NCBI RefSeq assembly: GCF_027460265.1
Contig: NZ_JAPZBC010000001.1
Coordinates: forward strand, 5,870,001 to 5,934,000
Origin: Streptomyces sp. WMMC940
GTDB lineage: Bacteria; Actinomycetota; Actinomycetes; Streptomycetales; Streptomycetaceae
DNA length: 64,000 nucleotides
Reading direction: 5' to 3'
Under the pieces are notes generated by a model that saw only the letters and a list, made by a program, of their open reading frames with translations, ran no database searches and had not been told where the DNA came from. The position numbers and the translations under genes are program-made. Below are positions 1 through 64,000 of the stretch, in pieces; position 1 is the stretch's first letter, and each line of letters opens with the position of its first letter.

Positions 1-254
1 CCGTCCCGCACGGCCCGTGCGCGCCGTGCGTGAACCGTCCCGCACCCCGGCGCCGCGCACCGAACCGTCGCACGACGAGCGCGGGTTCGGGCGGGCGCAA
101 GGCGCGGCACCAACGTCCCACAGCAGAAGAGGCGTACCACTTTCGGGTTCTGATCGTTGAGCTCTGAGGGCAGCCCACCCCGACCCCGTACACCCTGGCG
201 GGAGGCCCGTCCGCGCCCCGCAGGGCCAACGCCGCCGTCCCCTAAGGACCCCGC
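1..254. other. Non-coding upstream region of the decarboxylase operon
   Basis: No convincing reading frame. The stretch is GC-rich with a short AT-richer patch around 120-165 that could carry the promoter of the following operon. I looked for an iron-regulator (DmdR/IdeR) box, expected if the pair were an iron-regulated siderophore operon, and see none. AAGGA at 244-248 is the ribosome binding site for the gene starting at 255. Confidence 0.4.
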
Positions 255-1673
255 ATGACGACGCCGCCGCGCCTGACGTCGAGCCCCGGCCCCGGTGGCG
301 GGATCCCGCCGCTCGCCGGCGGGACCGAAGGACCCGACGCGCTGCGGCCCCTCCTCGGCGTGGTGCTGGACGCGCTTCGCGCGGGCGCCGTCGCGCGCAA
401 CGGGCCGCTGCCCCCCGGCGGGCCCGAACCCCTGGGCAGGGCCGTGGCGGAGACCGTCGCCCCCGTGATCCCCGACCACGGCCGCGGTGCCGAGGAAGCG
501 CTCCGCAGCATCGTCGAGGCCGTCGCCTACGGCGCCGCCGACCCCGCCGACCCCCGCTGCGCCGCCCATCTCCACACCTCGCCCCTCGCGCTCGCCGTCG
601 CCGCCGACCTGGCCGCGTCCGCGCTCAACCCGTCCCTGGACTCCTGGGACCAGGCGCCGGCCGCCTCCGCGCTGGAGACCGAGGTGACCCGCGCCCTCGC
701 CGCCGAGGTGTACCCGCGGGCCGCGCGCCCCGACGCCCTCGTCACCACCGGAGGCACCGAGGCCAACCAACTCGCCGTCCTCCTCGCCCGCGAGCACCAC
801 GGACCGGTCCGGATCGTCTGCGGCGCCGGCACCCACCACTCGGTGCGCCGCTCCGCCTGGCTCCTCGGGCTCCCCGAGCCCGTCACCGTCCCCGCCCCGG
901 GCGGCACCACCGACCTCGCCGCCCTCGACGCCGCCCTCACCGCCCTGCCCGAAGGCCCCGTGCTCGTCGCGGCCACCGCGGGCACCACCGACGCCGGACT
1001 CGTCGACCCGCTCCCCGCCATCGCCGACCTCTGCGCACACCACGGCGCCGAACTGCACGTCGACGCGGCCTACGGCGGTCCGCTGCTGTTCAGCCCCCGC
1101 CGACGGGACCTGCTGTGCGGCCTCGACCGCGCCCACTCCGTCACGTTCGACCTCCACAAACTGGGCTGGCAGCCGGTCGCCGCCGGAATCCTCGCCGTCC
1201 CCGACGGCACCCGGCTCGCCCCGCTCGCCCACACCGCCGACTACCTCAACCCGGACGACGACACCGAGGCCGGCCTGCCCGACCTCCTCGGCCGCTCGCT
1301 GCGGACCACCCGCCGGCCCGACATCCTCAAGATCGCGGTCACCCTCCGGGCCCTCGGCCGCGACGGCCTCGCGGACCTCGTCGACCGCACCTGCGCCGCC
1401 GCCCGGGAATGCGCCGACCTGATCGAGAAGCACCCGGCCCTGGAACTCCACCGCCGGCCCGTGCTGACCACGGTCCTCTTCCGGCCCCGCGGTGCGAGCG
1501 ACGCCGCCGTAGCAGCGCTCCGCCGCAGGCTGCTGCACGACGGCCGCGCCGTCCTCGGCCGCGCCCGCGCGGACGGCAGGCTCTGGCTCAAGGCCACCCT
1601 GCTCAACCCCCACACCACCGCGCACGACCTCGACACCCTCATCGCACTCGTGGAAGGCAGCAGCACCCGATGA
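255..1673 (+). CDS. PLP-dependent decarboxylase (DesA/DDC-like group II)
   Basis: A 472-residue pyridoxal-phosphate enzyme of the group II decarboxylase family that includes DesA, the lysine decarboxylase of desferrioxamine synthesis, and L-2,4-diaminobutyrate decarboxylases. Visible signatures are the TTGGTEAN phosphate-binding stretch near residue 170, the HVDAAYGG segment whose Asp contacts the cofactor, and the DLHKLGWQP segment with the Schiff-base lysine at residue 302. The start ATG follows AAGGA with six bases spacing. Its stop overlaps the start of the N-monooxygenase by four bases (ATGA), so the two are translationally coupled. The likely job is to make a diamine (cadaverine, putrescine or diaminopropane) that the partner hydroxylates, but the substrate cannot be read from sequence. 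It differs clearly in its N-terminus from the DesA I remember, so it is probably a paralogue. Confidence 0.85.
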   Translation: MTTPPRLTSSPGPGGGIPPLAGGTEGPDALRPLLGVVLDALRAGAVARNGPLPPGGPEPLGRAVAETVAPVIPDHGRGAEEALRSIVEAVAYGAADPADPRCAAHLHTSPLALAVAADLAASALNPSLDSWDQAPAASALETEVTRALAAEVYPRAARPDALVTTGGTEANQLAVLLAREHHGPVRIVCGAGTHHSVRRSAWLLGLPEPVTVPAPGGTTDLAALDAALTALPEGPVLVAATAGTTDAGLVDPLPAIADLCAHHGAELHVDAAYGGPLLFSPRRRDLLCGLDRAHSVTFDLHKLGWQPVAAGILAVPDGTRLAPLAHTADYLNPDDDTEAGLPDLLGRSLRTTRRPDILKIAVTLRALGRDGLADLVDRTCAAARECADLIEKHPALELHRRPVLTTVLFRPRGASDAAVAALRRRLLHDGRAVLGRARADGRLWLKATLLNPHTTAHDLDTLIALVEGSSTR

Positions 1674-3115
1674 CCGGCACGTCCGCCCCCGGCGCCCCCC
1701 AGCCCCACCGGCCCCACGATCTCGTGGGCATCGGCATCGGGCCCTTCAACCTCTCCCTCGCCGCCCTCGCCCACGGGCTACGGGCCGGGGACGCCGCGGG
1801 CGGTCTCACCGCCGCCTTCTACGACCAGCGCCCCGCGTTCCAGTGGCACGCCGGACTGCTCATCGACGGCAGTACCCTCCAGGTGCCGTTCCTCGCCGAC
1901 CTCGTCACCCTCGCCGACCCCGCCAGCCCCTGGTCGTTCCTCCGCTACCTCAAGGACCGCGAGCGGCTCTTCCCCTTCTACTTCGCCGAGCGGTTCCACA
2001 TCGAGCGCGCCGAGTACGACGCCTACTGCCGCTGGGTCAGCGACCGGCTGCCCGGCCTCCACTTCGGACACCAGGTCGACGCCGTCCGCTGGAATCCGGA
2101 ACGCTCCCTGTTCGAGGTCGACTTCACCCAGCTCGACCCGCACGGGGGAGCCGAGTCACTGGGCCGCGCCCACGCCCGCCACATCGCCGTCGGTATCGGC
2201 ACCGAGCCGCACGTCCCCGAACCGCTGCAACCCCTCGTCGACGCCCCCGGCGTCCGCGTGATCCACTCCGCCGACTACCTCGAGCACCGCGAACACCTCC
2301 TCGCCGCAGGGCACATCACCGTCATCGGCTCCGGCCAGTCCGGCGCCGAGGTCTTCCTCGACGTGCTGCGCGCCCGCCCCGCCGGTGCCGAGCGGGTCCA
2401 CTGGCTGGCCCGCACCGAGGCGTTCGCCCCCATGGAGTACTCCAAGCTCGGCCTGGAGCACTTCACGCCCGACTACACCCGCTACTTCCACGCCCTGCCG
2501 GAGACCGTGCGGGACGACCTCGTTCCCCGGCAGTGGCAGCTCCACAAGGGCATCGACACCGGCACCATCGCCGCCATCCACGACGAGCTGTACCGGCGCG
2601 CCCTGCACACCGGCTGGCCCGACGCCGTCCTCACCCCGGGCGTACGCGTCCGCACCGCCGGCCGGGTCGCCACCACCAAGGTCGAACTCCACCTGGAACA
2701 CGTCCAGCAGGGCAGCCGCTCCCGGCTCACCACCGACGCCGTCGTCCTCGCGACCGGCTACCGCGAGCGCCCCCTCGACCGGATCCTCGTCGGACTCGAC
2801 CCGTACATGCGGCGCGACGCCTCCGGCAGGCCCCGCATCGACGAGCACTTCCGGCTGGTGCTCGACCCGGCGGTCGGCGGCTCCGTGTACGTGCAGAACG
2901 CGGAGCGCCACACCCACGGCGTGGGCGCACCCGACCTCGGACTGGCCGCCTGGCGCAGCGCGACCATCCTGAACTCCCTCACCGGCAAGGAGCCGTACCC
3001 GCTGCCCCGCCGCACCGCCTTCACCAGCTTCGGCCTCGAACGGCGCGAGGCGCCCGGCATTCCCGGCCAGGCGCCCCGTCCCGCACCGCTCCAGGCACGG
3101 CACCGGGTCCGCTAG
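1670..3115 (+). CDS. Lysine/ornithine/diamine N-monooxygenase (SidA/IucD/DesB family)
   Basis: A 481-residue flavin-dependent N-hydroxylating monooxygenase. The FAD dinucleotide fold GIGIGPFN sits at about residues 20-27, the NADPH fold GSGQSGAEV near the middle, and the ATGY box typical of this family in the C-terminal third. Such enzymes hydroxylate a terminal amine using NADPH and oxygen, the first dedicated step to hydroxamate siderophores. The ATG at 1670 overlaps the decarboxylase stop (ATGA), which fixes the start. In desferrioxamine loci the next genes are an acyl-CoA transferase and an NIS synthetase; here the next gene is an unrelated convergent nucleotidase, so this pair is either served by enzymes elsewhere or makes a different N-hydroxy amine product. 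Function class is firm; substrate and end product are not. Confidence 0.9.
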   Translation: MTGTSAPGAPQPHRPHDLVGIGIGPFNLSLAALAHGLRAGDAAGGLTAAFYDQRPAFQWHAGLLIDGSTLQVPFLADLVTLADPASPWSFLRYLKDRERLFPFYFAERFHIERAEYDAYCRWVSDRLPGLHFGHQVDAVRWNPERSLFEVDFTQLDPHGGAESLGRAHARHIAVGIGTEPHVPEPLQPLVDAPGVRVIHSADYLEHREHLLAAGHITVIGSGQSGAEVFLDVLRARPAGAERVHWLARTEAFAPMEYSKLGLEHFTPDYTRYFHALPETVRDDLVPRQWQLHKGIDTGTIAAIHDELYRRALHTGWPDAVLTPGVRVRTAGRVATTKVELHLEHVQQGSRSRLTTDAVVLATGYRERPLDRILVGLDPYMRRDASGRPRIDEHFRLVLDPAVGGSVYVQNAERHTHGVGAPDLGLAAWRSATILNSLTGKEPYPLPRRTAFTSFGLERREAPGIPGQAPRPAPLQARHRVR

Positions 3116-3262
3116 GCAGTGTCGCGAAGGTCCGTCCTGGCCCGCGGCGTCCGGCACGCACTCCCGCGCAGCCCTTCGGGCACGGTAGCTGCCCCACGCC
3201 GCGTTGTCGGGGTCATCCGAGTACGTCCGGTACGAGGACGATCCTCCGCCTTGCGGTCCTTC

Positions 3263-3285
3263 CCCTCGGCCCGGAGGGCCGGGGG
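3263..3285. terminator. Candidate bidirectional terminator between convergent genes
   Basis: A 10-bp GC-rich stem with one G-U pair and a three-base GGA loop, lying between the monooxygenase stop (3115) and the stop of the convergent nucleotidase (3400). Nothing else convincing is coded in 3116-3399. Confidence 0.45.
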
Positions 3286-3399
3286 AGACCTCATGCACGG
3301 GACACCGCGGGCCCCGCCCTGCGGGCGCGGGCGGAGCTGCTTCCGTCACACGCCCCAGGGGCCGTGCCGGACGTTCCCGGCCGGACGGGACAACACCAC

Positions 3400-5193
3400 C
3401 TAGAAGACCGGAACACCGTCCCGGGTCAGCTTCCAGCCCACCGACGCGAACGCCGCCGGGTCCACGGTGCCCTTCGCCTGCACCCACTGGATGATCGTGT
3501 TGCGGATCTCGTCCGAGTTCGACCACACCTGCCGGGCGCCGGCGACGTGAGGGAACGCGCCGCCGCCGCCGGCCCGGTAGTTGTTCACCGCCAGGACGAA
3601 CTGCGCCGCCGGGTCCAGGGCCTCGCCCTCGAACGACAGGTTCACGATCCGCGACCCCGCCGGCTTCGCGATGTCGATCTCGTACGTCAGACCCGATACG
3701 GCGTCGTAGTTGTAGTCCGGAACGCCGTCGGCGTTCGTCAGCTTCGCCGTGTCCACCGGGGCCCCCGCCGGTGTCCGTACGTAGTACCGCGCCGAGTACT
3801 CCAGATAGTCCTTCAGCTGGGCACCGGTCATCAGCCGTGCCTCCAGCGTGTTCTCGAACGGGTACAGGCCGGCCGCGTCCCTGATCGTCACCCGCCCGGC
3901 CGGGATCGCCGCCGTGCGCGAGAAGCACGACGCCTGCGACAGCACCGGCAGCGCCGCCCACTGCCCGCCCGCCAGCGCCGACTTCACCGTCTCCGTCTGC
4001 ACCTGGTTGATCAGGTCGATGATCGGCTCGTCCTTCCACGGCGCCTCCGCCGAGGCCATCGCCGCCGTCGAGGTCCCGATGACCTGGTTGACGTAAGCGA
4101 CGACCTTCTCGTGCTCGTCCCCCAGCAGCCTCGTGATCCGCGGGTCCTCCGGGACCGTGTTGGAGTTCAGGACCTGTGCCCCCACCTTCACCACCGTCCA
4201 CCTGCCCCGCTCCCACACGAGGTCGAAGTCGAACAGGGTCAGCCGCTGGCCCCACTTCAGCGGCTCGGACAGCACGACCGGCCTGCCCGTCTCCTCGTTG
4301 GTGACCGTGTACTCGGCGATCTCGGTGTGCGCGTGCCCCACCAGGATCGCGTCGATCCCCGGGACCTGCTCGGCGACCAGCGCCGCCGCGTTCTCGACGT
4401 ACGGCAGCTGGTCACCGTACGAGGAGGTGCCGCTGGACCCGGAGTGCGCCGACACGATCACCACGTCGGCACCCATCGAGCGCAGCTTCGGCACCCACTT
4501 CGCCGCCTGCTCCTCCAGGCCGGGGAACACCATCCTCCCGCTGACGTTGGCCTTGTCCCAGATCGCGATGCCCGGGTTCGTCAGCCCCAGCACCGCCACC
4601 CGCACATCACGCCCGTGCGGCGTGCGCAGCCGGTGCATGCTGTACGGCGGGAACGCGGGCCGCAGCGTCCTCGCGTCCAGGGCGTTGGCGCCGAGCAGCG
4701 GGAAGTCGCACTGCTCCTGGAACGCCCGCAGCACCGGGATGCCGTAGTTGAACTCGTGGTTGCCGAGCGCGGCGGCGTCGTAGCCGATGGCGTTCATCGC
4801 CTGCGCCATGGGGTGCACCGGACCGCGACGCGCGGTGATCGGGTCGACCTTGGCGTAGTAGTACGACAGCTGGGTGCCCTGGATCGTGTCACCGGCGTCG
4901 ACGAGGAGCGTGTTGCACCGCCCCTTCTCCCGGCGCACCTGCTCGACCAGGGTGGAGATCTTCGCCAGGCCGACGTCGTTGTGGGCCTTGTCGTCGAACT
5001 CCCGGTCGGTGAAGTAGTCCCAGTTGAAGACGTTCCCGTGCAGGTCGGTCGTGCCCATCACGGTGAACGAGTACCGCTTCTCCCGCCCGTGACGGCCGTG
5101 GGCCGCGGCGGGGACGGCAGCGCCGCCCGCGATGGCGGCCCCGGCGCCTGCGGCGGCCGAACGGCCCAGGAACGTCCTGCGATTGAGCGGCAT
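3400..5193 (-). CDS. Tat-exported bifunctional metallophosphatase / 5'-nucleotidase
   Basis: A 597-residue member of the UshA/5'-nucleotidase family (2',3'-cyclic nucleotide phosphodiesterase / 3'-nucleotidase type). The N-terminus carries a twin-arginine signal, NRRTFLG, followed by an alanine-rich hydrophobic stretch and an AAA-H cleavage region near residue 31, so the enzyme works outside the membrane. The calcineurin-like metallophosphatase motifs are present: TDLHGN at 49-54, GNHEFNYG, and GHAHTE; the C-terminal 5'-nucleotidase domain follows with its substrate-binding region. The start at 5193 is set by the Tat motif and a GGGGAG site nine bases upstream; the frame stays open further upstream but that part lacks coding character. 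It is divergent from the SIMPL gene. It probably releases phosphate and nucleosides from extracellular nucleotides. Confidence 0.92.
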   Translation of the reverse strand: MPLNRRTFLGRSAAAGAGAAIAGGAAVPAAAHGRHGREKRYSFTVMGTTDLHGNVFNWDYFTDREFDDKAHNDVGLAKISTLVEQVRREKGRCNTLLVDAGDTIQGTQLSYYYAKVDPITARRGPVHPMAQAMNAIGYDAAALGNHEFNYGIPVLRAFQEQCDFPLLGANALDARTLRPAFPPYSMHRLRTPHGRDVRVAVLGLTNPGIAIWDKANVSGRMVFPGLEEQAAKWVPKLRSMGADVVIVSAHSGSSGTSSYGDQLPYVENAAALVAEQVPGIDAILVGHAHTEIAEYTVTNEETGRPVVLSEPLKWGQRLTLFDFDLVWERGRWTVVKVGAQVLNSNTVPEDPRITRLLGDEHEKVVAYVNQVIGTSTAAMASAEAPWKDEPIIDLINQVQTETVKSALAGGQWAALPVLSQASCFSRTAAIPAGRVTIRDAAGLYPFENTLEARLMTGAQLKDYLEYSARYYVRTPAGAPVDTAKLTNADGVPDYNYDAVSGLTYEIDIAKPAGSRIVNLSFEGEALDPAAQFVLAVNNYRAGGGGAFPHVAGARQVWSNSDEIRNTIIQWVQAKGTVDPAAFASVGWKLTRDGVPVF

Positions 5194-5218
5194 GTGGTCT
5201 CCCCTGTCCTCCATGGCA

Positions 5219-5244
5219 CTACGCGCGTGGAACAACGCGCGTAG
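5219..5244. promoter_or_regulatory. Paired ACGCGCGT palindromes between divergent genes
   Basis: Two copies of the self-complementary octamer ACGCGCGT at 5221-5228 and 5235-5242, 14 bp centre to centre; with the flanking bases they form a perfect 9-bp inverted repeat (5219-5227 and 5236-5244). They sit in the 111-bp gap between the nucleotidase and the SIMPL gene. A TAGAGT element overlaps the right arm (5242-5247) and could be a -10 for the rightward gene. An operator is an inference from position and symmetry; the regulator is unknown. Confidence 0.4.
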
Positions 5245-5304
5245 AGTCTGGCGCAGGGCCGCCCCGTGCGAAAGTGCCGGAGACCGATCAGCGAGGGAGC
5301 CCAC

Positions 5305-6018
5305 ATGAACAGCGACATGCCGACACCCGTCCCCGCGCCCTACGGCACCCCCGAGACGCCCAGAGTCGCGGTACGCGGTGAGGCCCGGCTGGAGATCGAT
5401 CCCGAGATCGCCACGATCGGCGTCACCGTCAGCGCACGCGGCACGGACCGGCGTAGCGCCCTCGACGACCTGACCCGCCGCAACGGACAGGTCCTCGAAC
5501 TCGTCAGGTCCTACGGCGACGCCGTCGAGAGGCTCGAGACCGGCGTGTTCTCCATCAGCCCGGAACCGGCCCGGCACGGTCGAGGCGAACGCGTCCGCGC
5601 CTACCACGGCCGTGTCCGTCTCACCGCCGTCCTCGCCGACTTCACCGCACTCGGCGAACTCACCACCCGCCTCGCCGACCTCGACCTCACCCGCGTCGAC
5701 GGCCCCTGGTGGGCCCTGCGTCCCGACTCCCCGGCCCACGGCGAGGCCCGTCGCCAGGCCGTCCTCGGAGCCGTACAGCGGGCCCGCGAGTACGCCGCCG
5801 CGCTCGGGGCCCGCCTGGCCGCGCTGGTCGAACTCGCCGACCTCGGCGCAGAGGCCCCGGCCCCCCAGGGAGGACCCCCGGCGACCGGAGTGCTGCGCTC
5901 CGCCGCCTTCGCCGGCGCCGCCCACGAAGGAGCGCCGGCCCTCGATCTCGAACCCCAGCGGCAGACGGTGTACGCCCAGGTCAATGCACGCTTCACCATG
6001 ACGCCCCCGGAACTCTGA
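5305..6018 (+). CDS. SIMPL domain protein (DUF541 family)
   Basis: A 237-residue protein whose body matches the SIMPL/DUF541 family (Oxidative stress defence protein YggE type): an early VAVRGEARLEIDPEIA strand, the typical RSALDDLTRRN helix and a C-terminal VYAQVNARFTM strand. Family members are usually periplasmic or surface proteins of unclear biochemistry; this copy shows no obvious signal peptide, so it may be cytoplasmic. The start at 5305 is chosen because GAGGGAG lies 5-6 bases upstream; an in-frame ATG at 5266 has no such site. It is divergent from the nucleotidase and followed by pyruvate kinase on the same strand after 139 bases. Confidence 0.85.
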   Translation: MNSDMPTPVPAPYGTPETPRVAVRGEARLEIDPEIATIGVTVSARGTDRRSALDDLTRRNGQVLELVRSYGDAVERLETGVFSISPEPARHGRGERVRAYHGRVRLTAVLADFTALGELTTRLADLDLTRVDGPWWALRPDSPAHGEARRQAVLGAVQRAREYAAALGARLAALVELADLGAEAPAPQGGPPATGVLRSAAFAGAAHEGAPALDLEPQRQTVYAQVNARFTMTPPEL

Positions 6019-6145
6019 CAGCGCCGCGGCCACCCGAATGCTCAGAAGAGCACCCCCATGCACAATTCAATACTTGTCAATAAGGCTTCATGGAAAGGTT
6101 GTTGAGTAGTCACGCACAGCCAATTCTCTACCGGCGGGTAAGACA

Positions 6146-6151
6146 TAGGCT
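6146..6151 (+). promoter_or_regulatory. Candidate -10 element (TAGGCT) for a leaderless pyk message
   Basis: TAGGCT ends six bases before the pyk ATG and no Shine-Dalgarno sequence is present, the arrangement of a leaderless transcript. The matching -35 region (around 6123-6128) is poor. The 6050-6157 stretch is unusually AT-rich for this window. Confidence 0.35.
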
Positions 6152-6157
6152 CGAACC

Positions 6158-7594
6158 ATGCGCCGAGCAAAGATCGTCTGCACACTTGGGCCCTCCACCG
6201 ACTCGTACGAGCAGATCAAGGCACTCGTGGACGCCGGAATGGACGTCGCCCGCCTCAACCTCAGCCACGGCACCTACGTCGATCACGAGGAGCGGTACCG
6301 CCACGTCCGCAAGGCCTCCGACGAAACCGGCCGCAGCGTCGGCGTCCTCGCCGACCTTCAAGGCCCGAAGATCCGCCTTGGACGTTTCCGCGAAGGACCC
6401 GTACTCCTTGAACGCGGTGACGAATTCACCATCACCGTCGAACCCGTCGAGGGAGACCGCGACATCTGCGGCACCACCTACGTCGGCCTCGCCTCCGACG
6501 TCACCCCCGGAGAGCGCATCCTCGTCGACGACGGCCGCGTCTCGCTCGAGGTCACCGCGGTCGACGGCCCCCGCGTCCGCACCACCGTCGTCGAAGGCGG
6601 CGTGATCTCCGACCACAAGGGACTCAACCTCCCGGGAGTCGCCGTGTCCGTCCCCGCCCTCTCCGACAAGGACGTCGACGACCTCCGCTGGGCCATCAGA
6701 ACCGGCGCCGACGTCATCGCCCTCTCCTTCGTCCGCAGCGGACGCGACATCGAGGACGTCCACCGCGTCATGGACGAGGAAGGCCGCCGCCTTCCCGTCA
6801 TCGCGAAGATCGAGAAGCCCCAGGCCGTCGACGACATCGACGACATCGTCGCCGCCTTCGACGGCATCATGGTCGCCCGCGGAGACCTCGGCGTCGAAAT
6901 GCCCCTGGAACAGGTACCCCTCGTCCAGAAGCGCGCGATCAAGCTCGCCCGGCGCAACGCCAAGCCCGTCATCGTCGCCACCCAGATGCTCGACTCGATG
7001 ATCGACAACTCCCGGCCCACCCGCGCCGAGGCCTCCGACGTCGCCAACGCCGTCATCGACGGCACCGACGCCGTCATGCTCTCCGGCGAGACCAGCGTCG
7101 GCAAACACCCCGTCGAAACCGTCCGCACCATGAGCCGCATCGTCGAAGCCGCCGAGCAGGAGATCCTCGCCCAGGGCCTTCCCCCGCTCACCGAACGCAA
7201 CAAGCCCCGCACCCAGGGCGGTTCCGTCGCCCGCGCCGCCGCCGAGATCGGCGACTTCCTCGGCGCCAAGTTCCTCGTCGCCTTCACACAGTCCGGCGAC
7301 ACCGTCCGGCGCCTCTCCCGCTACCGCTCGCCCATCCCCCTCCTCGCCTTCACCCCCGACCCGGCCACCCGCTCCCAGCTCAACCTCACCTGGGGCGTCG
7401 AGACCTTCCTCGGCCCCCGTGTCGACTCCACCGACGCCATGGTCGCCCAGGTCGACGAGGAACTCCTCCGCATCGGCCGCTGCGAGCGCGGCGACACCGT
7501 CGTCATCACCGCCGGCTCCCCACCCGGCGTCGCCGGCTCCACCAACCTCGTACGCGTCCACCACATCGGCGAGGACGACACCCCACGCCCCTGA
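6158..7594 (+). CDS. pyk: Pyruvate kinase
   Basis: A 478-residue pyruvate kinase catalysing phosphoenolpyruvate plus ADP to pyruvate plus ATP, the last step of glycolysis. The family N-terminus RRAKIVCTLGPST is at the start, followed by ARLNLSHG, the catalytic lysine loop IAKIEKPQA, the MVARGDLGVE signature and the VATQMLDSMI helix with SRPTRAEASDV. The C-terminal effector domain is complete and ends at a normal length for bacterial enzymes. The start has no ribosome binding site and lies six bases after a TAGGCT element, suggesting leaderless translation. Nothing in the sequence suggests regulation beyond that. Confidence 0.97.
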   Translation: MRRAKIVCTLGPSTDSYEQIKALVDAGMDVARLNLSHGTYVDHEERYRHVRKASDETGRSVGVLADLQGPKIRLGRFREGPVLLERGDEFTITVEPVEGDRDICGTTYVGLASDVTPGERILVDDGRVSLEVTAVDGPRVRTTVVEGGVISDHKGLNLPGVAVSVPALSDKDVDDLRWAIRTGADVIALSFVRSGRDIEDVHRVMDEEGRRLPVIAKIEKPQAVDDIDDIVAAFDGIMVARGDLGVEMPLEQVPLVQKRAIKLARRNAKPVIVATQMLDSMIDNSRPTRAEASDVANAVIDGTDAVMLSGETSVGKHPVETVRTMSRIVEAAEQEILAQGLPPLTERNKPRTQGGSVARAAAEIGDFLGAKFLVAFTQSGDTVRRLSRYRSPIPLLAFTPDPATRSQLNLTWGVETFLGPRVDSTDAMVAQVDEELLRIGRCERGDTVVITAGSPPGVAGSTNLVRVHHIGEDDTPRP

Positions 7595-7710
7595 CACCGG
7601 CCGCGCCGGGGCGACGGCGTGTTTGTGCGGACAGGTCCTGGGCAGTCGGCCCCACAAGAGGCCCCGACACAAAGGGCCCCCGCCGACAACGGATGCATGC
7701 GGAGGTCCGG

Positions 7711-8298
7711 ATGTCCACAGGAACACTCATCGCCGTCATCGTCTTGATCGTCGCCGTCCTGCTCCTGATCGCGGTGGGCGCATGGCTGGTCACCCGCCGG
7801 CGCCACCTCCGGGAACGCTTCGGCCCCGAGTACGACCGAACCGTCGAGTCCGGTGACAGCAGGCACGCCGCCGAGCGCGAACTGCGCTCCAGGGAGCAAC
7901 GGCACCGCGACCTCGACATCCGGGAGCTGCCCCCGGAGGCCAGGGACCGCTACTCGACGGAATGGACCGGAGTACAGGAACGCTTCGTCGACGACCCCTC
8001 CCGCTGCGTCGACGACGCCGACCGGCTCGTCACCCGGCTCATGAGCGACCGCGGCTACCCCACGGAAGGCTACGAGCAGCAACTCAGGGACCTCTCCGTC
8101 GAACACGGCAACACCCTGGAGCACTACCGGGCCGCCCATGACGTCGGTCTGCGCAACAGGGAGGGCCGGGCGACCACCGAGGAACTGCGCGGAGCGATGG
8201 TGCACTACCGCGCCCTCTTCCAGGAACTGCTCGGCGACGACCCCCGCACGAGCCCGGATCCGGCCACCGACACCCGACGACGTCACGACGCCGCCTGA
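7711..8298 (+). CDS. Membrane-anchored hypothetical protein with a domain shared with its neighbour
   Basis: A 195-residue protein of unknown function. Residues 5-27 form one hydrophobic transmembrane helix followed by RRRH, giving a cytoplasmic C-terminal body. The body is charged and helical, and its last ~110 residues (from about RYSTEWTGVQERFVDDP) align by eye with the C-terminal ~80 residues of the next gene (RDRWQQIQANFIDDPRD): both have W..xQxxFxDDPxxxVxxADxLV and end with a LxxAxxHYRxLFxxLL segment. The start at 7711 follows GGAGG by six bases. The two genes are 28 bases apart and probably co-transcribed. No catalytic motif is visible; a protein-protein or cell-envelope-associated role is only a guess. 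Confidence 0.8.
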   Translation: MSTGTLIAVIVLIVAVLLLIAVGAWLVTRRRHLRERFGPEYDRTVESGDSRHAAERELRSREQRHRDLDIRELPPEARDRYSTEWTGVQERFVDDPSRCVDDADRLVTRLMSDRGYPTEGYEQQLRDLSVEHGNTLEHYRAAHDVGLRNREGRATTEELRGAMVHYRALFQELLGDDPRTSPDPATDTRRRHDAA

Positions 8299-8326
8299 CC
8301 CCGCGCGACGTACGAGGTGAGTTGAC

Positions 8327-9046
8327 ATGCGAGACCCCAAGAACACGCACGACACGGCCAGGAGCGGCCTCACGACCGACGACCTGGCACACCCCCGGAC
8401 CGGAACGCCCCCCGAGGACAACGGCGTCGGCGAGCGCACCCCGCCCACCTTCCCCGGTGAGGCGACGGACCTGCCGGGGAACAGGGCCGGGGCCCCCGCG
8501 GAGCGCCGCGACCGCGCCGCCGAGCCGCGCGGCGCCGAAGAGAGGACCGGCCGCGCCTCCACGACGGAACCCATGACCGACCGGGAGCCCGCTGCGGACC
8601 GTGAGGGCCGGGAGCCCGAGGCGGACCGTGAGGACCGGGAGCCCGCTGCGGACCGTGAGGACCGGGAATCCGCGGCGGACCGTGAGGGCCGGGAGCCCGA
8701 GGCGGACCGTGAGCCCAGGGCCGAGCACGAGTCCGCGGCCCCCGCGGCGACGGAGGGGCGACCGGGGCCCGACCGCGGCACGCCCCTGATCGCCGGCGAG
8801 GACGCCGAAAGCTACCGGGACCGCTGGCAGCAGATACAGGCGAACTTCATCGACGACCCCCGGGACTCCGTCCGCGCCGCCGACTCCCTCGTCGCCGATG
8901 TGATCCAGACCCTCGCGGCGACCTTCGCCGACCACAAGCAGGACCTCGAGTCCCAGTGGAGCAGGGGCGAGGAGACGGAGACGGAGGACCTGCGCGTCGC
9001 ACTGCAGCACTACCGACTCTTCTTCAACCAACTTCTCGACGCCTGA
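8327..9046 (+). CDS. Repeat-containing acidic hypothetical protein, paralogue of the preceding gene product
   Basis: A 239-residue protein without membrane segment or signal peptide. The first ~80 residues are disordered in character; then comes a nine-residue repeat of the form ADRE(G/D)RE(P/S)(A/E), about four and a half copies, encoded by a 27-bp minisatellite. The C-terminal ~80 residues form a helical domain that matches the end of the preceding membrane-anchored protein. The start at 8327 has GAGGTGA upstream. The pairing of one anchored and one soluble copy of the same domain suggests they act together, perhaps as a hetero-oligomer, which is inference. The gene ends in a shared terminator with the convergent LAGLIDADG gene. 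Confidence 0.78.
   Translation: MRDPKNTHDTARSGLTTDDLAHPRTGTPPEDNGVGERTPPTFPGEATDLPGNRAGAPAERRDRAAEPRGAEERTGRASTTEPMTDREPAADREGREPEADREDREPAADREDRESAADREGREPEADREPRAEHESAAPAATEGRPGPDRGTPLIAGEDAESYRDRWQQIQANFIDDPRDSVRAADSLVADVIQTLAATFADHKQDLESQWSRGEETETEDLRVALQHYRLFFNQLLDA
8594..8713 (+). repeat. 27-bp in-frame minisatellite
   Basis: The core GCGGACCGTGAG recurs at 8594, 8621, 8648, 8675 and 8702, an exact 27-bp period, encoding the nine-residue ADRE repeat inside the 8327-9046 gene. The register keeps the reading frame, so copy number can vary without breaking the protein. Confidence 0.9.
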
Positions 9047-9069
9047 CGCCACCACAGCCAACGACGAAC

Positions 9070-9110
9070 GCGCACATCGGGCCCGCTCAGTACCTGGGCC
9101 CGATGTGCGC
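9070..9110. terminator. Bidirectional terminator, 15-bp perfect stem
   Basis: Arms 9070-9084 and 9096-9110 are perfect reverse complements with an 11-base loop. The right arm lies inside the last codons of the leftward LAGLIDADG gene (encoding its DAHIGPRY end) and the left arm just beyond its stop, so the stem can terminate both the rightward 8327 gene and the leftward gene. Confidence 0.75.
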
Positions 9111-9875
9111 GTCCATGAGGGCGACGGAGGTGCGCCGGGCGACGGATATGTTGTACGGCCTGCCGTACCGGGTGCATTCCTTCCACTCGGCCCCGAGCCG
9201 GTCGAGCGTGTCCGTGTAGAGCCGGCGGATGTCGTCGGAGACGTTCGTGAACCAGTAGCGGGGATACTCGTAGCGCTTGCGCACTCCGCCGACGAGTCGG
9301 GTCGTCCAGTTGATGTTCCGGCACCCGTCGGAGTGAATCAGTCCGCGGACGAACTCCCACGGATGGGCGTCCACGATCTCCCGCTGCCACGACTGCAGGA
9401 CGATCCGGCGTTCGTGCTTCCTGCCGGGCCCGTGCTGGGGGAAGAGGCACCACGGGTGGTGCGAGTACAACTTGACGGTGCGACAGCCCTGCCTGCGCAC
9501 CCGGCAGACGGAATTGTCGGGGAGGACCGCCCGCATCGCGGTCTCGCACTCGTCCATGAGGCCGGGCCACTGCTCCGCGCACGTGATCATGAGGCTGGGC
9601 ACACGGTGCCCCGAGTAGCGGATGATGTGCCCGTCGCCGAGGTACAGCCCGAGCAGATAGGCGTAGGCGGCTCCGTCGAGCTCCCGGCCGTCGCATCTCG
9701 GACACGGGGGCGCGTGCCTCCCGGGACACACACCGCGCTCCGCCCGGTCCCGGTGCCGCCAGTACGCCACGGTGCCGGCGGGCACGCCCAGCAGGCGACC
9801 CACGTCGGCGTTGCGGGCGCCACCGCTCAGCAGGGCCAGCGCCTTCAGTCGTACGTCCGTGCCATGGAGCTTCAT
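9087..9875 (-). CDS. HTH plus LAGLIDADG-type free-standing endonuclease-like protein
   Basis: A 262-residue protein. Residues ~6-42 form a helix-turn-helix of the resolvase/homeodomain-like kind (LLSGGARNADVGRLLG then VPAGTVAYWRH). A small Cys cluster follows (VCPGRH, then CPRC). Two LAGLIDADG-like helices are then visible: AYLLGLYLGDGHI near residue 80 and EFVRGLIHSDGCRNI near residue 175, each ending in the metal-binding acidic residue. This is the layout of monomeric LAGLIDADG homing endonucleases; many actinobacterial copies are annotated only as transcriptional regulators. It stands alone, not within an intron or intein, and is 77 bases from tRNA-Leu. The start ATG at 9875 has GGAGCTTC-like spacing but no strong site. 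Activity as nuclease or regulator is undecided. Confidence 0.75.
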   Translation of the reverse strand: MKLHGTDVRLKALALLSGGARNADVGRLLGVPAGTVAYWRHRDRAERGVCPGRHAPPCPRCDGRELDGAAYAYLLGLYLGDGHIIRYSGHRVPSLMITCAEQWPGLMDECETAMRAVLPDNSVCRVRRQGCRTVKLYSHHPWCLFPQHGPGRKHERRIVLQSWQREIVDAHPWEFVRGLIHSDGCRNINWTTRLVGGVRKRYEYPRYWFTNVSDDIRRLYTDTLDRLGAEWKECTRYGRPYNISVARRTSVALMDAHIGPRY

Positions 9876-9916
9876 ATGACTACATTGCGCGACGGCTCGT
9901 CGCGGCGGGTGACAGA

Positions 9917-9950
9917 AAGCGGATGTTCACGAGAACGTGAACATCCGCTT
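9917..9950 (-). terminator. Terminator of the tRNA-Leu gene
   Basis: A perfect 15-bp inverted repeat (9917-9931 and 9936-9950) with a four-base loop begins two bases beyond the encoded CCA end of the tRNA and is followed on the minus strand by a short T-rich run. Confidence 0.85.
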
Positions 9951-9951
9951 G

Positions 9952-10038
9952 TGGTGCCGGGTGCGGGACTCGAACCCGCACGTCCTTTCGGACAGATGTG
10001 TTTGAGACATCAGCGTCTGCCACTTCCGCCAACCCGGC
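9952..10038 (-). tRNA. tRNA-Leu (anticodon CAA)
   Basis: An 87-base class II tRNA. The acceptor stem GCCGGGT pairs with ACCCGGC, followed by discriminator A and an encoded CCA (9952-9954). The anticodon arm is GATGT-CTCAAAC-ACATC, giving anticodon CAA for UUG codons. The variable arm GTCC-GAAA-GGAC is the long arm of tRNA-Leu, and the T-arm has the GGTTCGAGTCC form. A TACACT element at 10054-10059 on the same strand, 16 bases upstream of the 5' end, is a likely -10. UUG is a rare leucine codon in high-GC genomes, so this is expected to be a low-demand species. Confidence 0.97.
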
Positions 10039-10131
10039 GATGCCGCTGGTGGGAGTGTACCGGGTGAAGGTAGGGGGCCTCAGCTAGGTAGGCTTTCCAG
10101 TGCAGCACCGGCCCCGCAACGAGGAGCTCCC

Positions 10132-10797
10132 GTGACCGCCCCCGAGTCGCCCCAGCCCGTCGCCGACGACGGCAACGCGTCGCACGTCCCGCCGCTGACG
10201 ACCCGCGTCGTCATCGCAGAGGACGAGGCACTCATCCGCCTCGACCTGAAAGAGATGCTCGAGGAAGAGGGCTACACGGTCGTCGGCGAGGCCGGGGACG
10301 GGCAGCGAGCCGTCGAGCTCGCCCGGGAGCAGCGGCCGGATCTGGTGATCCTGGACGTGAAGATGCCGGTGCTCGACGGGATTTCCGCCGCCGAGAGGAT
10401 CGCGGAGGAGTCGATCGCACCGGTCCTGATGCTGACGGCCTTCTCCCAGCGCGATCTCGTCGAGCGCGCGCGGGACGCGGGGGCGATGGCGTATCTGGTG
10501 AAGCCGTTCAGCAAGAGCGACGTGGTGCCGGCCATCGAGATGGCGGTGTCGCGGTTCGCGGAGCTGCGGGCGCTGGAGAAGGAGGTCGCGGATCTCGCCC
10601 AGCGGCTGGAGACGCGGAAGCTGGTGGACCGGGCGAAGAGCATTCTGCAGACGCAGTACGGGCTGACCGAGCCTGCGGCGTTCCGGTGGATCCAGAAGAC
10701 GTCGATGGACCGGCGGCTGTCGATGCAGCAGGTCGCGGAGGCGGTCATCGAGGACGCCGAGGAGAAGAAGGCGGCCAAGGGGCGGTCGGAGCAGTAG
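10132..10797 (+). CDS. pdtaR: ANTAR-domain response regulator (PdtaR type)
   Basis: A 221-residue two-component response regulator. Residues ~22-140 form a receiver domain: IAEDEALIRLDLKEML acidic pocket, the phospho-acceptor Asp at residue 75 in ILDVKMPVLDG, the LTAFS switch Thr and the LVKPFSKSD lysine. Residues ~155-215 form an ANTAR RNA-binding domain (KLVDRAKSILQTQYGLTEPAAFRWIQKTSMDRRLSMQQVAEAVI). ANTAR regulators bind paired hexaloop hairpins in nascent RNA and stop termination; in mycobacteria the partner kinase is PdtaS, not present here. The start is GTG at 10132 preceded by GAGGAG. No ANTAR target hairpin pair is evident nearby. Confidence 0.93.
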   Translation: MTAPESPQPVADDGNASHVPPLTTRVVIAEDEALIRLDLKEMLEEEGYTVVGEAGDGQRAVELAREQRPDLVILDVKMPVLDGISAAERIAEESIAPVLMLTAFSQRDLVERARDAGAMAYLVKPFSKSDVVPAIEMAVSRFAELRALEKEVADLAQRLETRKLVDRAKSILQTQYGLTEPAAFRWIQKTSMDRRLSMQQVAEAVIEDAEEKKAAKGRSEQ

Positions 10798-10815
10798 CGG
10801 CGCACCGCCGGGCAG

Positions 10816-10847
10816 GGGCCCTCGGTCACAGCGGTGACCGAGGGCCC
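10816..10847 (+). terminator. Terminator after the ANTAR regulator
   Basis: Perfect 14-bp stem (10816-10829 and 10834-10847) with the loop AGCG, beginning 18 bases after the pdtaR stop. Confidence 0.85.
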
Positions 10848-11327
10848 TGTGATGTCGAAGTGGAAGTCGTGAAGGTCGATTCCCATTCGCCCGCGCGGCG
10901 GGCCGCCGCGCACTACGGTGACGTGACCTGCCGGCGGGGACTGACCGGTGAGACGGGCGGTGCTGCAGAATGGTGCGTATCAGCCGGCGGGGGACCGTGA
11001 TCCGGCCGCCTCGATGACCCGGCACCGACGGAGAGTTCCCTGGTCAGGGCCCTTTCGGGGAGCTGGGCGACACGGTGGCGAAGATCCCGTACAGGTGTGT
11101 CGGGGCGTTCTGGATCACGGCTGATACGTCCGGTCGCCGGTAAGGAGTGTTCTGTTTCCGGCGCATGACTCAGGTCACAGGGCGATCACACATCGTTCGG
11201 TCACCTATCCGTGCGCCCGAACGCGCGATTACATTCCCCGCACACCGCACCGTTTGGCGGTGTCCTGCGAGGAAAGGCCAACTTCCTCCGCAGACAAGAT
11301 CGTTCGGGCGGCTCCAAGGGGTTCGTA
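10848..11327 (+). other. Long upstream region of the amino acid transporter operon
   Basis: About 480 bases without a convincing gene before the GTG of the substrate-binding protein. The AT-richer segment 11150-11250 is the likely promoter zone, but I cannot pick a -35/-10 pair with confidence. Regulation by nitrogen or amino acid status would be read here. Confidence 0.4.
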
Positions 11328-12485
11328 GTGCTGAACAAGAACATCGTCAAGCTGGGCATACCGCTGGCAGTGGGCGCGCTCGCGCTCACCGGATGCGCCA
11401 ACGATTCCGGCAGCAGCGGCGACACCGTCAAGATTGCCTTCCAGGGCCCGCTCTCCGGTGACAACGTCGCGCTCGGTCAGAACATGGAGCGTGGCATCCA
11501 GCTGGCTATCGAGCAGGCCAACGCCAAGGGCGACCTCGGCGTCAAGCTCGAGTACTTCCCGGTCGACGACCAGGGTCTGCCGGAGAAGGCCACGGCCGCT
11601 GCGCAGAAGGCGATCGACGACCCGGACGTCCTCGCGCTGGTGGGGCCGGCGTTCTCCGGCGCCACCAACTCGGCGGCTCCGCTGCTCGGTGACGCGGGTC
11701 TGACGGCCATCTCCCCGTCGGCCACCAACCCGGGCCTGACCGAGCAGGGCTTCAAGACCTTCCTGCGCGGCGTGCCCAACGACAACGCGCAGGGCGCCGG
11801 TATGGCGGACTACTACGCGAAGAAGCTGAAGGCCAAGAAGGTCTACCTGCTCGACGACAAGTCGGACTACGGCGTGGGCCTGGCGCAGGTCGCCAACGAC
11901 AAGCTCACGGCTGCCGGTGTCGAGGTCGTCAAGAAGTCGGTTCCGGCGAAGACCCCGGACTACAGCGCCACGGCGAAGGACGTCGTCAACTCCAAGGCCG
12001 ACGCGCTGATCTACGCGGGCTACTACCAGGACGCGGCGCCGTTCGCGAAGAAGCTGGCGGAGGCCGGTTACAAGGGTGCCGCGATCTCCGGTGACGGCAC
12101 GAACGACATGAAGTTCGTCGAGCTGGCGGGTGACGCGTCGGAGAACTGGTTCCTCACCTGCCCGTGCACCGACGCCACGGTGGAGGCGAGCACCAAGCAG
12201 TTCACCGAGGACTACAAGAAGAAGTTCAACGTCGCCCCGGGCACCTACTCGGCGGAGGCGTACGACCTCACCAACTACGTCATCCAGGAAGTCAAGCGCC
12301 TCGGCGACAAGGCGGACCGTGCGAGCGTCTACGACGCGCTGGCGAAGGGTTCGTACAAGGGTCTGACGAAGGAGTTCTCCTTCGACGACAAGGGTGAGCT
12401 GAAGATCTCGAACATCTACCTGTACCAGGTCAAGGGCGGCAAGATCGCCTACCAGGGGTCCATCCAGGAGCTGGCCGGTAGCTGA
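11328..12485 (+). CDS. livK: Branched-chain amino acid ABC transporter, substrate-binding lipoprotein
   Basis: A 385-residue LivJ/LivK-type periplasmic binding protein. The N-terminus is a lipoprotein signal with lipobox LTGC (Cys about residue 24), so it is tethered to the outer face of the membrane. The mature part begins VKIAFQGPLSGDNVALGQNM, the hallmark first strand of type I binding proteins, and includes the VGPAFSGATNSAAPLL and ISPSATNPGLTEQGF ligand segments. The GTG start at 11328 follows AAGGGG; longer in-frame starts would bury the signal peptide. It is first in a five-gene operon. A hairpin just downstream probably makes its message more abundant than the permease messages. Confidence 0.95.
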   Translation: MLNKNIVKLGIPLAVGALALTGCANDSGSSGDTVKIAFQGPLSGDNVALGQNMERGIQLAIEQANAKGDLGVKLEYFPVDDQGLPEKATAAAQKAIDDPDVLALVGPAFSGATNSAAPLLGDAGLTAISPSATNPGLTEQGFKTFLRGVPNDNAQGAGMADYYAKKLKAKKVYLLDDKSDYGVGLAQVANDKLTAAGVEVVKKSVPAKTPDYSATAKDVVNSKADALIYAGYYQDAAPFAKKLAEAGYKGAAISGDGTNDMKFVELAGDASENWFLTCPCTDATVEASTKQFTEDYKKKFNVAPGTYSAEAYDLTNYVIQEVKRLGDKADRASVYDALAKGSYKGLTKEFSFDDKGELKISNIYLYQVKGGKIAYQGSIQELAGS

Positions 12486-12493
12486 TTTCGGTC

Positions 12494-12531
12494 GCCGGGC
12501 CGCGTCCAGTCCCCCCAGGACGCGGCCCGGC
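12494..12531 (+). terminator. Attenuating hairpin between livK and livH
   Basis: Perfect 14-bp stem (12494-12507 and 12518-12531) with a ten-base loop, nine bases after the livK stop and inside the operon. It can act as a partial terminator or as a 3' stabiliser of the binding-protein message. Confidence 0.75.
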
Positions 12532-12622
12532 GTCGTCCCTGCACACGTGGTGCGGGTCCCACAGCCGTGTGCCGATCGCACCGCAGACCCGCCCGCTCAG
12601 CTCCCACAAGGAAGTACGTTTG

Positions 12623-13546
12623 ATGTCCCTTGTTGAATTCTGGGACTATCTGGTCCTAGGGGTGGTGCTCGGCTCCATCTACGCCGTCATCGCCATCGGT
12701 TACACACTCGTCTACGGCGTCCTCCAGCTGATCAACTTCGCGCACAGCGAGGTGTTCATGCTGGGCGCCTACGGCGGTCTCATCGCCCTGACCGTGGTCG
12801 CGCCGGGGAATGCTCCCTCGGGTCTCGCATCGGTCGGATACGTGGTACTCGGTCTCGCGGCCGGCGCCGCCTTCGGTGCTCTCACCGCGTACGGCCTGGA
12901 GAAAGTGGCCTATCGGCCGCTGCGCCGCAGAGGCTCTCCACGGCTCATCTTCCTGATCACCGCGATCGGTGCGTCGTTCTTCCTGTACAACCTCGCGGGC
13001 AAGCTCTTCGGCCGTGACCCGCTGCCGATGCCGGAGGCCTACGAGAACAAGAAGGTCCTTACGGTATTCGGCGCCGATCTCAACGTGACGCAGTTGCTGC
13101 TGCTCGCGTCCGCCGTGGTCATGATGGTCGGCCTCGACATGGTGGTGAACCGCACCAAGCTCGGTTCCGGTATCCGGGCGGTGTCCCAGGACGCCGAGGT
13201 CGCCGGCCTGATGGGTGTGGACATCGACAAGGTCGTCTCGCGCACCTTCGTCATCGGTGGTCTGCTCGGCGGCGCCGCGGGATTCCTGTACGGCACGTTC
13301 ACGCAGGTCAAATTCGACATGGGCTTCATCCCCGGCATCACCGCGTTCGCCGCGGCGGTCGTCGGCGGTATCGGCAACATCCGCGGTGCCATGCTCGGCG
13401 GACTGATGCTGGGCATCGTGGAGACGCTTACGGTGCCGGCCTTCGGAGGCGAGTGGCGCCACGTCGGCGCGTTCGTCGTACTGATCGCCGTGCTGATGTT
13501 CCGTCCGACCGGCATTCTCGGTGAGCGTGTGGGGAGGACGGCATGA
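12623..13546 (+). CDS. livH: Branched-chain amino acid ABC transporter permease LivH
   Basis: A 307-residue integral membrane permease with about eight hydrophobic segments. Family marks include VLGSIYAVIAIGYTLVYGVLQ at the start, INFAHSEVFMLGAYGG, and the cytoplasmic EAA-like region RTKLGSGIRAVSQDAEVAGLMGVD that touches the ATPase. The ATG at 12623 follows AAGGAAG by seven bases. The stop overlaps the livM start (ATGA), so the two permease halves are made together and form the heterodimeric channel. Confidence 0.95.
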   Translation: MSLVEFWDYLVLGVVLGSIYAVIAIGYTLVYGVLQLINFAHSEVFMLGAYGGLIALTVVAPGNAPSGLASVGYVVLGLAAGAAFGALTAYGLEKVAYRPLRRRGSPRLIFLITAIGASFFLYNLAGKLFGRDPLPMPEAYENKKVLTVFGADLNVTQLLLLASAVVMMVGLDMVVNRTKLGSGIRAVSQDAEVAGLMGVDIDKVVSRTFVIGGLLGGAAGFLYGTFTQVKFDMGFIPGITAFAAAVVGGIGNIRGAMLGGLMLGIVETLTVPAFGGEWRHVGAFVVLIAVLMFRPTGILGERVGRTA

Positions 13547-14901
13547 GCACGAGCACAACCGTGAAGTCGCCGTCCACGGCGGCGAAGCTGCGCAGGACCG
13601 CGTGGTACCAGCAGCCCCGGTACACGCGGCTGGGCGCGCTGATCGCGCTGGCCCTGGTGCTCACCCTGATGGTGGGCGAGCAGGGCAACACCCGTGACCT
13701 CTTCTACTCCGTGCGGACGAGTCTCACGGGGGTCAACCTGTGGATCTGCCTGGGCGGCGCACTGGTCATCTGGCTCGTGCGGGAGTTCGGCTCGCGGCAG
13801 GTGTCCGGTGCGGTCGGCGGTATCAAGTCCGTGCACAACCTGGGTCCGTGGAAGCGGGCGCAGGAGGCGTTCCGTACCCAGCCGAGGGTCAAGTGGACCG
13901 TGATGATCGCGCTGCTGCTCGCAGCGCTCTTCATCCCCGGCCAGCTGACCGGGTACTGGCAGACCGTGCTGATCGACCAGATCGCCACGTACGCGCTGCT
14001 GGCCATCGGCCTCAACGTGGTGATCGGCTGGGCCGGCCTGCTGGACCTGGGCTTCGTCGCCTTCTTCGCGGTCGGTGCCTACAGCGCGGCGTTCTGGACG
14101 GGCAGTCTCCCGGTGGAGCCGCCCATCGTGCTGAACAACTTCCTGATCATTCCGGTGGCCGTGGTCACCTGTCTGATCGCGGGTGTGCTGCTCGGGGCGC
14201 CGACACTGCGACTGCGCGGTGACTACCTGGCCATCGTGACGCTGGGCTTCCACGAGATCGTGTACCTGGTGGCGAAGAACGCCGAAGGGGTCACGGGTGG
14301 TCCCGCCGGTGCGCGCCAGGTGCCGAAGTTCTCCGCTTTCGGATACGAGTGGGGACTGGAGAAGATGCCGTACTGGTATCTCCTGGTCACCTTGATCGTC
14401 GTCCTGATCATCGTCTTCGCGCGGCTGGAGCACTCGCGGGTGGGCCGCGCCTGGACCGCGATCCGTGAGGACGAGGTCGCGGCTGCCGCGAACGGCGTCG
14501 ACACGGTCCGCTTCAAGCTGATGGCCTTCGCCATCGGTGCGTCGACGTCCGGTGTCGCCGGTGTCGTCTACGCGAGCAAGGTCGGGTACTTCAACCCGGA
14601 GAACTTCATCATCCTCAACTCCATCCTGGTGCTGTCGTACGTCATCTTCGGCGGCATGGGATCGATCCCGGGCGTGCTGCTGGGTGCGGCGATCCTGGTG
14701 TGGCTGCCGGAGGTGCTCCGTGACTTCGTGGACCCGGCAGACCGGTACATGTATCTGGGCGCACTGCTGGTGGTCATGATGATCTACCGCCCGCAGGGTG
14801 TGTGGCCTTCCCGTCGACGGCAACGGGAGCTGAAACTGACGCAGGAAGGCATCGGCGACGCCGATGCGATGACGGAGCCGGCGGGAGGTGCGGTCCGATG
14901 A
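13543..14901 (+). CDS. livM: Branched-chain amino acid ABC transporter permease LivM
   Basis: A 452-residue permease, longer than the usual ~320-residue LivM because of about 130 extra N-terminal residues that add two or three hydrophobic segments before the conserved core. The core begins near YALLAIGLNVVIGWAGLLDLGFVAFFAVGAY and contains LRLRGDYLAIVTLGFHEI and the ATPase-contact segment SRVGRAWTAIREDEVAAAANGVD. Start and stop both overlap neighbours by four bases (ATGA). The N-terminal extension is seen in other actinomycetes as I recall, so it is probably not an assembly artefact. Confidence 0.94.
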   Translation: MSTSTTVKSPSTAAKLRRTAWYQQPRYTRLGALIALALVLTLMVGEQGNTRDLFYSVRTSLTGVNLWICLGGALVIWLVREFGSRQVSGAVGGIKSVHNLGPWKRAQEAFRTQPRVKWTVMIALLLAALFIPGQLTGYWQTVLIDQIATYALLAIGLNVVIGWAGLLDLGFVAFFAVGAYSAAFWTGSLPVEPPIVLNNFLIIPVAVVTCLIAGVLLGAPTLRLRGDYLAIVTLGFHEIVYLVAKNAEGVTGGPAGARQVPKFSAFGYEWGLEKMPYWYLLVTLIVVLIIVFARLEHSRVGRAWTAIREDEVAAAANGVDTVRFKLMAFAIGASTSGVAGVVYASKVGYFNPENFIILNSILVLSYVIFGGMGSIPGVLLGAAILVWLPEVLRDFVDPADRYMYLGALLVVMMIYRPQGVWPSRRRQRELKLTQEGIGDADAMTEPAGGAVR

Positions 14902-15950
14902 CCACCGATGTGACAAAAGGCGTGGCCGCTGCGGCCGACGGCTCGGCGGCCGGTCAGGACAACGTCCTGGAGGCCTCCGGTGTGACGCTGAGATTCGGCG
15001 GTCTGACCTGCCTGAACAGCGTCGAGCTGGGGATGCGCCGGGGCGAGGTCCTCGCCGTGATCGGCCCCAACGGTGCCGGCAAGACGTCGCTGTTCAACTC
15101 GCTGACGGGCGTCTACAAGCCGCAGGAGGGACGGATCTCCTTCCGTCCCAAGGACGGTGGCGAGAAGCAGCTGCTCGGCAGCAAGCCGCACTTGGTGAAC
15201 CGGTTGGGACTGGCGCGTACGTTCCAGAACATCCGGCTGTTCTCCGCGCTGACGGCGCTGGAGAACGTGAAGATCGCGGCGGAGACCCGGCAGCGGGTGG
15301 GCCCGGTCTCGATCATGCTCGGTCTCCCGAACGCCCGCCGGGCCGAGCGGGAGAGCGACGAGCGGGCCCACCGGCTGCTGAAGTTCGTCGGCCTGGAGGG
15401 CAAGCTCAACGAGATCGCGGGCAGCCTGTCCTACGGCGACCAGCGCAGCCTGGAGATCGCGAGGGCACTGGCCACCGATCCGCAGGTGCTGCTCCTCGAC
15501 GAGCCGGCCGCGGGCACGAACCCGACGGAGAAGCTGGAGCTGGAGCAGCTGATCCGCCGTATCAACGCGGAACTGGGCGTCAGTGTGCTGCTGATCGAGC
15601 ACGACATGCGCCTGGTGATGTCGGTGGCAGACCGGGTGATGGTCCTCAACTTCGGCAAGAAGATCGCCGAGGGGACACCGAGTGAGGTGCAGCAGCATCC
15701 GGCTGTGATCGAGGCCTATCTCGGTGCCGAAGCCGCGGCCGATGCGGAGCCGGTTCCAGCGGTGATCGCCGAGCAGCGGAGCCCGGTGGACGGGGACGAG
15801 ACCACCTCCGCACCCGCGGGCGATGATGCGGAGGATCCCGGTCCGGAGGGCGGCTCCGACGCGGATGGCGCGTCCGGTTCGGACGAGACGCCGTCGTCGG
15901 ACGACACGACGTCGGACGGTTCCGCGTCGGACGAGGAGAACGGCAAGTGA
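14898..15950 (+). CDS. livG: Branched-chain amino acid ABC transporter ATPase LivG with acidic tail
   Basis: A 350-residue ATP-binding subunit. Walker A GPNGAGKTS, the LivG-specific RTFQNIRLF Q-loop, the signature LSYGDQRSLEIARAL and Walker B LLLDEPAAGTNP are all intact, followed by LLIEHDM. Residues ~275-350 form an unusual Ser/Asp/Glu-rich, probably disordered tail rich in SD and DD pairs that is not part of the usual ~255-residue protein. It starts at the ATG overlapping livM by four bases and ends overlapping the livF GTG start. Confidence 0.94.
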   Translation: MTTDVTKGVAAAADGSAAGQDNVLEASGVTLRFGGLTCLNSVELGMRRGEVLAVIGPNGAGKTSLFNSLTGVYKPQEGRISFRPKDGGEKQLLGSKPHLVNRLGLARTFQNIRLFSALTALENVKIAAETRQRVGPVSIMLGLPNARRAERESDERAHRLLKFVGLEGKLNEIAGSLSYGDQRSLEIARALATDPQVLLLDEPAAGTNPTEKLELEQLIRRINAELGVSVLLIEHDMRLVMSVADRVMVLNFGKKIAEGTPSEVQQHPAVIEAYLGAEAAADAEPVPAVIAEQRSPVDGDETTSAPAGDDAEDPGPEGGSDADGASGSDETPSSDDTTSDGSASDEENGK

Positions 15951-16711
15951 CCACGACCGAACTCGAGAAGGACGCCGGCGGAGCCGGCGCCGTGACGGAC
16001 ACACTCCTCGAACTCAAGGGCGTCCGGGTCTTCTACGGCGCCATCGAGGCCATCAAGGGCATCGACCTGACCGTCCGCAAGGGTGAGATCGTCGCCCTGC
16101 TCGGCGGCAACGGCGCGGGGAAGACCACCACGCTGCGCACGATCTCGGGCATGCTCCGGCCGCGCCACGGCGAGGTCCTGCTGCACGACGAGCGCATCGA
16201 CGGCATCAAGTCCCATGAACTGGTCCAGTTCGGTGTGGGACACGTGCCGGAGGGCCGCAGGGTCTTCGCACGGATGACCGTGCGGGAGAACCTGGAGATG
16301 GGCGCCTATCGGTTCAAGTCGGTCGACTCGGCCGAGATGGAACGGGTGTTCACCCTCTTCCCGCGGCTGGCGGAGCGGCGCTCGCAGCTCGCCGGGACCC
16401 TGTCGGGCGGTGAGCAGCAGATGCTCGCCATCGGACGGGCCCTGATGGGCAAGCCCGAGTTGCTGCTGCTCGACGAACCGTCGATGGGCCTGGCTCCACT
16501 GATCGTGCAGCAGATCTTCGACATCGTCGAGGAGATCAACAAGCAGGGCACGACGGTGCTGCTGGTGGAGCAGAACGCCACCCAGGCGCTCGCCCTGGCC
16601 AACCGCGGCTACGTCCTGGAGACGGGTGAGATCGCCATGTCGGGTCCCTCGGCGGACCTGCTGGCGGATTCCCGGATCCGTGAGGCGTACCTCGGTGAGG
16701 GCGCGGCCTGA
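15947..16711 (+). CDS. livF: Branched-chain amino acid ABC transporter ATPase LivF
   Basis: A 254-residue ATPase that pairs with LivG. Walker A GGNGAGKTT, Q-loop FGVGHVPEGRRVFARMTV, signature LSGGEQQMLAIGRALM and Walker B LLLDEPSMGLAP are complete. The start is the GTG at 15947 in a GTGA overlap with livG, after a short extension (residues 1-20) relative to the E. coli protein. It is the last gene of the operon, followed by a strong terminator. Confidence 0.95.
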   Translation: MTTTELEKDAGGAGAVTDTLLELKGVRVFYGAIEAIKGIDLTVRKGEIVALLGGNGAGKTTTLRTISGMLRPRHGEVLLHDERIDGIKSHELVQFGVGHVPEGRRVFARMTVRENLEMGAYRFKSVDSAEMERVFTLFPRLAERRSQLAGTLSGGEQQMLAIGRALMGKPELLLLDEPSMGLAPLIVQQIFDIVEEINKQGTTVLLVEQNATQALALANRGYVLETGEIAMSGPSADLLADSRIREAYLGEGAA

Positions 16712-16725
16712 CCTTCCGCAGAGCC

Positions 16726-16763
16726 GCCGAGGGCCGGGGAGCGATCGCTCCCCGGCCCTCGGC
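16726..16763. terminator. Terminator of the liv operon (38-base palindrome)
   Basis: A continuous 38-base palindrome, 14 bases after the livF stop. Folded as RNA it gives a 17-bp stem with a GATC loop. Confidence 0.85.
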
Positions 16764-17077
16764 GTCGTGCCGGGCAGGATGGTTCGGGGGTGTCGTCACC
16801 TCCGGCGTTCCGGGCGGCCGGCGCGAGTCCGGGGCCTGTGGCGCACCCCGCGGCGCCCCGGCGGGAATCCGGCGGTGCCGCACCCCGGGCGGCGGACCGT
16901 CCGCCCGGTGGGCCGGGCGAGCCGGACGGCCCGGACCCGGTCGGTCGAGGCGCCGCCGCCCGAACGGCGGTACGGGGCGGCGTGAACCGGTCCGCCGGGG
17001 GCAATGGGGCACGACGGCAGCGGTGTTGGGTCTGGTGCCGCTGGGGCGCACAGGGTGGAATGTGTCCGCGCTCACCG

Positions 17078-17103
17078 CGTGATCGTCACCCGTGATCGTC
17101 ACC
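17078..17103 (+). repeat. Tandem 13-bp direct repeat ahead of the S15 peptidase
   Basis: Two perfect adjacent copies of CGTGATCGTCACC (17078-17090, 17091-17103), each containing a near-palindrome GTGATCGTCAC, ending 12 bases before the ribosome binding site. It is the only recognisable element in the 16764-17126 gap, which holds no gene. It could be a dimeric regulator site. Confidence 0.5.
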
Positions 17104-17126
17104 AACCCCGGCCCTGGAGGGCACGA

Positions 17127-19082
17127 ATGGCGAGATCCACCCGAACAGGCGCGGCCCACAAGGCGCGTGCGCGCACGGCATCCCGATGGGGCACGGCCGC
17201 GCTGGCCGTGTCGCTGCTGTCGGCGCTGCCCGCACCGGCGGCCCGGGCGGACGACCCGGCGCTGAGCATCGTGGGCAACCGGACCCAGCCCGTGTTCTCC
17301 CGCGCCGACGCCGTCCATCAGCAGGTCGACATCGAGACCGAGGTGGACAGCGACGGCAACGGCCGGCGCGACACGGTACGGATGAGGATCCTGCGTCCCA
17401 AGGAGACCGACGCGGGGCTGAAGGTCGCCACCATCGTCGAGGCCAGCCCCTACTGGGCGGGCGGCAACGACGTCCGCAACCACGACGTCGACGTGGACGT
17501 GGACGGTCTGCCTCCGCGCGGCCGGCTCACCGGGGACGAGCGGGTCCCCGGGCTGGTGACCCCGTACGAGGAGCCGGGATCCGCCGGACTGTCCGCCTCG
17601 TCGGTGCCCTGGTCCGGTTACACGGACAACTACTTCCTCCCGCGCGGCTACGCGGTCGCGCAGGTCGACAGCCTCGGCACGGGCGGCTCGACCGGCTGCC
17701 CGACCTCGGGCGGCCGCAACGAGACGCTCGGCGCGAAGGCCGCCGTCGACTGGCTGAACGGCCGCGCCCGCGGCTGGGACCCCGACGGCCGGCCCGTGGG
17801 TGCCGCCTGGTCGACGGGCGACACGGCGATGATGGGCATCTCGTACAACGGCACCCTGCCGACGGCCGTCGCCACGACCGGGGTAGAGGGACTCAAGGCC
17901 ATCGTGCCGATCTCGGGGATCTCGTCCTGGTACGACTACTACCGCGCGGGAGGCGGTGTGGTGGCGCCCGGCGGCTACCAGGGCGAGGACGCCGACGTCC
18001 TCGCGAAGTACGTGCACACCCGCGCCGACCGGGAGGTCTGCCGGCCCGTCATCGACCGGCTCACCGCCGAACAGGACCGGGTGACGGGGGACTTCACCCC
18101 CTTCTGGAAGGAGCGGGACTACCTCCGCGACGTCGGCAGGATCAAGGCGGGTGTCTTCCTCGTCCACGGAGGCAACGACTGGAACGTGAAGACGCGGCAC
18201 TTCGGGCGGTTGTGGGAGGCGCTGAAGAGCCACGGCGTCCCGCGGAAGCTGTGGCTCCATCAGGCGGGCCACGTCAACCCGATGCCGCTGCGCATGGAGG
18301 AGTGGCTCGACCAGCTGCACCAGTGGTTCGACCACTGGCTGTACGGGCTGGACAACGGCGCACTCACCGCACCGGCCGTCGAGGTCGAGCAGTCGGACTT
18401 CAGCTGGCGGCGGCAGTCCGACTGGCCCGCGCGCGGCACCCGTGACGTCAGACTGTGGCTGACCGAGGGCGGGCTCTCGCCGTTGCCGGGCAGGCCGGTG
18501 CGGCAGCAGGCGACCGACCGGGGCCGCACCGTACCCGCCGAACAGCTGGTGACGGACCCCGGTGCGGCACGGCCCGACCGGCTCGCCTACACCACCCGCC
18601 CGCTGCCGGCCGATCTGAGGCTCAACGGCACTCCGGAGATGTCGGTACGCGCCTCGCTCGACGGTTCGTCGCCGTACGTGACCGCGCTGCTGGTCGACTA
18701 CGGCACCGACACCCGGGCGACGGCCGGCACCGTCGCGGACACCACGCAGCAGGTCTGCTACGGCGAGGGCATCCCCGGGGACACCGGATGCGCCTACCGC
18801 ACCCGCCACCGCACCGAGACCGCCGACTTCAAGATCGTCTCGCGAGGCTGGCTGGACATCCGCAACCGGGACTCCATCGAGCGGCAGAGCACGGTCGTCG
18901 AGGGCCGCGAGTACCGGCTGGAGTGGGCGATGCAGCCCCAGGACCACGTCTTCAAGAAGGGGCACCGGCTGGGAGTCGTGCTGATCTCGACCGACCACGA
19001 CCACACCCTGCGCCACCCGGCCGGGACGGAACTCGCCGTCCGGGCCGGTATCAGCAGCGTCACCCTGCCGGTCGCGCCGTAG
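17127..19082 (+). CDS. Secreted Xaa-Pro dipeptidyl-peptidase (S15 / CocE-NonD)
   Basis: A 651-residue secreted alpha/beta hydrolase of peptidase family S15 that removes X-Pro dipeptides from peptide N-termini. A long Sec-type signal (residues 1-~39, cleavage near ARA-DD) precedes the catalytic domain. The triad is visible: nucleophile Ser239 in GISYNG, Asp351 in HGGNDWN, His382 in QAGHVNP. The C-terminal ~200 residues are the jelly-roll domain of the CocE/NonD family. The ATG at 17127 follows GGAGGG. It stands alone between terminators and the convergent thioesterase. Length and motifs fit the Streptomyces enzymes. Confidence 0.92.
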   Translation: MARSTRTGAAHKARARTASRWGTAALAVSLLSALPAPAARADDPALSIVGNRTQPVFSRADAVHQQVDIETEVDSDGNGRRDTVRMRILRPKETDAGLKVATIVEASPYWAGGNDVRNHDVDVDVDGLPPRGRLTGDERVPGLVTPYEEPGSAGLSASSVPWSGYTDNYFLPRGYAVAQVDSLGTGGSTGCPTSGGRNETLGAKAAVDWLNGRARGWDPDGRPVGAAWSTGDTAMMGISYNGTLPTAVATTGVEGLKAIVPISGISSWYDYYRAGGGVVAPGGYQGEDADVLAKYVHTRADREVCRPVIDRLTAEQDRVTGDFTPFWKERDYLRDVGRIKAGVFLVHGGNDWNVKTRHFGRLWEALKSHGVPRKLWLHQAGHVNPMPLRMEEWLDQLHQWFDHWLYGLDNGALTAPAVEVEQSDFSWRRQSDWPARGTRDVRLWLTEGGLSPLPGRPVRQQATDRGRTVPAEQLVTDPGAARPDRLAYTTRPLPADLRLNGTPEMSVRASLDGSSPYVTALLVDYGTDTRATAGTVADTTQQVCYGEGIPGDTGCAYRTRHRTETADFKIVSRGWLDIRNRDSIERQSTVVEGREYRLEWAMQPQDHVFKKGHRLGVVLISTDHDHTLRHPAGTELAVRAGISSVTLPVAP

Positions 19083-19097
19083 CACCGCGGGCGCGCG

Positions 19098-19589
19098 TCA
19101 GCCGTTCGCCCCCGGGACGTGATCCGCGTCCTGGGGGCGGACGTCCCTCAGCAGGCAGGTCAGCCGGGCCGTGCAGACCCGCTTGTCCTGCTCGTCGGTG
19201 ATCACGATCTCGTAGGTGGCGGTGGAGCGGCCCCGGTGCACCGGCGTCGCCACGCCCGTGACCTGCCCGGAGCGCACACCCCGGTGGTGCGTGCAGTTGA
19301 GGTCCACACCGACGGCGATCCTCGAGCTGCCGCCGTGCAGCATCGACCCGACCGACCCGAGGGTCTCGGCCAGCACCGCGGACGCCCCGCCGTGCAGCAG
19401 CCCGTACGGCTGGGTGTTGCCCTCGACCGGCATCGTGCCGACGACGCGCTCCGCGGAGGCCTCGACGATGCGCACACCCATCCGGTTGCCGAGGGTCCCC
19501 GCCGAGAACAGCGCGGGCAGGTCGACACCGAGTGCGGCGTACTCGTCGATGACCTCCTGCGGGAACTTCACCGTCGTCTGCTCACCCAT
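19098..19589 (-). CDS. Hotdog-fold thioesterase (PaaI family)
   Basis: A 163-residue single hotdog domain. The helix entry QPYGLLHGGASAVLAET carries the HGG motif typical of PaaI-type acyl-CoA thioesterases, and DLNCTHHRGVRSGQVTGVATPVHRG is the following strand. These enzymes hydrolyse aryl- or acyl-CoA thioesters in the cytoplasm; the physiological substrate is unknown. The gene is convergent with the S15 peptidase and is 60 bases downstream of the oxidoreductase gene on the same strand, so it may be read with it. Confidence 0.88.
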   Translation of the reverse strand: MGEQTTVKFPQEVIDEYAALGVDLPALFSAGTLGNRMGVRIVEASAERVVGTMPVEGNTQPYGLLHGGASAVLAETLGSVGSMLHGGSSRIAVGVDLNCTHHRGVRSGQVTGVATPVHRGRSTATYEIVITDEQDKRVCTARLTCLLRDVRPQDADHVPGANG

Positions 19590-19649
19590 GGCCGGCTCCG
19601 ATCGTCGTGCGTCTCTGGTGTCCTGGGGATCCGTCGCCTGAGCGGACGC

Positions 19650-21929
<2,280 letters not shown>

Positions 21930-22025
21930 CGTGCTCCCTTTCGAGCGCGGACGAGAGGACGTGCTGAACATCGTCGATCCTGTCACGTGCCCGGAGCGGC
22001 CGGACCCCGGCGGCCGTGGGCGGCT

Positions 22026-22048
22026 TTGTCGGTGGTCCGTGGCAGGAT
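22026..22048 (+). promoter_or_regulatory. DNA-damage (RecA-NDp/PafBC-type) promoter of polA
   Basis: TTGTCGGTG (22026-22034), eight bases, then CAGGAT (22043-22048), matching the consensus TTGTCRGTG-N8-TAnnnT except for the first base of the -10. The -10 ends exactly seven bases before the GTG at 22056. Confidence 0.6.
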
Positions 22049-22055
22049 CGTGTCC

Positions 22056-24770
22056 GTGGCTGAGACAGCATCGAGGAAGACCTCAGAGGAAACCCGTCCC
22101 CGCCTGCTCCTCATGGACGGGCACTCGCTGGCGTACCGGGCGTTCTTCGCGCTGCCCGCGGAGAACTTCACGACCGCGAGCGGCCAGACGACGAACGCGA
22201 TCTACGGCTTCGCGTCGATGCTGGCGAACACGCTCCGCGACGAGGCGCCCACGCACTTCGCCGTGGCCTTCGACGTGTCCCGCAAGACCTGGCGCTCCCA
22301 GGACTTCCCCGAGTACAAGGCCAACCGCTCCTCGACGCCGGACGAGTTCAAGGGCCAGGTCGAGCTGATCGGGGAACTGCTCGACACGATGAACGCGGTG
22401 CGGTTCGCCGTGGACGGGTTCGAGGCCGACGACATCATCGCGACCCTCGCCACCCGGGCCGAGGCCGCCGGCTTCGAGGTCCTGATCGTCACCGGCGACC
22501 GCGACTCCTTCCAGCTGGTCTCCGACCACGTCACCGTGCTGTACCCGACCAAGGGCGTCTCCGAGCTGACCCGCTTCACCCCGGAGAAGGTCCAGGAGAA
22601 GTACGGGCTGACCCCCTCCCAGTACCCGGACTTCGCCGCCCTCCGCGGCGACCCGTCCGACAACCTCCCGGGCATCCCCGGCGTCGGCGAGAAGACCGCC
22701 ACGAAGTGGATCAACCAGTTCGGCTCGTTCGCGGAGCTCGTGGAGCGGGCCGACGAGGTCAAGGGCAAGGTCGGCCAGGCGCTCCGGGACCATCTGGAGG
22801 CCGTCAAGCTCAACCGTCACCTGACGGAACTGGTCCGTGACGTGGAGCTGCCGAAGTCCGTCGGCGACCTCGAGCGCGCCCCCTACGACCGGACCGCGCT
22901 GAAGGGCTTCCTGGAGGTCCTGGAGATCCGCAACCCGAGCCTGCGCGAGCGGCTGCTCGCCGTGGACCCGGGCGCCGCCGAGGACGAGCCCCCGGCCCCG
23001 GCGGCCGGCGTGGAGCTCGACGGCAGCGTGCTCGGCGCGGGCGAACTGGCCCCCTGGCTGGAGCGGCACGGCGCCCAGCCCCTCGGTCTCGCCACGGTCG
23101 CCGCCTGGGCGCTGGGCGTCGGCAGCGTCAGCGAGATCGCTCTCGCGGCCGCCGGGGGAGCGGCGGCCTGGTTCGACACGACCCAGCTCGACGAGGCCGA
23201 CGAGCGTGCCTTCGCCTCCTGGGTCTCCGACCCGGACCGCCCCAAGGTCGTGCACGGCGCGAAGGAGGCACTGCGGGTCTTCCCCGAGCACGGCTGGGAC
23301 ATCCGGGGCATCACGATGGACACGGCCCTGGCCGCCTACCTGGTGAAGCCCGGGCGCCGGTCCTTCGCGCTGGACGCCCTCTCCGTCGAGTACCTCCACC
23401 GCGAGCTGGCCCCCGCCGCCGCCGACGGGCAGCTGGCCTTCGGCGCGGAGGACGAGCAGGCCGAGGCCGACGCGCTGATGGCGCAGGCCCGCGCGGTCCT
23501 CGACCTGGGCGAGGCCTTCGGCGGGCGGCTCGGAGAGGTCGGCGCCGGCGAGCTGCTGCACGACATGGAACTGCCCACGTCACTGCTGCTGGCCAGGATG
23601 GAGCGGCACGGCATCTCGGCCGACCGGGCCCATCTCGAGGCCATGGAGCAGCAGTTCGCGGGAGCCGTGCAGCAGGCGGTGAAGGAGGCCCATGCCTCCG
23701 TGGGCCACGAGTTCAACCTCGGTTCGCCCAAGCAGCTCCAGGAGGTCTTCTTCGGGGAGCTCAACCTCCCCAAGACCAAGAAGACCAAGACCGGTTACAC
23801 GACCGACGCCGACGCGCTGGCCTGGCTCGCGAACCAGACCGACCACGAGCTGCCCGTCATCATGCTCCGCCACCGCGAGCAGGCCCGGCTGCGCTCCACC
23901 GTCGAGGGCCTCATCAAGACCATCGCCGCGGACGGCCGGATCCACACCACCTTCAGCCAGACCGTCGCCGCGACCGGACGGCTCTCCTCCACCGACCCGA
24001 ACCTGCAGAACGTGCCGGTGCGCACGGACGAGGGCCGGGCGATCCGCCGCGGCTTCGTCGTCGGCGAGGGCTTCGAGTCCCTGATGACCGCCGACTACAG
24101 CCAGATCGAACTGCGCGTCATGGCCCACCTCTCGGAGGACGAGGGCCTGATCGAGGCGTTCACCTCGGGCGAGGACCTGCACACGACCGTGGCCTCCCAG
24201 GTCTTCGCCGTCGAACGGTCCGCGGTCGACGCGGAGATGCGCCGCAAGATCAAGGCGATGTCGTACGGACTGGCCTACGGCCTCTCCGCCTTCGGCCTCA
24301 GCCAGCAGTTGAACATCGAGGCGGCCGAGGCGCGGGCCCTGATGGACACCTACTTCGAGCGGTTCGGCGGCGTCCGCGACTATCTGCGCCGCGTCGTGGA
24401 CGAGGCGCGCGCCACGGGCTACACGGCGACGATGTTCGGCCGCCGGCGCTATCTCCCGGACCTCAACAGCGACAACCGCCAGCGCCGTGAGGCGGCCGAG
24501 CGCATGGCGCTGAACGCGCCGATCCAGGGCACGGCGGCGGACATCGTCAAGATGGCGATGCTGCGGGTGGACGCGGCGCTGCGGGAGGCGGGCCTCACCT
24601 CGCGGATGCTGCTCCAGGTCCACGACGAAATCGTTCTGGAGATCGCCCCGGGCGAGCGCGAGCGGGTCGAGGAACTCGTCCGCCGCGAGATGCCCGCGGC
24701 GGCGGAACTGCGCGCACCGCTCGACGTCTCGGTGGGGGTGGGCCCGGACTGGGAGTCCGCCGCGCACTGA
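22056..24770 (+). CDS. polA: DNA polymerase I
   Basis: A 904-residue family A polymerase for Okazaki-fragment processing and repair synthesis. Residues 1-~300 are the 5'-nuclease domain (LLLMDGHSLAYRAFFALP, DDIIATLA, VTGDRDSFQL). The middle 3'-5' exonuclease domain looks dead: the DxE pair of motif I reads FDTT at 373-376, lacking the catalytic Glu, and the second acidic motif is absent. The polymerase domain is intact with Asp680 in DYSQIELR and His856-Asp857-Glu858 in motif C. The GTG at 22056 is preferred over 22050 because the protein would begin VAETAS and because the damage-type promoter ends seven bases upstream, a leaderless arrangement. The open frame continues far upstream but only antisense to the oxidoreductase. 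Confidence 0.96.
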   Translation: MAETASRKTSEETRPRLLLMDGHSLAYRAFFALPAENFTTASGQTTNAIYGFASMLANTLRDEAPTHFAVAFDVSRKTWRSQDFPEYKANRSSTPDEFKGQVELIGELLDTMNAVRFAVDGFEADDIIATLATRAEAAGFEVLIVTGDRDSFQLVSDHVTVLYPTKGVSELTRFTPEKVQEKYGLTPSQYPDFAALRGDPSDNLPGIPGVGEKTATKWINQFGSFAELVERADEVKGKVGQALRDHLEAVKLNRHLTELVRDVELPKSVGDLERAPYDRTALKGFLEVLEIRNPSLRERLLAVDPGAAEDEPPAPAAGVELDGSVLGAGELAPWLERHGAQPLGLATVAAWALGVGSVSEIALAAAGGAAAWFDTTQLDEADERAFASWVSDPDRPKVVHGAKEALRVFPEHGWDIRGITMDTALAAYLVKPGRRSFALDALSVEYLHRELAPAAADGQLAFGAEDEQAEADALMAQARAVLDLGEAFGGRLGEVGAGELLHDMELPTSLLLARMERHGISADRAHLEAMEQQFAGAVQQAVKEAHASVGHEFNLGSPKQLQEVFFGELNLPKTKKTKTGYTTDADALAWLANQTDHELPVIMLRHREQARLRSTVEGLIKTIAADGRIHTTFSQTVAATGRLSSTDPNLQNVPVRTDEGRAIRRGFVVGEGFESLMTADYSQIELRVMAHLSEDEGLIEAFTSGEDLHTTVASQVFAVERSAVDAEMRRKIKAMSYGLAYGLSAFGLSQQLNIEAAEARALMDTYFERFGGVRDYLRRVVDEARATGYTATMFGRRRYLPDLNSDNRQRREAAERMALNAPIQGTAADIVKMAMLRVDAALREAGLTSRMLLQVHDEIVLEIAPGERERVEELVRREMPAAAELRAPLDVSVGVGPDWESAAH

Positions 24771-24810
24771 CGCAGCCGGTGCGGGCGTCCCGGGCCGGTA
24801 CGGGTGACGG

Positions 24811-24845
24811 GTCCCGCCGGACGAAAGCGCACCGCCCGGCGGGAC
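24811..24845 (+). terminator. Terminator candidate after polA
   Basis: A 10-bp perfect stem (24811-24820 and 24836-24845) with a 15-base loop, 41 bases after the polA stop. Confidence 0.5.
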
Positions 24846-24846
24846 T

Positions 24847-25060
24847 GGCGCCCGCCGGGCGGTCCGAAGGTGGCTCGGTGGGTTCGTGTCCGTTCGGCGA
24901 GGGCGTGTGGGACGCGGCGTGTGCCCTGCGTGGATGTCCCCTGTGGTGGGCGCCCGTGCGGGTGTGGGCGCGACGCCCGCGTTCGTCCGTGAGGCGGTGG
25001 GCGCCCGCCGGGCGGTCCGAAGGTGGCTCGGTGGGTTCGTGTCCGTTCGGCGAGGGCGTG
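24847..25060. repeat. Perfect 61-bp direct repeat, 153 bp apart
   Basis: Positions 24847-24907 and 25000-25060 are identical over 61 bases. They lie in the 482-bp gap 24771-25252 between polA and the convergent DUF4184 gene, a region with no convincing gene on either strand. The copies do not extend into the intervening 92 bases. Origin is unclear: a short segmental duplication or a degenerate mobile repeat. Confidence 0.85.
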
Positions 25061-25252
25061 CCGGCGGCTGCCCGTGCCGGCCGGCCCGCCCTCGGCCGTC
25101 CGTCCGCGTCAGGCGTTCCCGCGCGGGCGGCGCGGCGCGGGGTGAGGGCTCCCCCCGACGAGAGGCCGCCGTCTCCGCGTTCGGGCCTCCCCGGGCTCCG
25201 ACGCGGGGGCCCGCCGGGCGGCACCCCTCAGGACAAGCCCGTACGGCACCCG

Positions 25253-26101
25253 TCAGGACACGCCCGCATGCTCCCGGGCGGGCGCCTCTTCCAGGCTCGC
25301 GCCGCGGCGTGACCACAACCGGACCGCCGCGCCGTACAGCACGACCCCCAGCGCGAGCCCCGCCCCCGCCCCGAAGCACGCGGTCGGGATGATGTCGAGC
25401 GGCGTGTCGATCCGGCCCCAGTGCTCGTACCAGCGCACGCAGCGATGCACCGTTCCCGCGAGGACGCACAGCGTGAGCAGCGCCACGGCGGCCCACCGTC
25501 CGCGCCGGCCCAGCGACGGCACGGGCACCGGCCCGGTGCGCCCCGGGGTGCGCTTCCACGCGGACGCCGCGAACCAGCCCAACGCCACCAGCGCCACGAT
25601 CGAACTCCCGTACTGCGTGTACGTGTAGAGGGGGAATCCCGCGAGGGATTCGGCCAGCACCGGCAGCGCCCGCGTGCCCCAGCGGTCGAAGTGCGTGAAC
25701 GCGTCCCAGACCACGTGCGTCGCCGCCCCGATCACCGCCGAGACCCAGAACCACAGCGCCAGCGACGCCCGCGTCCGGTCCTGCGGGGCGTCGCCGCGCA
25801 CCAGGGCGTGGGCGCGCGCCTGCAGGTGCCGCGGCAGCAGGGCCAGCAGCGGTTCACGCACCATCAGCCAGATCCCCACCAGTCCCGCCGCGATGACGAC
25901 GTCGACCGTGAGCACCCCCAGCGGACCGTGCGTCACGTCGCCGAACCACATCGCCTCCGGCAGCACACTCGCCGCGAAGTACGTCATGTCGGGTGCGAAC
26001 GAACCCGCGACCAATGCCGACGCGACCAGCGGTCCCCGGGCTGTACCGTTCCTGCGGATGCCGGGCAGGACCGCCGCGGCGTGGCTGAGCGTGAATGGCA
26101 T
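25253..26101 (-). CDS. DUF4184 family membrane protein
   Basis: A 282-residue polytopic membrane protein. The N-terminus MPFTLSHAAAVLP and the HVVWDAFTHFDRWG segment are characteristic of DUF4184. About seven hydrophobic helices can be counted. The conserved His residues (THVVWD, FTH) resemble the metal-dependent membrane hydrolase arrangement of YdjM/LexA-induced proteins, but no activity is established. The start at 26101 is preceded by GGGGGAGG. It is divergent from the secreted transglycosylase gene. Confidence 0.85.
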   Translation of the reverse strand: MPFTLSHAAAVLPGIRRNGTARGPLVASALVAGSFAPDMTYFAASVLPEAMWFGDVTHGPLGVLTVDVVIAAGLVGIWLMVREPLLALLPRHLQARAHALVRGDAPQDRTRASLALWFWVSAVIGAATHVVWDAFTHFDRWGTRALPVLAESLAGFPLYTYTQYGSSIVALVALGWFAASAWKRTPGRTGPVPVPSLGRRGRWAAVALLTLCVLAGTVHRCVRWYEHWGRIDTPLDIIPTACFGAGAGLALGVVLYGAAVRLWSRRGASLEEAPAREHAGVS

Positions 26102-26324
26102 GGTGCCTCCCCCGTGAGACCGTGTTCGAGCGATGCGGCCCAGTATGCGGGAACCCGGCCGGGCGCCGTGTGAACCGGACGGCCCTGTGCCGTCTGTGGA
26201 CACGGGGTGAACACCGGGCGCGAGCGGCCGGGGTGACTGTTCTGCGGCACGGGGAGTTGCCGTAGTGTCGCACGGGACGTTGCGCGGGGAGCGGAACGGC
26301 CGCCTATGGGGAGGGATCAGGGGT

Positions 26325-28064
26325 ATGGCAGCGCAATTCGGCCGCCGGCTGCGCAAGGGGGCCACCACGACAGCGGTGGCGGCGGTCGCGGTGGCCGCGC
26401 TCTCCGCGTCGCAGGCGCCGGGTGTCGCGCCCACCGCCACCGGCGGCGACGCGCAGTCCTCCGGGTCCACCCCGCCGTCCGGCTCCTCGGCGACCGGCAA
26501 CTCCCCCTACTTCACGGACCTGCCACCGCTGAACAGCCCCAACAAGCCGGGCGCGTCGCCCCATCTGCCCGTCGTCGGCCCGGCGGAGTCCGGTATTCCG
26601 GCCACGGTGCTGGCCGCGTACAAGCAGGCCGAGCAGGCCCTCGCCGCGAGCGACCCCGGCTGCAGGATCCCCTGGCAGCTGCTGGCCGCGATAGGCAAGG
26701 TCGAGTCCGGCCAGGCACGTGGCGGCCGGGTCGACGCCAACGGCACGACCTTCTCCCCGATCCTCGGCCCGGTGCTGAACGGTGTCGGGTTCGCCAACAT
26801 CTCCGACACCGACAACGGCGCCTACGACGGCGACCGCACGCACGACCGCGCCGTCGGCCCGATGCAGTTCATCCCGTCCACCTGGGCCACCTGGGGCCAG
26901 GACGCCAACAGCGACGGCCGCAAGGACCCGAACAACATCTACGACGCGGCCCTCGCCGCCGCGAAGTACCTCTGCGCCGGCGGCCGCGATCTGTCCGTCA
27001 AGGAGGACCTCGACAAGGCGATCCTGAGCTACAACCGCTCCCGGGAGTACCTGCGGACGGTTCTGTCCTGGTTCGAGTACTACAAGCGCGGCACGCACGA
27101 GGTCCCCGACGGCTCGGGAGTGCTGCCGGTCGACCGCAGCGACAGCGACTCCGCCGGGTCGGGCACCACGCCGGCCGCGCCGGGTGTCACCCCCGGCCCG
27201 TCGCCCTCCCCCTCGAACCCCGGTGGTTCGACCGGGAGCCCCAAGCCCCCCTCGGACCCGTCGAAGCCGGGTACCGGCACGCCGTCCCCGGGCCCGACGA
27301 CGCCGACCGTCCCGACGCCGACCGTCCCGACGCCGACACCGAAGCCGACGCCGACCCCTCCGCCCGCCGTGACGGTGTTCGCCATCGAGAACGCGGGCGA
27401 CGGGCGTCCCACCGCCGTCGCCGGCGAGGAATTCGCCGTCCTGCCCAAGGTCCGGGCGAAGAACCGCTCGGGCCAGTCGGTCGTCGGAGCCGACCTCGTC
27501 TTCGAGATCGTCGGCGCGACCGACGCCCGGTTCGCCGGCAACCGCACCACCGCGGTCGTGCGCACCGGCGAGGGCGGCGTCGCCGTCGCACCCGCGCTGA
27601 AGGCCGGTGAGAAGACCGGCGACTTCACCATCCGCGTCACCGTCGCCGGACGTGCCCTGCCCCGGCTCGACTGCACCGCGACCGTCACCGACCGCCGGGC
27701 CGACGCCCTCGTCCGGACCGGCGACAAGGAGCTGACCGCCGCGCCGTCCTCCGAGTTCGCCGACGCGGTCGAGGTCAAGGCCACGTTCAAGGGCGAGGCG
27801 GCCGCGGGTGTGGCGGTCACGGCCACGATGGTCACCTCGGACGAAGACCCGGCCGAGAACACCGGTGGGCCGTACTTCAAGGGCGCCCAGGACGAGCGGG
27901 TCCGCACCCTCACGCTGAGGACCGGAGCCGACGGCCTGCTGGTGCTGCCGGACATCTTCTCGGACGAGCTGTCCGGCGCCTTCCTGCTGCGTCTGACGAC
28001 CGAGGGCGGCGCCACGCTGACCGTCGAACTGAAGGTCGCCGCCCCCGAGGCCCCGCCCGCCTGA
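26325..28064 (+). CDS. Secreted lytic transglycosylase-like protein with Ig-type tail
   Basis: A 579-residue exported protein. Residues 1-~35 are a signal segment. Residues ~95-260 form a lysozyme-like transglycosylase domain: IPWQLLAAIGKVESGQ with the catalytic Glu, GPMQFIPSTWATWG and the ILSYNRSREYLRTVL end. A Pro/Thr/Ser linker with PTVPTPTVP repeats follows (about 290-365), then about 200 residues of predicted beta-sandwich resembling bacterial Ig-like domains. It should cleave peptidoglycan glycan strands at the cell wall; the tail may bind the wall. The ATG at 26325 follows GGATCAGGGG. A TAGTGT element at 26263-26268 may be its -10. Confidence 0.88.
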   Translation: MAAQFGRRLRKGATTTAVAAVAVAALSASQAPGVAPTATGGDAQSSGSTPPSGSSATGNSPYFTDLPPLNSPNKPGASPHLPVVGPAESGIPATVLAAYKQAEQALAASDPGCRIPWQLLAAIGKVESGQARGGRVDANGTTFSPILGPVLNGVGFANISDTDNGAYDGDRTHDRAVGPMQFIPSTWATWGQDANSDGRKDPNNIYDAALAAAKYLCAGGRDLSVKEDLDKAILSYNRSREYLRTVLSWFEYYKRGTHEVPDGSGVLPVDRSDSDSAGSGTTPAAPGVTPGPSPSPSNPGGSTGSPKPPSDPSKPGTGTPSPGPTTPTVPTPTVPTPTPKPTPTPPPAVTVFAIENAGDGRPTAVAGEEFAVLPKVRAKNRSGQSVVGADLVFEIVGATDARFAGNRTTAVVRTGEGGVAVAPALKAGEKTGDFTIRVTVAGRALPRLDCTATVTDRRADALVRTGDKELTAAPSSEFADAVEVKATFKGEAAAGVAVTATMVTSDEDPAENTGGPYFKGAQDERVRTLTLRTGADGLLVLPDIFSDELSGAFLLRLTTEGGATLTVELKVAAPEAPPA

Positions 28065-28100
28065 GCTGCCGGCCTGCCCGGCGGCCCGCCCCGGACCAGC

Positions 28101-28130
28101 GTCCCTCCGCGCGGATCCCATCGGAGGGAC
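28101..28130 (+). terminator. Terminator after the transglycosylase gene
   Basis: Perfect 9-bp stem GTCCCTCCG / CGGAGGGAC with a 12-base loop, 36 bases after the stop. Confidence 0.65.
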
Positions 28131-28236
28131 GGTGTCGTGTGCGGTGCGACGTGTTCTCATCTCGACGCCCCGTTGCTACGGTGCCCCCGCCCGCTGTTCT
28201 GACGCTTATTCAGATCGCGTACCCGGGAGGCCGACC

Positions 28237-28374
28237 ATGCGCGCCCTCGCCGCCGCCGCCGTCGGGCTGGCCCCGGTGCTGCTCGTCGTGCTGCTCATCG
28301 CCGTGCTCGACGTCCCGCCCGGGAAGACCTCGCCCAGACCGCTCCTCACCACCGTCCCCGGCCCCAAGAAGTAG
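28237..28374 (+). CDS. Small single-pass membrane protein, 45 residues
   Basis: A 45-residue protein: residues 2-26 are a hydrophobic helix (ALAAAAVGLAPVLLVVLLIAVLD is the core, given here only in outline), followed by a Pro/Lys-rich tail ending PGPKK. The start at 28237 has GGGAGG six bases upstream. The gene is 18 bases before the DUF3068 gene and probably co-transcribed, so the peptide may be a small partner of that membrane protein. Small size makes the call less certain, but the start signal, hydrophobic profile and operon position are consistent. Confidence 0.6.
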   Translation: MRALAAAAVGLAPVLLVVLLIAVLDVPPGKTSPRPLLTTVPGPKK

Positions 28375-28392
28375 TCGGGAGGAGCAGCCGTC

Positions 28393-29385
28393 ATGCGCCG
28401 CAGAGCCAGTCTCGTGCTCCTGTCCCTCGCCGTCTTCTTCGCGGCGCTGGCGCCGGTGCTGCGCTGGTACGCCTTCCCCCGACTCGCGAAGATCCCGCCG
28501 AGCCAATACCAGGAGATGGTGCTCGAGGCGAGGCCCGCGACCCTGCTGCAGTACGACACCATGCAGCCGAAGCGGGTGGAGAAGGTCACCATCGTGCAGA
28601 CCCTCAAGGGAAACGTGGAGGAGTCGGAACGGATCGAGCGCGACGCGGGCCGGGACGTGGTCGTCTGGGACTCGCTCTCCTACGTCCAGGGGCCGGACGG
28701 GAGAACGGTCTCCCAGATCCCCGAGCGGTACATCTTCGACGCCCACACCCAGGCCCCCGTGCACGCCGCGGGGGAGACCGTCGACGGGGACCCGGTCCGG
28801 CGCCAGGGCATCGAGTTCAAGTGGCCCTTCCTCACCGAGAAGCGGGACTACGAGTACTTCGACGCCCAGACCAGGACCTCGGCCCCCATCCACTACCGGG
28901 GAACCCGCACCTTCCGCGGCCTGGAGGTCTACTACTTCGAGCAGACGGTCCCCTGGACCAAGGTGCCGTACCCGAAGAAGATGCCGATGCCCGGCATCGA
29001 CGCGACGACGCTGGAGAAGCAGACCGGCACCACCCGCTGGTACACCACCAAGCGCATGTTCTGGGTCGAACCGGTCACGGGGGCGCCCGTCAACGGCGAG
29101 GAGATCCACGCCGAGGAGCTGCGCGGAGGATCGCTCCTCGGCGGCCGCGACAGGGTGACCGCGTTCTCCGGGCACGTGAAGATGCGGGAGGACTACGTGG
29201 ACCACACCGTCGCCCTGGTGTCGTCCCACCGCGGCCTCGTGCTCCTGCTGGTCTCCCGCCTGCCGTGGACGTTCCTGACCCTCGGCACCGGCCTCCTCGC
29301 GCTCTCCCTCCTCCTCGAAGCGCGTTCACGCCGGCCGGACGGCGACTCCGCGGCGGCACCCGGGCCCCCACCCGCCCGGGCGTGA
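28393..29385 (+). CDS. DUF3068 (PorA-like) membrane protein
   Basis: A 330-residue protein of the DUF3068 family, sometimes called porin PorA family. There is an N-terminal membrane helix (residues 5-25), a large extracytoplasmic beta-rich domain with the conserved WPFLTEKRDYEYFD and TRWYTTKRMFWVEPVTG segments, and a C-terminal helix near 290-312 before a basic Pro/Ala-rich tail. A role as a real porin in an organism without outer membrane is unlikely; the function is unknown. Its last codons lie inside a 73-bp duplicated segment. Confidence 0.85.
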   Translation: MRRRASLVLLSLAVFFAALAPVLRWYAFPRLAKIPPSQYQEMVLEARPATLLQYDTMQPKRVEKVTIVQTLKGNVEESERIERDAGRDVVVWDSLSYVQGPDGRTVSQIPERYIFDAHTQAPVHAAGETVDGDPVRRQGIEFKWPFLTEKRDYEYFDAQTRTSAPIHYRGTRTFRGLEVYYFEQTVPWTKVPYPKKMPMPGIDATTLEKQTGTTRWYTTKRMFWVEPVTGAPVNGEEIHAEELRGGSLLGGRDRVTAFSGHVKMREDYVDHTVALVSSHRGLVLLLVSRLPWTFLTLGTGLLALSLLLEARSRRPDGDSAAAPGPPPARA

Positions 29386-29493
29386 CCGGGCGAGCCGGGC
29401 GAGCAGGGCGAACTCGTGCGACGCCGGCCGGACGGCGACTCCGCGGCGGCACCCGGGCCCCCACCCGCCCGGGCGTGACCGGGCGAGCCGGGC
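29328..29493. repeat. 73-bp direct repeat duplicating the 3' end of the DUF3068 gene
   Basis: 29328-29400 and 29421-29493 are identical over 73 bases with a 93-bp period. The first copy includes the last 18 codons and the stop of the DUF3068 gene; the second lies just downstream, before the convergent hrpB. The identity shows a recent or gene-converted tandem duplication. Confidence 0.88.
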
Positions 29494-29517
29494 CCGCCCC
29501 TACGCCGCGCCCGCCGG

Positions 29518-32016
29518 TCAGCGCTTCACACCGCGCGTGGGCTCCGCCGTCGCCGGATCCTCCGGCCAGGGATGTTTCGGATAGCGCCCGCGCAGCTCCG
29601 CGCGCACCGCCCGGTACCCGTCGCGCCAGAACGACGCCAGATCGGCGGTCACCGCAGCGGGGCGTCCGGCGGGGGAGAGCAGATGGACGAGTACCGGCAC
29701 CCCGGCGAGGCGAGGCGTCTCCCGGAGCCCGAACAGCTCCTGGAGCTTCACGGCCAGCACGGGCTGTTCGCCCGAGTAGTCCACCCGGATCCGCGAGCCG
29801 CTCGGCACCTCGATCCGTTCCGGGGCCAGTTCGTCGAGGCGCACCGCCTCGCCCGAGGCCCACGGAAGCAGCCGCCGCAGGCACTCCCCGGCGTCGATCC
29901 TCGCCAGATCGGCCCGGCGCCGGGCCCGGGACAGCTCCGGCTCCAGCCACTCACCGGCGAGATCCAGCAGGGACGTGTCCGACACATCGGGCCAGGGCGC
30001 ACCCCGCACCCGGTGGAGGAAGCCGATCCGCTGCCGCAGTGCCGCGGCCTCCCGCGACCAGGCGAGCAGCCCAGGACCCTCGCGCCGGAGCCCCTCCAGC
30101 AGCGCGTCCCGCACCAGGCCGGGCCCCGGCTCCGGAAGCGGGCGCACGGACAGTTCCACCGCGCCCAGCCGGTCCACCCGCCGGGCCACGACGTCGCCGT
30201 CCTCCCAGCGCACCTCCTCGCCCCGGGCGGCTAGATGCCCGGCGGCGGTGCGCGCGGTCTCCTCGTCCACGACGGCGGCGAGCCGCACCCGTGCGGACGC
30301 GGCCTGCGCCTGCCGGTCGGCCACCGCCACCGCCAGCCAGGGAGCACCCCGCAGCGGCGACCCCTCACCGAGCTCCGCACCGGTCCCGGAGACCATCAGG
30401 TACGACGTGCCGCCGCGCGCCCGCGCCACCCGCTCGGGGAACGCCAGCGCGGTCACGAACCCCGCGACCGCGTCGTCGGAGGCGGCCGCCGGACGGCCCG
30501 GGGCGCTCCCGGTGCCGCCGAGCGAGCGGGCCAGCCGGTCCGCCTCCGCGCGCCAGAGCGCACCGTACGCGTCAGCGCCCCGCCCGGCCGAGCGCCAGGC
30601 GTCCGCCAGGTCGTCCCCGTACTCACGCGGCGGCTCATCGCTCAGCAGCGCGACGACCTCCGCGGCACGCCGGGCACCCACCTCCGGCGCGCCGTCGACC
30701 AGGGCCCGCGCGAGCCGGGGATGCAGGCCGAGCCGGGCCATCCGCCGTCCCCGGTCCGTCGCCCGGCCCGACGCGTCGACCGCACCCACGGCGCCGAGGA
30801 CCGAGCGGGCCGCGGCCATCGCACCCGCGGGCGGCCGATCCAGCAGGGCGAGCCCGGAGGCGTCCGGATCACCCCAGCACGCCGCCTGCAGGGCGAACGC
30901 CGTCAGGTCCGCCACCTGGATCTCCGGCGCGGGGAAGCGGGGCAGCCTGGCGTCCTCCGCCTCGGCCCAGCAGCGGTAGACCGTGCCGGGCGCCTCCCGC
31001 CCCGCCCGGCCCGCCCGCTGCCGGGCCGCCGCCCGGGAGGCCCGTACCGTCGTCAGCGAGCCGAGGCCGCGGGCGTGATCGGTGCGCGGCTCCCGGGCCA
31101 GTCCCGAGTCCACGACGACCCGTACGCCGGGGACGGTCAGCGACGACTCGGCGACCGACGTCGCCAGCACGACCCTGCGGCGCCGCCCGGGGGAGAGCAC
31201 CGCGTCCTGCACGGCCGCCGGCGCCCGCCCGTGCACCTGCAGCACCTCGGCCCCGGCGTCCCCGAGCAGCCCGGCGACCCGCGCGACCTCCCCCACCCCC
31301 GGCAGGAAACAGAGCACGTCCCCGGACCGCTCGGCCAGAGCCCCGCGGACCACCGACGCCACATGCGCGAGCAGCGCCGGATCGACCCGCATGCCGTGCG
31401 GCGGACGCACGGGCCGCCCGGGCGGCGCCCACACCACGTCGACGGGATGGGCGACCCCCTCGGCCTCGACCACCGGCGCGCCGCCGAGGAGCCGGGCCCA
31501 GCCCTCCGCGTCCGTCGTGGCCGACGCCGCCAGCAGCCGCAGTTCCGGCCGCAGCGTCTCGCGCACGTCCAGCAGGAACGCGGCCACCGTGTCCGCGTCC
31601 AGATGCCGCTCGTGGCACTCGTCGAGGACCACCGTGCCGACCCCGGCGAGCTCCTGGTCGCGCTGGAGCCGCTGGAGCAGCACACCCGTGGTGACGACCT
31701 CGATCGCGGTGTCCGGCCCCACGACCCGCTCACCGCGCACCGTGAAGCCGACCCGGCCGCCCACCCTCTCGCCCAGCAGCCATGCCATCCGCCGGGCGGC
31801 CGCACGCGCCGCGATCCGCCGCGGCTCGGCGACCACGACCCGGCCGCGGGCGCCACCGCGGTCCAGGAGGCCGGCGAGCGCGATCGGCACCAGCGTCGTC
31901 TTGCCCGTGCCGGGCGGGGCGCACAGCACCGCGGTGCCGTGCGCGTCGAGGGCGCGCTCCAGCGCGGGCAGGGCGCCGCGCACGGGGAGCCCGGCCAGGG
32001 AGTCCTCGCGGATCAC
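29518..32016 (-). CDS. hrpB: ATP-dependent RNA helicase HrpB
   Basis: An 832-residue DEAH/RHA-family helicase. Walker A APPGTGKTT has Lys39, and DECHERHLDADT is the DEAH box; SAT appears as ASATTDAEGW; motif VI is RAGRAGREAPGTVYR. The C-terminal HrpB-specific domain (GVPVLVHLLSPAGRPAAVTADL...) is present, so the length is normal for the family. Despite homology to pre-mRNA processing helicases its bacterial role is poorly known. The start is GTG at 32016; two bases separate it from the methyltransferase stop, so the two form an operon. Confidence 0.95.
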   Translation of the reverse strand: MIREDSLAGLPVRGALPALERALDAHGTAVLCAPPGTGKTTLVPIALAGLLDRGGARGRVVVAEPRRIAARAAARRMAWLLGERVGGRVGFTVRGERVVGPDTAIEVVTTGVLLQRLQRDQELAGVGTVVLDECHERHLDADTVAAFLLDVRETLRPELRLLAASATTDAEGWARLLGGAPVVEAEGVAHPVDVVWAPPGRPVRPPHGMRVDPALLAHVASVVRGALAERSGDVLCFLPGVGEVARVAGLLGDAGAEVLQVHGRAPAAVQDAVLSPGRRRRVVLATSVAESSLTVPGVRVVVDSGLAREPRTDHARGLGSLTTVRASRAAARQRAGRAGREAPGTVYRCWAEAEDARLPRFPAPEIQVADLTAFALQAACWGDPDASGLALLDRPPAGAMAAARSVLGAVGAVDASGRATDRGRRMARLGLHPRLARALVDGAPEVGARRAAEVVALLSDEPPREYGDDLADAWRSAGRGADAYGALWRAEADRLARSLGGTGSAPGRPAAASDDAVAGFVTALAFPERVARARGGTSYLMVSGTGAELGEGSPLRGAPWLAVAVADRQAQAASARVRLAAVVDEETARTAAGHLAARGEEVRWEDGDVVARRVDRLGAVELSVRPLPEPGPGLVRDALLEGLRREGPGLLAWSREAAALRQRIGFLHRVRGAPWPDVSDTSLLDLAGEWLEPELSRARRRADLARIDAGECLRRLLPWASGEAVRLDELAPERIEVPSGSRIRVDYSGEQPVLAVKLQELFGLRETPRLAGVPVLVHLLSPAGRPAAVTADLASFWRDGYRAVRAELRGRYPKHPWPEDPATAEPTRGVKR

Positions 32017-32017
32017 C

Positions 32018-32848
32018 TCACCCGTCCCCCGCCCGGGCGCCCGTCCCGCTCCGCTCGCAGACGAAGACCGCCGTCCCCGGGATCAGGTTCCCGCGCAGCG
32101 GGGACCAGCCGGCCCACTCCTGGCCGTTCCACGGCGGCCACTCCGGCTCGACCAGGTCCACCAGCCGGAAGCCGCCCGCCACCACGTCGCGGACCCGGTC
32201 CCCGATCGTCCGGTGGTGCTCCACGTAGACGGCCCGGCCCTCCTCGTCCTGCTCCACGTACGGGGTGCGGTCGAAGTAGGAGGCGGCGACGCTCAGCCCC
32301 TCGGGGCCGGGCTCGTCGGGGAACGCCCAGCGGATCGGGTGCGTGACCGAGAAGACCCACCGCCCGCCCGGTCGCAGCACCCGCCGCACCTCCCGGAACA
32401 CGCCCACCGGGTCGGCCACGAACGGCACGGCCCCGTACGCGGAGCACGCCAGGTCGAAGGAGCCGTCGGCGAAGGGCAGTGCGCCGGCGTCCGCCTCGAC
32501 CAGCGGGAAGCCGGTGCCGAGCCGCAGGGCGTGCTGGAGCTGGCGGTGCGAGAGGTCCAGTGCCACCGGCCGCGCGCCCTGGGCCAGCAGCCAGCGGGAG
32601 CACTGCGCCGCGCCGGCGCCGATCTCCAGCACGTCGGCGCCCCGCAGGGCCTCCGCCGGGCCGAGCAGCCGGGCCTGCTCCTCGTCCAGCCCCTCGGGAC
32701 CCCAGACGAAGCGGTCGTCGCCGAGGAAGGAGCCGTGTTCGGACTGGTACTCGTCGGCGTTGCGGTCCCACCAGCCGCGGTTCGCCCGGCTGCTCTCCGC
32801 GCCGCCGGCGTCACGCCTGGTCGCCACCGGTTCGTACTCTTGGATCAT
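32018..32848 (-). CDS. Class I SAM-dependent methyltransferase
   Basis: A 276-residue Rossmann methyltransferase of the UbiE/Methyltransf_11 type. Motif I is VLEIGAGAAQCSRWL, post-I VALDLSHRQL, motif IV SFDLACSAYGAVPFV and motif VI VLRPGGRWVFSV. The substrate is unknown. The start at 32848 is proposed because a TACAAC element lies ten bases upstream and the text MIQEYEPVATR begins normal coding character; longer in-frame starts run through the rpsA promoter region. It is followed immediately by hrpB. Confidence 0.82.
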   Translation of the reverse strand: MIQEYEPVATRRDAGGAESSRANRGWWDRNADEYQSEHGSFLGDDRFVWGPEGLDEEQARLLGPAEALRGADVLEIGAGAAQCSRWLLAQGARPVALDLSHRQLQHALRLGTGFPLVEADAGALPFADGSFDLACSAYGAVPFVADPVGVFREVRRVLRPGGRWVFSVTHPIRWAFPDEPGPEGLSVAASYFDRTPYVEQDEEGRAVYVEHHRTIGDRVRDVVAGGFRLVDLVEPEWPPWNGQEWAGWSPLRGNLIPGTAVFVCERSGTGARAGDG

Positions 32849-33006
32849 CTCGCCCGTCGTTGTACGTTTGCTGGTACCTCGCCCGGAAGGGCCGGGACGG
32901 CCCTGCGGCCGTGTCGCGGAGGGGCGAGGCGCGGCCATCATGGCCTCGGCAAACCTTAGTTGTGCCGGGTATGCGGTGTTCCGCCCCGGGTGGGGGCCTT
33001 CGCGCA

Positions 33007-33035
33007 TTGACCGTGCCCTGCCGCCCCCGTATGCT
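33007..33035 (+). promoter_or_regulatory. Vegetative promoter of rpsA
   Basis: TTGACC (33007-33012), a 17-bp spacer and TATGCT (33030-33035): a near-consensus principal-sigma (HrdB) promoter, the best one in the window. Transcription would begin near 33042, giving a leader of about 190 bases (33042-33231) without an ORF. A long leader is common for S1 genes and may allow autoregulation by S1, which is inference. The rest of the 32849-33231 gap holds nothing else I recognise. Confidence 0.8.
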
Positions 33036-33231
33036 AAAGGTTGCGCTGCGGGCTTGCGCGCCTCAGACGGAGCAGGCCGCGCTCGCATCTGTTGTATGTC
33101 CCCTCGGTTCTCGAGGCGCCATTCCTCTCGGGTTGGCGCTTCCTTGGCTGTCCGGCTTCTTCAGCTGCGATACGGGCTCACGGCGTAGCAGTACCTACGA
33201 CTTCAATGTCCGTACCGGAGCCCTTTCCCAC

Positions 33232-34725
33232 ATGACGAGCAGCACCGAGACCACCGCCACCACCCCGCAGGTTGCGGTCAACGACATCGGTAACGAGGAA
33301 GCCTTCCTCGCCGCGATCGACGAGACGATCAAGTACTTCAACGACGGCGACATCGTCGACGGCGTCATCGTGAAGGTCGACCGGGACGAGGTCCTGCTCG
33401 ACATCGGTTACAAGACCGAAGGTGTCATCCCGAGCCGCGAGCTCTCGATCAAGCACGACGTCGACCCGAACGAGGTCGTCGCCGTCGGTGACGAGATCGA
33501 GGCCCTGGTCCTCCAGAAGGAGGACAAGGAAGGCCGCCTGATCCTCTCGAAGAAGCGCGCCCAGTACGAGCGTGCCTGGGGCACCATCGAGAAGATCAAG
33601 GAAGAGGACGGCATCGTCACCGGTACCGTCATCGAGGTCGTCAAGGGTGGTCTCATCCTCGACATCGGCCTCCGTGGCTTCCTCCCGGCCTCCCTGGTCG
33701 AGATGCGCCGCGTCCGCGACCTCCAGCCGTACGTCGGCAAGGAGCTCGAGGCCAAGATCATCGAGCTGGACAAGAACCGCAACAACGTGGTCCTGTCCCG
33801 CCGTGCCTGGCTGGAGCAGACCCAGTCCGAGGTCCGCCAGACGTTCCTCACCACCCTGCAGAAGGGCCAGGTCCGCTCCGGCGTCGTCTCCTCGATCGTC
33901 AACTTCGGTGCCTTCGTGGACCTGGGCGGCGTCGACGGTCTGGTGCACGTCTCCGAGCTGTCCTGGAAGCACATCGACCACCCGTCCGAGGTCGTCGAGG
34001 TCGGCCAGGAGGTCACCGTCGAGGTTCTCGACGTCGACATGGACCGCGAGCGTGTCTCCCTGTCGCTGAAGGCGACGCAGGAGGACCCGTGGCAGCAGTT
34101 CGCCCGCACCCACCAGATCGGCCAGGTCGTCCCGGGCAAGGTCACGAAGCTGGTGCCGTTCGGTGCGTTCGTCCGCGTGGACGAGGGCATCGAGGGTCTG
34201 GTCCACATCTCCGAGCTGGCCGAGCGCCACGTGGAGATCCCGGAGCAGGTCGTCCAGGTCAACGACGAGATCTTCGTCAAGGTCATCGACATCGACCTCG
34301 AGCGTCGCCGGATCTCGCTGTCCCTGAAGCAGGCCAACGAGTCCTTCGGTGCCGACCCGGCGTCGGTCGAGTTCGACCCGACCCTGTACGGCATGGCCGC
34401 GTCCTACGACGACCAGGGCAACTACATCTACCCCGAGGGCTTCGACCCCGAGACCAACGACTGGCTCGAGGGTTACGAGAAGCAGCGCGAGGAGTGGGAG
34501 CGCCAGTACGCCGAGGCGCAGCAGCGCTTCGAGCAGCACCAGGCGCAGGTCATCAAGTCCCGCGAGGCCGACGAGGCCGCCGCGGCCGAGGGCGGCCAGG
34601 CCGCTCCGGCCGCCGCGCCCCAGGGCGGTTCGTACTCCTCGGAGTCGGACGACAACTCCGGCGCCCTGGCGTCGGACGAGGCCCTCGCCGCGCTCCGCGA
34701 GAAGCTGGCCGGCGGCCAGAGCTGA
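33232..34725 (+). CDS. rpsA: Ribosomal protein S1
   Basis: A 497-residue S1 protein with four S1/OB repeats (about residues 33-105, 120-190, 205-275 and 290-362), each with the GxV..... LxxxG pattern, e.g. GVVSSIVNFGAFVDLGGVDGLVHVSEL. Proteobacterial S1 has six repeats; the four-repeat form is normal for Actinobacteria. The C-terminal ~130 residues are acidic and glutamine-rich, ending in an Ala/Gly/Ser-rich tail. It binds the ribosome and single-stranded mRNA leaders. The ATG at 33232 has GGAG 12 bases upstream, a weak site, fitting the long leader. Followed by a strong terminator. Confidence 0.97.
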   Translation: MTSSTETTATTPQVAVNDIGNEEAFLAAIDETIKYFNDGDIVDGVIVKVDRDEVLLDIGYKTEGVIPSRELSIKHDVDPNEVVAVGDEIEALVLQKEDKEGRLILSKKRAQYERAWGTIEKIKEEDGIVTGTVIEVVKGGLILDIGLRGFLPASLVEMRRVRDLQPYVGKELEAKIIELDKNRNNVVLSRRAWLEQTQSEVRQTFLTTLQKGQVRSGVVSSIVNFGAFVDLGGVDGLVHVSELSWKHIDHPSEVVEVGQEVTVEVLDVDMDRERVSLSLKATQEDPWQQFARTHQIGQVVPGKVTKLVPFGAFVRVDEGIEGLVHISELAERHVEIPEQVVQVNDEIFVKVIDIDLERRRISLSLKQANESFGADPASVEFDPTLYGMAASYDDQGNYIYPEGFDPETNDWLEGYEKQREEWERQYAEAQQRFEQHQAQVIKSREADEAAAAEGGQAAPAAAPQGGSYSSESDDNSGALASDEALAALREKLAGGQS

Positions 34726-34756
34726 CAAGCTCCCCGTAAGCCACCGGGCGACCGGC

Positions 34757-34792
34757 ACGGAGGCCCGCCCCCTTTCGGGGGCGGGCCTCCGT
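34757..34792 (+). terminator. rpsA terminator
   Basis: Perfect 16-bp stem (34757-34772 and 34777-34792) with a TTTC loop, 32 bases after the rpsA stop. Confidence 0.9.
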
Positions 34793-34912
34793 CGTCGTCC
34801 CGAACGCGCCGCGGCCCGCGCCCTCCTGGAACTCCGAAGCGGCCCGGCGCCGCGGGAATGATCGCGGAGGCCGCGAGGTTGACACCGGAGACACGGAGAA
34901 GGGGCGGTAACG

Positions 34913-35851
34913 GTGCGAGATCCGCAGAGTCTGTACGAGTGGGAGCCGAAGGGCCTGGCGGTCGTCGACGTGGCACTGGCGCAGGAGTCGGCCGGACTCG
35001 CCATGCTGTACCACTTCGACGGGTACATCGACGCGGGCGAGACGGGCGAGCAGATCGTCGACACCCTGCTCGAGTCACTGCCCCACCAGGTGGTGGCCCG
35101 CTTCGACCACGACCGGCTCGTCGACTACCGCGCCCGCCGCCCGCTGCTGACCTTCCGCCGCGACCGCTGGACCGGTTTCGAGACGCCGTCCCTGGAGGTC
35201 CGCCTGGTCCAGGACGCCACCGGCGCCCCGTTCCTGCTGCTGTCCGGTCCCGAGCCGGACGTCGAGTGGGAACTGTTCGCCGCGGCCGTGCGGCAGATCG
35301 TCGAACGGCTCGGCGTGCGTCTCTCCGTGAACTTCCACGGCATCCCCATGGGGGTACCGCACACCCGCCCCGTCGGCATCACCCCGCACGGCAACCGCAC
35401 GGACCTCATGCCCGGTCACCGCAGCCCCTTCGACGAGGCCCAGGTGCCCGGAAGCGCGGAGTCCCTCGTCGAGTACCGGCTGGCGCAGTGGGGCCACGAC
35501 GTCCTCGGCGTCGCCGCCCACGTACCGCACTACGTGGCCCGCTCCGCGTACCCGGACGCCGCGCTGACCGCCCTCGAGGCGATCACCGCCGCGACCGGTC
35601 TGGTACTCCCCGCTGCCGCGCACACCCTGCGCGCCCGGGCCCAGCGCACCCAGACCGAGATCGAACGCCAGATCGGCGAGGGCGACGAGGAGCTGACGTC
35701 CCTGGTGCGGGGGCTCGAGCACCAGTACGACGCCATCGCCGGCGCCGACACGCGCGGCAGCCTGGTCGCCGAACCGGTGGAGCTCCCGTCCGCGGACGAG
35801 ATCGGCAGGCAGTTCGAACGGTTCCTCGCCGAACGCGAAGGCGACTCCTAG
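34913..35851 (+). CDS. PAC2 family protein (proteasome assembly chaperone-like)
   Basis: A 312-residue member of the PAC2 family (pfam PAC2, proteasome assembly chaperone 2). Recognisable segments are [57 protein letters not shown] and [22 protein letters not shown]. In actinomycetes, which do have 20S proteasomes, a link to proteasome function is plausible but I know of no direct proof for this family. The start is GTG at 34913 with AAGGGG upstream. The gene is monocistronic between the rpsA terminator and coaE; 35852-36123 is non-coding. Confidence 0.88.
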
Positions 35852-36110
35852 TCGCTCGACGGGCCGGGCGCGCACATGGCGACGGGCGGGCCCAGCCCGA
35901 CGGGCACTCGGCCCCGGCGGGCCCGGCCGTCCCACCCGGCACCCAGCCAAGGGCCGTCCGCAACCCCCGGGGATCCGCGCGCGGCGTCAGATGCGATGCA
36001 CCGCAAGGCGGGGAGTCGCTCTCGTGCTGCGTGTACTTCGGGTGGTTCGACAACATGGCCAGGTGCCGTGGCTGTCGTCGTCCGCCCGCCGGGGACCGCG
36101 GGACAGCCCT

Positions 36111-36116
36111 TAGGCT
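36111..36116 (+). promoter_or_regulatory. Candidate -10 (TAGGCT) of a leaderless coaE message
   Basis: TAGGCT ends seven bases before the coaE ATG and no ribosome binding site is present. The -35 region is not recognisable. Confidence 0.35.
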
Positions 36117-36123
36117 TCGGCCC

Positions 36124-36723
36124 ATGTTGAAGGTGGGCCTGACCGGCGGAATCGGCGCCGGCAAGAGCGAAGTGTCCCGGCTCCTCGCGTCGTACGGCGC
36201 GGTACTGATCGACGCGGACGAGATCGCACGGGAGGTCGTCGAACCCGGCACGCCCGGACTGGCGGCCGTCGTCGAGGCGTTCGGCCCCGACGTCCTCACA
36301 CCCGAGGGCACCCTCGACCGGCCACGGCTGGGCGCGATCGTCTTCGCGGACGCCGAAGCGCTCGCGCGGCTCAACGCCATCGTGCATCCGCTCGTCGGGG
36401 CGCGGTCGGCCGAGCTGGAGGCCGCGGCCGGCCCCGACGCGGTCGTCGTCCACGACGTCCCGCTCCTCACGGAGAACGGCCTCGCCCCCCTGTACGACCT
36501 GGTCGTCGTCGTGGACGCCGCCCCCGAGACCCAGCTGGACCGGCTCGTACGGCAGCGCGGTATGACCGAGTCGGACGCGCGCGCCCGAATGGCCGCGCAG
36601 GCGACGCGCGAGCAGCGCAGGGCCGTCGCCGATGTGCTCATCGACAACGACGGGCCGCTGGAGGCGCTGGAGCCCCAGGTCCGCCGGGTCTGGGCGGAGC
36701 TGAGCGAGCGGGCGCGGCGCTAG
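36124..36723 (+). CDS. coaE: Dephospho-CoA kinase
   Basis: A 199-residue P-loop kinase catalysing the last step of coenzyme A synthesis, ATP-dependent 3'-phosphorylation of dephospho-Co[12 protein letters not shown] places the Walker lysine at residue 14; the substrate segment [15 protein letters not shown], the HPLVG motif, [13 protein letters not shown] and the lid [18 protein letters not shown] follow. Length is at the short end of the family, where a C-terminal extension (GrpB/UPF0157) is found in mycobacteria but not here. The ATG at 36124 lacks a ribosome binding site and lies seven bases after TAGGCT. Confidence 0.97.
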
Positions 36724-36864
36724 GTGCGTTCTTCGGTCATGACCGTGACCGACGGGTCGGGCCCGGGCCCACGACGCCGGCGCGCCCGCGCCACGGGCCC
36801 GGCCACCGGGAATCCCCTGCGGCCGGGAATGTTGAATACCTGAGGGGGAGGGAAGGATGCGAGC

Positions 36865-37227
36865 GTGCCCGAGACCAACCCGGAGACCCACGTCATCGAC
36901 TTCCGCGCGGCCGAGCAACTGCTCGCCTCGCGGGACCCGCGCGGGGCGATCAAGCTCCTCGACTCGGTCATCGCCGCCCACCCGGAGAGCAGGGCGGCCC
37001 GTCTGCTGCGGGCACGCGCCTATTTCGCGTCCGCCCAACTGCGCGCGGCCGAACGCGAGTTCCAGCACATAGTCGACCACGAACCCGACAACGCCTTCGC
37101 CCACTTCGCGCTGGCCCGCACCTTCCAGCGCGCCGGCCGCCCGGACCAGGCACAGCGGCATTTCCGCCTCGCCGCCGCGCTCGATCCCAAGCCCGAGTAC
37201 CTGGAAGCCGCACGCTTCGACACCTGA
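36865..37227 (+). CDS. Small tetratricopeptide repeat protein
   Basis: A 120-residue protein made of about three TPR-like helical pairs: GAIKLLDSVIAAHPESRAARLL, QLRAAEREFQHIVDHEPDNAFAHFALA, RAGRPDQAQRHFRLAAALDPKPEY. TPR units mediate protein contacts; the partner is unknown. The start is GTG at 36865 with GGAAGG six bases upstream. It follows coaE after 141 bases. No signal or membrane segment. Confidence 0.85.
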   Translation: MPETNPETHVIDFRAAEQLLASRDPRGAIKLLDSVIAAHPESRAARLLRARAYFASAQLRAAEREFQHIVDHEPDNAFAHFALARTFQRAGRPDQAQRHFRLAAALDPKPEYLEAARFDT

Positions 37228-37324
37228 GGCCGAAGAGGCGGACGCGGCGTACGGCGACATCCGAGGCGGGGCGCCGGGACCCGAGGCGGGGCGCCCGGAC
37301 ACCGGGCGCGGTGCCGCCCGGGCC

Positions 37325-37606
37325 CTAACGCCGCCGCCGGTCGTCCCCGTGGTCCGGCTCGTAGGGCGGGATGCCGGGACCGGGCTGGTAGTGCGGGCCC
37401 TGGTGCAGCCGGTGCACCACGATCATCAGGTCGATCATGACGACCAGGCTCAGCACCGCGCAGGCGATCGCCCAACCGGGGCGTTCGGCGAGCGCGAAGA
37501 GCGCCGTACCCGCGACCGCCCACAGCAGTCCCCAGACACTCAGCCAGAGCCGCATCCGCAGCGGACTGCGGGCCGTGGCCGGCTCGTTTCCCGTACGCAT
37601 CGCCAT
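37325..37606 (-). CDS. DUF6343-type two-helix membrane protein
   Basis: A 93-residue protein with the start MRTGNEPATARSPLRMRLWLS, which I associate with the actinobacterial DUF6343 family. Two hydrophobic helices (about residues 22-40 and 47-66) are followed by a Pro/Asp-rich cytoplasmic tail ending DDRRRR. The start is placed at 37606 (MAMRTG) because GAAGAGG lies just upstream; 37600 is the alternative. Function unknown. Confidence 0.8.
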   Translation of the reverse strand: MAMRTGNEPATARSPLRMRLWLSVWGLLWAVAGTALFALAERPGWAIACAVLSLVVMIDLMIVVHRLHQGPHYQPGPGIPPYEPDHGDDRRRR

Positions 37607-38004
37607 CGCCTCTTCCCCTCCAGGATCCACCCGGACCGCGCGGGACCGGTCGTGCGGACGACGAATTCCTCCTGGGGCGGCTCCCGCGGGGCGACGGCCG
37701 CGGGGCGCGCGGGAGAACGAGGGGGCCGGCCACGGGCGGGCGATGAGTCCGCCGGCTGTTCCGGTCCGACTCCGTGCGAGCGCCACGGGGCGCCGGCACG
37801 GACGGCCGGCACGGCACACCGCAGGGTCGGCCGCCCCCGCCACGCACCACGGCCGGAACCGGCCGCCGCGCCCCCGCCGCGCCCGCCACGGCTTAGGAAC
37901 CGGCCGCAGCGCGCATCTCACGGCCCTGACGCTGTGGGTGCTGCTCGCCCCGTTCCGCGCCGGCGCCGGTGCAGCGGGTCCGCGCCCAGCGCCCCGGCGC
38001 CTGC
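37607..38004. other. 398-bp region without a recognisable gene
   Basis: Very GC-rich sequence between the DUF6343 gene and the stop of the lipoprotein gene, both read leftward. All open frames here are arginine/proline-rich shadows without start signals. I see no RNA or promoter I can support. Confidence 0.4.
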
Positions 38005-38340
38005 TCAGTGGACCCAGCGGTAGCTGCGCCAGGGCTGGGTGCCGGGGGCGATGTTGTTGAACAGCGTCGTCGCGATGTACGCCGTGTCCCCGCCCGTGCA
38101 GTCCGCCGTCCGGTACGCGATGAGATCGATCAGCGTGGCGTTCTCGATCCGCACCGCGCCGGCCGGCCCGAGCTTGTGGCAGCCGGTGACCACGGGATTG
38201 GACACCGTGACGACGCGGTCCTCCCCGCCCTCGTAGTTCACGGTGCCCACGGCGGTCCGGCCCAGGCCGGAACAGCCCGTGAGGGCGGCGGTCAGAAGCA
38301 CTGCCCCGGCGGCGATGCCGAGGCGCCGGTGATCGGCCAT
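38005..38340 (-). CDS. Small putative lipoprotein
   Basis: A 111-residue exported protein with a lipoprotein signal: MADHRRLG, a hydrophobic stretch and lipobox LTGC with Cys at about residue 22. The mature ~90 residues contain two further cysteines (VTGCHK and TADCTGG) that may form a disulphide. No family is recognised. The start at 38340 is preceded by GGGGA at suitable distance; a longer frame to 38406 would hide the signal peptide. The protein probably sits on the outer face of the membrane. Confidence 0.75.
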   Translation of the reverse strand: MADHRRLGIAAGAVLLTAALTGCSGLGRTAVGTVNYEGGEDRVVTVSNPVVTGCHKLGPAGAVRIENATLIDLIAYRTADCTGGDTAYIATTLFNNIAPGTQPWRSYRWVH

Positions 38341-38530
38341 GACTGGTCCCCGTCTGTGATGCGGACTCCTGCTCAGACCCTGCCGGACGTCCTCGGGGGT
38401 CCGCACGCCGGATGCGCCCGCTCAGGGGACGCCCCGTACCCGCACGGCGCTCGACCACCGCACCGCACAGGATTACCGTTGAATCACAGACCGAATCTCC
38501 CGGACGCGTGAAACTGCAGGGGGTGCCGTG

Positions 38531-39478
38531 ATGGTTGAGGATCTCGTGGCGATCGGTGTCACGGCGGGTGCCGCGTGCGCCGCCTACCTCATGGCCGCGG
38601 CCAAGGTCGTCAAACAGTACGAGCGGGGCGTGGTCTTCCGCCTGGGCCGGCTGCGCGACCGGGTCCGCGGCCCCGGATTCACCATGATCATTCCGATCGT
38701 GGACCGGCTGCACAAGGTCAACATGCAGATCGTGACCATGCCCGTACCCGCGCAGGAGGGCATCACCAGGGACAACGTCACGGTCAGGGTCGACGCCGTC
38801 GTCTACTTCAAGGTGGTCGACGCGCCCGACGCCCTCGTGAAGGTCGAGGACTACCGTTTCGCCGTCTCCCAGATGGCCCAGACGTCACTGCGCTCGATCA
38901 TCGGCAAGAGCGAACTGGACGACCTCCTCTCCAACCGCGAGAAACTCAACCAGGGCCTCGAACTCATGATCGACAGCCCGGCGCTCGGCTGGGGCGTGAG
39001 CGTCGACCGCGTCGAGATCAAGGACGTGTCGCTGCCGGAGACCATGAAACGCTCCATGGCACGCCAGGCGGAGGCCGACCGGGAGCGCCGGGCACGCGTC
39101 ATCAACGCGGACGCCGAACTCCAGGCCTCGAAGAAACTGGCCGAAGCGGCCCACCAGATGTCCGAGACCCCGGCGGCACTGCAGCTGCGCCTGCTCCAGA
39201 CCGTCATGGCGGTCGCCGCCGAGAAGAACTCCACCCTGGTCCTCCCCATCCCCGTCGAACTGCTGCGCTTCCTGGAACGCGGCTCCGCCCCCGACCGGGA
39301 CGCCGAGCACCACCACGAGGCACACGCGGTGAAGCCGCCGCTGAACGCGCCGGTGACCAACTCGACGGCGTTGCCCGCCATGCCGGACCTCCCGCTACCG
39401 ATCGTCCCGGAGAGCCCCGCCGCCCTCGGCGACCAGGCACACGGCGGCCACGAGTCCCTGGACGACGGAAGGAGGTGA
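38531..39478 (+). CDS. Slipin (stomatin/SPFH, band 7) membrane protein
   Basis: A 315-residue band-7 protein. One N-terminal hydrophobic segment (residues ~7-22) anchors it, then the SPFH core begins with KVVKQYERGVVFRLGRL and contains PGFTMIIPIVDRLHKVNM, ITRDNVTVRVDAVVYFKV and SLRSIIGKSELDDLLSNREKLN, followed by the typical coiled helix MKRSMARQAEADRERRARVINADAE. The ~50-residue tail is Pro/His-rich. Slipins form membrane microdomain scaffolds. The start may be ATG 38531 or GTG 38528, both served by AGGGGG. Stand-alone here; slipins in other bacteria sit with NfeD proteases or with RtcB-type RNA repair genes, neither of which is adjacent. Confidence 0.93.
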   Translation: MVEDLVAIGVTAGAACAAYLMAAAKVVKQYERGVVFRLGRLRDRVRGPGFTMIIPIVDRLHKVNMQIVTMPVPAQEGITRDNVTVRVDAVVYFKVVDAPDALVKVEDYRFAVSQMAQTSLRSIIGKSELDDLLSNREKLNQGLELMIDSPALGWGVSVDRVEIKDVSLPETMKRSMARQAEADRERRARVINADAELQASKKLAEAAHQMSETPAALQLRLLQTVMAVAAEKNSTLVLPIPVELLRFLERGSAPDRDAEHHHEAHAVKPPLNAPVTNSTALPAMPDLPLPIVPESPAALGDQAHGGHESLDDGRR

Positions 39479-39676
39479 GACGGGAGGAGACGAGACGCCG
39501 CCCGCCCGGCAGCAGCGGGGCCCACCCCCGCGCACCGTCCCCGCGGACCCCCGCCCGGCACCCGGCCGCGACGCAGGCCGGAGTCGATGTCAGACCCGCC
39601 CCGTAAGGTCGTACACCCATGGCGCGGTCCACGTCGCGCCACCCGTACGACCGAGCGGAACGGAGGCGACGCGGGC

Positions 39677-42502
39677 ATGCTGCACACCCTTGCCGCCGTC
39701 TTCCGCCCGGCGGCCCTGCCCCGCGACGGACGGGTCGCCTTCTGGAGCCCCGACGGGAAGCCACTGCCCGACAGCGCCGCGGCGGGAGACACCCCCGCCG
39801 TCCCCGGCGAGATCACCGTCGTCCGCCGACACGGCGCCGGGATCCGCAGCCGCACCGTCCCCGCACTGCTGCTGCCCGTCGCCGACGCCGTGCCGCTCCT
39901 CGCCGGCACCCGGCACGACACCGCCGCCCACCCCGCCACGGCCTGCTGGGGCGCCGCCGCCCTGCACGCCCTGCACCTCGTCGCACGCGGCAGACTGCTC
40001 CCCGGCCTGACATCCACCGACCACGACGCCTGGCGCGCCGGGCCACTCGACGCCGACGACATCGCCCAGCTCCGGGCCATCGCCGCCGCCATGCCGCCCG
40101 AGGCGCACGCCACCCCCCTCCCCGGGCTGCGGCCACTCCGGCTGCCCGAACCCGAGGCGCTGATCAGAGCATTCCTCGACGCGGTCGCGGACAGCCTGCC
40201 CCGCACCCCCGCCGCCGAGCACGCCGCCGGCGGACCGTTCGCCGCCACGGCACCGCAGCACCTGCCGCACGCCCGCGAATGGGCGGCACAGGCCGCGGCA
40301 GGCATGGACGCCGGCGTCCGGATCTCCCTCCGCCTGGACCTGTCCCCCCACGAACTCTTCGACACGTCCGAGGACGGCCGAGACGGCCGGCAGGCCGCGG
40401 CAGCCCTCGTCCAGGTGCACAGCCTCGCCGACCCCACACTCGTCGTCGACGCCGCACGGCTGTGGGCGGGGGAGGGCGACGAGCACTTCGGCCCCCGCGC
40501 CCGCGTCGACGCCGTGCTGGCCCTGCGCCGCGCCGCCCGCGTCTGGCCCCCACTCGGCCGGCTCCTCGAGCGCGAGGTGCCCGACGTCCTGCCCGTCACC
40601 GAGGACGAGCTGTACGAGCTGCTGGGCCCGGCAGCCACCCGCCTCGCCGACGCCGGGATCGCCGTGCACTGGCCCAGGGAACTCGCCAGGACCCTCAGCG
40701 CCACGGCGGTCGTCCGCCCGACCGCACCCGGCTCCGCCACCGACGGCACGCCGTTCTTCGAGAGCGAGCAGCTCCTGCGGTTCGACTGGCGACTCGCGCT
40801 CGACGGCGACCCCCTCACCGAGCAGGAGATGGACGCCCTCGCCGAATCCCACCGGCCCGTCGTCCGGCTGCGCGACCAGTGGGTGGTCGTCGACCCCGAG
40901 CTCGTACGCAAGGCCCGCAAGCGCGAACTCGGCCTGCTGGAACCGGTGGACGCCCTGGCCGCGGCACTCACCGGCACCGCCGAGGTCGACGGCGAGAGGG
41001 TCGAGGCCGTCCCCGAGGGCGCGCTGGCCGCCCTGCGGGACCGGCTCACCCACGGTCCGGCCCCCCTCGCCCAGCCCACCGCCCTCGCCGCCACCCTGCG
41101 GGAGTACCAACTGCGCGGACTCGCCTGGCTCGACCTGATGACCTCACTGGGCCTCGGCGGCTGCCTCGCCGACGACATGGGCCTCGGCAAGACCGTCACC
41201 GTCATCGCGCTCCACCTCCACCGCGCCGAGCACCGGGCCCGCACGGCACCCACACTCGTCGTCTGCCCCGCGTCCCTGCTCGGCAACTGGCAGCGGGAGA
41301 TCACACGCTTCGCACCCGGAGTGCCCGTCCGGCGCTTCCACGGCCAGGAACGCAGCCTCGACACCGGCCCCGGCGGCTTCGTCCTCACCACCTACGGCAC
41401 CATGCGCACCAGCGCCGCGGAGATCGCCGCCCGGGACTGGGGCATGGTCGTCGCCGACGAGGCCCAGCACGTCAAGAACCCCTTCTCCGCGACCGCCAAG
41501 GCCCTGCGCACCATTCCCGCCCCGGCCCGCGTCGCCCTCACCGGCACCCCCGTCGAGAACAACCTCTCCGAGCTGTGGTCCCTCCTCGACTGGACCACAC
41601 CGGGACTGCTCGGGCCGCTGAAGACCTTCCGCGCCCGCCACGCCCGCACCGTCGAGAACAACGAGCACACCGGCAACGAGGAGGCGGTCGAACGTCTCGC
41701 CCGGCTCGTCCGCCCCTTCCTGCTGCGGCGGAAGAAGAGCGACCCCGGCATCGTGCCCGAACTCCCGCCGAAGACCGAGTCCGACCACCCCGTCCCCCTC
41801 ACCCGGGAACAGGCGTCGCTCTACGAGGCGGTCGTCCGGGAGACCATGGCCCGGATCGAGACCGCCGAAGGCATCGCCCGCCGCGGCCTCGTCATGAAGC
41901 TGCTCACCTCGCTCAAGCAGATCTGCAACCACCCGGCGCAGTTCCTGAAGGAGGACCGGCCCCGCCTCACGGCCCGTTCCGGCAAACTCGCACTGCTGGA
42001 CGAACTGCTCGACACGATCCTGGCCGAGGACGGTTCCGTGCTGGTCTTCACCCAGTACGTGGCGATGGCCCGGCTCATCACGGACCATCTGGCCTCCCGG
42101 GCGACCCCGTCCCAGCTGCTGCACGGCTCCACCCCCGTACCGGAGCGGGAGAGGATGGTGGACCGCTTCCAGTCCGGCGAGATCCCCGTCTTCGTCCTCT
42201 CCCTCAAGGCGGCGGGCACCGGACTCAACCTGACCCGAGCCGGCCACGTCGTCCACTACGACCGCTGGTGGAACCCGGCGGTGGAGGACCAGGCCACCGA
42301 CCGCGCCCACCGCATCGGGCAGACCCAGCCCGTCCAGGTCCACCGGCTGATCACCGAAGGCACGGTCGAGGACCGCATCTCCGAACTCCTCCAGTCGAAA
42401 CGGGCCCTGGCGGACGCCGTCCTCGGCTCCGGCGAGGCCGCCCTGACCGAACTCACCGACCGCGAACTGGCCGACCTCGTGTCCCTCAGGAGGCCGTCAT
42501 GA
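39677..42502 (+). CDS. SNF2-family DEAD/DEAH helicase
   Basis: A 941-residue SWI2/SNF2 ATPase of the bacterial HepA-like type. Residues 1-~470 are the family's SNF2_N-terminal 'DEAD/DEAH N' region of unclear role. Motif I is DDMGLGKT with Lys505; motif II is DEAQ at 594-597; motif III LTGTPVENNLSELWS; motif V/VI TGLNLTRAGHVVHYDRWWNPAVEDQATDRAHRIGQ. These ATPases translocate on duplex DNA to move bound proteins. The ATG at 39677 is chosen for the GGAGG ten bases upstream. Its stop overlaps the SWIM gene start (ATGA), so the two proteins are made together. Confidence 0.92.
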   Translation: MLHTLAAVFRPAALPRDGRVAFWSPDGKPLPDSAAAGDTPAVPGEITVVRRHGAGIRSRTVPALLLPVADAVPLLAGTRHDTAAHPATACWGAAALHALHLVARGRLLPGLTSTDHDAWRAGPLDADDIAQLRAIAAAMPPEAHATPLPGLRPLRLPEPEALIRAFLDAVADSLPRTPAAEHAAGGPFAATAPQHLPHAREWAAQAAAGMDAGVRISLRLDLSPHELFDTSEDGRDGRQAAAALVQVHSLADPTLVVDAARLWAGEGDEHFGPRARVDAVLALRRAARVWPPLGRLLEREVPDVLPVTEDELYELLGPAATRLADAGIAVHWPRELARTLSATAVVRPTAPGSATDGTPFFESEQLLRFDWRLALDGDPLTEQEMDALAESHRPVVRLRDQWVVVDPELVRKARKRELGLLEPVDALAAALTGTAEVDGERVEAVPEGALAALRDRLTHGPAPLAQPTALAATLREYQLRGLAWLDLMTSLGLGGCLADDMGLGKTVTVIALHLHRAEHRARTAPTLVVCPASLLGNWQREITRFAPGVPVRRFHGQERSLDTGPGGFVLTTYGTMRTSAAEIAARDWGMVVADEAQHVKNPFSATAKALRTIPAPARVALTGTPVENNLSELWSLLDWTTPGLLGPLKTFRARHARTVENNEHTGNEEAVERLARLVRPFLLRRKKSDPGIVPELPPKTESDHPVPLTREQASLYEAVVRETMARIETAEGIARRGLVMKLLTSLKQICNHPAQFLKEDRPRLTARSGKLALLDELLDTILAEDGSVLVFTQYVAMARLITDHLASRATPSQLLHGSTPVPERERMVDRFQSGEIPVFVLSLKAAGTGLNLTRAGHVVHYDRWWNPAVEDQATDRAHRIGQTQPVQVHRLITEGTVEDRISELLQSKRALADAVLGSGEAALTELTDRELADLVSLRRPS

Positions 42503-43842
42503 CCCCGGCCCCGCCCCGCCGTACGCAGGCCGCACCGCACCGCACCGGCCGGCCCGCCCGGGAGGCCCCGCACCGCCCGGACGACCGACGGCGCACGTTC
42601 CCCGCCCTCGCCCCCCGGCCCGGGAAGGACGGCTTCGCCACCTCCTGGTGGGGCGACGCCTGGGTGGACGCCCTGGAGGACACCGCCCTCGACCCGGCCC
42701 GTCTCACCCGCGGCCGGGCGTACGCCGGACGCGGCCACGTCGACGCGATCACCGTGACCCCGGGAAGAGTCGTCGCCTACGTCCACGGCTCCCGGCCGCG
42801 CCCCTACCGCGCCGAGATCCGGCTGCGCACCCTCGGCGACGACGACTGGGAGCGGCTGCTGGACACCGCGGCGGCCCGTCCGGACCACATCGCGGCCCTC
42901 CTCGACAAGGACGTCCCGCACGCCCTCGCGTCCGCCGCCGACCTGCTGCCCGCGCCCGGCGACCTGATCCCCGACTGCTCCTGCCCCGACGACGGGTTCC
43001 CCTGCAAACACGCCGCGGCACTCTGCTACCAGACCGCCAGGATCCTCGACGAGGACCCTTTCGTGCTCTTCCTCATGCGCGGCCGCGGCGAGCAGGAGAT
43101 CCTCGCCGAGCTCACCCGGCGCAACGCCGCCCGCTCGGCGGCCGAACACGCCCGACGCCGCGCCGCCCCCACGGGACACCACGCCGACGACGGCGACGAC
43201 ACCGCCCCGGTTCTCGCCACGGTGCGCGCCCGCGACGTCCTCGCCCCGCGCGCCCGCCCCCCGCTCCCGCCCCCGCTGCCCGCACCACCGCAGCCGGGTC
43301 GCCCACCCGTGTACCCCCAGGCCGCCGGCGCACCCGACCCCCTCGCCCTCGACCTCCTCGCCGGCGAGGCCGCGGCCCGCGCCCACACCACCCTGCGCAC
43401 CGGCAGGGACCCGGTCGGCGGGCTCAACCTCTGGCAGGACGCGGTCCGGCTCGCCGCCGCCCACCCCGGATCCGGGCTGACCGCGTCCACCCGCACGCTG
43501 TACACCGCTCTGGCCCGAGCCGACGGCCGCACCCCCACCGACCTGGCGCGCGCCGTGGCCGCCTGGCGCCAGGGCGGGCTCGCGGGACTCGCGGCCCTGG
43601 AAGAGGAATGGGACCCGCCCGCCGGTCCCTTCGACCGGGCCCGCCCCGCCCTCGCCGCCGCGGACTTCCCGCACTTCCGTCCCCGGCGCAATCGCCTCTC
43701 CACCCCCTCCCTCCAACTGCGTCTGGGCCGCGACGGCTTGTGGTACGGATACGAGTCGGACCCCGGCCGGGACGACTGGTGGCCGCGGGGCACACCGGAC
43801 GAGGACCCGGTGGGCGCCCTCACGACCCTCCTGGGCCGCTGA
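42499..43842 (+). CDS. SWIM zinc-finger protein paired with the SNF2 helicase
   Basis: A 447-residue protein with one SWIM zinc finger, CxCx6CxH, at Cys160, Cys162, Cys169 and His171. The N-terminal ~150 residues (TSWWGDAWVDALE..., RGRAYAGRGHV) are a conserved part of SWIM proteins found with SNF2 ATPases. The segment 225-290 is Pro/Ala-rich and probably a linker; the C-terminal region contains helical LALDLLAGEAAARAH and an Arg-rich end. SWIM domains bind DNA or proteins; coupling to the SNF2 ATPase by the ATGA overlap suggests a shared DNA-remodelling task. AGGAGG precedes the start. Confidence 0.9.
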   Translation: MTPAPPRRTQAAPHRTGRPAREAPHRPDDRRRTFPALAPRPGKDGFATSWWGDAWVDALEDTALDPARLTRGRAYAGRGHVDAITVTPGRVVAYVHGSRPRPYRAEIRLRTLGDDDWERLLDTAAARPDHIAALLDKDVPHALASAADLLPAPGDLIPDCSCPDDGFPCKHAAALCYQTARILDEDPFVLFLMRGRGEQEILAELTRRNAARSAAEHARRRAAPTGHHADDGDDTAPVLATVRARDVLAPRARPPLPPPLPAPPQPGRPPVYPQAAGAPDPLALDLLAGEAAARAHTTLRTGRDPVGGLNLWQDAVRLAAAHPGSGLTASTRTLYTALARADGRTPTDLARAVAAWRQGGLAGLAALEEEWDPPAGPFDRARPALAAADFPHFRPRRNRLSTPSLQLRLGRDGLWYGYESDPGRDDWWPRGTPDEDPVGALTTLLGR

Positions 43843-44004
43843 CCACAGGCCCGGGCCCACGGCCGGCCCCCGGGCCGCGCCGACCACCCCACCCGGCGCG
43901 CGCACCGGCGCCGAGTACAGGACCGCGACGCCGGGAGCCGAACACAACGACGGTGCTGAACAGTTCTGCCTCGCCCCACCCGAAGGGGTGAAACGCCTCG
44001 CGGC

Positions 44005-44032
44005 CATAACCCGGTCGGTTCCATGCCGTTAT
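44005..44032 (+). promoter_or_regulatory. Candidate sigma-BldN promoter of the chaplin gene
   Basis: CATAAC (44005-44010), exactly 16 bases, then CGTTAT (44027-44032). The sigma-BldN consensus I recall from bldM and the chaplin/rodlin genes is CGTAAC-N16-CGTTGA, so the match is five of six and four of six with the right spacing, in the right place (49 bases before the ATG). The rest of 43843-44081 is non-coding. Confidence 0.6.
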
Positions 44033-44081
44033 TTTCGGTGCGGGTGAGCACCCGTGTTCATCCACCGGAAGGCAGGAATCC

Positions 44082-44726
44082 ATGAGGCACATTCGCCGAA
44101 CAGGTCTGGTCGCAGCGATGGTCACCGGCGGCGCGCTGGCCGCCGCCGGGGCCGCCCACGCCGACTCGGGCGCGCAGGGGAGCGCGGCCGGATCACCGGG
44201 CCTGATCTCCGGCAACGCGGTGCAGATCCCGGTCCATGTGCCGGTGAACGTGTGCGGCAACACCGTGAACGTGATCGGTCTGCTGAACCCGGCGGTCGGC
44301 AACAGCTGCGAGAACGAAGGAAACGGCGGCGGAGGCGACGGCGCGACAGGCGGCGGAGCGGTCGCCGGGGCGAGTGCGAACGACTCGCCCGGAGTCCTCT
44401 CCGGGAACGCGGTCCAGCTGCCCGTCGACGTCCCCGTGAACGTCACCGGCAACTCCGTGAACGTCGTCGGCATCGGCAACGCCGCGGCCGGCAACTCCTC
44501 CTCGAACTCCGCCAACCCGCCGGCCCCGCCCCGGCAGGTGACGCCGCCGAAGACGGTCACACCGTCGGAGGTCCGCCCCGTCACGCGCGCCCCGGAGCCC
44601 CAGCAGGGCCCGGTCCACCTGGCAGAGACCGGCACACCGGCGTCCCTGGGCCTCACCCTCCCGGCGGGCGCGGCTCTGGTCCTGGGCGGCGCCGTGCTGT
44701 TCCGCCGGTCCCGCGCCACGGCGTAG
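44082..44726 (+). CDS. Long chaplin with two chaplin domains and sortase signal
   Basis: A 214-residue cell-wall-anchored chaplin, a hydrophobic surface protein that helps aerial hyphae leave the water phase. Signal peptide 1-27 (cleavage after AHA). Chaplin domain 1 (about 37-77) has ISGNAVQIPVHVPVNVCGN and GLLNPAVGNSC with its two cysteines. Domain 2 (about 103-143) has LSGNAVQLPVDVPVNVTGN and GIGNAAAGNSSS and lacks both cysteines. A Pro-rich wall-spanning segment follows, then the sortase signal LAETG at 180-184, a hydrophobic helix and RRSRATA. This is the class of ChpA/B/C. Preceded by a candidate sigma-BldN promoter, GGAAGG gives the ribosome binding site. Confidence 0.93.
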   Translation: MRHIRRTGLVAAMVTGGALAAAGAAHADSGAQGSAAGSPGLISGNAVQIPVHVPVNVCGNTVNVIGLLNPAVGNSCENEGNGGGGDGATGGGAVAGASANDSPGVLSGNAVQLPVDVPVNVTGNSVNVVGIGNAAAGNSSSNSANPPAPPRQVTPPKTVTPSEVRPVTRAPEPQQGPVHLAETGTPASLGLTLPAGAALVLGGAVLFRRSRATA

Positions 44727-44992
44727 ACGCGCCGGGCGCCCACGTCGCACACGGGCCCGTGCTGCTCCTGCCGCCCGGTCCTGAGCCGTGCGGGCCGGCA
44801 AGCGCGGCCCGCCGCGCCCCCTCCGCCGCCACCCGCCTGCGCCGCGACCACCCGAGCTGGTCTCGGCCGCGCTGACGCATGCACGGCTGAGGCAGCCCGC
44901 GATGGCCACGTTCGGTGCGGAGGACGCCTACCGCGGAAACCCTCCGCCCCTGCGCACCCCCGGGTGACCATCCGCTCCGGACGCCCCGGCCG

Positions 44993-45652
44993 TCACGGCG
45001 GCGTCGCCCGCCAGGCCGTGAGCATCGTGTCGACCGCAGTGGCGACACGCCGGCGGGCCTCGTGGCGAGGGACACCCCGCATCAGCAGCGCGTCGTACGG
45101 CGTGTCCCGATGACGCACCGAAGCCCGCACGGCCGCCGTGACCGCGCCCTCGTCCAGGGCGCGGCCGGCCGCGGTACGGCCCACCCGCCCGCTGCCCCGC
45201 ACCGAGGTGTGCGCCGCCACGTCCAGCGCGCGGTCCAGCGGGCAGGACGGGAAGAGCCGCAGGATCTCCGCGGTGAGCCGGGCGGTGAACCGGACGTCCT
45301 CCGCTGCCCGCCGGGCCGCGTCCCGCTCCCGCCGCCGGGCCCGTGCCTCCGCATCGGCCAGGCACGCCGCCTCCGCACGTGCCAGTGCCGCCTCCTCCAC
45401 CAGCAGGCCCTGCCGTTCGTACCGGGTGCGCTGTCTGTTGTGCCGTACGACGACGGCCCACAGGGAACTCGCCTCGCGCGCCCGACGGGTCAGCGCCGCG
45501 TCACCTCGCGCCAGGAAGACCAGATGGCCCAGGTCCGCGCAGTCGAGACAGCGCGGCGCGTGGAACTCCAGCACCAGCCGCTCCAGCGGTCCCCGCCGGC
45601 ATTCCGCGCAATGCCGCCGCTTCAGCGGCTCGACGACGACGAGCGGATCCAC
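44993..45652 (-). CDS. DUF2293 domain protein
   Basis: A ~219-residue protein of the DUF2293 family. The N-terminal part has a CxxC pair in RRHCAEC and a second CLDC in APRCLDCADLGH, probably a zinc ribbon; a coiled, Arg/Ala/Glu-rich helix (about 85-125) follows; the C-terminal DUF2293 core reads EILRLFPSCPLDRALDVAAHTSVRGSGRVGR and VRASVRHRDTPYDALLMRG with conserved His and Arg residues. The frame extends to an ATG at 45727, but GTG at 45652, after GAGGG, fits the family start better. Function unknown; the core resembles small nucleic-acid-associated domains. Convergent with the chaplin gene across a 266-bp gap without genes. Confidence 0.78.
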   Translation of the reverse strand: MDPLVVVEPLKRRHCAECRRGPLERLVLEFHAPRCLDCADLGHLVFLARGDAALTRRAREASSLWAVVVRHNRQRTRYERQGLLVEEAALARAEAACLADAEARARRRERDAARRAAEDVRFTARLTAEILRLFPSCPLDRALDVAAHTSVRGSGRVGRTAAGRALDEGAVTAAVRASVRHRDTPYDALLMRGVPRHEARRRVATAVDTMLTAWRATPP

Positions 45653-45758
45653 CGGACCCTCGCCCCCTCCCCGTGGAACGCGCCCTCGCGAACGGGAGAT
45701 GACAGCTGACAGATGACGGCCGCCCAATAATCGTTCGAGAAAAGGACATCGGTCTTGC

Positions 45759-45764
45759 TAACTT
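45759..45764 (+). promoter_or_regulatory. Candidate -10 (TAACTT) of a leaderless message
   Basis: TAACTT ends seven bases before the GTG of the following gene, in a locally AT-rich patch (45725-45765). No good Shine-Dalgarno sequence is present at the start. The -35 is unclear. Confidence 0.3.
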
Positions 45765-45771
45765 CCCGGAC

Positions 45772-46503
45772 GTGGCGAAACTCAATCAGATCATCGCAGT
45801 GGAGAAGGGCGTCAAGTCCAAGGCGCACCAGGACCTGACGACGGCTCATCACGGCCTCCAGAAGCCGGCCCTGCTCGCCGGAATCGCCCGCACCTACCAG
45901 CCCAAGGACGAGGAGGGCGAGCAGCTCCCGCCCGAGTCGACGCTGGTGCAGGTCAAGGCCGAGGACGTGCTGCGCGACACCGCGAGGACACTGACCCGGT
46001 TGTTCGACGTGACCGCCACCAAGGACTGGGCCAACTGCACGGCCCGCGCGGACATCACCGTCGACGGGCGGGTCCTCGTCGCGGACGTACCCGTCGCGTA
46101 CCTCCTCTTCCTGGAGAAGCAGCTCACGGACATCAACACCTTCGTGCGCAAGCTCCCGGTGCTGGACGCGGCGGAGTCCTGGACCCAGGACCCGTCCACC
46201 GACTCCTGGAAGACCGAGCCGGTCAAGACGGTCCGCACGAGGAAGGTGCCCCGAAACCATGTGAAGGCGGAGGCGACCGAGAAGCACCCCGCGCAGGTCG
46301 AGGTGTACTACGAGGACATCCCGGTGGGGTACTGGACCACCGTGAAGTTCTCCGGTGCCCTGCCCGCCCGCCGGGTCAACGAGCTGCTGGACCGGGTGGA
46401 GAAGCTCCAGCAGGCGGTGAAGTTCGCCCGTGAGGAGGCGAACGGCGCGGAGGTCACCGACCAGCGGGTCGGCGACGCCGTGTTCGGCTACCTCTTCGGG
46501 TAG
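45772..46503 (+). CDS. Conserved actinobacterial protein of unknown function (DUF7873-like)
   Basis: A 243-residue soluble protein starting VAKLNQIIAVEKGVKSKAHQ. I recall this conserved text from many actinomycete and actinophage proteins, in current databases probably DUF7873, but no function is known to me. It has no signal or membrane segment. Segments that look conserved are QVKAEDVLRDTARTLTRLFDV, ARADITVDGRVLVADVPVAYLLFLEKQLTDI and VEVYYEDIPVGYWTTVKFSGALPARRVNELLDRV. Even charge distribution and many lysines would suit RNA binding. The GTG start lacks a ribosome binding site and may be leaderless. Just downstream lie a terminator and a tRNA-like non-coding RNA candidate, which makes a protein-RNA pair possible. 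Codon use is slightly less GC-extreme than neighbours. Confidence 0.85.
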   Translation: MAKLNQIIAVEKGVKSKAHQDLTTAHHGLQKPALLAGIARTYQPKDEEGEQLPPESTLVQVKAEDVLRDTARTLTRLFDVTATKDWANCTARADITVDGRVLVADVPVAYLLFLEKQLTDINTFVRKLPVLDAAESWTQDPSTDSWKTEPVKTVRTRKVPRNHVKAEATEKHPAQVEVYYEDIPVGYWTTVKFSGALPARRVNELLDRVEKLQQAVKFAREEANGAEVTDQRVGDAVFGYLFG

Positions 46504-46514
46504 CCCCAAGTACT

Positions 46515-46542
46515 CCCCGGCCACCACGCACCACGGCCGGGG
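46515..46542 (+). terminator. Hairpin after the DUF7873-like gene
   Basis: 8-bp perfect stem CCCCGGCC / GGCCGGGG with a 12-base loop, 12 bases after the stop. A second 9-bp hairpin lies at 46587-46611; one or both could terminate the message, or belong to the leader of the downstream RNA. Confidence 0.5.
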
Positions 46543-46633
46543 CGCGCGAGGAGCGCAAAGCTGAAGCTGAAGCTTGTCGTGAACCGCGCGGCCGGCAGGA
46601 GACCGGCCGCGATGAATCTCAGACTCTCGCTCC

Positions 46634-46770
46634 AGACTCAGCATTCGCCGCTCATCGCCGGATCGACCGGGCCCGGGCCCTGGTGCGTCGAGATGCCGGT
46701 TCAAGTCCGGCCCGCGGAGCTCGGTCCGCGGTGGTCCAAAGGAAGGACGCGGCGCAATGACGACTGACCC
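46634..46770 (+). ncRNA. tRNA-like non-coding RNA, YrlA/Y RNA-like architecture
   Basis: The sequence folds in order as follows. A long helix: TCAG 46638-46641 with CTGA 46764-46767, CATT 46642-46645 with AATG 46756-46759, GCCGC 46647-46651 with GCGGC 46749-46753, separated by small bulges. A side hairpin TCGAC/GTCGA (46663-46667, 46687-46691). A T-arm: GCCGG-TTCAAGT-CCGGC (46695-46711). A perfect 7-bp acceptor-like stem CCGCGGA/TCCGCGG (46712-46718, 46725-46731) closed by a six-base loop. TG linker, then a D-arm GTCC-AAAGGAA-GGAC (46734-46748) with the GG pair in the loop. This is a circularly permuted tRNA cloverleaf whose anticodon arm is replaced by the end helix, the layout described for bacterial YrlA Y RNAs. 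Found by eye; no covariance search was possible. Ends are approximate. Confidence 0.55.
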
Positions 46771-46814
46771 GGGTCCTCAAGCGTGCCGGCGTGTGAATGT
46801 GAGCGGCATCAACA

Positions 46815-46845
46815 GGGCCCGGAGGCCGGCTACGCCTCCGGGCCC
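46815..46845. terminator. Terminator downstream of the tRNA-like RNA
   Basis: Perfect 12-bp stem (46815-46826 and 46834-46845) with a seven-base loop, between the RNA candidate and the stop of the convergent aminotransferase; it can serve both directions. Confidence 0.7.
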
Positions 46846-46992
46846 GCTCCCGTTCACCGGCGTCCTCCGCGCGTGCCGGGCGACGCGGTCCGGTCCTCCC
46901 GGCGCGCCGTGAACCATCCCGGCTCCGCGGGCCCTCCGGCGCGCGCCCCGCATCGCCCGGTTCACCCGGCCCGGCGGCCCGCGGCTTCTCGC

Positions 46993-48204
46993 CTACTGGC
47001 GGTATCCGCTCAGGAAGCGCCCGATCCGGCTGATCGCGGCATCCAGGTCGTCCGCGTGCGGCAGGGTCAGGATGCGGAAGTGGTCCGGGCGCGGCCAGCT
47101 GAAGCCGGTGCCCTGCACGACCTGGATCTTCTCCCGCAGCAGCAGGTCCAGCACGAACCTCTCGTCGTCGTGGATGGGGTGCACCTCGGGGTCGATGCGC
47201 GGGAAGGCGTACAGCGCCCCTTTGGGCTTCACGCACGAGATGCCGGGGATCTCGTTCAGCCGTTCCCACGCCCGGTCGCGCTGCTCGCGCAGCCGTCCTC
47301 CCGGCGCGGTCAGCTCGTGGATGGACTGGCGTCCGCCGAGCGCGGCCTGGATGGCGTACTGCGCGGGCGCGTTGGGGCACAGCCGCATCGACGCGAGCAT
47401 CGTGAGCCCCTCCAGGTAGCTGCGGGCATGCTGCTTGGGGCCGGTGACGACCAGCCAGCCGGAGCGGAAGCCGGCCACCCGGTAGGTCTTGGACAGTCCG
47501 CTGAAGGTGAGGACGAGCAGGTCCGGGGCGAGCGCGGCCGCGGTGTGGTGGACCGCGTCGTCGTAGACGATCTGGTCGTAGATCTCGTCGGCGAAGACCA
47601 TCAGCTGGTGGCGGCGTGCCAGGTCCAGGATGCCCTCGACGATCTCCCGCGGATACACCGCTCCGGTGGGGTTGTTGGGGTTGATGATCACGACGGCCCT
47701 GGTCCGGTCGGTGATCTTCGACGCCATGTCGTGCAGGTCCGGGTACCAGTCGGACGCCTCGTCGCAGAGGTAGTGGACGGGCTTGCCGCCGGAGAGGGTC
47801 GTGACGGCGGTCCACAGCGGGAAGTCGGGTGCGGGGACGAGTACTTCGTCGCCGTCCTCCAGGAGTGCCTGCACGGCCATGGACACGAGTTCCGAGACGC
47901 CGTTGCCGAGGAACACGTCGTCGACGGAGACGTCCGTGAGTCCGAGGGCCTGGTAGCGCTGGGCGACGGCGCGCCGGGCGGAGAGGATGCCGCGGGAGTC
48001 CGTGTAGCCGTGGGCCTTCGGCAGCATCCGGATCATGTCCTGGACGATTTCCTCCGGCGCCTCGAAGCCGAACAGCGCGGGGTTGCCGGTGTTGAGCCTC
48101 AGCACGCTGTGGCCTGCCTCCTCCAGTGCGTTGGCGTGCTCGATCACCGGGCCGCGGATCTCGTAGCAGACATCGCTGAGCTTGCTCGACTGCCGGAACT
48201 CCAT
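46993..48204 (-). CDS. Alanine-type PLP aminotransferase (class I/II)
   Basis: A 403-residue aminotransferase close to the AlaA glutamate-pyruvate type. It starts MEFRQSSKLSDVCYEIRGPV, has VFLGNGVSELVSMA for phosphate binding, IINPNNPTGAVYP, the VFADEIYDQIVYDD cofactor-contact Asp and Tyr, the Schiff-base segment SGLSKTYRVAGFRSGW, and the C-terminal substrate Arg in DHFRILTLP. It makes alanine from pyruvate and glutamate or the reverse. The start at 48204 has GGGGAGG upstream. It is divergent from an HxlR regulator across 103 bases holding a perfect inverted repeat, so it is probably the regulator's target. Confidence 0.92.
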   Translation of the reverse strand: MEFRQSSKLSDVCYEIRGPVIEHANALEEAGHSVLRLNTGNPALFGFEAPEEIVQDMIRMLPKAHGYTDSRGILSARRAVAQRYQALGLTDVSVDDVFLGNGVSELVSMAVQALLEDGDEVLVPAPDFPLWTAVTTLSGGKPVHYLCDEASDWYPDLHDMASKITDRTRAVVIINPNNPTGAVYPREIVEGILDLARRHQLMVFADEIYDQIVYDDAVHHTAAALAPDLLVLTFSGLSKTYRVAGFRSGWLVVTGPKQHARSYLEGLTMLASMRLCPNAPAQYAIQAALGGRQSIHELTAPGGRLREQRDRAWERLNEIPGISCVKPKGALYAFPRIDPEVHPIHDDERFVLDLLLREKIQVVQGTGFSWPRPDHFRILTLPHADDLDAAISRIGRFLSGYRQ

Positions 48205-48244
48205 GTGGAGGCCTCCCCAGGACTGGCGCGGACGGTGGTACCCG

Positions 48245-48271
48245 CTGTCACTTGGTTTTACCAAGTGACAG
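48245..48271. promoter_or_regulatory. Operator-like perfect inverted repeat
   Basis: CTGTCACTTGGT (48245-48256), TTT, ACCAAGTGACAG (48260-48271): 12-bp arms without mismatch, between the divergent aminotransferase and HxlR genes and just upstream of the HxlR promoter. A smaller repeat TTGGA-AAG-TCCAA follows at 48273-48285. HxlR proteins are dimers that bind such sites, so autoregulation and control of the aminotransferase are the natural reading. Confidence 0.75.
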
Positions 48272-48272
48272 C

Positions 48273-48300
48273 TTGGAAAGTCCAACAACGGGTCTAGACT
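48273..48300 (+). promoter_or_regulatory. Candidate promoter of the HxlR gene
   Basis: TTGGAA (48273-48278), 16 bases, TAGACT (48295-48300); the -10 ends seven bases before the ATG, so the message would be leaderless. The -35 overlaps the smaller inverted repeat. Confidence 0.5.
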
Positions 48301-48307
48301 GCCCTGC

Positions 48308-49078
48308 ATGCCCCGTCCTCCACGCCGCCGAAGCTACGACCAGTACTGCGCCGTCGCCCGCGCCCTCGACTCCGTCGGCGACCGCTGGACGCTGCTGATC
48401 GTGCGGGAACTGCTGGCGGGCCCCCGCCGGTACACCGATCTCCACGCCGATCTGCCCGGAGTCAGCACGGACGTCCTCGCCTCCCGGCTCAAGGACATGG
48501 AGCGCGAGGGGCTGACGGCCCGCCGCCGGCTGCCCGCCCCCGTCTCGGCGTACGTGTACGAACTGACCGAACGCGGCCGGTCGTTGCTCCCCCTGGTCGG
48601 AGCCCTCGCCGAATGGGGTGCGCCCGCACTCGACCGGCCCCGCCCGACGGACGCCGTGCGGGCCCACTGGTTCGCCCTCCCGTTGCTGCGCCGGCTGGAG
48701 GCGGCGGGTGCGACCGGCACCGTCGAAGTGCGCCTCCCGGAGGGGGAGTTCCATCTGCGGCTCGTTCCGGACGGCTCCGGGGAATCCGGTTACGGGGACG
48801 GCCCGGCCCCCGCCGGTATCCCGGTCACCCGGCTGGAGCTGGACGGCGGCACCTGCCTCGCCGTCAGCCGGGGTGACCTCGGCGTCGCGGAGGGCGTACG
48901 GGACGGGCGCATCCGCCTCTCCGGCGGCGGCACCCTGGCAGCCGCGCTCGCGGAAGGGCTCGAAGGGGAGCCCCCGGGCACCGGCCGGGACACGGGCGTA
49001 CTCGTCGACGCGTCCCGCGGCCGGTCGCGGGACGCCCCGGAGCAGGGCGGCCGGGAGCAGGGCGGCCGGGAGCGATGA
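48308..49078 (+). CDS. HxlR-family winged-helix regulator with C-terminal extension
   Basis: A 256-residue regulator. Residues ~8-105 are the HxlR domain: YDQYCAVARALDSVGDRWTLLIVRELLAGPRRYTDLHADLPG is the family opening (shown in parts: DSVGDRWTLLIVRELL, YTDLHADLPGVSTDVL), then the recognition helix SRLKDMEREGLTARRR and wing. The remaining ~150 residues resemble an SCP2-like sterol/lipid-binding fold (FALPLLRRLEAAG, ... GGTLAAALAEGLEG), a known partner of HxlR domains. No ribosome binding site: probably leaderless. The operator next to it is shared with the divergent aminotransferase. The ligand is unknown. Confidence 0.88.
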   Translation: MPRPPRRRSYDQYCAVARALDSVGDRWTLLIVRELLAGPRRYTDLHADLPGVSTDVLASRLKDMEREGLTARRRLPAPVSAYVYELTERGRSLLPLVGALAEWGAPALDRPRPTDAVRAHWFALPLLRRLEAAGATGTVEVRLPEGEFHLRLVPDGSGESGYGDGPAPAGIPVTRLELDGGTCLAVSRGDLGVAEGVRDGRIRLSGGGTLAAALAEGLEGEPPGTGRDTGVLVDASRGRSRDAPEQGGREQGGRER

Positions 49079-49085
49079 TGGACGG

Positions 49086-49748
49086 GTGCGACTGGAACCG
49101 ATCACCTGGGAACGGCTGACCGAGGCCGTCGCCGACCGGATCGCGAAGAGGCGGGCCGACGACGGCAGCCCGTGGCTGCGCGTCGCCGTCGACGGCGCAC
49201 CCGCCGCCGGCACGGCGGGTGCGGCCGGGGCCCTCGCCGAGGCTCTGCGGTTGCGCGGCCGGGCGGTGCGGGTGGTGGGCACGGGCGGGTTCCTGCGGCC
49301 CGCCTCGCTGCGGCTCGAGCTCGGACGCGAGGATCCCGACAGCTTCTACGACGGCTGGTTCGACACCGGGGCGCTCTGGCGCGAGGTGTTCGGGCCGCTG
49401 GAGCCGGGGGGTTCGGGACGGGTGCTCCCGGATCTCCGGGACCCGGTCACCGACCGCTCGACACGCAGCCCCCGCATCGAACTGCCGCCGGGCGGCGTCC
49501 TGGTGCTCCACGGCCCGCTGCTCCTCGGGCACTGGTTCCCCTTCGACCTGACCGTCCATCTGCGCCTCTCGTCCGGAGCCCTGCGCCGCCGCACCGACGC
49601 CGCCGAGCTGTGGACGCTGCCCGCCTTCGAGCGCTACGAGCAGGAGGTCTCGCCGTCGGAGTCCGCCGACGTGGTGGTCCGTGCCGACGACCCGCGCCAC
49701 CCCGCGTGGAACGCGCCGTGGGAAGGCCGCGACGGAATCGGACGCTGA
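49086..49748 (+). CDS. Uridine kinase-like protein with degenerate P-loop
   Basis: A 220-residue protein annotated in relatives as uridine kinase. The fold text fits: LRVAVDGAPAAGTAGAAGA at the P-loop position, VRVVGTGGFLRPASLRLELG with the substrate Arg, DSFYDGWFDTGALWREVFGPL and LHGPLLLGHWFPFDLTVHLRLS. The P-loop, however, lacks the Walker lysine and Ser/Thr expected in GxxxxGK(S/T), so normal kinase activity is doubtful. It begins with GTG at 49086, seven bases after the HxlR stop, and is probably co-transcribed with it. It is followed by a convergent pseudouridine salvage pair, so a nucleoside theme is plausible. Confidence 0.8.
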   Translation: MRLEPITWERLTEAVADRIAKRRADDGSPWLRVAVDGAPAAGTAGAAGALAEALRLRGRAVRVVGTGGFLRPASLRLELGREDPDSFYDGWFDTGALWREVFGPLEPGGSGRVLPDLRDPVTDRSTRSPRIELPPGGVLVLHGPLLLGHWFPFDLTVHLRLSSGALRRRTDAAELWTLPAFERYEQEVSPSESADVVVRADDPRHPAWNAPWEGRDGIGR

Positions 49749-49874
49749 GGTGCGTCGGGGGCACTCGCGGGGTGCGTGCTCCGGGTGACGGGCACGGCCG
49801 GCCCGGTGGCGCGCGGGCAGTCCGGGCGGTTCCGGCCGGCGGTGTGTGCCTCGGGACGTGCGCCTGGCCGTGGA

Positions 49875-50825
49875 CTACGGCCGCGTACCCGCGTTTCGCG
49901 GCGGTCGGCCCCCGCACACCGTGACCGCGTGGGCCCCGGCACGGCATCCCGCCGACGCCGCGGCGGCCGGGGACGCGCCTGACAGCAGTGCGGCCAGGAA
50001 GGCGCCCGTGAAGGCGTCGCCCGCTCCCGTGGAGTCGACCGCCGTCGCCGGAACCGGGGCGACCCGGGCCGTCACCGCGCCCGACTCCGCGACGAGCGCG
50101 CCGCCCGCGCCGAGCGTGACGACGGCCAGCGGGACGTGGCGGCTCAGTTCGGCCGCGGCGTCGCCGGGGTCGGGGAGGCCGGTGAGGAGCCGGGCCTCGT
50201 CCGCGTTCGGGAGCAGCACGGCGGCGCCCGCCGTCGCCCTGAGGAAGCGGTCCACGCCCAGAGCGGCGATGAACCCGGCGGAGGCCGGGTCGACGCTCAC
50301 CGGAACGCCCCGTTCGAGCGCGTCCACGAGTGCCAGTCCGGCCAGTTCCCGGCTGGGCTCGGAGAAGAAGAGGTACCCGGAGAGATGGAGTCGGGCCACT
50401 CCGTCCAGCAGCCCCGCCGACCAGTCGGCGGGGCACAGCCGCAGCGCCGCTCCGCTGTCGGTGAGGAAGGTCCGTTCGGCCTTCGCGTCGACCAGTGCGA
50501 CGATCGTGGCCGTCGGTGCCTCCTCGTCGGGGATCAGCGTCGGGCGGACTCCGGAGTTCCGCAGCAGTGTGTCGTGCCACTCCGCGCCGTCCGCGCCGAC
50601 CCGGCCGAGCAGCCGCACGTCCGCACAGCCCGAGTGGGCCGCCCAGCAGGCGGCGTTGGCGCCGGCGCCGCCCGGCAGCGTCCGTATCTCCGCCGCGGTG
50701 TCGGTCCCGTACGTGAGCGGCTCGGCGTGGCGGGCCACCACGTCCGTGGCCACGTCCCCGACGACCAGCAGCGCTCCGGCCGCACCGGGCCGCGCCGGTT
50801 CCTCGTGGCCCGCTGCCGCTCTCAC
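49875..50825 (-). CDS. psuK: PfkB-family kinase, probably pseudouridine kinase
   Basis: A 316-residue ribokinase-family enzyme. The first PfkB signature GGAGANAACWAAHSG and the second, DSTGAGDAFTGAFLAALLSG, with catalytic Asp, are intact. The start is GTG at 50825 in a GTGA overlap with the psuG stop. PsuK phosphorylates pseudouridine, and PsuG then splits the 5'-phosphate to uracil and ribose 5-phosphate; the gene coupling gives the substrate assignment, not the sequence alone. No nucleoside transporter is adjacent. Confidence 0.85.
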   Translation of the reverse strand: MRAAAGHEEPARPGAAGALLVVGDVATDVVARHAEPLTYGTDTAAEIRTLPGGAGANAACWAAHSGCADVRLLGRVGADGAEWHDTLLRNSGVRPTLIPDEEAPTATIVALVDAKAERTFLTDSGAALRLCPADWSAGLLDGVARLHLSGYLFFSEPSRELAGLALVDALERGVPVSVDPASAGFIAALGVDRFLRATAGAAVLLPNADEARLLTGLPDPGDAAAELSRHVPLAVVTLGAGGALVAESGAVTARVAPVPATAVDSTGAGDAFTGAFLAALLSGASPAAAASAGCRAGAHAVTVCGGRPPRNAGTRP

Positions 50826-51730
50826 AGCGCGGCCGCGATCCGCGCCGCCAGCCGTACGTTGCCGCGTACCGCCGCCAGATTGGCCTCCAGCGAGGCGCCG
50901 CCCGTGCGTTTCATCAGGAAGTCCAGCAGGAACGGTGTGACCGCCTGGCCGCCGATGCCCCGCTCCCGGCATTCGTCGAGCGCCTCCGCGAGCACACGGT
51001 CGTGCAGTGCCGGGTCCAGCTGCTCGTCCTCCGGCACCGGCCGGGCCACGATCAGCGCCGTGTCCGGCCCGCCGAGCGCGTCCTGTGCCCGCATCACGTC
51101 CGCCACCTCCTCGGGGGTACGGACCGTCCAGTCGACCGGCAGGCCGGAGGAGGACAGATAGAACCCGGGGAAGTGCCCGGTGCCGTAGCCGAGGACGCCG
51201 ACCCCGAGGGTCTCCAGGCGCTGCAGCGTCGCCGGGACGTCGAGGATCGACTTGACCCCGGCGCAGACGACCGTGATCCCGGTCCTGGCGAGCAGCCGCA
51301 GGTCCGCCGACTCGTCCTGGGTGACGGACCACTCCCGGTGCACCCCGCCGAGCCCGCCGGTCGCGAAGACCCGGATCCCGGCGCGTGCCGCGAGGAAAGC
51401 CGTGGCGGACACGGTCGTCGCCCCGCTGGCCCCGGCGGCGAGGGCGGGTGCCAGGTCGCGGTGCCCGAGCTTGCGCACCCCCGGGTCCGTGGCGATGCGC
51501 TCCAACTCGTCCTTGCCCAGGCCGACATGGGCCCTGCCGTCCAGTACGGCGATCGTCGCCGGCACCGCGCCGGCGCCTCTGACCAGCGTCTCGAGCTCCT
51601 CGGCGACGGCCAGATTGCGCGGCCGCGGCAGTCCGTGGGCGATGATCGTGGATTCCAGGGCGACGACGGGCCGACGCGCGGCGAGCGCCTCCCGTACCTC
51701 TTCGGACATCATCAGCGTGGTCTCGGGCAT
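50822..51730 (-). CDS. psuG: Pseudouridine-5'-phosphate glycosidase
   Basis: A 302-residue member of the PsuG/YeiN family, which cleaves the C-glycosidic bond of pseudouridine 5'-phosphate. Conserved text includes VALESTIIAHGLPRPRNL, ATIAVLDGRAHVGLG with the active-site lysine nearby, TTVSATAFLAARAGIRVFATGGLGGVHR, CAGVKSILDVPATLQRLETLGV and GGQAVTPFLLDFL. The ATG at 51730 is chosen because AGGGA lies seven bases upstream; GTG 51736 would be one base from it. Its stop overlaps the kinase start. Confidence 0.94.
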   Translation of the reverse strand: MPETTLMMSEEVREALAARRPVVALESTIIAHGLPRPRNLAVAEELETLVRGAGAVPATIAVLDGRAHVGLGKDELERIATDPGVRKLGHRDLAPALAAGASGATTVSATAFLAARAGIRVFATGGLGGVHREWSVTQDESADLRLLARTGITVVCAGVKSILDVPATLQRLETLGVGVLGYGTGHFPGFYLSSSGLPVDWTVRTPEEVADVMRAQDALGGPDTALIVARPVPEDEQLDPALHDRVLAEALDECRERGIGGQAVTPFLLDFLMKRTGGASLEANLAAVRGNVRLAARIAAAL

Positions 51731-52061
51731 GTCCACATCCCTGGCACGGCAGCGGCGTGCTCAAACGTTTCGGCAGTCGCCCCGTCACGCCCCGGCCGAC
51801 ATGATGCGCGCGCTCGTGCCCCGCCCCGTCCGTCGCGCCGCTCCGTTGCACGCCGCCGCCCCACCGGGATCATCCGGCTCAGCAGCCGTCCGCCGCTGCT
51901 ACCGCCGCCGCTCGCACCGTCTCCGCCGCGGCTGCCGGACCGCGCCCCGCCCCTCCCGGCCACCTTGCTCCGCCGCTTCCCCACCAGCACCGCTTCCGGG
52001 ACCACGGTGCCGACGGCCCGCGCACCGACCGGGCACGGCGGCCCGAGCGGTGCTTCGCGAC
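51731..52061. other. Non-coding gap of about 330 bp
   Basis: Lies upstream of psuG and downstream of the lipoprotein gene, both leftward. The promoter of psuGK should be in 51735-51800, but no clear -35/-10 is visible. Nothing else recognised. Confidence 0.4.
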
Positions 52062-53495
52062 TCAGCCGCAGTCGCGCGGCTTCGGCAGTCGGGGCAGCCG
52101 GTCCGCACGCACGACCTGGATCACCGACCGTGCGCCCGGCCCCTTCACCCGGTCCTTGTTGTAGGCGACGGCCAGGGCGCCCGCTCTGGCCTGGGCGTAG
52201 CCGTACTGCGGGGTGATCCGCGTGTACGCGGAGGTCCGCAGGTCCAGGGCGTAGGCGGCCTCCGGCGTACGCCATGTGATCAGTTCACCGCTGATGCGCA
52301 GCTGGTCGAGCCCCTCGGCCGCGGGGGCACCGGAGAGACGTGCCACCGGTGACGGCTGCCCCTGCCGCCAGACCACCAGCCTCGGCTCACCCCCGTCCTC
52401 GCCCTCCTCCTCGATCCAGGCCCAGGTGGTGCCGTCGGAGGCCGGAGACCTCAGATCGCGCAGTGCGGCGAGGGGTCCCGGCAGTCCGGCGGGGCGCAGG
52501 GTGGTGAACGACAGCGCGGACAGCTGCGTCGAGCGTCCGTCCGCGCTCGCCTCCCGCCAGGCCAGCAGCCCGCCCGCGGCGAACGGGGCGTCGAGCACAC
52601 CGGAGTGCAGGGCGCGAGGCGAGGCGGCCCGGTTCCCGGAGCCGGGCCGCCGGACCGGACTGCTGAAGATCGTGGCCCGGCCCTTGCCCGTGCCCTGCGC
52701 CCAGAAGACCGAACCGTTCCGGACGACGGGCTGGGGGAGCGGGCCGGGGAGGGTGGACCGGGCGAGCCTGCGCATCCCGCCCCGGGCGTCCTGCACGTAC
52801 AACGACCACGGACTGTCCAGCGTGCGGCCCTCCAGGACCGCGAACGCCGTCCACCGTCCGTCCGCCGAGACGTCGGCGGCGAGGAGCTGGTGCTCGACGG
52901 GATCGGTGAACGTCAGCAGGGTGCGTGGTGCCCCGGCGTCCTCGACGACGGCCGCCCGGCGGCTCCGCCCGTCGGAGAGCTGGACCACGGTCCACCGGGC
53001 CCGGGGGCCGACCTCGGTGAGGACCGCACGCTGGCCCGCCGGCGCGCGGAACTCGCCTGCCGCGAGCGCGGACCGCCAGCTCGCGGGCAGGGGCGCCTCG
53101 CACGCCGCCCGGACGACGGTGGCCGGCGGGGAAGCCGTCCGCGCGGAGCCGGACGGCAGCGCGTGCGCCGGCCCCGACGAGGACGGCGACGGCCCTGCGG
53201 AGGCCGGCGACGGGGGAACCGGAGAGGCGGTGGGGTCCGTGGGGCCCGACTTGTGGGCCGGTGAGCACCCCAGGCCCGCGAGCACGAGCAGGGCCGAGCC
53301 GAGCAGCGCCGGGACCCGTGGTGCTCCGGCGCGGTTCGCTGGTGCCGGTGGTGCCGGTGGTGCCGGTGGTGCCGGTGGTGCCGGTGGTGTCGGTGGTGCC
53401 GGTGGTGCCGGTCGTTCCGGTGGTGAGCCGGCGCGGGCCCACCGGCCGCACCGGCGCTCCGGACGGTCCGGCGCCCCGCCCGCCGGACGGGGCAT
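52062..53495 (-). CDS. Putative lipoprotein with PPA repeat and beta-propeller-like body
   Basis: About 477 residues. The N-terminal ~50 residues are Pro/Ala-rich, with PPA triplets encoded by a 9-bp repeat, followed by a hydrophobic helix ending LAGLGCS, which looks like a lipobox with an unusually long preceding region. After a Ser/Pro linker the body shows WD40/TolB-like strands: SADGRWTAFAVLEG, NGSVFWAQGTGKG, GGLLAWREASADG, SDGTTWAWIEEEG. A surface beta-propeller is the likely fold; function unknown. The start is uncertain: ATG 53495 (GGAAG upstream) or GTG 53546, which would overlap the upstream C39 gene by 23 bases. The true start could even lie after the PPA repeat. Confidence 0.72.
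   Translation of the reverse strand: MPRPAGGAPDRPERRCGRWARAGSPPERPAPPAPPTPPAPPAPPAPPAPPAPANRAGAPRVPALLGSALLVLAGLGCSPAHKSGPTDPTASPVPPSPASAGPSPSSSGPAHALPSGSARTASPPATVVRAACEAPLPASWRSALAAGEFRAPAGQRAVLTEVGPRARWTVVQLSDGRSRRAAVVEDAGAPRTLLTFTDPVEHQLLAADVSADGRWTAFAVLEGRTLDSPWSLYVQDARGGMRRLARSTLPGPLPQPVVRNGSVFWAQGTGKGRATIFSSPVRRPGSGNRAASPRALHSGVLDAPFAAGGLLAWREASADGRSTQLSALSFTTLRPAGLPGPLAALRDLRSPASDGTTWAWIEEEGEDGGEPRLVVWRQGQPSPVARLSGAPAAEGLDQLRISGELITWRTPEAAYALDLRTSAYTRITPQYGYAQARAGALAVAYNKDRVKGPGARSVIQVVRADRLPRLPKPRDCG
53341..53412. repeat. 9-bp tandem repeat (GGTGCCGGT), eight units
   Basis: Eight consecutive copies of GGTGCCGGT, one with a single change (GGTGTCGGT at 53386-53394), encoding the PPA run of the leftward lipoprotein. 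Being a multiple of three it keeps frame and may vary in length between strains. Confidence 0.92.
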
Positions 53496-53523
53496 GCCGG
53501 CCAGGGGCTTCCGGCCGGAGGGC

Positions 53524-54423
53524 CTACCAGACGTAGCCACGGCCACCCATGATCGTCGTGATGGTGTCCGCGGAGATCCGGGCGGACTTCGGGACGCCGC
53601 CGGCCCACGAGATCACGCTGGTGCTCACCCCGCCGACCGGGTCCAGGTAGCGGACCTGCCGCGCGTCCGTGTCGCTGTTGTAGCCGTCGATGGCCACCCA
53701 GTGGAAGATCTCGATGTTCGGGTGCCCGGCCAGGTGCGGACCGCCCGGTACTTCCCAGGCGTTCCCGGCGATCGCGTAGTCGTAGTCCGTGTTGTGGACG
53801 ATGTGCTCCCGGAAGTCCGCCACGTCGGCCGACGTCGGGCTGTACGGCAGCGACCTCGGCACGTAGTTGGCGCCGGGGAGACGGTGGTTGAGGGCGTCGG
53901 CCATCGGGTAGCCGGTCGGCTCCGCCACGTCGATGCCGACCCCGTACCAGGCCGTGCCGTTGGAATCGGTCTCCAGGAGGTCCGCCGCGCTCTGCTGGGA
54001 GCGCCCACCGACCTCGTCGTGCGCGGACTGGGTGATGACCAGGGCGGCCGGGCCGCACCAGTACGACGTCCGCTGGGACTGGTGCAGGCCGCCCGAGACG
54101 ATGTAGCCGGCGCGCTTGGCGCGGGTGGCCGGCCGCCCGAACCACGCGGCGGCCTCCGCCTCCTTCCTGGCGGTGACCCGGCGCTGCTCGGGGGTGAGCC
54201 GCTGCGGACCGAGGGTGTCCAGGGCCTGCTTGTAGAACGCGCCGGGTGCCCGCCGGGACCCGGATCCGGGCAGGGGGCCCGGGAAGGGGTCGGTGTCCTG
54301 CCCCGCCGTCGCGCGGGCGTCGGCCGGTTCCGCTGCGGCGGCCGGCCCGGTCGCGATGAGGGCGGAGAGGAGGCACACGGCCGTGATGAGGGCGAGGCAA
54401 CGCCCTGTGCGCACTGCTGACAT
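53524..54423 (-). CDS. Secreted C39-like cysteine peptidase
   Basis: A 299-residue exported protein with a Sec signal (1-~31, AAAA-EP). The C-terminal ~190 residues form a peptidase C39-like (papain-fold) domain: catalytic Cys in SYWCGPAALVITQ, His in NIEIFHWVAIDGYN and Asp in VRYLDPVGG. The helper Gln in LHQSQRTSYWC supplies the oxyanion hole. Between signal and domain is a region with LTPEQRRVTARKEAEAAAWFG. It probably acts on extracellular peptides or the cell wall. It is directly upstream of, and perhaps overlapping, the lipoprotein gene, suggesting a two-gene surface operon. Confidence 0.87.
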   Translation of the reverse strand: MSAVRTGRCLALITAVCLLSALIATGPAAAAEPADARATAGQDTDPFPGPLPGSGSRRAPGAFYKQALDTLGPQRLTPEQRRVTARKEAEAAAWFGRPATRAKRAGYIVSGGLHQSQRTSYWCGPAALVITQSAHDEVGGRSQQSAADLLETDSNGTAWYGVGIDVAEPTGYPMADALNHRLPGANYVPRSLPYSPTSADVADFREHIVHNTDYDYAIAGNAWEVPGGPHLAGHPNIEIFHWVAIDGYNSDTDARQVRYLDPVGGVSTSVISWAGGVPKSARISADTITTIMGGRGYVW

Positions 54424-54591
54424 CGGTGGTCGCTTCCTGTACGAGGGAACTCGGGCAAGCGCTGCCGTGGGTGTCGCACGCCTTCGCGCGTGGGCAGCTG
54501 TGGGCGTACCTCGACGGTGCCCCGCGCCCTTGTGCCTCCCGGAGCGGCTCGCCGCGCGCCGCGGATCTTTCGCCCGCTAAGGTGAGCCGCC

Positions 54592-54969
54592 ATGACGACC
54601 TTTGATCACTCAGTTGCCGGGCCTTCTTCTCCTTCGTTCGTCGTGCACATCCCGGACGCGGAGCTGGAGCCCGAGCCCCTCGACCCGGCGCAGATCGTCT
54701 CGGGGAACCCGGTGGTGACGGGCAAGGTGCTGTGGGAGTCCGAGGACGGGAAGCAGGTACGCGGCCTCTGGCAGATCACGCCCGGCGTGGTCACCGACAC
54801 CGAGGCCAACGAGCTGTTCGTCGTCGTGAGTGGACGCGCCACGGTCGAGGTCGAGGGCGGTGCCACGCTGGAGATCGGGCCGGGCGACGCCTGTGTCCTG
54901 CGGGAGGGCGACCGTACGACGTGGACCGTCCACGAGACGCTGCGCAAGGCCTACCACATCAGCCAGTGA
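54592..54969 (+). CDS. Small cupin (DUF861/cupin_3 type)
   Basis: A 125-residue single-domain cupin. The core GLWQITPGVVTDTEANELFVVVSGRATVEVEGG and IGPGDACVLREGDRTTWTVHETLRKAY corresponds to the two cupin motifs of the DUF861 family, in which the usual His metal ligands are largely replaced. Such proteins often bind small metabolites or are sugar-acid enzymes; the role here is unknown. A TAAGGT element ends eight bases before the ATG and there is no ribosome binding site, so translation may be leaderless. Divergent from the C39 gene. Confidence 0.87.
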   Translation: MTTFDHSVAGPSSPSFVVHIPDAELEPEPLDPAQIVSGNPVVTGKVLWESEDGKQVRGLWQITPGVVTDTEANELFVVVSGRATVEVEGGATLEIGPGDACVLREGDRTTWTVHETLRKAYHISQ

Positions 54970-54985
54970 CGGCGTCGGCGGGCGG

Positions 54986-56269
54986 TCAGTCCTCGGCCGC
55001 CGCGTCGCTGCGGGTGACGGCGCGGCGGACGGCGAGGGCCGCGAGCGGCAGCAGCAGACTCGCGCCGACGAGGTTGAGCAGACCGTAGCCTCCCTGCGCC
55101 ACGATCAGCCCCGCCATGACGCCGCCGATACCGGCTGCCGCGTTCATGGTCAGGTCCGACAGGCCCTGGGCCGCCGCCCGGGCGGGTCCCGGCACGGAGT
55201 CGGTGAGCAGGGCGGAGCCGGAGACCAGGCCCGCGGACCAGCCGAGGCCGAGCAGGAACAGACCCGCCGCGGTACGGCCGTGGCTCGCTCCCGCCGTGCC
55301 CGCGAGGAGCGCGGCGCAGGACAGCAGGCCCACGGAGAGTCCGATCACCGTCAGTCTGCCGAAGCGGTCGGACAGCACGCCCATCACCGGCGAGAACGCG
55401 TACATACCGGCGATGTGGCCGCTGATGACCAGGCCGATCAGTTGGATCCCCGCGCCGTGGTGGCTCAGCGCGACGGGGGTCATCGACATGATCGACACCA
55501 TTGCGGTGTGCGAGATCGCGACCGTGACGAGCGCCAGTCTGGCCCCGGCGGACTCCCGTACGGCACGGACCCCCGCACGCAGCGACCTCTCCTCCTCGTC
55601 CCCTTCCTCCGACGGCGCGAGTGCCCGGGCCGTCAGCAGCGGATCGGGCCGCAGCAGCAGGGCGACGACCACCGCCGCGATCAGGAAGACCCCGGCCGCC
55701 CAGACGAACGGCCCGGCGGCCTCGGGTATCCCGGACCCGGAGACACTCCGGCCCGCCGGTGCGGCGATGTTCGGTCCCAGGACCGCCCCGATCGTGGTCG
55801 CCCACACCACCAGGGAGATGGCGCGGGCGCGTCTCGTCGGCTCCGCCAGGTCCGCTGCGGCGAATCGCGCCTGGAGGTTCGCCGAGGAGGCGGCTCCGAA
55901 GGCCGCCATGCCCGTCAGCAGGAGCGGGAAGTTGCCGAGCACCGACGCGAGTACCACGACACCGGCCCCCGCGGACCCGATCACATAGGCCAGTACCAGC
56001 CCGGGACGCCGCCCGCGGGCGGTCATCAGCGCGGCGAGCGGAACGGACAGCAGTGCCGTGCCGGTGACCGTCGCGGTGGGGGCGAGGCCCGACAGGGCCT
56101 CCGACCCGCTGATCTGCTGGGCCAGTACGGCGGCCAGCGCGATGCCGGTCGCGACCCCGAGACCGCCGAGGATCTGGCTCGCGATCAGCACCGGAGTGAT
56201 CCGGCGGCGCAGGGCGGGCAGGTCCCTGGAGCCGGCGGCTATGGGCACGTCATGAGAGGTACTTGCCAC
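54986..56269 (-). CDS. MFS transporter
   Basis: A 427-residue major facilitator with about 12 hydrophobic helices. The loop 2-3 motif appears as AALMTARGRRPGLVLAYVIG and the second-half equivalent as GVLSDRFGRLTVIGLSVG. It fits the drug/metabolite efflux branch; no substrate can be read. The GTG at 56269 (VASTSHDVP) is proposed; GTG 56248 is an alternative and neither has a strong binding site. The frame extends further upstream only antisense to other sequence. It is convergent with the cupin gene. Confidence 0.88.
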   Translation of the reverse strand: MASTSHDVPIAAGSRDLPALRRRITPVLIASQILGGLGVATGIALAAVLAQQISGSEALSGLAPTATVTGTALLSVPLAALMTARGRRPGLVLAYVIGSAGAGVVVLASVLGNFPLLLTGMAAFGAASSANLQARFAAADLAEPTRRARAISLVVWATTIGAVLGPNIAAPAGRSVSGSGIPEAAGPFVWAAGVFLIAAVVVALLLRPDPLLTARALAPSEEGDEEERSLRAGVRAVRESAGARLALVTVAISHTAMVSIMSMTPVALSHHGAGIQLIGLVISGHIAGMYAFSPVMGVLSDRFGRLTVIGLSVGLLSCAALLAGTAGASHGRTAAGLFLLGLGWSAGLVSGSALLTDSVPGPARAAAQGLSDLTMNAAAGIGGVMAGLIVAQGGYGLLNLVGASLLLPLAALAVRRAVTRSDAAAED

Positions 56270-56358
56270 TGCCGCAGTCTGCCAGTGACATCGGCTCCAC
56301 GGCACCCCGGCCGTCGTGCCGCGGTGCCGTCGCACGCGGTCCGTGCGGCCCGGGCCGG

Positions 56359-56895
56359 TCAGAAGAGCGGCTGCGGCAGGACTCCTTCCAGCGCCAGCAG
56401 CTTCCGCTTGGTCTCGAGACCGCCGCCGAAACCGCCCAGGCCGCCGTCGTTCTCCACCACGCGGTGGCACGGCACCACCAGGGGCAGGGGGTTGGACCCC
56501 ATCGCCGCGCCCACCGCCTGGGCGGAGCCGGGCCGGCCCACCCGGTCGGCCAGCTCCCCGTACCCCACGACCGTGCCGTACGGCACCGTTTCCACGAGCT
56601 CGCGCAGTACCTGGCGGTTGAAGCCGGACGTCAGCGACCAGTCCAGCGGCAGCCCGAACTCCGAGCGCCGCCCCGCGAAGTACTCCGCGAGCCGGCGTAT
56701 CGGCTCGGCCAGCAGTCCCGAGCCCGGGGCGTCCTCGACCCCCCGGCGGCCCAGGCGGTCCGCGAGCCGGCCGACGGCTCTGGCCCGCACCGGCTCCCGG
56801 GCGTGGAAGACGACGCTCACCAGCCCGTCCTCGGTCGCGGCGAGCAGCAGCGGCCCGATGCCCGAGTCCACGACGGTCCACTCGAAGCTCTTCAT
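56359..56895 (-). CDS. ogt: Methylated-DNA-protein-cysteine methyltransferase
   Basis: A 178-residue suicide repair protein that takes alkyl groups from O6-methylguanine and O4-methylthymine. The acceptor Cys143 lies in PLVVPCHRVV; the helix-turn-helix YGELADRVGRPGSAQAVGAAMGSNP precedes it and GLGGFGGGLETKRKLLALEG follows. The start at 56895 (MKSFEWTVVDS) lies exactly seven bases after a damage-type promoter and has no ribosome binding site, so the message should be leaderless. Longer frames upstream are not coding in character. Confidence 0.94.
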   Translation of the reverse strand: MKSFEWTVVDSGIGPLLLAATEDGLVSVVFHAREPVRARAVGRLADRLGRRGVEDAPGSGLLAEPIRRLAEYFAGRRSEFGLPLDWSLTSGFNRQVLRELVETVPYGTVVGYGELADRVGRPGSAQAVGAAMGSNPLPLVVPCHRVVENDGGLGGFGGGLETKRKLLALEGVLPQPLF

Positions 56896-56902
56896 GCGGA
56901 CC

Positions 56903-56925
56903 ACCGTACGGCCGGGCACCGACAG
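56903..56925 (-). promoter_or_regulatory. DNA-damage (RecA-NDp/PafBC-type) promoter of ogt
   Basis: On the minus strand: CTGTCGGTG, eight bases, TACGGT, then seven bases to the ATG. It matches TTGTCRGTG-N8-TAnnnT except for the first base. Confidence 0.65.
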
Positions 56926-57386
56926 CCGCCCCGGCCTGTGGAAAACCCGGACCGGGCTCCCGGGCCGGTGCTCGGACCGCCGGGGCCCGGGCCGTGCGCA
57001 CCGGTCGGCCGCGGGCGGGTGCCCGGCCGCGGCACCCGGCACCCGGCACCCGGCGAACCTGCCGGCACGCCGTCGCGGCGGAGTCCGCCGAGGTCACCGC
57101 GCCGGGTCGGGCCGGCTCGGGTCGGGCCGCCCCGGGTCGGTTCGGTCGACTCGGTCGGTTCGGTCGACGTGCCATGGGCTCGCGGACCAATCACGTACGG
57201 TCACATGACGGACACAAGACGCTCGGAACCCTCGCGCCGCGGCTCCCGGTCCACGCTGTCCTCGCGGATGAATTCCCCTCCCGATCTTTGCTTGCCAGGG
57301 CGCTCGCCATACGCTCGCCCGGGACGGCCTTCTCGACGGGACGCACGAGGACACCTGGCGACACATGGGGCGAAGGGCATAGCGCG
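56926..57386. other. Non-coding region with short repeats upstream of the MHYT gene
   Basis: Repetitive GC-rich stretch: CCGGCACCCGG-like tandem units around 57033-57056 and two identical 16-mers GGTCGGTTCGGTCGAC at 57135-57150 and 57153-57168 (18-bp period). A promoter for the MHYT gene is suggested by TTGCTT (57288-57293), 16 bases, TACGCT (57310-57315). No gene is supported. Confidence 0.45.
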
Positions 57387-58268
57387 ATGCAGGGCACAGT
57401 GGACGGTTTCAGCCATGGGCTCGTCACACCCGTGGCCGCGTACCTCATGGCGTGCCTGGGGGGTGTGCTCGGGCTGCGCTGCACGACCAGGGCACTGCGG
57501 AGCGGGGGCGTCGTACGGCCGGGTTGGCTGGCGCTCGGCGCCGTCTCCATCGGTTCCGGGATCTGGACGATGCACTTCGTCGCCATGACGGGCTTCGCCG
57601 TGGACGGAGTGCCGATCCGCTACGACCCCGTGATCACCTTCGCCAGCCTCGGCGTCGCCGTCGTGATGACCGCGATCGGGACGTTCGTCGTCGGCCACCG
57701 CGGCGCGAACACGATGGCCCTGGTCACCGGAGGCATGATCACCGGCCTTGGCATCGCGACCGTGCACTACCTGGGCATGGCGGGCATGCGGCTCAGTGGG
57801 CGGATCGAGTACGACACCCCGACCGTGGCCCTGTCGGTGGTGATCGCCGTCGTGGCGGCGACGGCCGCGTTGTGGGCGGCGGTCTCGGTCCGCGGTTTCC
57901 TGTCGAGCCTCGGCGCCGGCCTGGTGATGGGTGTGGCGGTGAGCGGCATGCACTACACCGGCATGGCCGCCGTCACCGTCCATGTGCACGGTGCCGCCTC
58001 GCCGCCGGCCGACGGCGACAGCCCGCTCGCGCTCCTCGCCCCGATGCTGGTGGGGCCCGTGGTGTTCCTGGTCCTGGCGGCGTTGATCGTCGTGTCCGAC
58101 CCCGCGCTCCTCACGGGCGGCCCGGACCCACGGCACGCTCCTGCCGTGGGGCGCGCGGCCGCCGTGGGCGTGCCCGCGCAGCGCCGGCCCTCCCACGCCG
58201 AGCCGGCGAACCGGGCGGCGCCCACCCGAGAGGCCCGTCGCGGCGTCCAGCGGGCCCGCAGGCCCTGA
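57387..58268 (+). CDS. MHYT-domain membrane protein
   Basis: A 293-residue protein with seven hydrophobic helices and the three MHYT-type motifs: [19 protein letters not shown] and [13 protein letters not shown] domains are proposed copper- or gas-sensing membrane modules; they are usually fused to GGDEF/EAL or kinase domains, but this copy is stand-alone with a basic ~60-residue cytoplasmic tail. The ATG at 57387 follows GAAGGG. The output partner is unknown. Confidence 0.9.
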
Positions 58269-58356
58269 CGGTCCCGCCCGTCGCGCCCCGGTGGCAGCTG
58301 CCGGGCGAGGCGGCCCCCGGGCCCGCCGCCCAGCCGTCGCGACCGGTCCGGGCCGG

Positions 58357-58379
58357 TTGTCAGTGGGGGGTCGTACGGT
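58357..58379 (+). promoter_or_regulatory. DNA-damage (RecA-NDp/PafBC-type) promoter of uvrB
   Basis: TTGTCAGTG (58357-58365), eight bases, TACGGT (58374-58379): a full match to TTGTCRGTG-N8-TAnnnT. Seven bases separate it from the uvrB ATG. Confidence 0.8.
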
Positions 58380-58386
58380 TGATGGC

Positions 58387-60537
58387 ATGCGGCCCGTTAC
58401 CGAGATCGAACGCACGATGGCGCCCTTCGAGGTCGTCAGTCCCTACAAGCCCAGTGGCGACCAGCCCGCGGCCATCGCCGAGCTCGACCGGCGCGTCCGC
58501 GCGGGCGAGAGGGACGTCGTCCTGCTGGGTGCGACCGGCACCGGCAAGTCGGCCACCACGGCCTGGATGATCGAGAAGCTCCAGCGCCCGACCCTCGTGA
58601 TGGCGCCGAACAAGACCCTGGCCGCCCAGTTGGCGAACGAGTTCCGGGAGCTCCTGCCGAACAACGCGGTCGAGTACTTCGTCTCGTACTACGACTACTA
58701 CCAGCCCGAGGCGTACGTCCCGCAGTCGGACACCTACATCGAGAAGGACTCCTCGATCAACGAGGAGGTGGAGCGGCTGCGCCACTCCGCGACGAACTCC
58801 CTGCTCACCCGCAGGGACGTCGTGGTGGTCGCCTCCGTCTCGTGCATCTACGGCCTCGGCACCCCGCAGGAGTACGTGGACCGCATGGTGCCGCTGCGGG
58901 TCGGCGACGAGATCGACCGCGACCGGCTGCTGCGCCGTTTCGTGGACATCCAGTACGCGCGCAACGACCTCGCCTTCACCCGTGGCACCTTCCGGGTCCG
59001 CGGCGACACCATCGAGATCTTCCCGGTGTACGAGGAGCTCGCCGTCCGGATCGAGATGTTCGGCGACGAGATCGAGGCGCTCTCCACGCTCCACCCGATC
59101 ACGGGCGAGGTGATCAGCGACGACAACGAGCTGTACGTCTTCCCGGCCAGTCACTACGTCGCCGGTCCGGAGCGCATGGAGAAGGCGATCACCGGAATCG
59201 AGCGGGAGCTCGAGGAGCGCCTCGCGGAGCTCGAGAAGCAGGGCAAGCTCCTGGAGGCCCAGCGGCTGCGCATGCGCACCACGTACGACATCGAGATGCT
59301 GCGCCAGATCGGCACCTGCTCCGGCGTGGAGAACTACTCGATGCACTTCGACGGCCGCCTCCCGGGCAGCGCGCCGAACACCCTTCTGGACTACTTCCCG
59401 GAGGACTTCCTCCTGGTCATCGACGAGTCCCACGTCACGGTCCCGCAGATCGGCGCCATGTACGAAGGTGACGCCTCCCGCAAGCGCACCCTCGTGGAGC
59501 ACGGCTTCCGGCTGCCCTCCGCGCTCGACAACCGGCCGCTGAAGTGGGAGGAGTTCCAGGAGCGGATCGGGCAGACCGTCTATCTGTCGGCGACCCCGGG
59601 CGCGTACGAACTCTCCCGCGCCGACGGCTCCGTCGAGCAGATCATCCGGCCCACCGGCCTCGTCGACCCGGAGGTCGTCGTCAAGCCCACCGAGGGCCAG
59701 ATCGACGACCTCGTGCACGAGATCCGCACGCGCACCGAGAAGGACGAGCGCGTCCTCGTCACCACACTCACCAAGAAGATGGCCGAGGACCTGACGGACT
59801 ACTTCCTGGAGCTGGGCGTCCGGGTCCGCTATCTGCACAGCGACGTGGACACGCTCCGCCGGATCGAGCTGCTGCGCGAACTGCGCGCCGGTGAGTACGA
59901 CGTCCTGGTCGGCATCAACCTCCTCCGGGAGGGCCTCGACCTCCCCGAGGTGTCGCTGGTGGCGATCCTCGACGCCGACAAGGAGGGATTCCTGCGCTCC
60001 GGCACCTCTCTGATCCAGACCATCGGCCGCGCGGCGCGCAATGTGTCCGGACAGGTCCACATGTACGCCGACAAGATCACTCCGGCGATGGAGAAGGCGA
60101 TCGAGGAGACCAACCGGCGCCGGGCCAAGCAGATCGCGTACAACGAGGCGAACGGCATCGACCCGCAGCCGCTCCGCAAGAAGATCAACGACATCGTCGC
60201 CACCATCGCCCGCGAGGAGGTCGACACCGAGCAGCTTCTCGGCACCGGCTATCGGCAGGGCAAGGACGGCAAGGGAGCCAAGGCGCCCGTCCCTTCGCTG
60301 GCCGCGCACGCCGTCAAGGGCGCCGACGCCAAGGCGGGCAAGGCCGGGAAGGCAGGCAAGGGTGCGATCACCAGCGACCGGCCGGCCGCCGAACTGGCCG
60401 GGATCATCGAGGAGATGACGGATCGGATGCGAGCCGCGGCGGCGGAGCTCCAGTTCGAGGTGGCCGCGCGGTTGCGGGACGAGGTGGGCGAACTGAAGAA
60501 GGAGCTGCGGCAGATGAAGGAAGCCGGTATCGCCTGA
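58387..60537 (+). CDS. uvrB: Excinuclease ABC subunit B
   Basis: A 716-residue UvrB, the damage-verifying helicase of nucleotide excision repair. Walker A GATGTGKS with Lys54, the beta-hairpin region [21 protein letters not shown] (shown as [10 protein letters not shown] and DTYIEKD), DESHVTVPQ, and QTIGRAARN of motif VI are intact. A Lys/Ala/Gly-rich linker ([11 protein letters not shown]) precedes the C-terminal UVR domain ([21 protein letters not shown]) that contacts UvrC. The ATG at 58387 is leaderless, seven bases after a full-match damage promoter; MAPFEVV at 58417 is an alternative start. Confidence 0.97.
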
Positions 60538-60686
60538 GCCGGGCCGGTGCCATCCGGGCCGCGGCCAGTGTCTCAACACCGCCACAAAAACACACCAAGT
60601 CTGCTGCGCGGTCCGAGCGACTGCGTAGGGTGCAGGCAACCGCACACACGGACGGTTGCGGGGGAACCATGGAGAGGGGACAGCGC

Positions 60687-61301
60687 GTGGTGGACGTATC
60701 CAAGGGCAATGCGCCCGGGGGTCCCGGCGTCAATCTGACCAAGGGACAGGCCATCAGCCTGGAGAAGAAGGGCGGCGGCACCCTCACCGCGGTGCGGATG
60801 GGCCTCGGCTGGCAGGCGGCCCCCCGCCGGGGGCTGTTCGGGTCGCGCACCCGGGAGATCGACCTGGACGCCTCCGCGGTGCTCTTCGCCGACAAGCAGC
60901 CGGTGGACGTGGTCTTCTTCCGGCACCTCGTGAGCGACGACGGCTCGGTCCGCCACACCGGCGACAACCTGGTCGGCGGTGCCGGCCAGGGCGGCGACGA
61001 CGAGGCGATCCTCGTCGATCTGCAGCGGGTGCCGGTGCACATCGACCAGATCGTCTTCACCGTCAACTCCTTCACGGGCCAGACCTTCCAGGAAGTGCAG
61101 AACGCCTTCTGCCGCATCGTGGACGAGACCAACGGCCAGGAACTCGCCCGTTACACGCTGGACGGCGGCGGCCAGTACACCGCCCAGATCATGGCCAAGG
61201 TGCACCGCGCCGGCTCCGGCTGGCAGATGACCGCCCTGGGCAACCCGGCCAACGGCCGTACGTTCCAGGACCTGATGCCGTCGATCCTGCCGCACCTGTA
61301 G
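60687..61301 (+). CDS. TerD-family protein
   Basis: A ~204-residue TerD-domain protein. The text VDVSKGNAPGGPGVNLTKGQAISL, then REIDLDASAVLFADKQPVDVVFF, HTGDNLVGGAGQGGDDEAILVDLQRVP, and IVFTVNSFTGQTFQEVQNAFCRIVD carries the Asp residues that bind calcium in TerD proteins. These take part in tellurite/stress phenotypes whose mechanism is unclear. The start is uncertain: GTG 60687 after GAGGGGA, or ATG 60669 after GGGGGAA. It begins a ter-type cluster of three same-strand genes. Confidence 0.92.
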   Translation: MVDVSKGNAPGGPGVNLTKGQAISLEKKGGGTLTAVRMGLGWQAAPRRGLFGSRTREIDLDASAVLFADKQPVDVVFFRHLVSDDGSVRHTGDNLVGGAGQGGDDEAILVDLQRVPVHIDQIVFTVNSFTGQTFQEVQNAFCRIVDETNGQELARYTLDGGGQYTAQIMAKVHRAGSGWQMTALGNPANGRTFQDLMPSILPHL

Positions 61302-61421
61302 GCGCGCGGGCGGATCGGTCCGCGCCAGCGGACACGGCGGCGCCCGCCGTGACCGCGCGGCTCCCGGGGGCGAGCAGGCCGCCGGGAGCCGCTCAGCACA
61401 CCACCGAGGGGGACAGAGGCG

Positions 61422-63380
61422 ATGACGGCCGAGCTGGTCAGGGGGCAGAACCATCCCTTGCCCCACACCCGACTCGAGATCCGGGTGTCCGCCGGCAAAC
61501 CGGTCGTGGCCGCAGCCGCGTTGAGCGACGAGGACGGCCGGGTCCCGGGCACCGAGTGGGTCGCCCACCCCGCACAGCCGGCCCTGCCCGGCGTCGAGGT
61601 CTCCCGCCAGGCCACCGCGGACCATCTGCTGGCCGTCGACCTGAACGCCGTACCCGCCTCCGCGCACCGGGTGACGGTGCTGCTGGCGCTGCCCATGGGA
61701 CCGGGGCGCCCCGTACGCTTCGGGGCCGTCGCCGCCCCGTTCGTCTCCGTCGGCCCCCCGGACGGCGACGAGATCGCGAGCTACACCGTCACCGGCCTGG
61801 ACACCGAGTCCGCCGTCGTGGCCCTGGAGCTGTACCGCCGCCAGGGGGCCTGGAAGGTCCGCGCCGTCGGCCAGGGGTACGCGGGCGGTCTCGCCGCCTG
61901 CCTCACCGACCAGGGCCTCGACCGCGCCGGCGAACTCGCCGCGGTCGTCCACGAGGCCGTCGCGCCCGGCCTCTCGCGCACTCTCGGCACGCCGCCGCCC
62001 CGGACGACGGAGGTGCGGCACAACGCGGCCGCGGCCGCCACCGCGGGCGACACCGGCCCCTCTTCCGACCCCGGCCCGGCACCGGACGCCGCCTCGGGTA
62101 CGGGTCCGCGGACGTCGGGCCCGGCGACGCCGCAGCCGCCGGCCCAGACGCACGGGGGGCCCGTCAACTACACGCACCCGCGCAGGCAGTCCTCCGCGCC
62201 GCCGCCTCCGCCCCCGGCCGCGCCGCCCGCCGGGCCCGGCCGGCCGCCGGTGCCCGTCGCGGGCGACGCCACCGGCTGGTCCATGGAGGAGCGGCTTTAC
62301 AACCAGGTCTGGGGCATGTTCGAGGACCTGGCCCGGACGACGGCCGCCTACCGCAGCGCGGTGGACTTCGCCGACTCACGGCTCGACCAGGAGCTCGACC
62401 GCGCCCTGTCCGACCCGCGCAGCCGGATCGCCGGCGCGGGGGACGGCGCCCGTGAGGCGGCCCGTGCCAGGCACGAGGAGCTGACGGGACGCGCCCGGGA
62501 GGCCCTCGACCGCGACCTGGCCCAGCTGGCCGCGGAGTGCGAGGTCGTCGAGCCCGCCCTGCCACCGGCGTTCGCCCGCTGGGACAGCCCGGTCTGGCAC
62601 GGCTACCGCGTCCCGATGGAGATCCCCATGGCCCTCCGTCTCGGCGACCTCCACCTCCCCGAGCGGCCCGAGCTCCGGATCCCGATGCTGGTCCGGCTGC
62701 CGCTGGAACGCGGGCTGTGGGTGGACAGCGGCCGGGGCACGTCGGAAGCCGCCGTGACGCTGGACGAGGCGCGGCTGCGCACCCTCGCCGTGGACAGCGC
62801 GGTCGCCCACGCGGCCCGGCTGCTCGCGGTCCATCCGGCCGGGGAGTTCACCGTGCACGTCATCGACCCCGCGGGTTCGGCGGCGCGTTCACTGGCCCCG
62901 CTGGTGCGGTCGGGCGTGCTGGACGGGCGGCCGGCGGCCGGGGCCCAGAGCGTCTCCACGGTGCTGGCGAAGCTCACGCAGCGCGTGGACCTGGTGCAGA
63001 TGGCCGTGCGCGGGGGCGCGGCCGACGCACTTCCGCCGGACCTGGACACCGCTCAGCAACTGCTGATCGTCAATGACTTCCCGCACGGTTTCGACGACCG
63101 CGCCGTCACACAGCTCCGCTACCTCGCCGACGAGGGGCCCGCGGTCGGGGTCCATCTGCTGATGGTCGCCGACCGGGAGGACGCCTCCGCGTACGGGCCG
63201 GTGCTCGACCCGCTCTGGCGCTCGCTGCTGCGGATCACCCCGGTCCCGGACGACCACCTGGCCGATCCATGGGTCCAGCACTCCTGGACGTACGAACCGC
63301 CGTCGGTGCCGGAGGGCAGCGATGTGCTCGGGCTGGTGCTGGCGAAGGTCGCGGAGGCGCGGCGCACCCTGCGCCGCTGA
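61422..63380 (+). CDS. TerD-domain protein fused to a large C-terminal region (degenerate FtsK-like?)
   Basis: A 652-residue protein. Residues ~1-185 are a TerD-like domain (HTRLEIRVSAGKPVVAAAALSDEDGRV, then LDTESAVVALELYRRQGAWKVRAVGQGYAGGLAA). Residues ~190-285 are a Pro/Ala/Thr linker. Residues ~290-380 are helical, and ~400-652 read like the strand order of a HerA/FtsK ATPase: RIPMLVRLPLERGLWVDSG where a P-loop would lie, EFTVHVIDPAGSAARSL, and QQLLIVNDFPHGFDDRAV at the Walker B position. The P-loop Gly-Lys-Ser is missing, so it is probably not an ATPase. No transmembrane segment. The ATPase comparison is by eye and uncertain; the TerD part is firmer. Confidence 0.8.
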   Translation: MTAELVRGQNHPLPHTRLEIRVSAGKPVVAAAALSDEDGRVPGTEWVAHPAQPALPGVEVSRQATADHLLAVDLNAVPASAHRVTVLLALPMGPGRPVRFGAVAAPFVSVGPPDGDEIASYTVTGLDTESAVVALELYRRQGAWKVRAVGQGYAGGLAACLTDQGLDRAGELAAVVHEAVAPGLSRTLGTPPPRTTEVRHNAAAAATAGDTGPSSDPGPAPDAASGTGPRTSGPATPQPPAQTHGGPVNYTHPRRQSSAPPPPPPAAPPAGPGRPPVPVAGDATGWSMEERLYNQVWGMFEDLARTTAAYRSAVDFADSRLDQELDRALSDPRSRIAGAGDGAREAARARHEELTGRAREALDRDLAQLAAECEVVEPALPPAFARWDSPVWHGYRVPMEIPMALRLGDLHLPERPELRIPMLVRLPLERGLWVDSGRGTSEAAVTLDEARLRTLAVDSAVAHAARLLAVHPAGEFTVHVIDPAGSAARSLAPLVRSGVLDGRPAAGAQSVSTVLAKLTQRVDLVQMAVRGGAADALPPDLDTAQQLLIVNDFPHGFDDRAVTQLRYLADEGPAVGVHLLMVADREDASAYGPVLDPLWRSLLRITPVPDDHLADPWVQHSWTYEPPSVPEGSDVLGLVLAKVAEARRTLRR

Positions 63381-63381
63381 C

Positions 63382-63447
63382 CCGCGGCGGCGGGGCGCAT
63401 GTGGCGCTGATCCGCGGCGGCGGGGCGCATGTGGCGCTGATCCGCGG
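63382..63447. repeat. 30-bp tandem repeat after the TerD-fusion gene
   Basis: Two perfect 30-bp units (63382-63411, 63412-63441) plus six bases of a third. The first begins two bases after the stop codon of the preceding gene. Confidence 0.88.
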
Positions 63448-63618
63448 AGGCCGGCGCGGTCCGGACCCGCGCGCCACCGGCCTGCTCGCGGGGCACCGCT
63501 CCACCGCTGTGCTGCCCCCGCCGTGAGCCGCCCCGTGCCGCCCGCACCGTCCGCCCCTCGGGACGATTGCGGACTCGCCTTGCTGATCTGCGACTTTGAC
63601 CCTCCATTACCCTCGCCT

Positions 63619-63647
63619 TTACCTTTCTTTGGTCTTTCGGGTAGTGT
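63619..63647 (+). promoter_or_regulatory. Candidate terC promoter
   Basis: TTACCT (63619-63624), 17 bases, TAGTGT (63642-63647) in an AT-rich patch; transcription would begin at about 63654, the 5' edge of the riboswitch. A second possible -35, TTGACC, is at 63596-63601. Confidence 0.4.
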
Positions 63648-63653
63648 TTCCCG

Positions 63654-63775
63654 CGCGGAGGGGAGTACTCCCACCTGCGGCGTGCCCGTCAGTACGGACC
63701 GACAGACCCAGAGCGGTCCCGGGGCGCCGGCCCGCGGTTCGGCGACCAGCCACCCGGGTGGAAGAGACCTCCGGC
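63654..63775 (+). promoter_or_regulatory. yybP-ykoY manganese riboswitch upstream of terC
   Basis: The two conserved halves of the yybP-ykoY aptamer are visible: GGAGGGGAGTA (63657-63667), whose GGGGAGTA is the L1 metal-site loop, and AGAGACCTCC (63763-63772), whose GAGACC is the L3 loop. The closing stem CGGAGG (63656-63661) pairs with CCTCCG (63768-63773). Between them are stems of the expected number. The family senses Mn2+ and often precedes TerC/Alx-type membrane proteins and MntP, as here. The expression platform should lie in 63776-63817, before the GGAGG ribosome binding site. Confidence 0.8.
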
Positions 63776-63817
63776 AGCGACGACGCTGGTGAGTAGCCGT
63801 ACGACGCCGGAGGCGCA

Positions 63818-64000
63818 ATGGACGTTTCATTGACCATGTGGCTGGTGACCATTCTTGGTCTCTCCGCCCTGATCGCTGTCGACTTCTTCATCGGGCGCAA
63901 GCCCCATGATGTGTCGATCAAGGAAGCGGGCATCTGGACGATCGTCTGGATCGTCCTGGCAGCGATCTTCGGTGTCGGACTGCTGCTGGCCGGTGAGAGC
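63818..64000 (+). CDS. TerC-family integral membrane protein (5' part, cut by window end)
   Basis: The first 61 codons of a TerC/Alx-type membrane protein, running off the window. The start MDVSLTMWLVTILGLSALIA is followed by VDFFIGRKPHDVSIKEAG and a second helix TIVWIVLAAIFGVGLLLAG. The Asp in AVDFF and the loop are typical of TerC proteins, which export or handle metals, with Alx shown to affect manganese. The ATG at 63818 follows GGAGG by four bases. The upstream manganese riboswitch supports a manganese role in this strain. Confidence 0.9.
   Translation, partial: MDVSLTMWLVTILGLSALIAVDFFIGRKPHDVSIKEAGIWTIVWIVLAAIFGVGLLLAGES

Follow-up and report, generated by a model that had tools for sequence, protein, structure and literature searches.

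A structured RNA with permuted tRNA-like modules is encoded beside DUF7873 genes in Streptomyces and in phages

In circularly permuted tRNA genes and in two-piece tmRNA, the parts of the tRNA occur in permuted order and the strands of the acceptor stem are joined by a loop. YrlA and other bacterial Y RNAs contain a permuted tRNA-like module (T-arm, acceptor stem, linker and D-arm) that stands on a helix of flanking strands and has no anticodon arm. In Salmonella, part of YrlA resembles tRNA, and the RNA has been discussed as possibly competing with a tRNA nuclease (PMC7790460). GOLLD and ROOL, which form cages, belong to phages and are often located near tRNA islands (PMC12286853). The RNA described here, from Streptomyces sp. 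WMMC940, has the module architecture of YrlA but is longer, usually contains two modules together with arrays of hexamers, and has a DUF7873 gene rather than a Ro60 gene as its partner. It is, like GOLLD and ROOL, a structured phage RNA of unknown function that is often found near tRNA genes, but tRNA mimics are its building blocks, one protein gene consistently accompanies it, and it is shorter than GOLLD. With permuted tRNA genes and two-piece tmRNA it shares the permuted order, the loop joining the acceptor strands and, in about half of the phage modules, an NCCA sequence; unlike them it has no anticodon, its anticodon stem runs into a large RNA domain, and CCA is mostly absent in actinobacteria. 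The idea of a tRNA mimic is known from Y RNAs; literature and Rfam searches gave no earlier description of an RNA with two modules, of the hexamer arrays or of DUF7873 as a partner. The literature search, which had subscription papers and preprints outside its scope, found no description of the RNA or of the pair, and no paper on DUF7873.

The window, by which we mean the whole 64,000-nucleotide stretch of DNA that was analysed, contains on its + strand a gene for a protein of 243 amino acids (45772..46503) that scores 403.9 bits (E 3.7e-121) against the Pfam family DUF7873 (PF25283). As the gathering score of the family is 27 bits, the protein is a member. A DUF2293 (PF10056) gene lies just upstream on the - strand (44993-45727). 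Homologues of DUF7873 made up 7274 of the 8000 candidates scored, and the 80 loci of the closest relatives are all from Streptomyces. The AlphaFold model of the protein has a pLDDT of 94.2 and a pTM of 0.69, and Foldseek returned no confident match to a known fold. A relationship to Cas7/RAMP proteins was considered; the few Cascade chains retrieved occurred only in non-significant Foldseek rows and were not counted as support.

Downstream of the gene, and on the same strand, positions 46515-46845 read as a structured RNA of approximately 330 nt, with relatives of roughly up to 450 nt. The sequence-only reading had placed a tRNA-mimic RNA at 46634..46770, comprising a T-arm, a 7-bp acceptor-like stem, a TG linker, a D-arm and an adjoining helix. 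All of these elements are present at the sizes it gave; the limits it drew enclose part of the longer RNA, which in relatives usually carries a second module on the 5' side. In the module already recognized (module B), a variable-loop-like linker AGAT, assigned from the alignment (46691..46694), is followed by a 5-bp T-arm with the loop TTCAAGT (46695..46711), an acceptor-like stem of 7 bp in which CCGCGGA and TCCGCGG enclose the 6-nt loop GCTCGG (46712-46718/46725-46731), the TG linker (46732-46733), and the D-arm GTCC-AAAGGAA-GGAC with GG in its loop (46734..46748). The three arms are visible in the sequence and covary. One base further on lies the 3' strand of helix H4 (46684..46690/46750-46756), which takes the place of the anticodon stem. 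The permuted tRNA body stands on the long helix that replaces this stem: beyond H4 are H3 (46669..46677/46768-46776), a conserved internal loop of AUCGACC (46662..46668) opposite 46777-46783 (UCAAGCG; consensus CUUAAACG in alignments A4 and A5), H2 (46656..46661/46786-46791) and H1 (46647..46652/46802-46807). A hairpin with a GGNTAY-type loop (46815..46845), recognized in the sequence and by eye in relatives, is a candidate terminator that lacks a T run, and a scan for T-tract terminators found none.

That three adjacent tRNA elements of canonical size are hard to explain by chance had been argued from this one sequence. We applied a strict descriptor (a 5-bp T stem, 7 of 7 acceptor pairs, a linker beginning with T, and a D-arm with GG) to the sequence up to 900 nt downstream of DUF7873, and it fitted 132 of 134 actinobacterial and 86 of 98 phage or virus loci. 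The corresponding controls were close to zero: 0/133 and 4/97 for upstream stretches, 1/134 and 0/98 for the reverse strand, and 0/670 and 0/490 for dinucleotide shuffles. These counts refer to loci and not to independent events, because near-duplicates are present (L110 is the window itself, L101 resembles L001, L189 resembles L136, and L226-L228 repeat L162, L169 and L172). A chance origin was rejected on the basis of these controls.

Structural support for the RNA is comparative. Core and tail patterns were found in 176 of 232 loci, 55 of them non-redundant, and 51 module-B domains were aligned (A4; L122, L199, L021 and L041 were left out, and 6 further rows were dropped before A5). Across 42 pairs in 8 helices, 89.9% of the cells are paired, versus 68.0% in shuffles and at most 41.6% in slid controls, which favour the structure somewhat because it was read from the window sequence and by eye from relatives. 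The covariation score was 0.565, versus 0.197 for shuffled and at most 0.121 for slid controls. Stems drawn in the sequence-only reading are among these helices, and over the 51 loci 41 of the 42 pairs change on both sides. Helices 6-8 (T-arm, acceptor and D-arm) are biased because they were used for selecting the sequences. Helices 1-5, which lie outside that selection, show both-side changes in all 26 pairs, with 72.6-96.3% of cells paired: 6/6 pairs and 84.1% for H1, 6/6 and 96.3% for H2, 7/7 tested pairs with 78.4% and 84.8% for H3 (counted as helices 3 and 4), and 7/7 and 72.6% for H4. H4 was also compared with cross-paired controls: among 99 distinct loci, the helix in the place of the anticodon stem has at least 4 pairs in 85 for module A and in 90 for module B, versus 43% for cross-paired strands. 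Unguided RNAalifold recovered H2, part of H3 and the tRNA-like arms, and did not recover H1 or H4. Minimum-free-energy folding did not single out the element (z 0.58 and -0.99) and predicts a different fold.

The common form of the RNA in relatives is two tandem tRNA mimics, module A, a linker and module B, and the strict descriptor detects at least two modules in 93 of the 134 actinobacterial and 43 of the 98 phage or virus loci. Comparison with these relatives shows that in the window a capped stem, CGCGGCCGG-CAGGAGA-CCGGCCGCG (46587..46611), stands in place of module A. The same replacement, with the closing helix mostly kept, was seen by eye in 26 other loci, giving 27 of 132 actinobacterial loci with the window and near-duplicates included (38 rows were flagged, of which 7 pattern failures were left unassessed and 4 contain module A).

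The 5' half of the RNA likely begins with the hairpin CCCCGGCC...GGCCGGGG (46515..46542), identified from the sequence; similar hairpins occur here in relatives, by eye. The mimics are preceded by ARNYTN repeats with a 6-nt period, which in the window form array 1 (AAGCTG AAGCTG AAGCTT, 46558..46575) and array 2 (AATCTC AGACTC, 46615..46626). Their periodicity is evident in phage relatives, where A and T recur every 6 nt before module A (48 phage records). A four-unit A-R-n-n-T-n array reaches 11 or 12 of 12 in 25 of 44 distinct phage records, where shuffles do so in 0.2% of cases; for actinobacteria the figure is 29 of 63 distinct records, and no shuffle reaches it. We also considered that the arrays might encode K/R-L repeats. 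This reading was rejected: 7-nt units, noted by eye in L125, L147, L160, L166, L170, L193 and L218, break the frame in several loci, and no CGN is found among the 20 commonest unit-first triplets.

Array 2 is followed by the conserved core CGCTCC (46628..46633; consensus YGCTCY), the 3' strand of a proposed core helix whose 5' strand would be GGAGCG (46550..46555). A YGCTC-type core follows array 2 in 95 distinct loci; upstream of module A, 94 of these have GAGC and 91 have GAGCR. Given how short the motif is, a GAGC upstream of array 1 may arise by chance in 200 nt. The Y/R choice in the core covaries in phages (20/26, p 0.0026), and is not significant in actinobacteria (34/68, p 0.11). In divergent phages, compensated variants were found by eye (GGAC/GTCC in L193 and AGTGTAA/TTACACT in L191). 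The result was weaker in an automatic test by array position, which mislocated the array in some divergent loci and gave at least 5 pairs in 13 of 40 phage loci versus 9.8% of cross-pairs, and in 15 of 21 actinobacterial loci versus 59%. The canonical core is absent from 19 of 141 two-module records.

The loop between the acceptor strands bears on a reading in which the modules are circularly permuted tRNAs, cut in this loop by RNase P and 3' processing enzymes to leave a nicked RNA with 3'-CCA ends, as in two-piece tmRNA. In phages, 62 of 129 modules have NCCA immediately after the 3' strand of the acceptor stem, where chance predicts about 1 in 64; the commonest forms are ACCA in module A and UCCA in module B. 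Only 28 of 225 actinobacterial modules have it, however, and the window has GCTC at this position. The acceptor sequences also vary freely and many of the loops are merely 6-9 nt long, so that we consider processing of this kind unlikely.

Linkage of the RNA and DUF7873 was followed with R1, a covariance model of the module-B domain (140 positions, 37 pairs) that was trained partly on DUF7873-linked loci and used to search whole genomes. R1 matches the window at 46655..46793 with 129.3 bits (E 2.6e-35), and the sole other match in the window scores 13.9 bits. In 199 Streptomyces genomes, full-length matches, among those listed, occur in exactly the 93 that have DUF7873, and the link to the gene at 45772-46503, suggested from the window alone, recurs in 93 of these 93 genomes. 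One of them (G184) has only a recognizable DUF7873 fragment (73-157), and in 35 genomes measured the two matches lie 25-350 nt apart. The remaining 106 genomes, without DUF7873, have a weaker best match or none. The best E values are 2.1e-14 or better for positive and 8.3e-14 or worse for negative genomes, a clean but narrow separation, and a Fisher value for the co-occurrence should not be taken as a probability because it ignores shared ancestry. At E <= 0.001, R1 matches 189 of the 199 genomes, including 96 DUF7873-negative ones. Among those listed, the matches of the negatives span only model positions 19-118, with at most 62.3 bits, and for this reason we read them as probable junctions of neighbouring or tandem tRNA genes; G106 has three R1 matches 78 nt apart.

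At the level of the class, R1 (E at most 1e-14) matches 24 of 296 genomes, from 6 genera, all of which fall within the 25 that are DUF7873-positive. The 25th (G385) has a decayed gene fragment and no R1 match at this cut-off. At 1e-6, R1 matches 83 of 85 actinobacterial loci, the exceptions being the decayed pair L133/L134 of the same genome. By eye, remnants of the 3' hairpin of the RNA seem to lie near the decayed DUF7873 fragments there. The genetic pairing is near-obligate in the actinobacterial genomes searched, and the same pair is found in phages.

A tblastn search found DUF7873 in 73 of 50,697 phage records, from phages of Vibrio, Gordonia, Rhizobium, Klebsiella, Serratia, Arthrobacter, Pseudanabaena, Rhodococcus and Microcoleus, with identities down to 30.8% among the matches listed; the phage loci examined include no Vibrio phage. 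Nine phages were read individually. Downstream of the gene, six of them (L135-L139 and L143) have an R1 match with E 1e-11 or better, and two (L141 and L142) have a weak or partial one. In the ninth, Microcoleus phage My-WqHQDG (L140), a HEARO RNA (3950-4159) follows DUF7873, and R1 gives a weak match roughly 2 kb downstream. Among 72 viral or phage loci outside the model, R1 finds the module-B domain in 58 at E <= 1.2e-11 (hand count, near-duplicates included). L158 (DUF7873 gene at 3225-4100) and L159 have no R1 match in the flank searched, and the matches in L198 are weak, with none on the downstream side of the gene. Of the 12 R1-positive stretches that came from scanning viral contigs with a DNA pattern for the RNA core, 8 are on contigs that the DUF7873 search had also yielded. 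DUF7873 lies within 10 of the 12 and on the same contig in one more, and one is cut at its edge; 7 R1-negative stretches are all without DUF7873.

A further explanation is that the RNA is the 3' part of the DUF7873 mRNA and regulates it in cis, as in most cases it follows the gene immediately and on the same strand, at the short distances given above. In L219, however, the RNA is on the strand opposite DUF7873, and in L214 it is upstream of the gene, and because of these two loci it is not merely a 3' UTR. Its architecture is, to our knowledge, far beyond that of known 3' elements, and we consider a cis-regulatory role highly improbable.

The sequence-only reading had assigned the architecture to YrlA Y RNAs. 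The likeness in architecture stands; by Rfam's score, identity as a YrlA RNA does not. No Rfam family matches the window at gathering score, and at a permissive threshold YrlA (RF02553) is the best match of the region, with 24.6 bits against a gathering score of 69. ARAGORN finds no tRNA gene at the RNA, and the covariance-model check that had been proposed for tRNA likewise gives no Rfam tRNA match at gathering score. The RNA might instead be a divergent Y RNA that works with a Ro60 protein: YrlA matches below the gathering score were obtained in 7 of 8 phage or virus loci scanned at a permissive threshold, with 28.4-37.1 bits (L136 37.1, L143 35.9, L151 36.5, L135 32.9, L144 29.7, L211 28.8 and L200 28.4, with none in L156), and TROVE occurs in 5 of 36 DUF7873 phage records, in some far from the RNA. 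On one virus contig (G729; L200 3240-5741, L260), DUF7873 with the RNA, three YrlA-like RNAs (4602-5106) and a TROVE/Ro60 gene lie side by side, the YrlA-like RNAs being between the RNA and TROVE. Each DUF7873-linked site tested nevertheless scores below the Rfam cut-off, and a tmRNA/tRNA junction scores similarly (L136 1541-1655, 25.7 bits). A YrlA search of the whole genome (150 of 972 candidates scored) reported a single site, which is a different one (40.7 bits). The absence of a TROVE gene, first remarked for the window, extends to the whole genome, and the consistent partner is DUF7873; a Y RNA of this kind is therefore quite improbable. Among 14 control genomes, Deinobacterium chartae has both the sole DUF7873 match and the sole TROVE match.

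A slipin had been mentioned as weak context, and this valuation was apt. The band-7/slipin protein (38603-39118) lies about 7.4 kb from DUF7873 and the RNA and is one of nine matches in the genome; band-7 is found in 9 of 36 phage records, 8 of them over the cut-off and one within 1 kb. Three ORFs, two tried as slipin and one more, had no Pfam match.

The flanks searched contain tRNA genes in 33 of 60 phage loci (hand count; a few of these tRNA calls overlap the RNA itself). Two phages with the pair also have tmRNA genes (L136 1072-1600 and L196 976-1373), one of which is inside a tRNA array. The setting near tRNA islands is shared with GOLLD and ROOL, phage RNAs of unknown function (PMC12286853), and the conserved internal loops would also suit a self-assembling RNA cage or scaffold with DUF7873 as cargo or clamp. 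Neither RNA has an Rfam match in the window or in 14 phage or virus loci scanned, however; the present RNA is much shorter than GOLLD, and the accessible part of PMC12286853 names no protein that partners ROOL. We regard a cage as the least probable of the explanations weighed here.

From the comparisons of sequence we are nearly certain that the structure of the RNA is real and that the RNA is paired with DUF7873; the two probably form a ribonucleoprotein. We lean, by a little, towards a dedicated DUF7873-RNA particle in which tRNA-like modules on an RNA of about 330 nt dock on enzymes that recognize the elbow or acceptor of tRNA. In such a particle the RNA would be transcribed as its own RNA and bound by DUF7873, for which the ARNYTN hexamers and the conserved core are possible sites. 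The one or two modules, which keep the acceptor stem, the T/D elbow and the variable loop while the anticodon stem continues into the RNA, would dock on RNase P, an exonuclease, or an enzyme that modifies the T loop or adds CCA, and the enzyme could be tethered, gated or titrated as a result. The mimics are taken as docking sites by analogy with YrlA, GOLLD and ROOL, and for docking on tRNA-binding enzymes as such we stop just short of an even chance. A more elaborate version appears doubtful: an undescribed class of ribonucleoprotein, common to large phages and bacteria, in which DUF7873 assembles along the 6-nt repeats, the acceptor loops of two permuted tRNAs are opened by the tRNA-processing enzymes of the cell, and the machinery of tRNA maturation is thereby captured or steered by the particle. 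A dedicated particle may serve phages in controlling tRNA supply or protecting phage tRNAs, and in Streptomyces it may be a retained accessory system.

If this interpretation is correct, a large protein family of unknown function would be tied to a specific structured RNA, and the phage RNAs found near tRNA genes would include a class with a protein partner. Phages of Arthrobacter and Gordonia with laboratory hosts, together with many Streptomyces, make binding and deletion tests direct. Mimicry of tRNA would extend outside the Ro60/Y RNA system.
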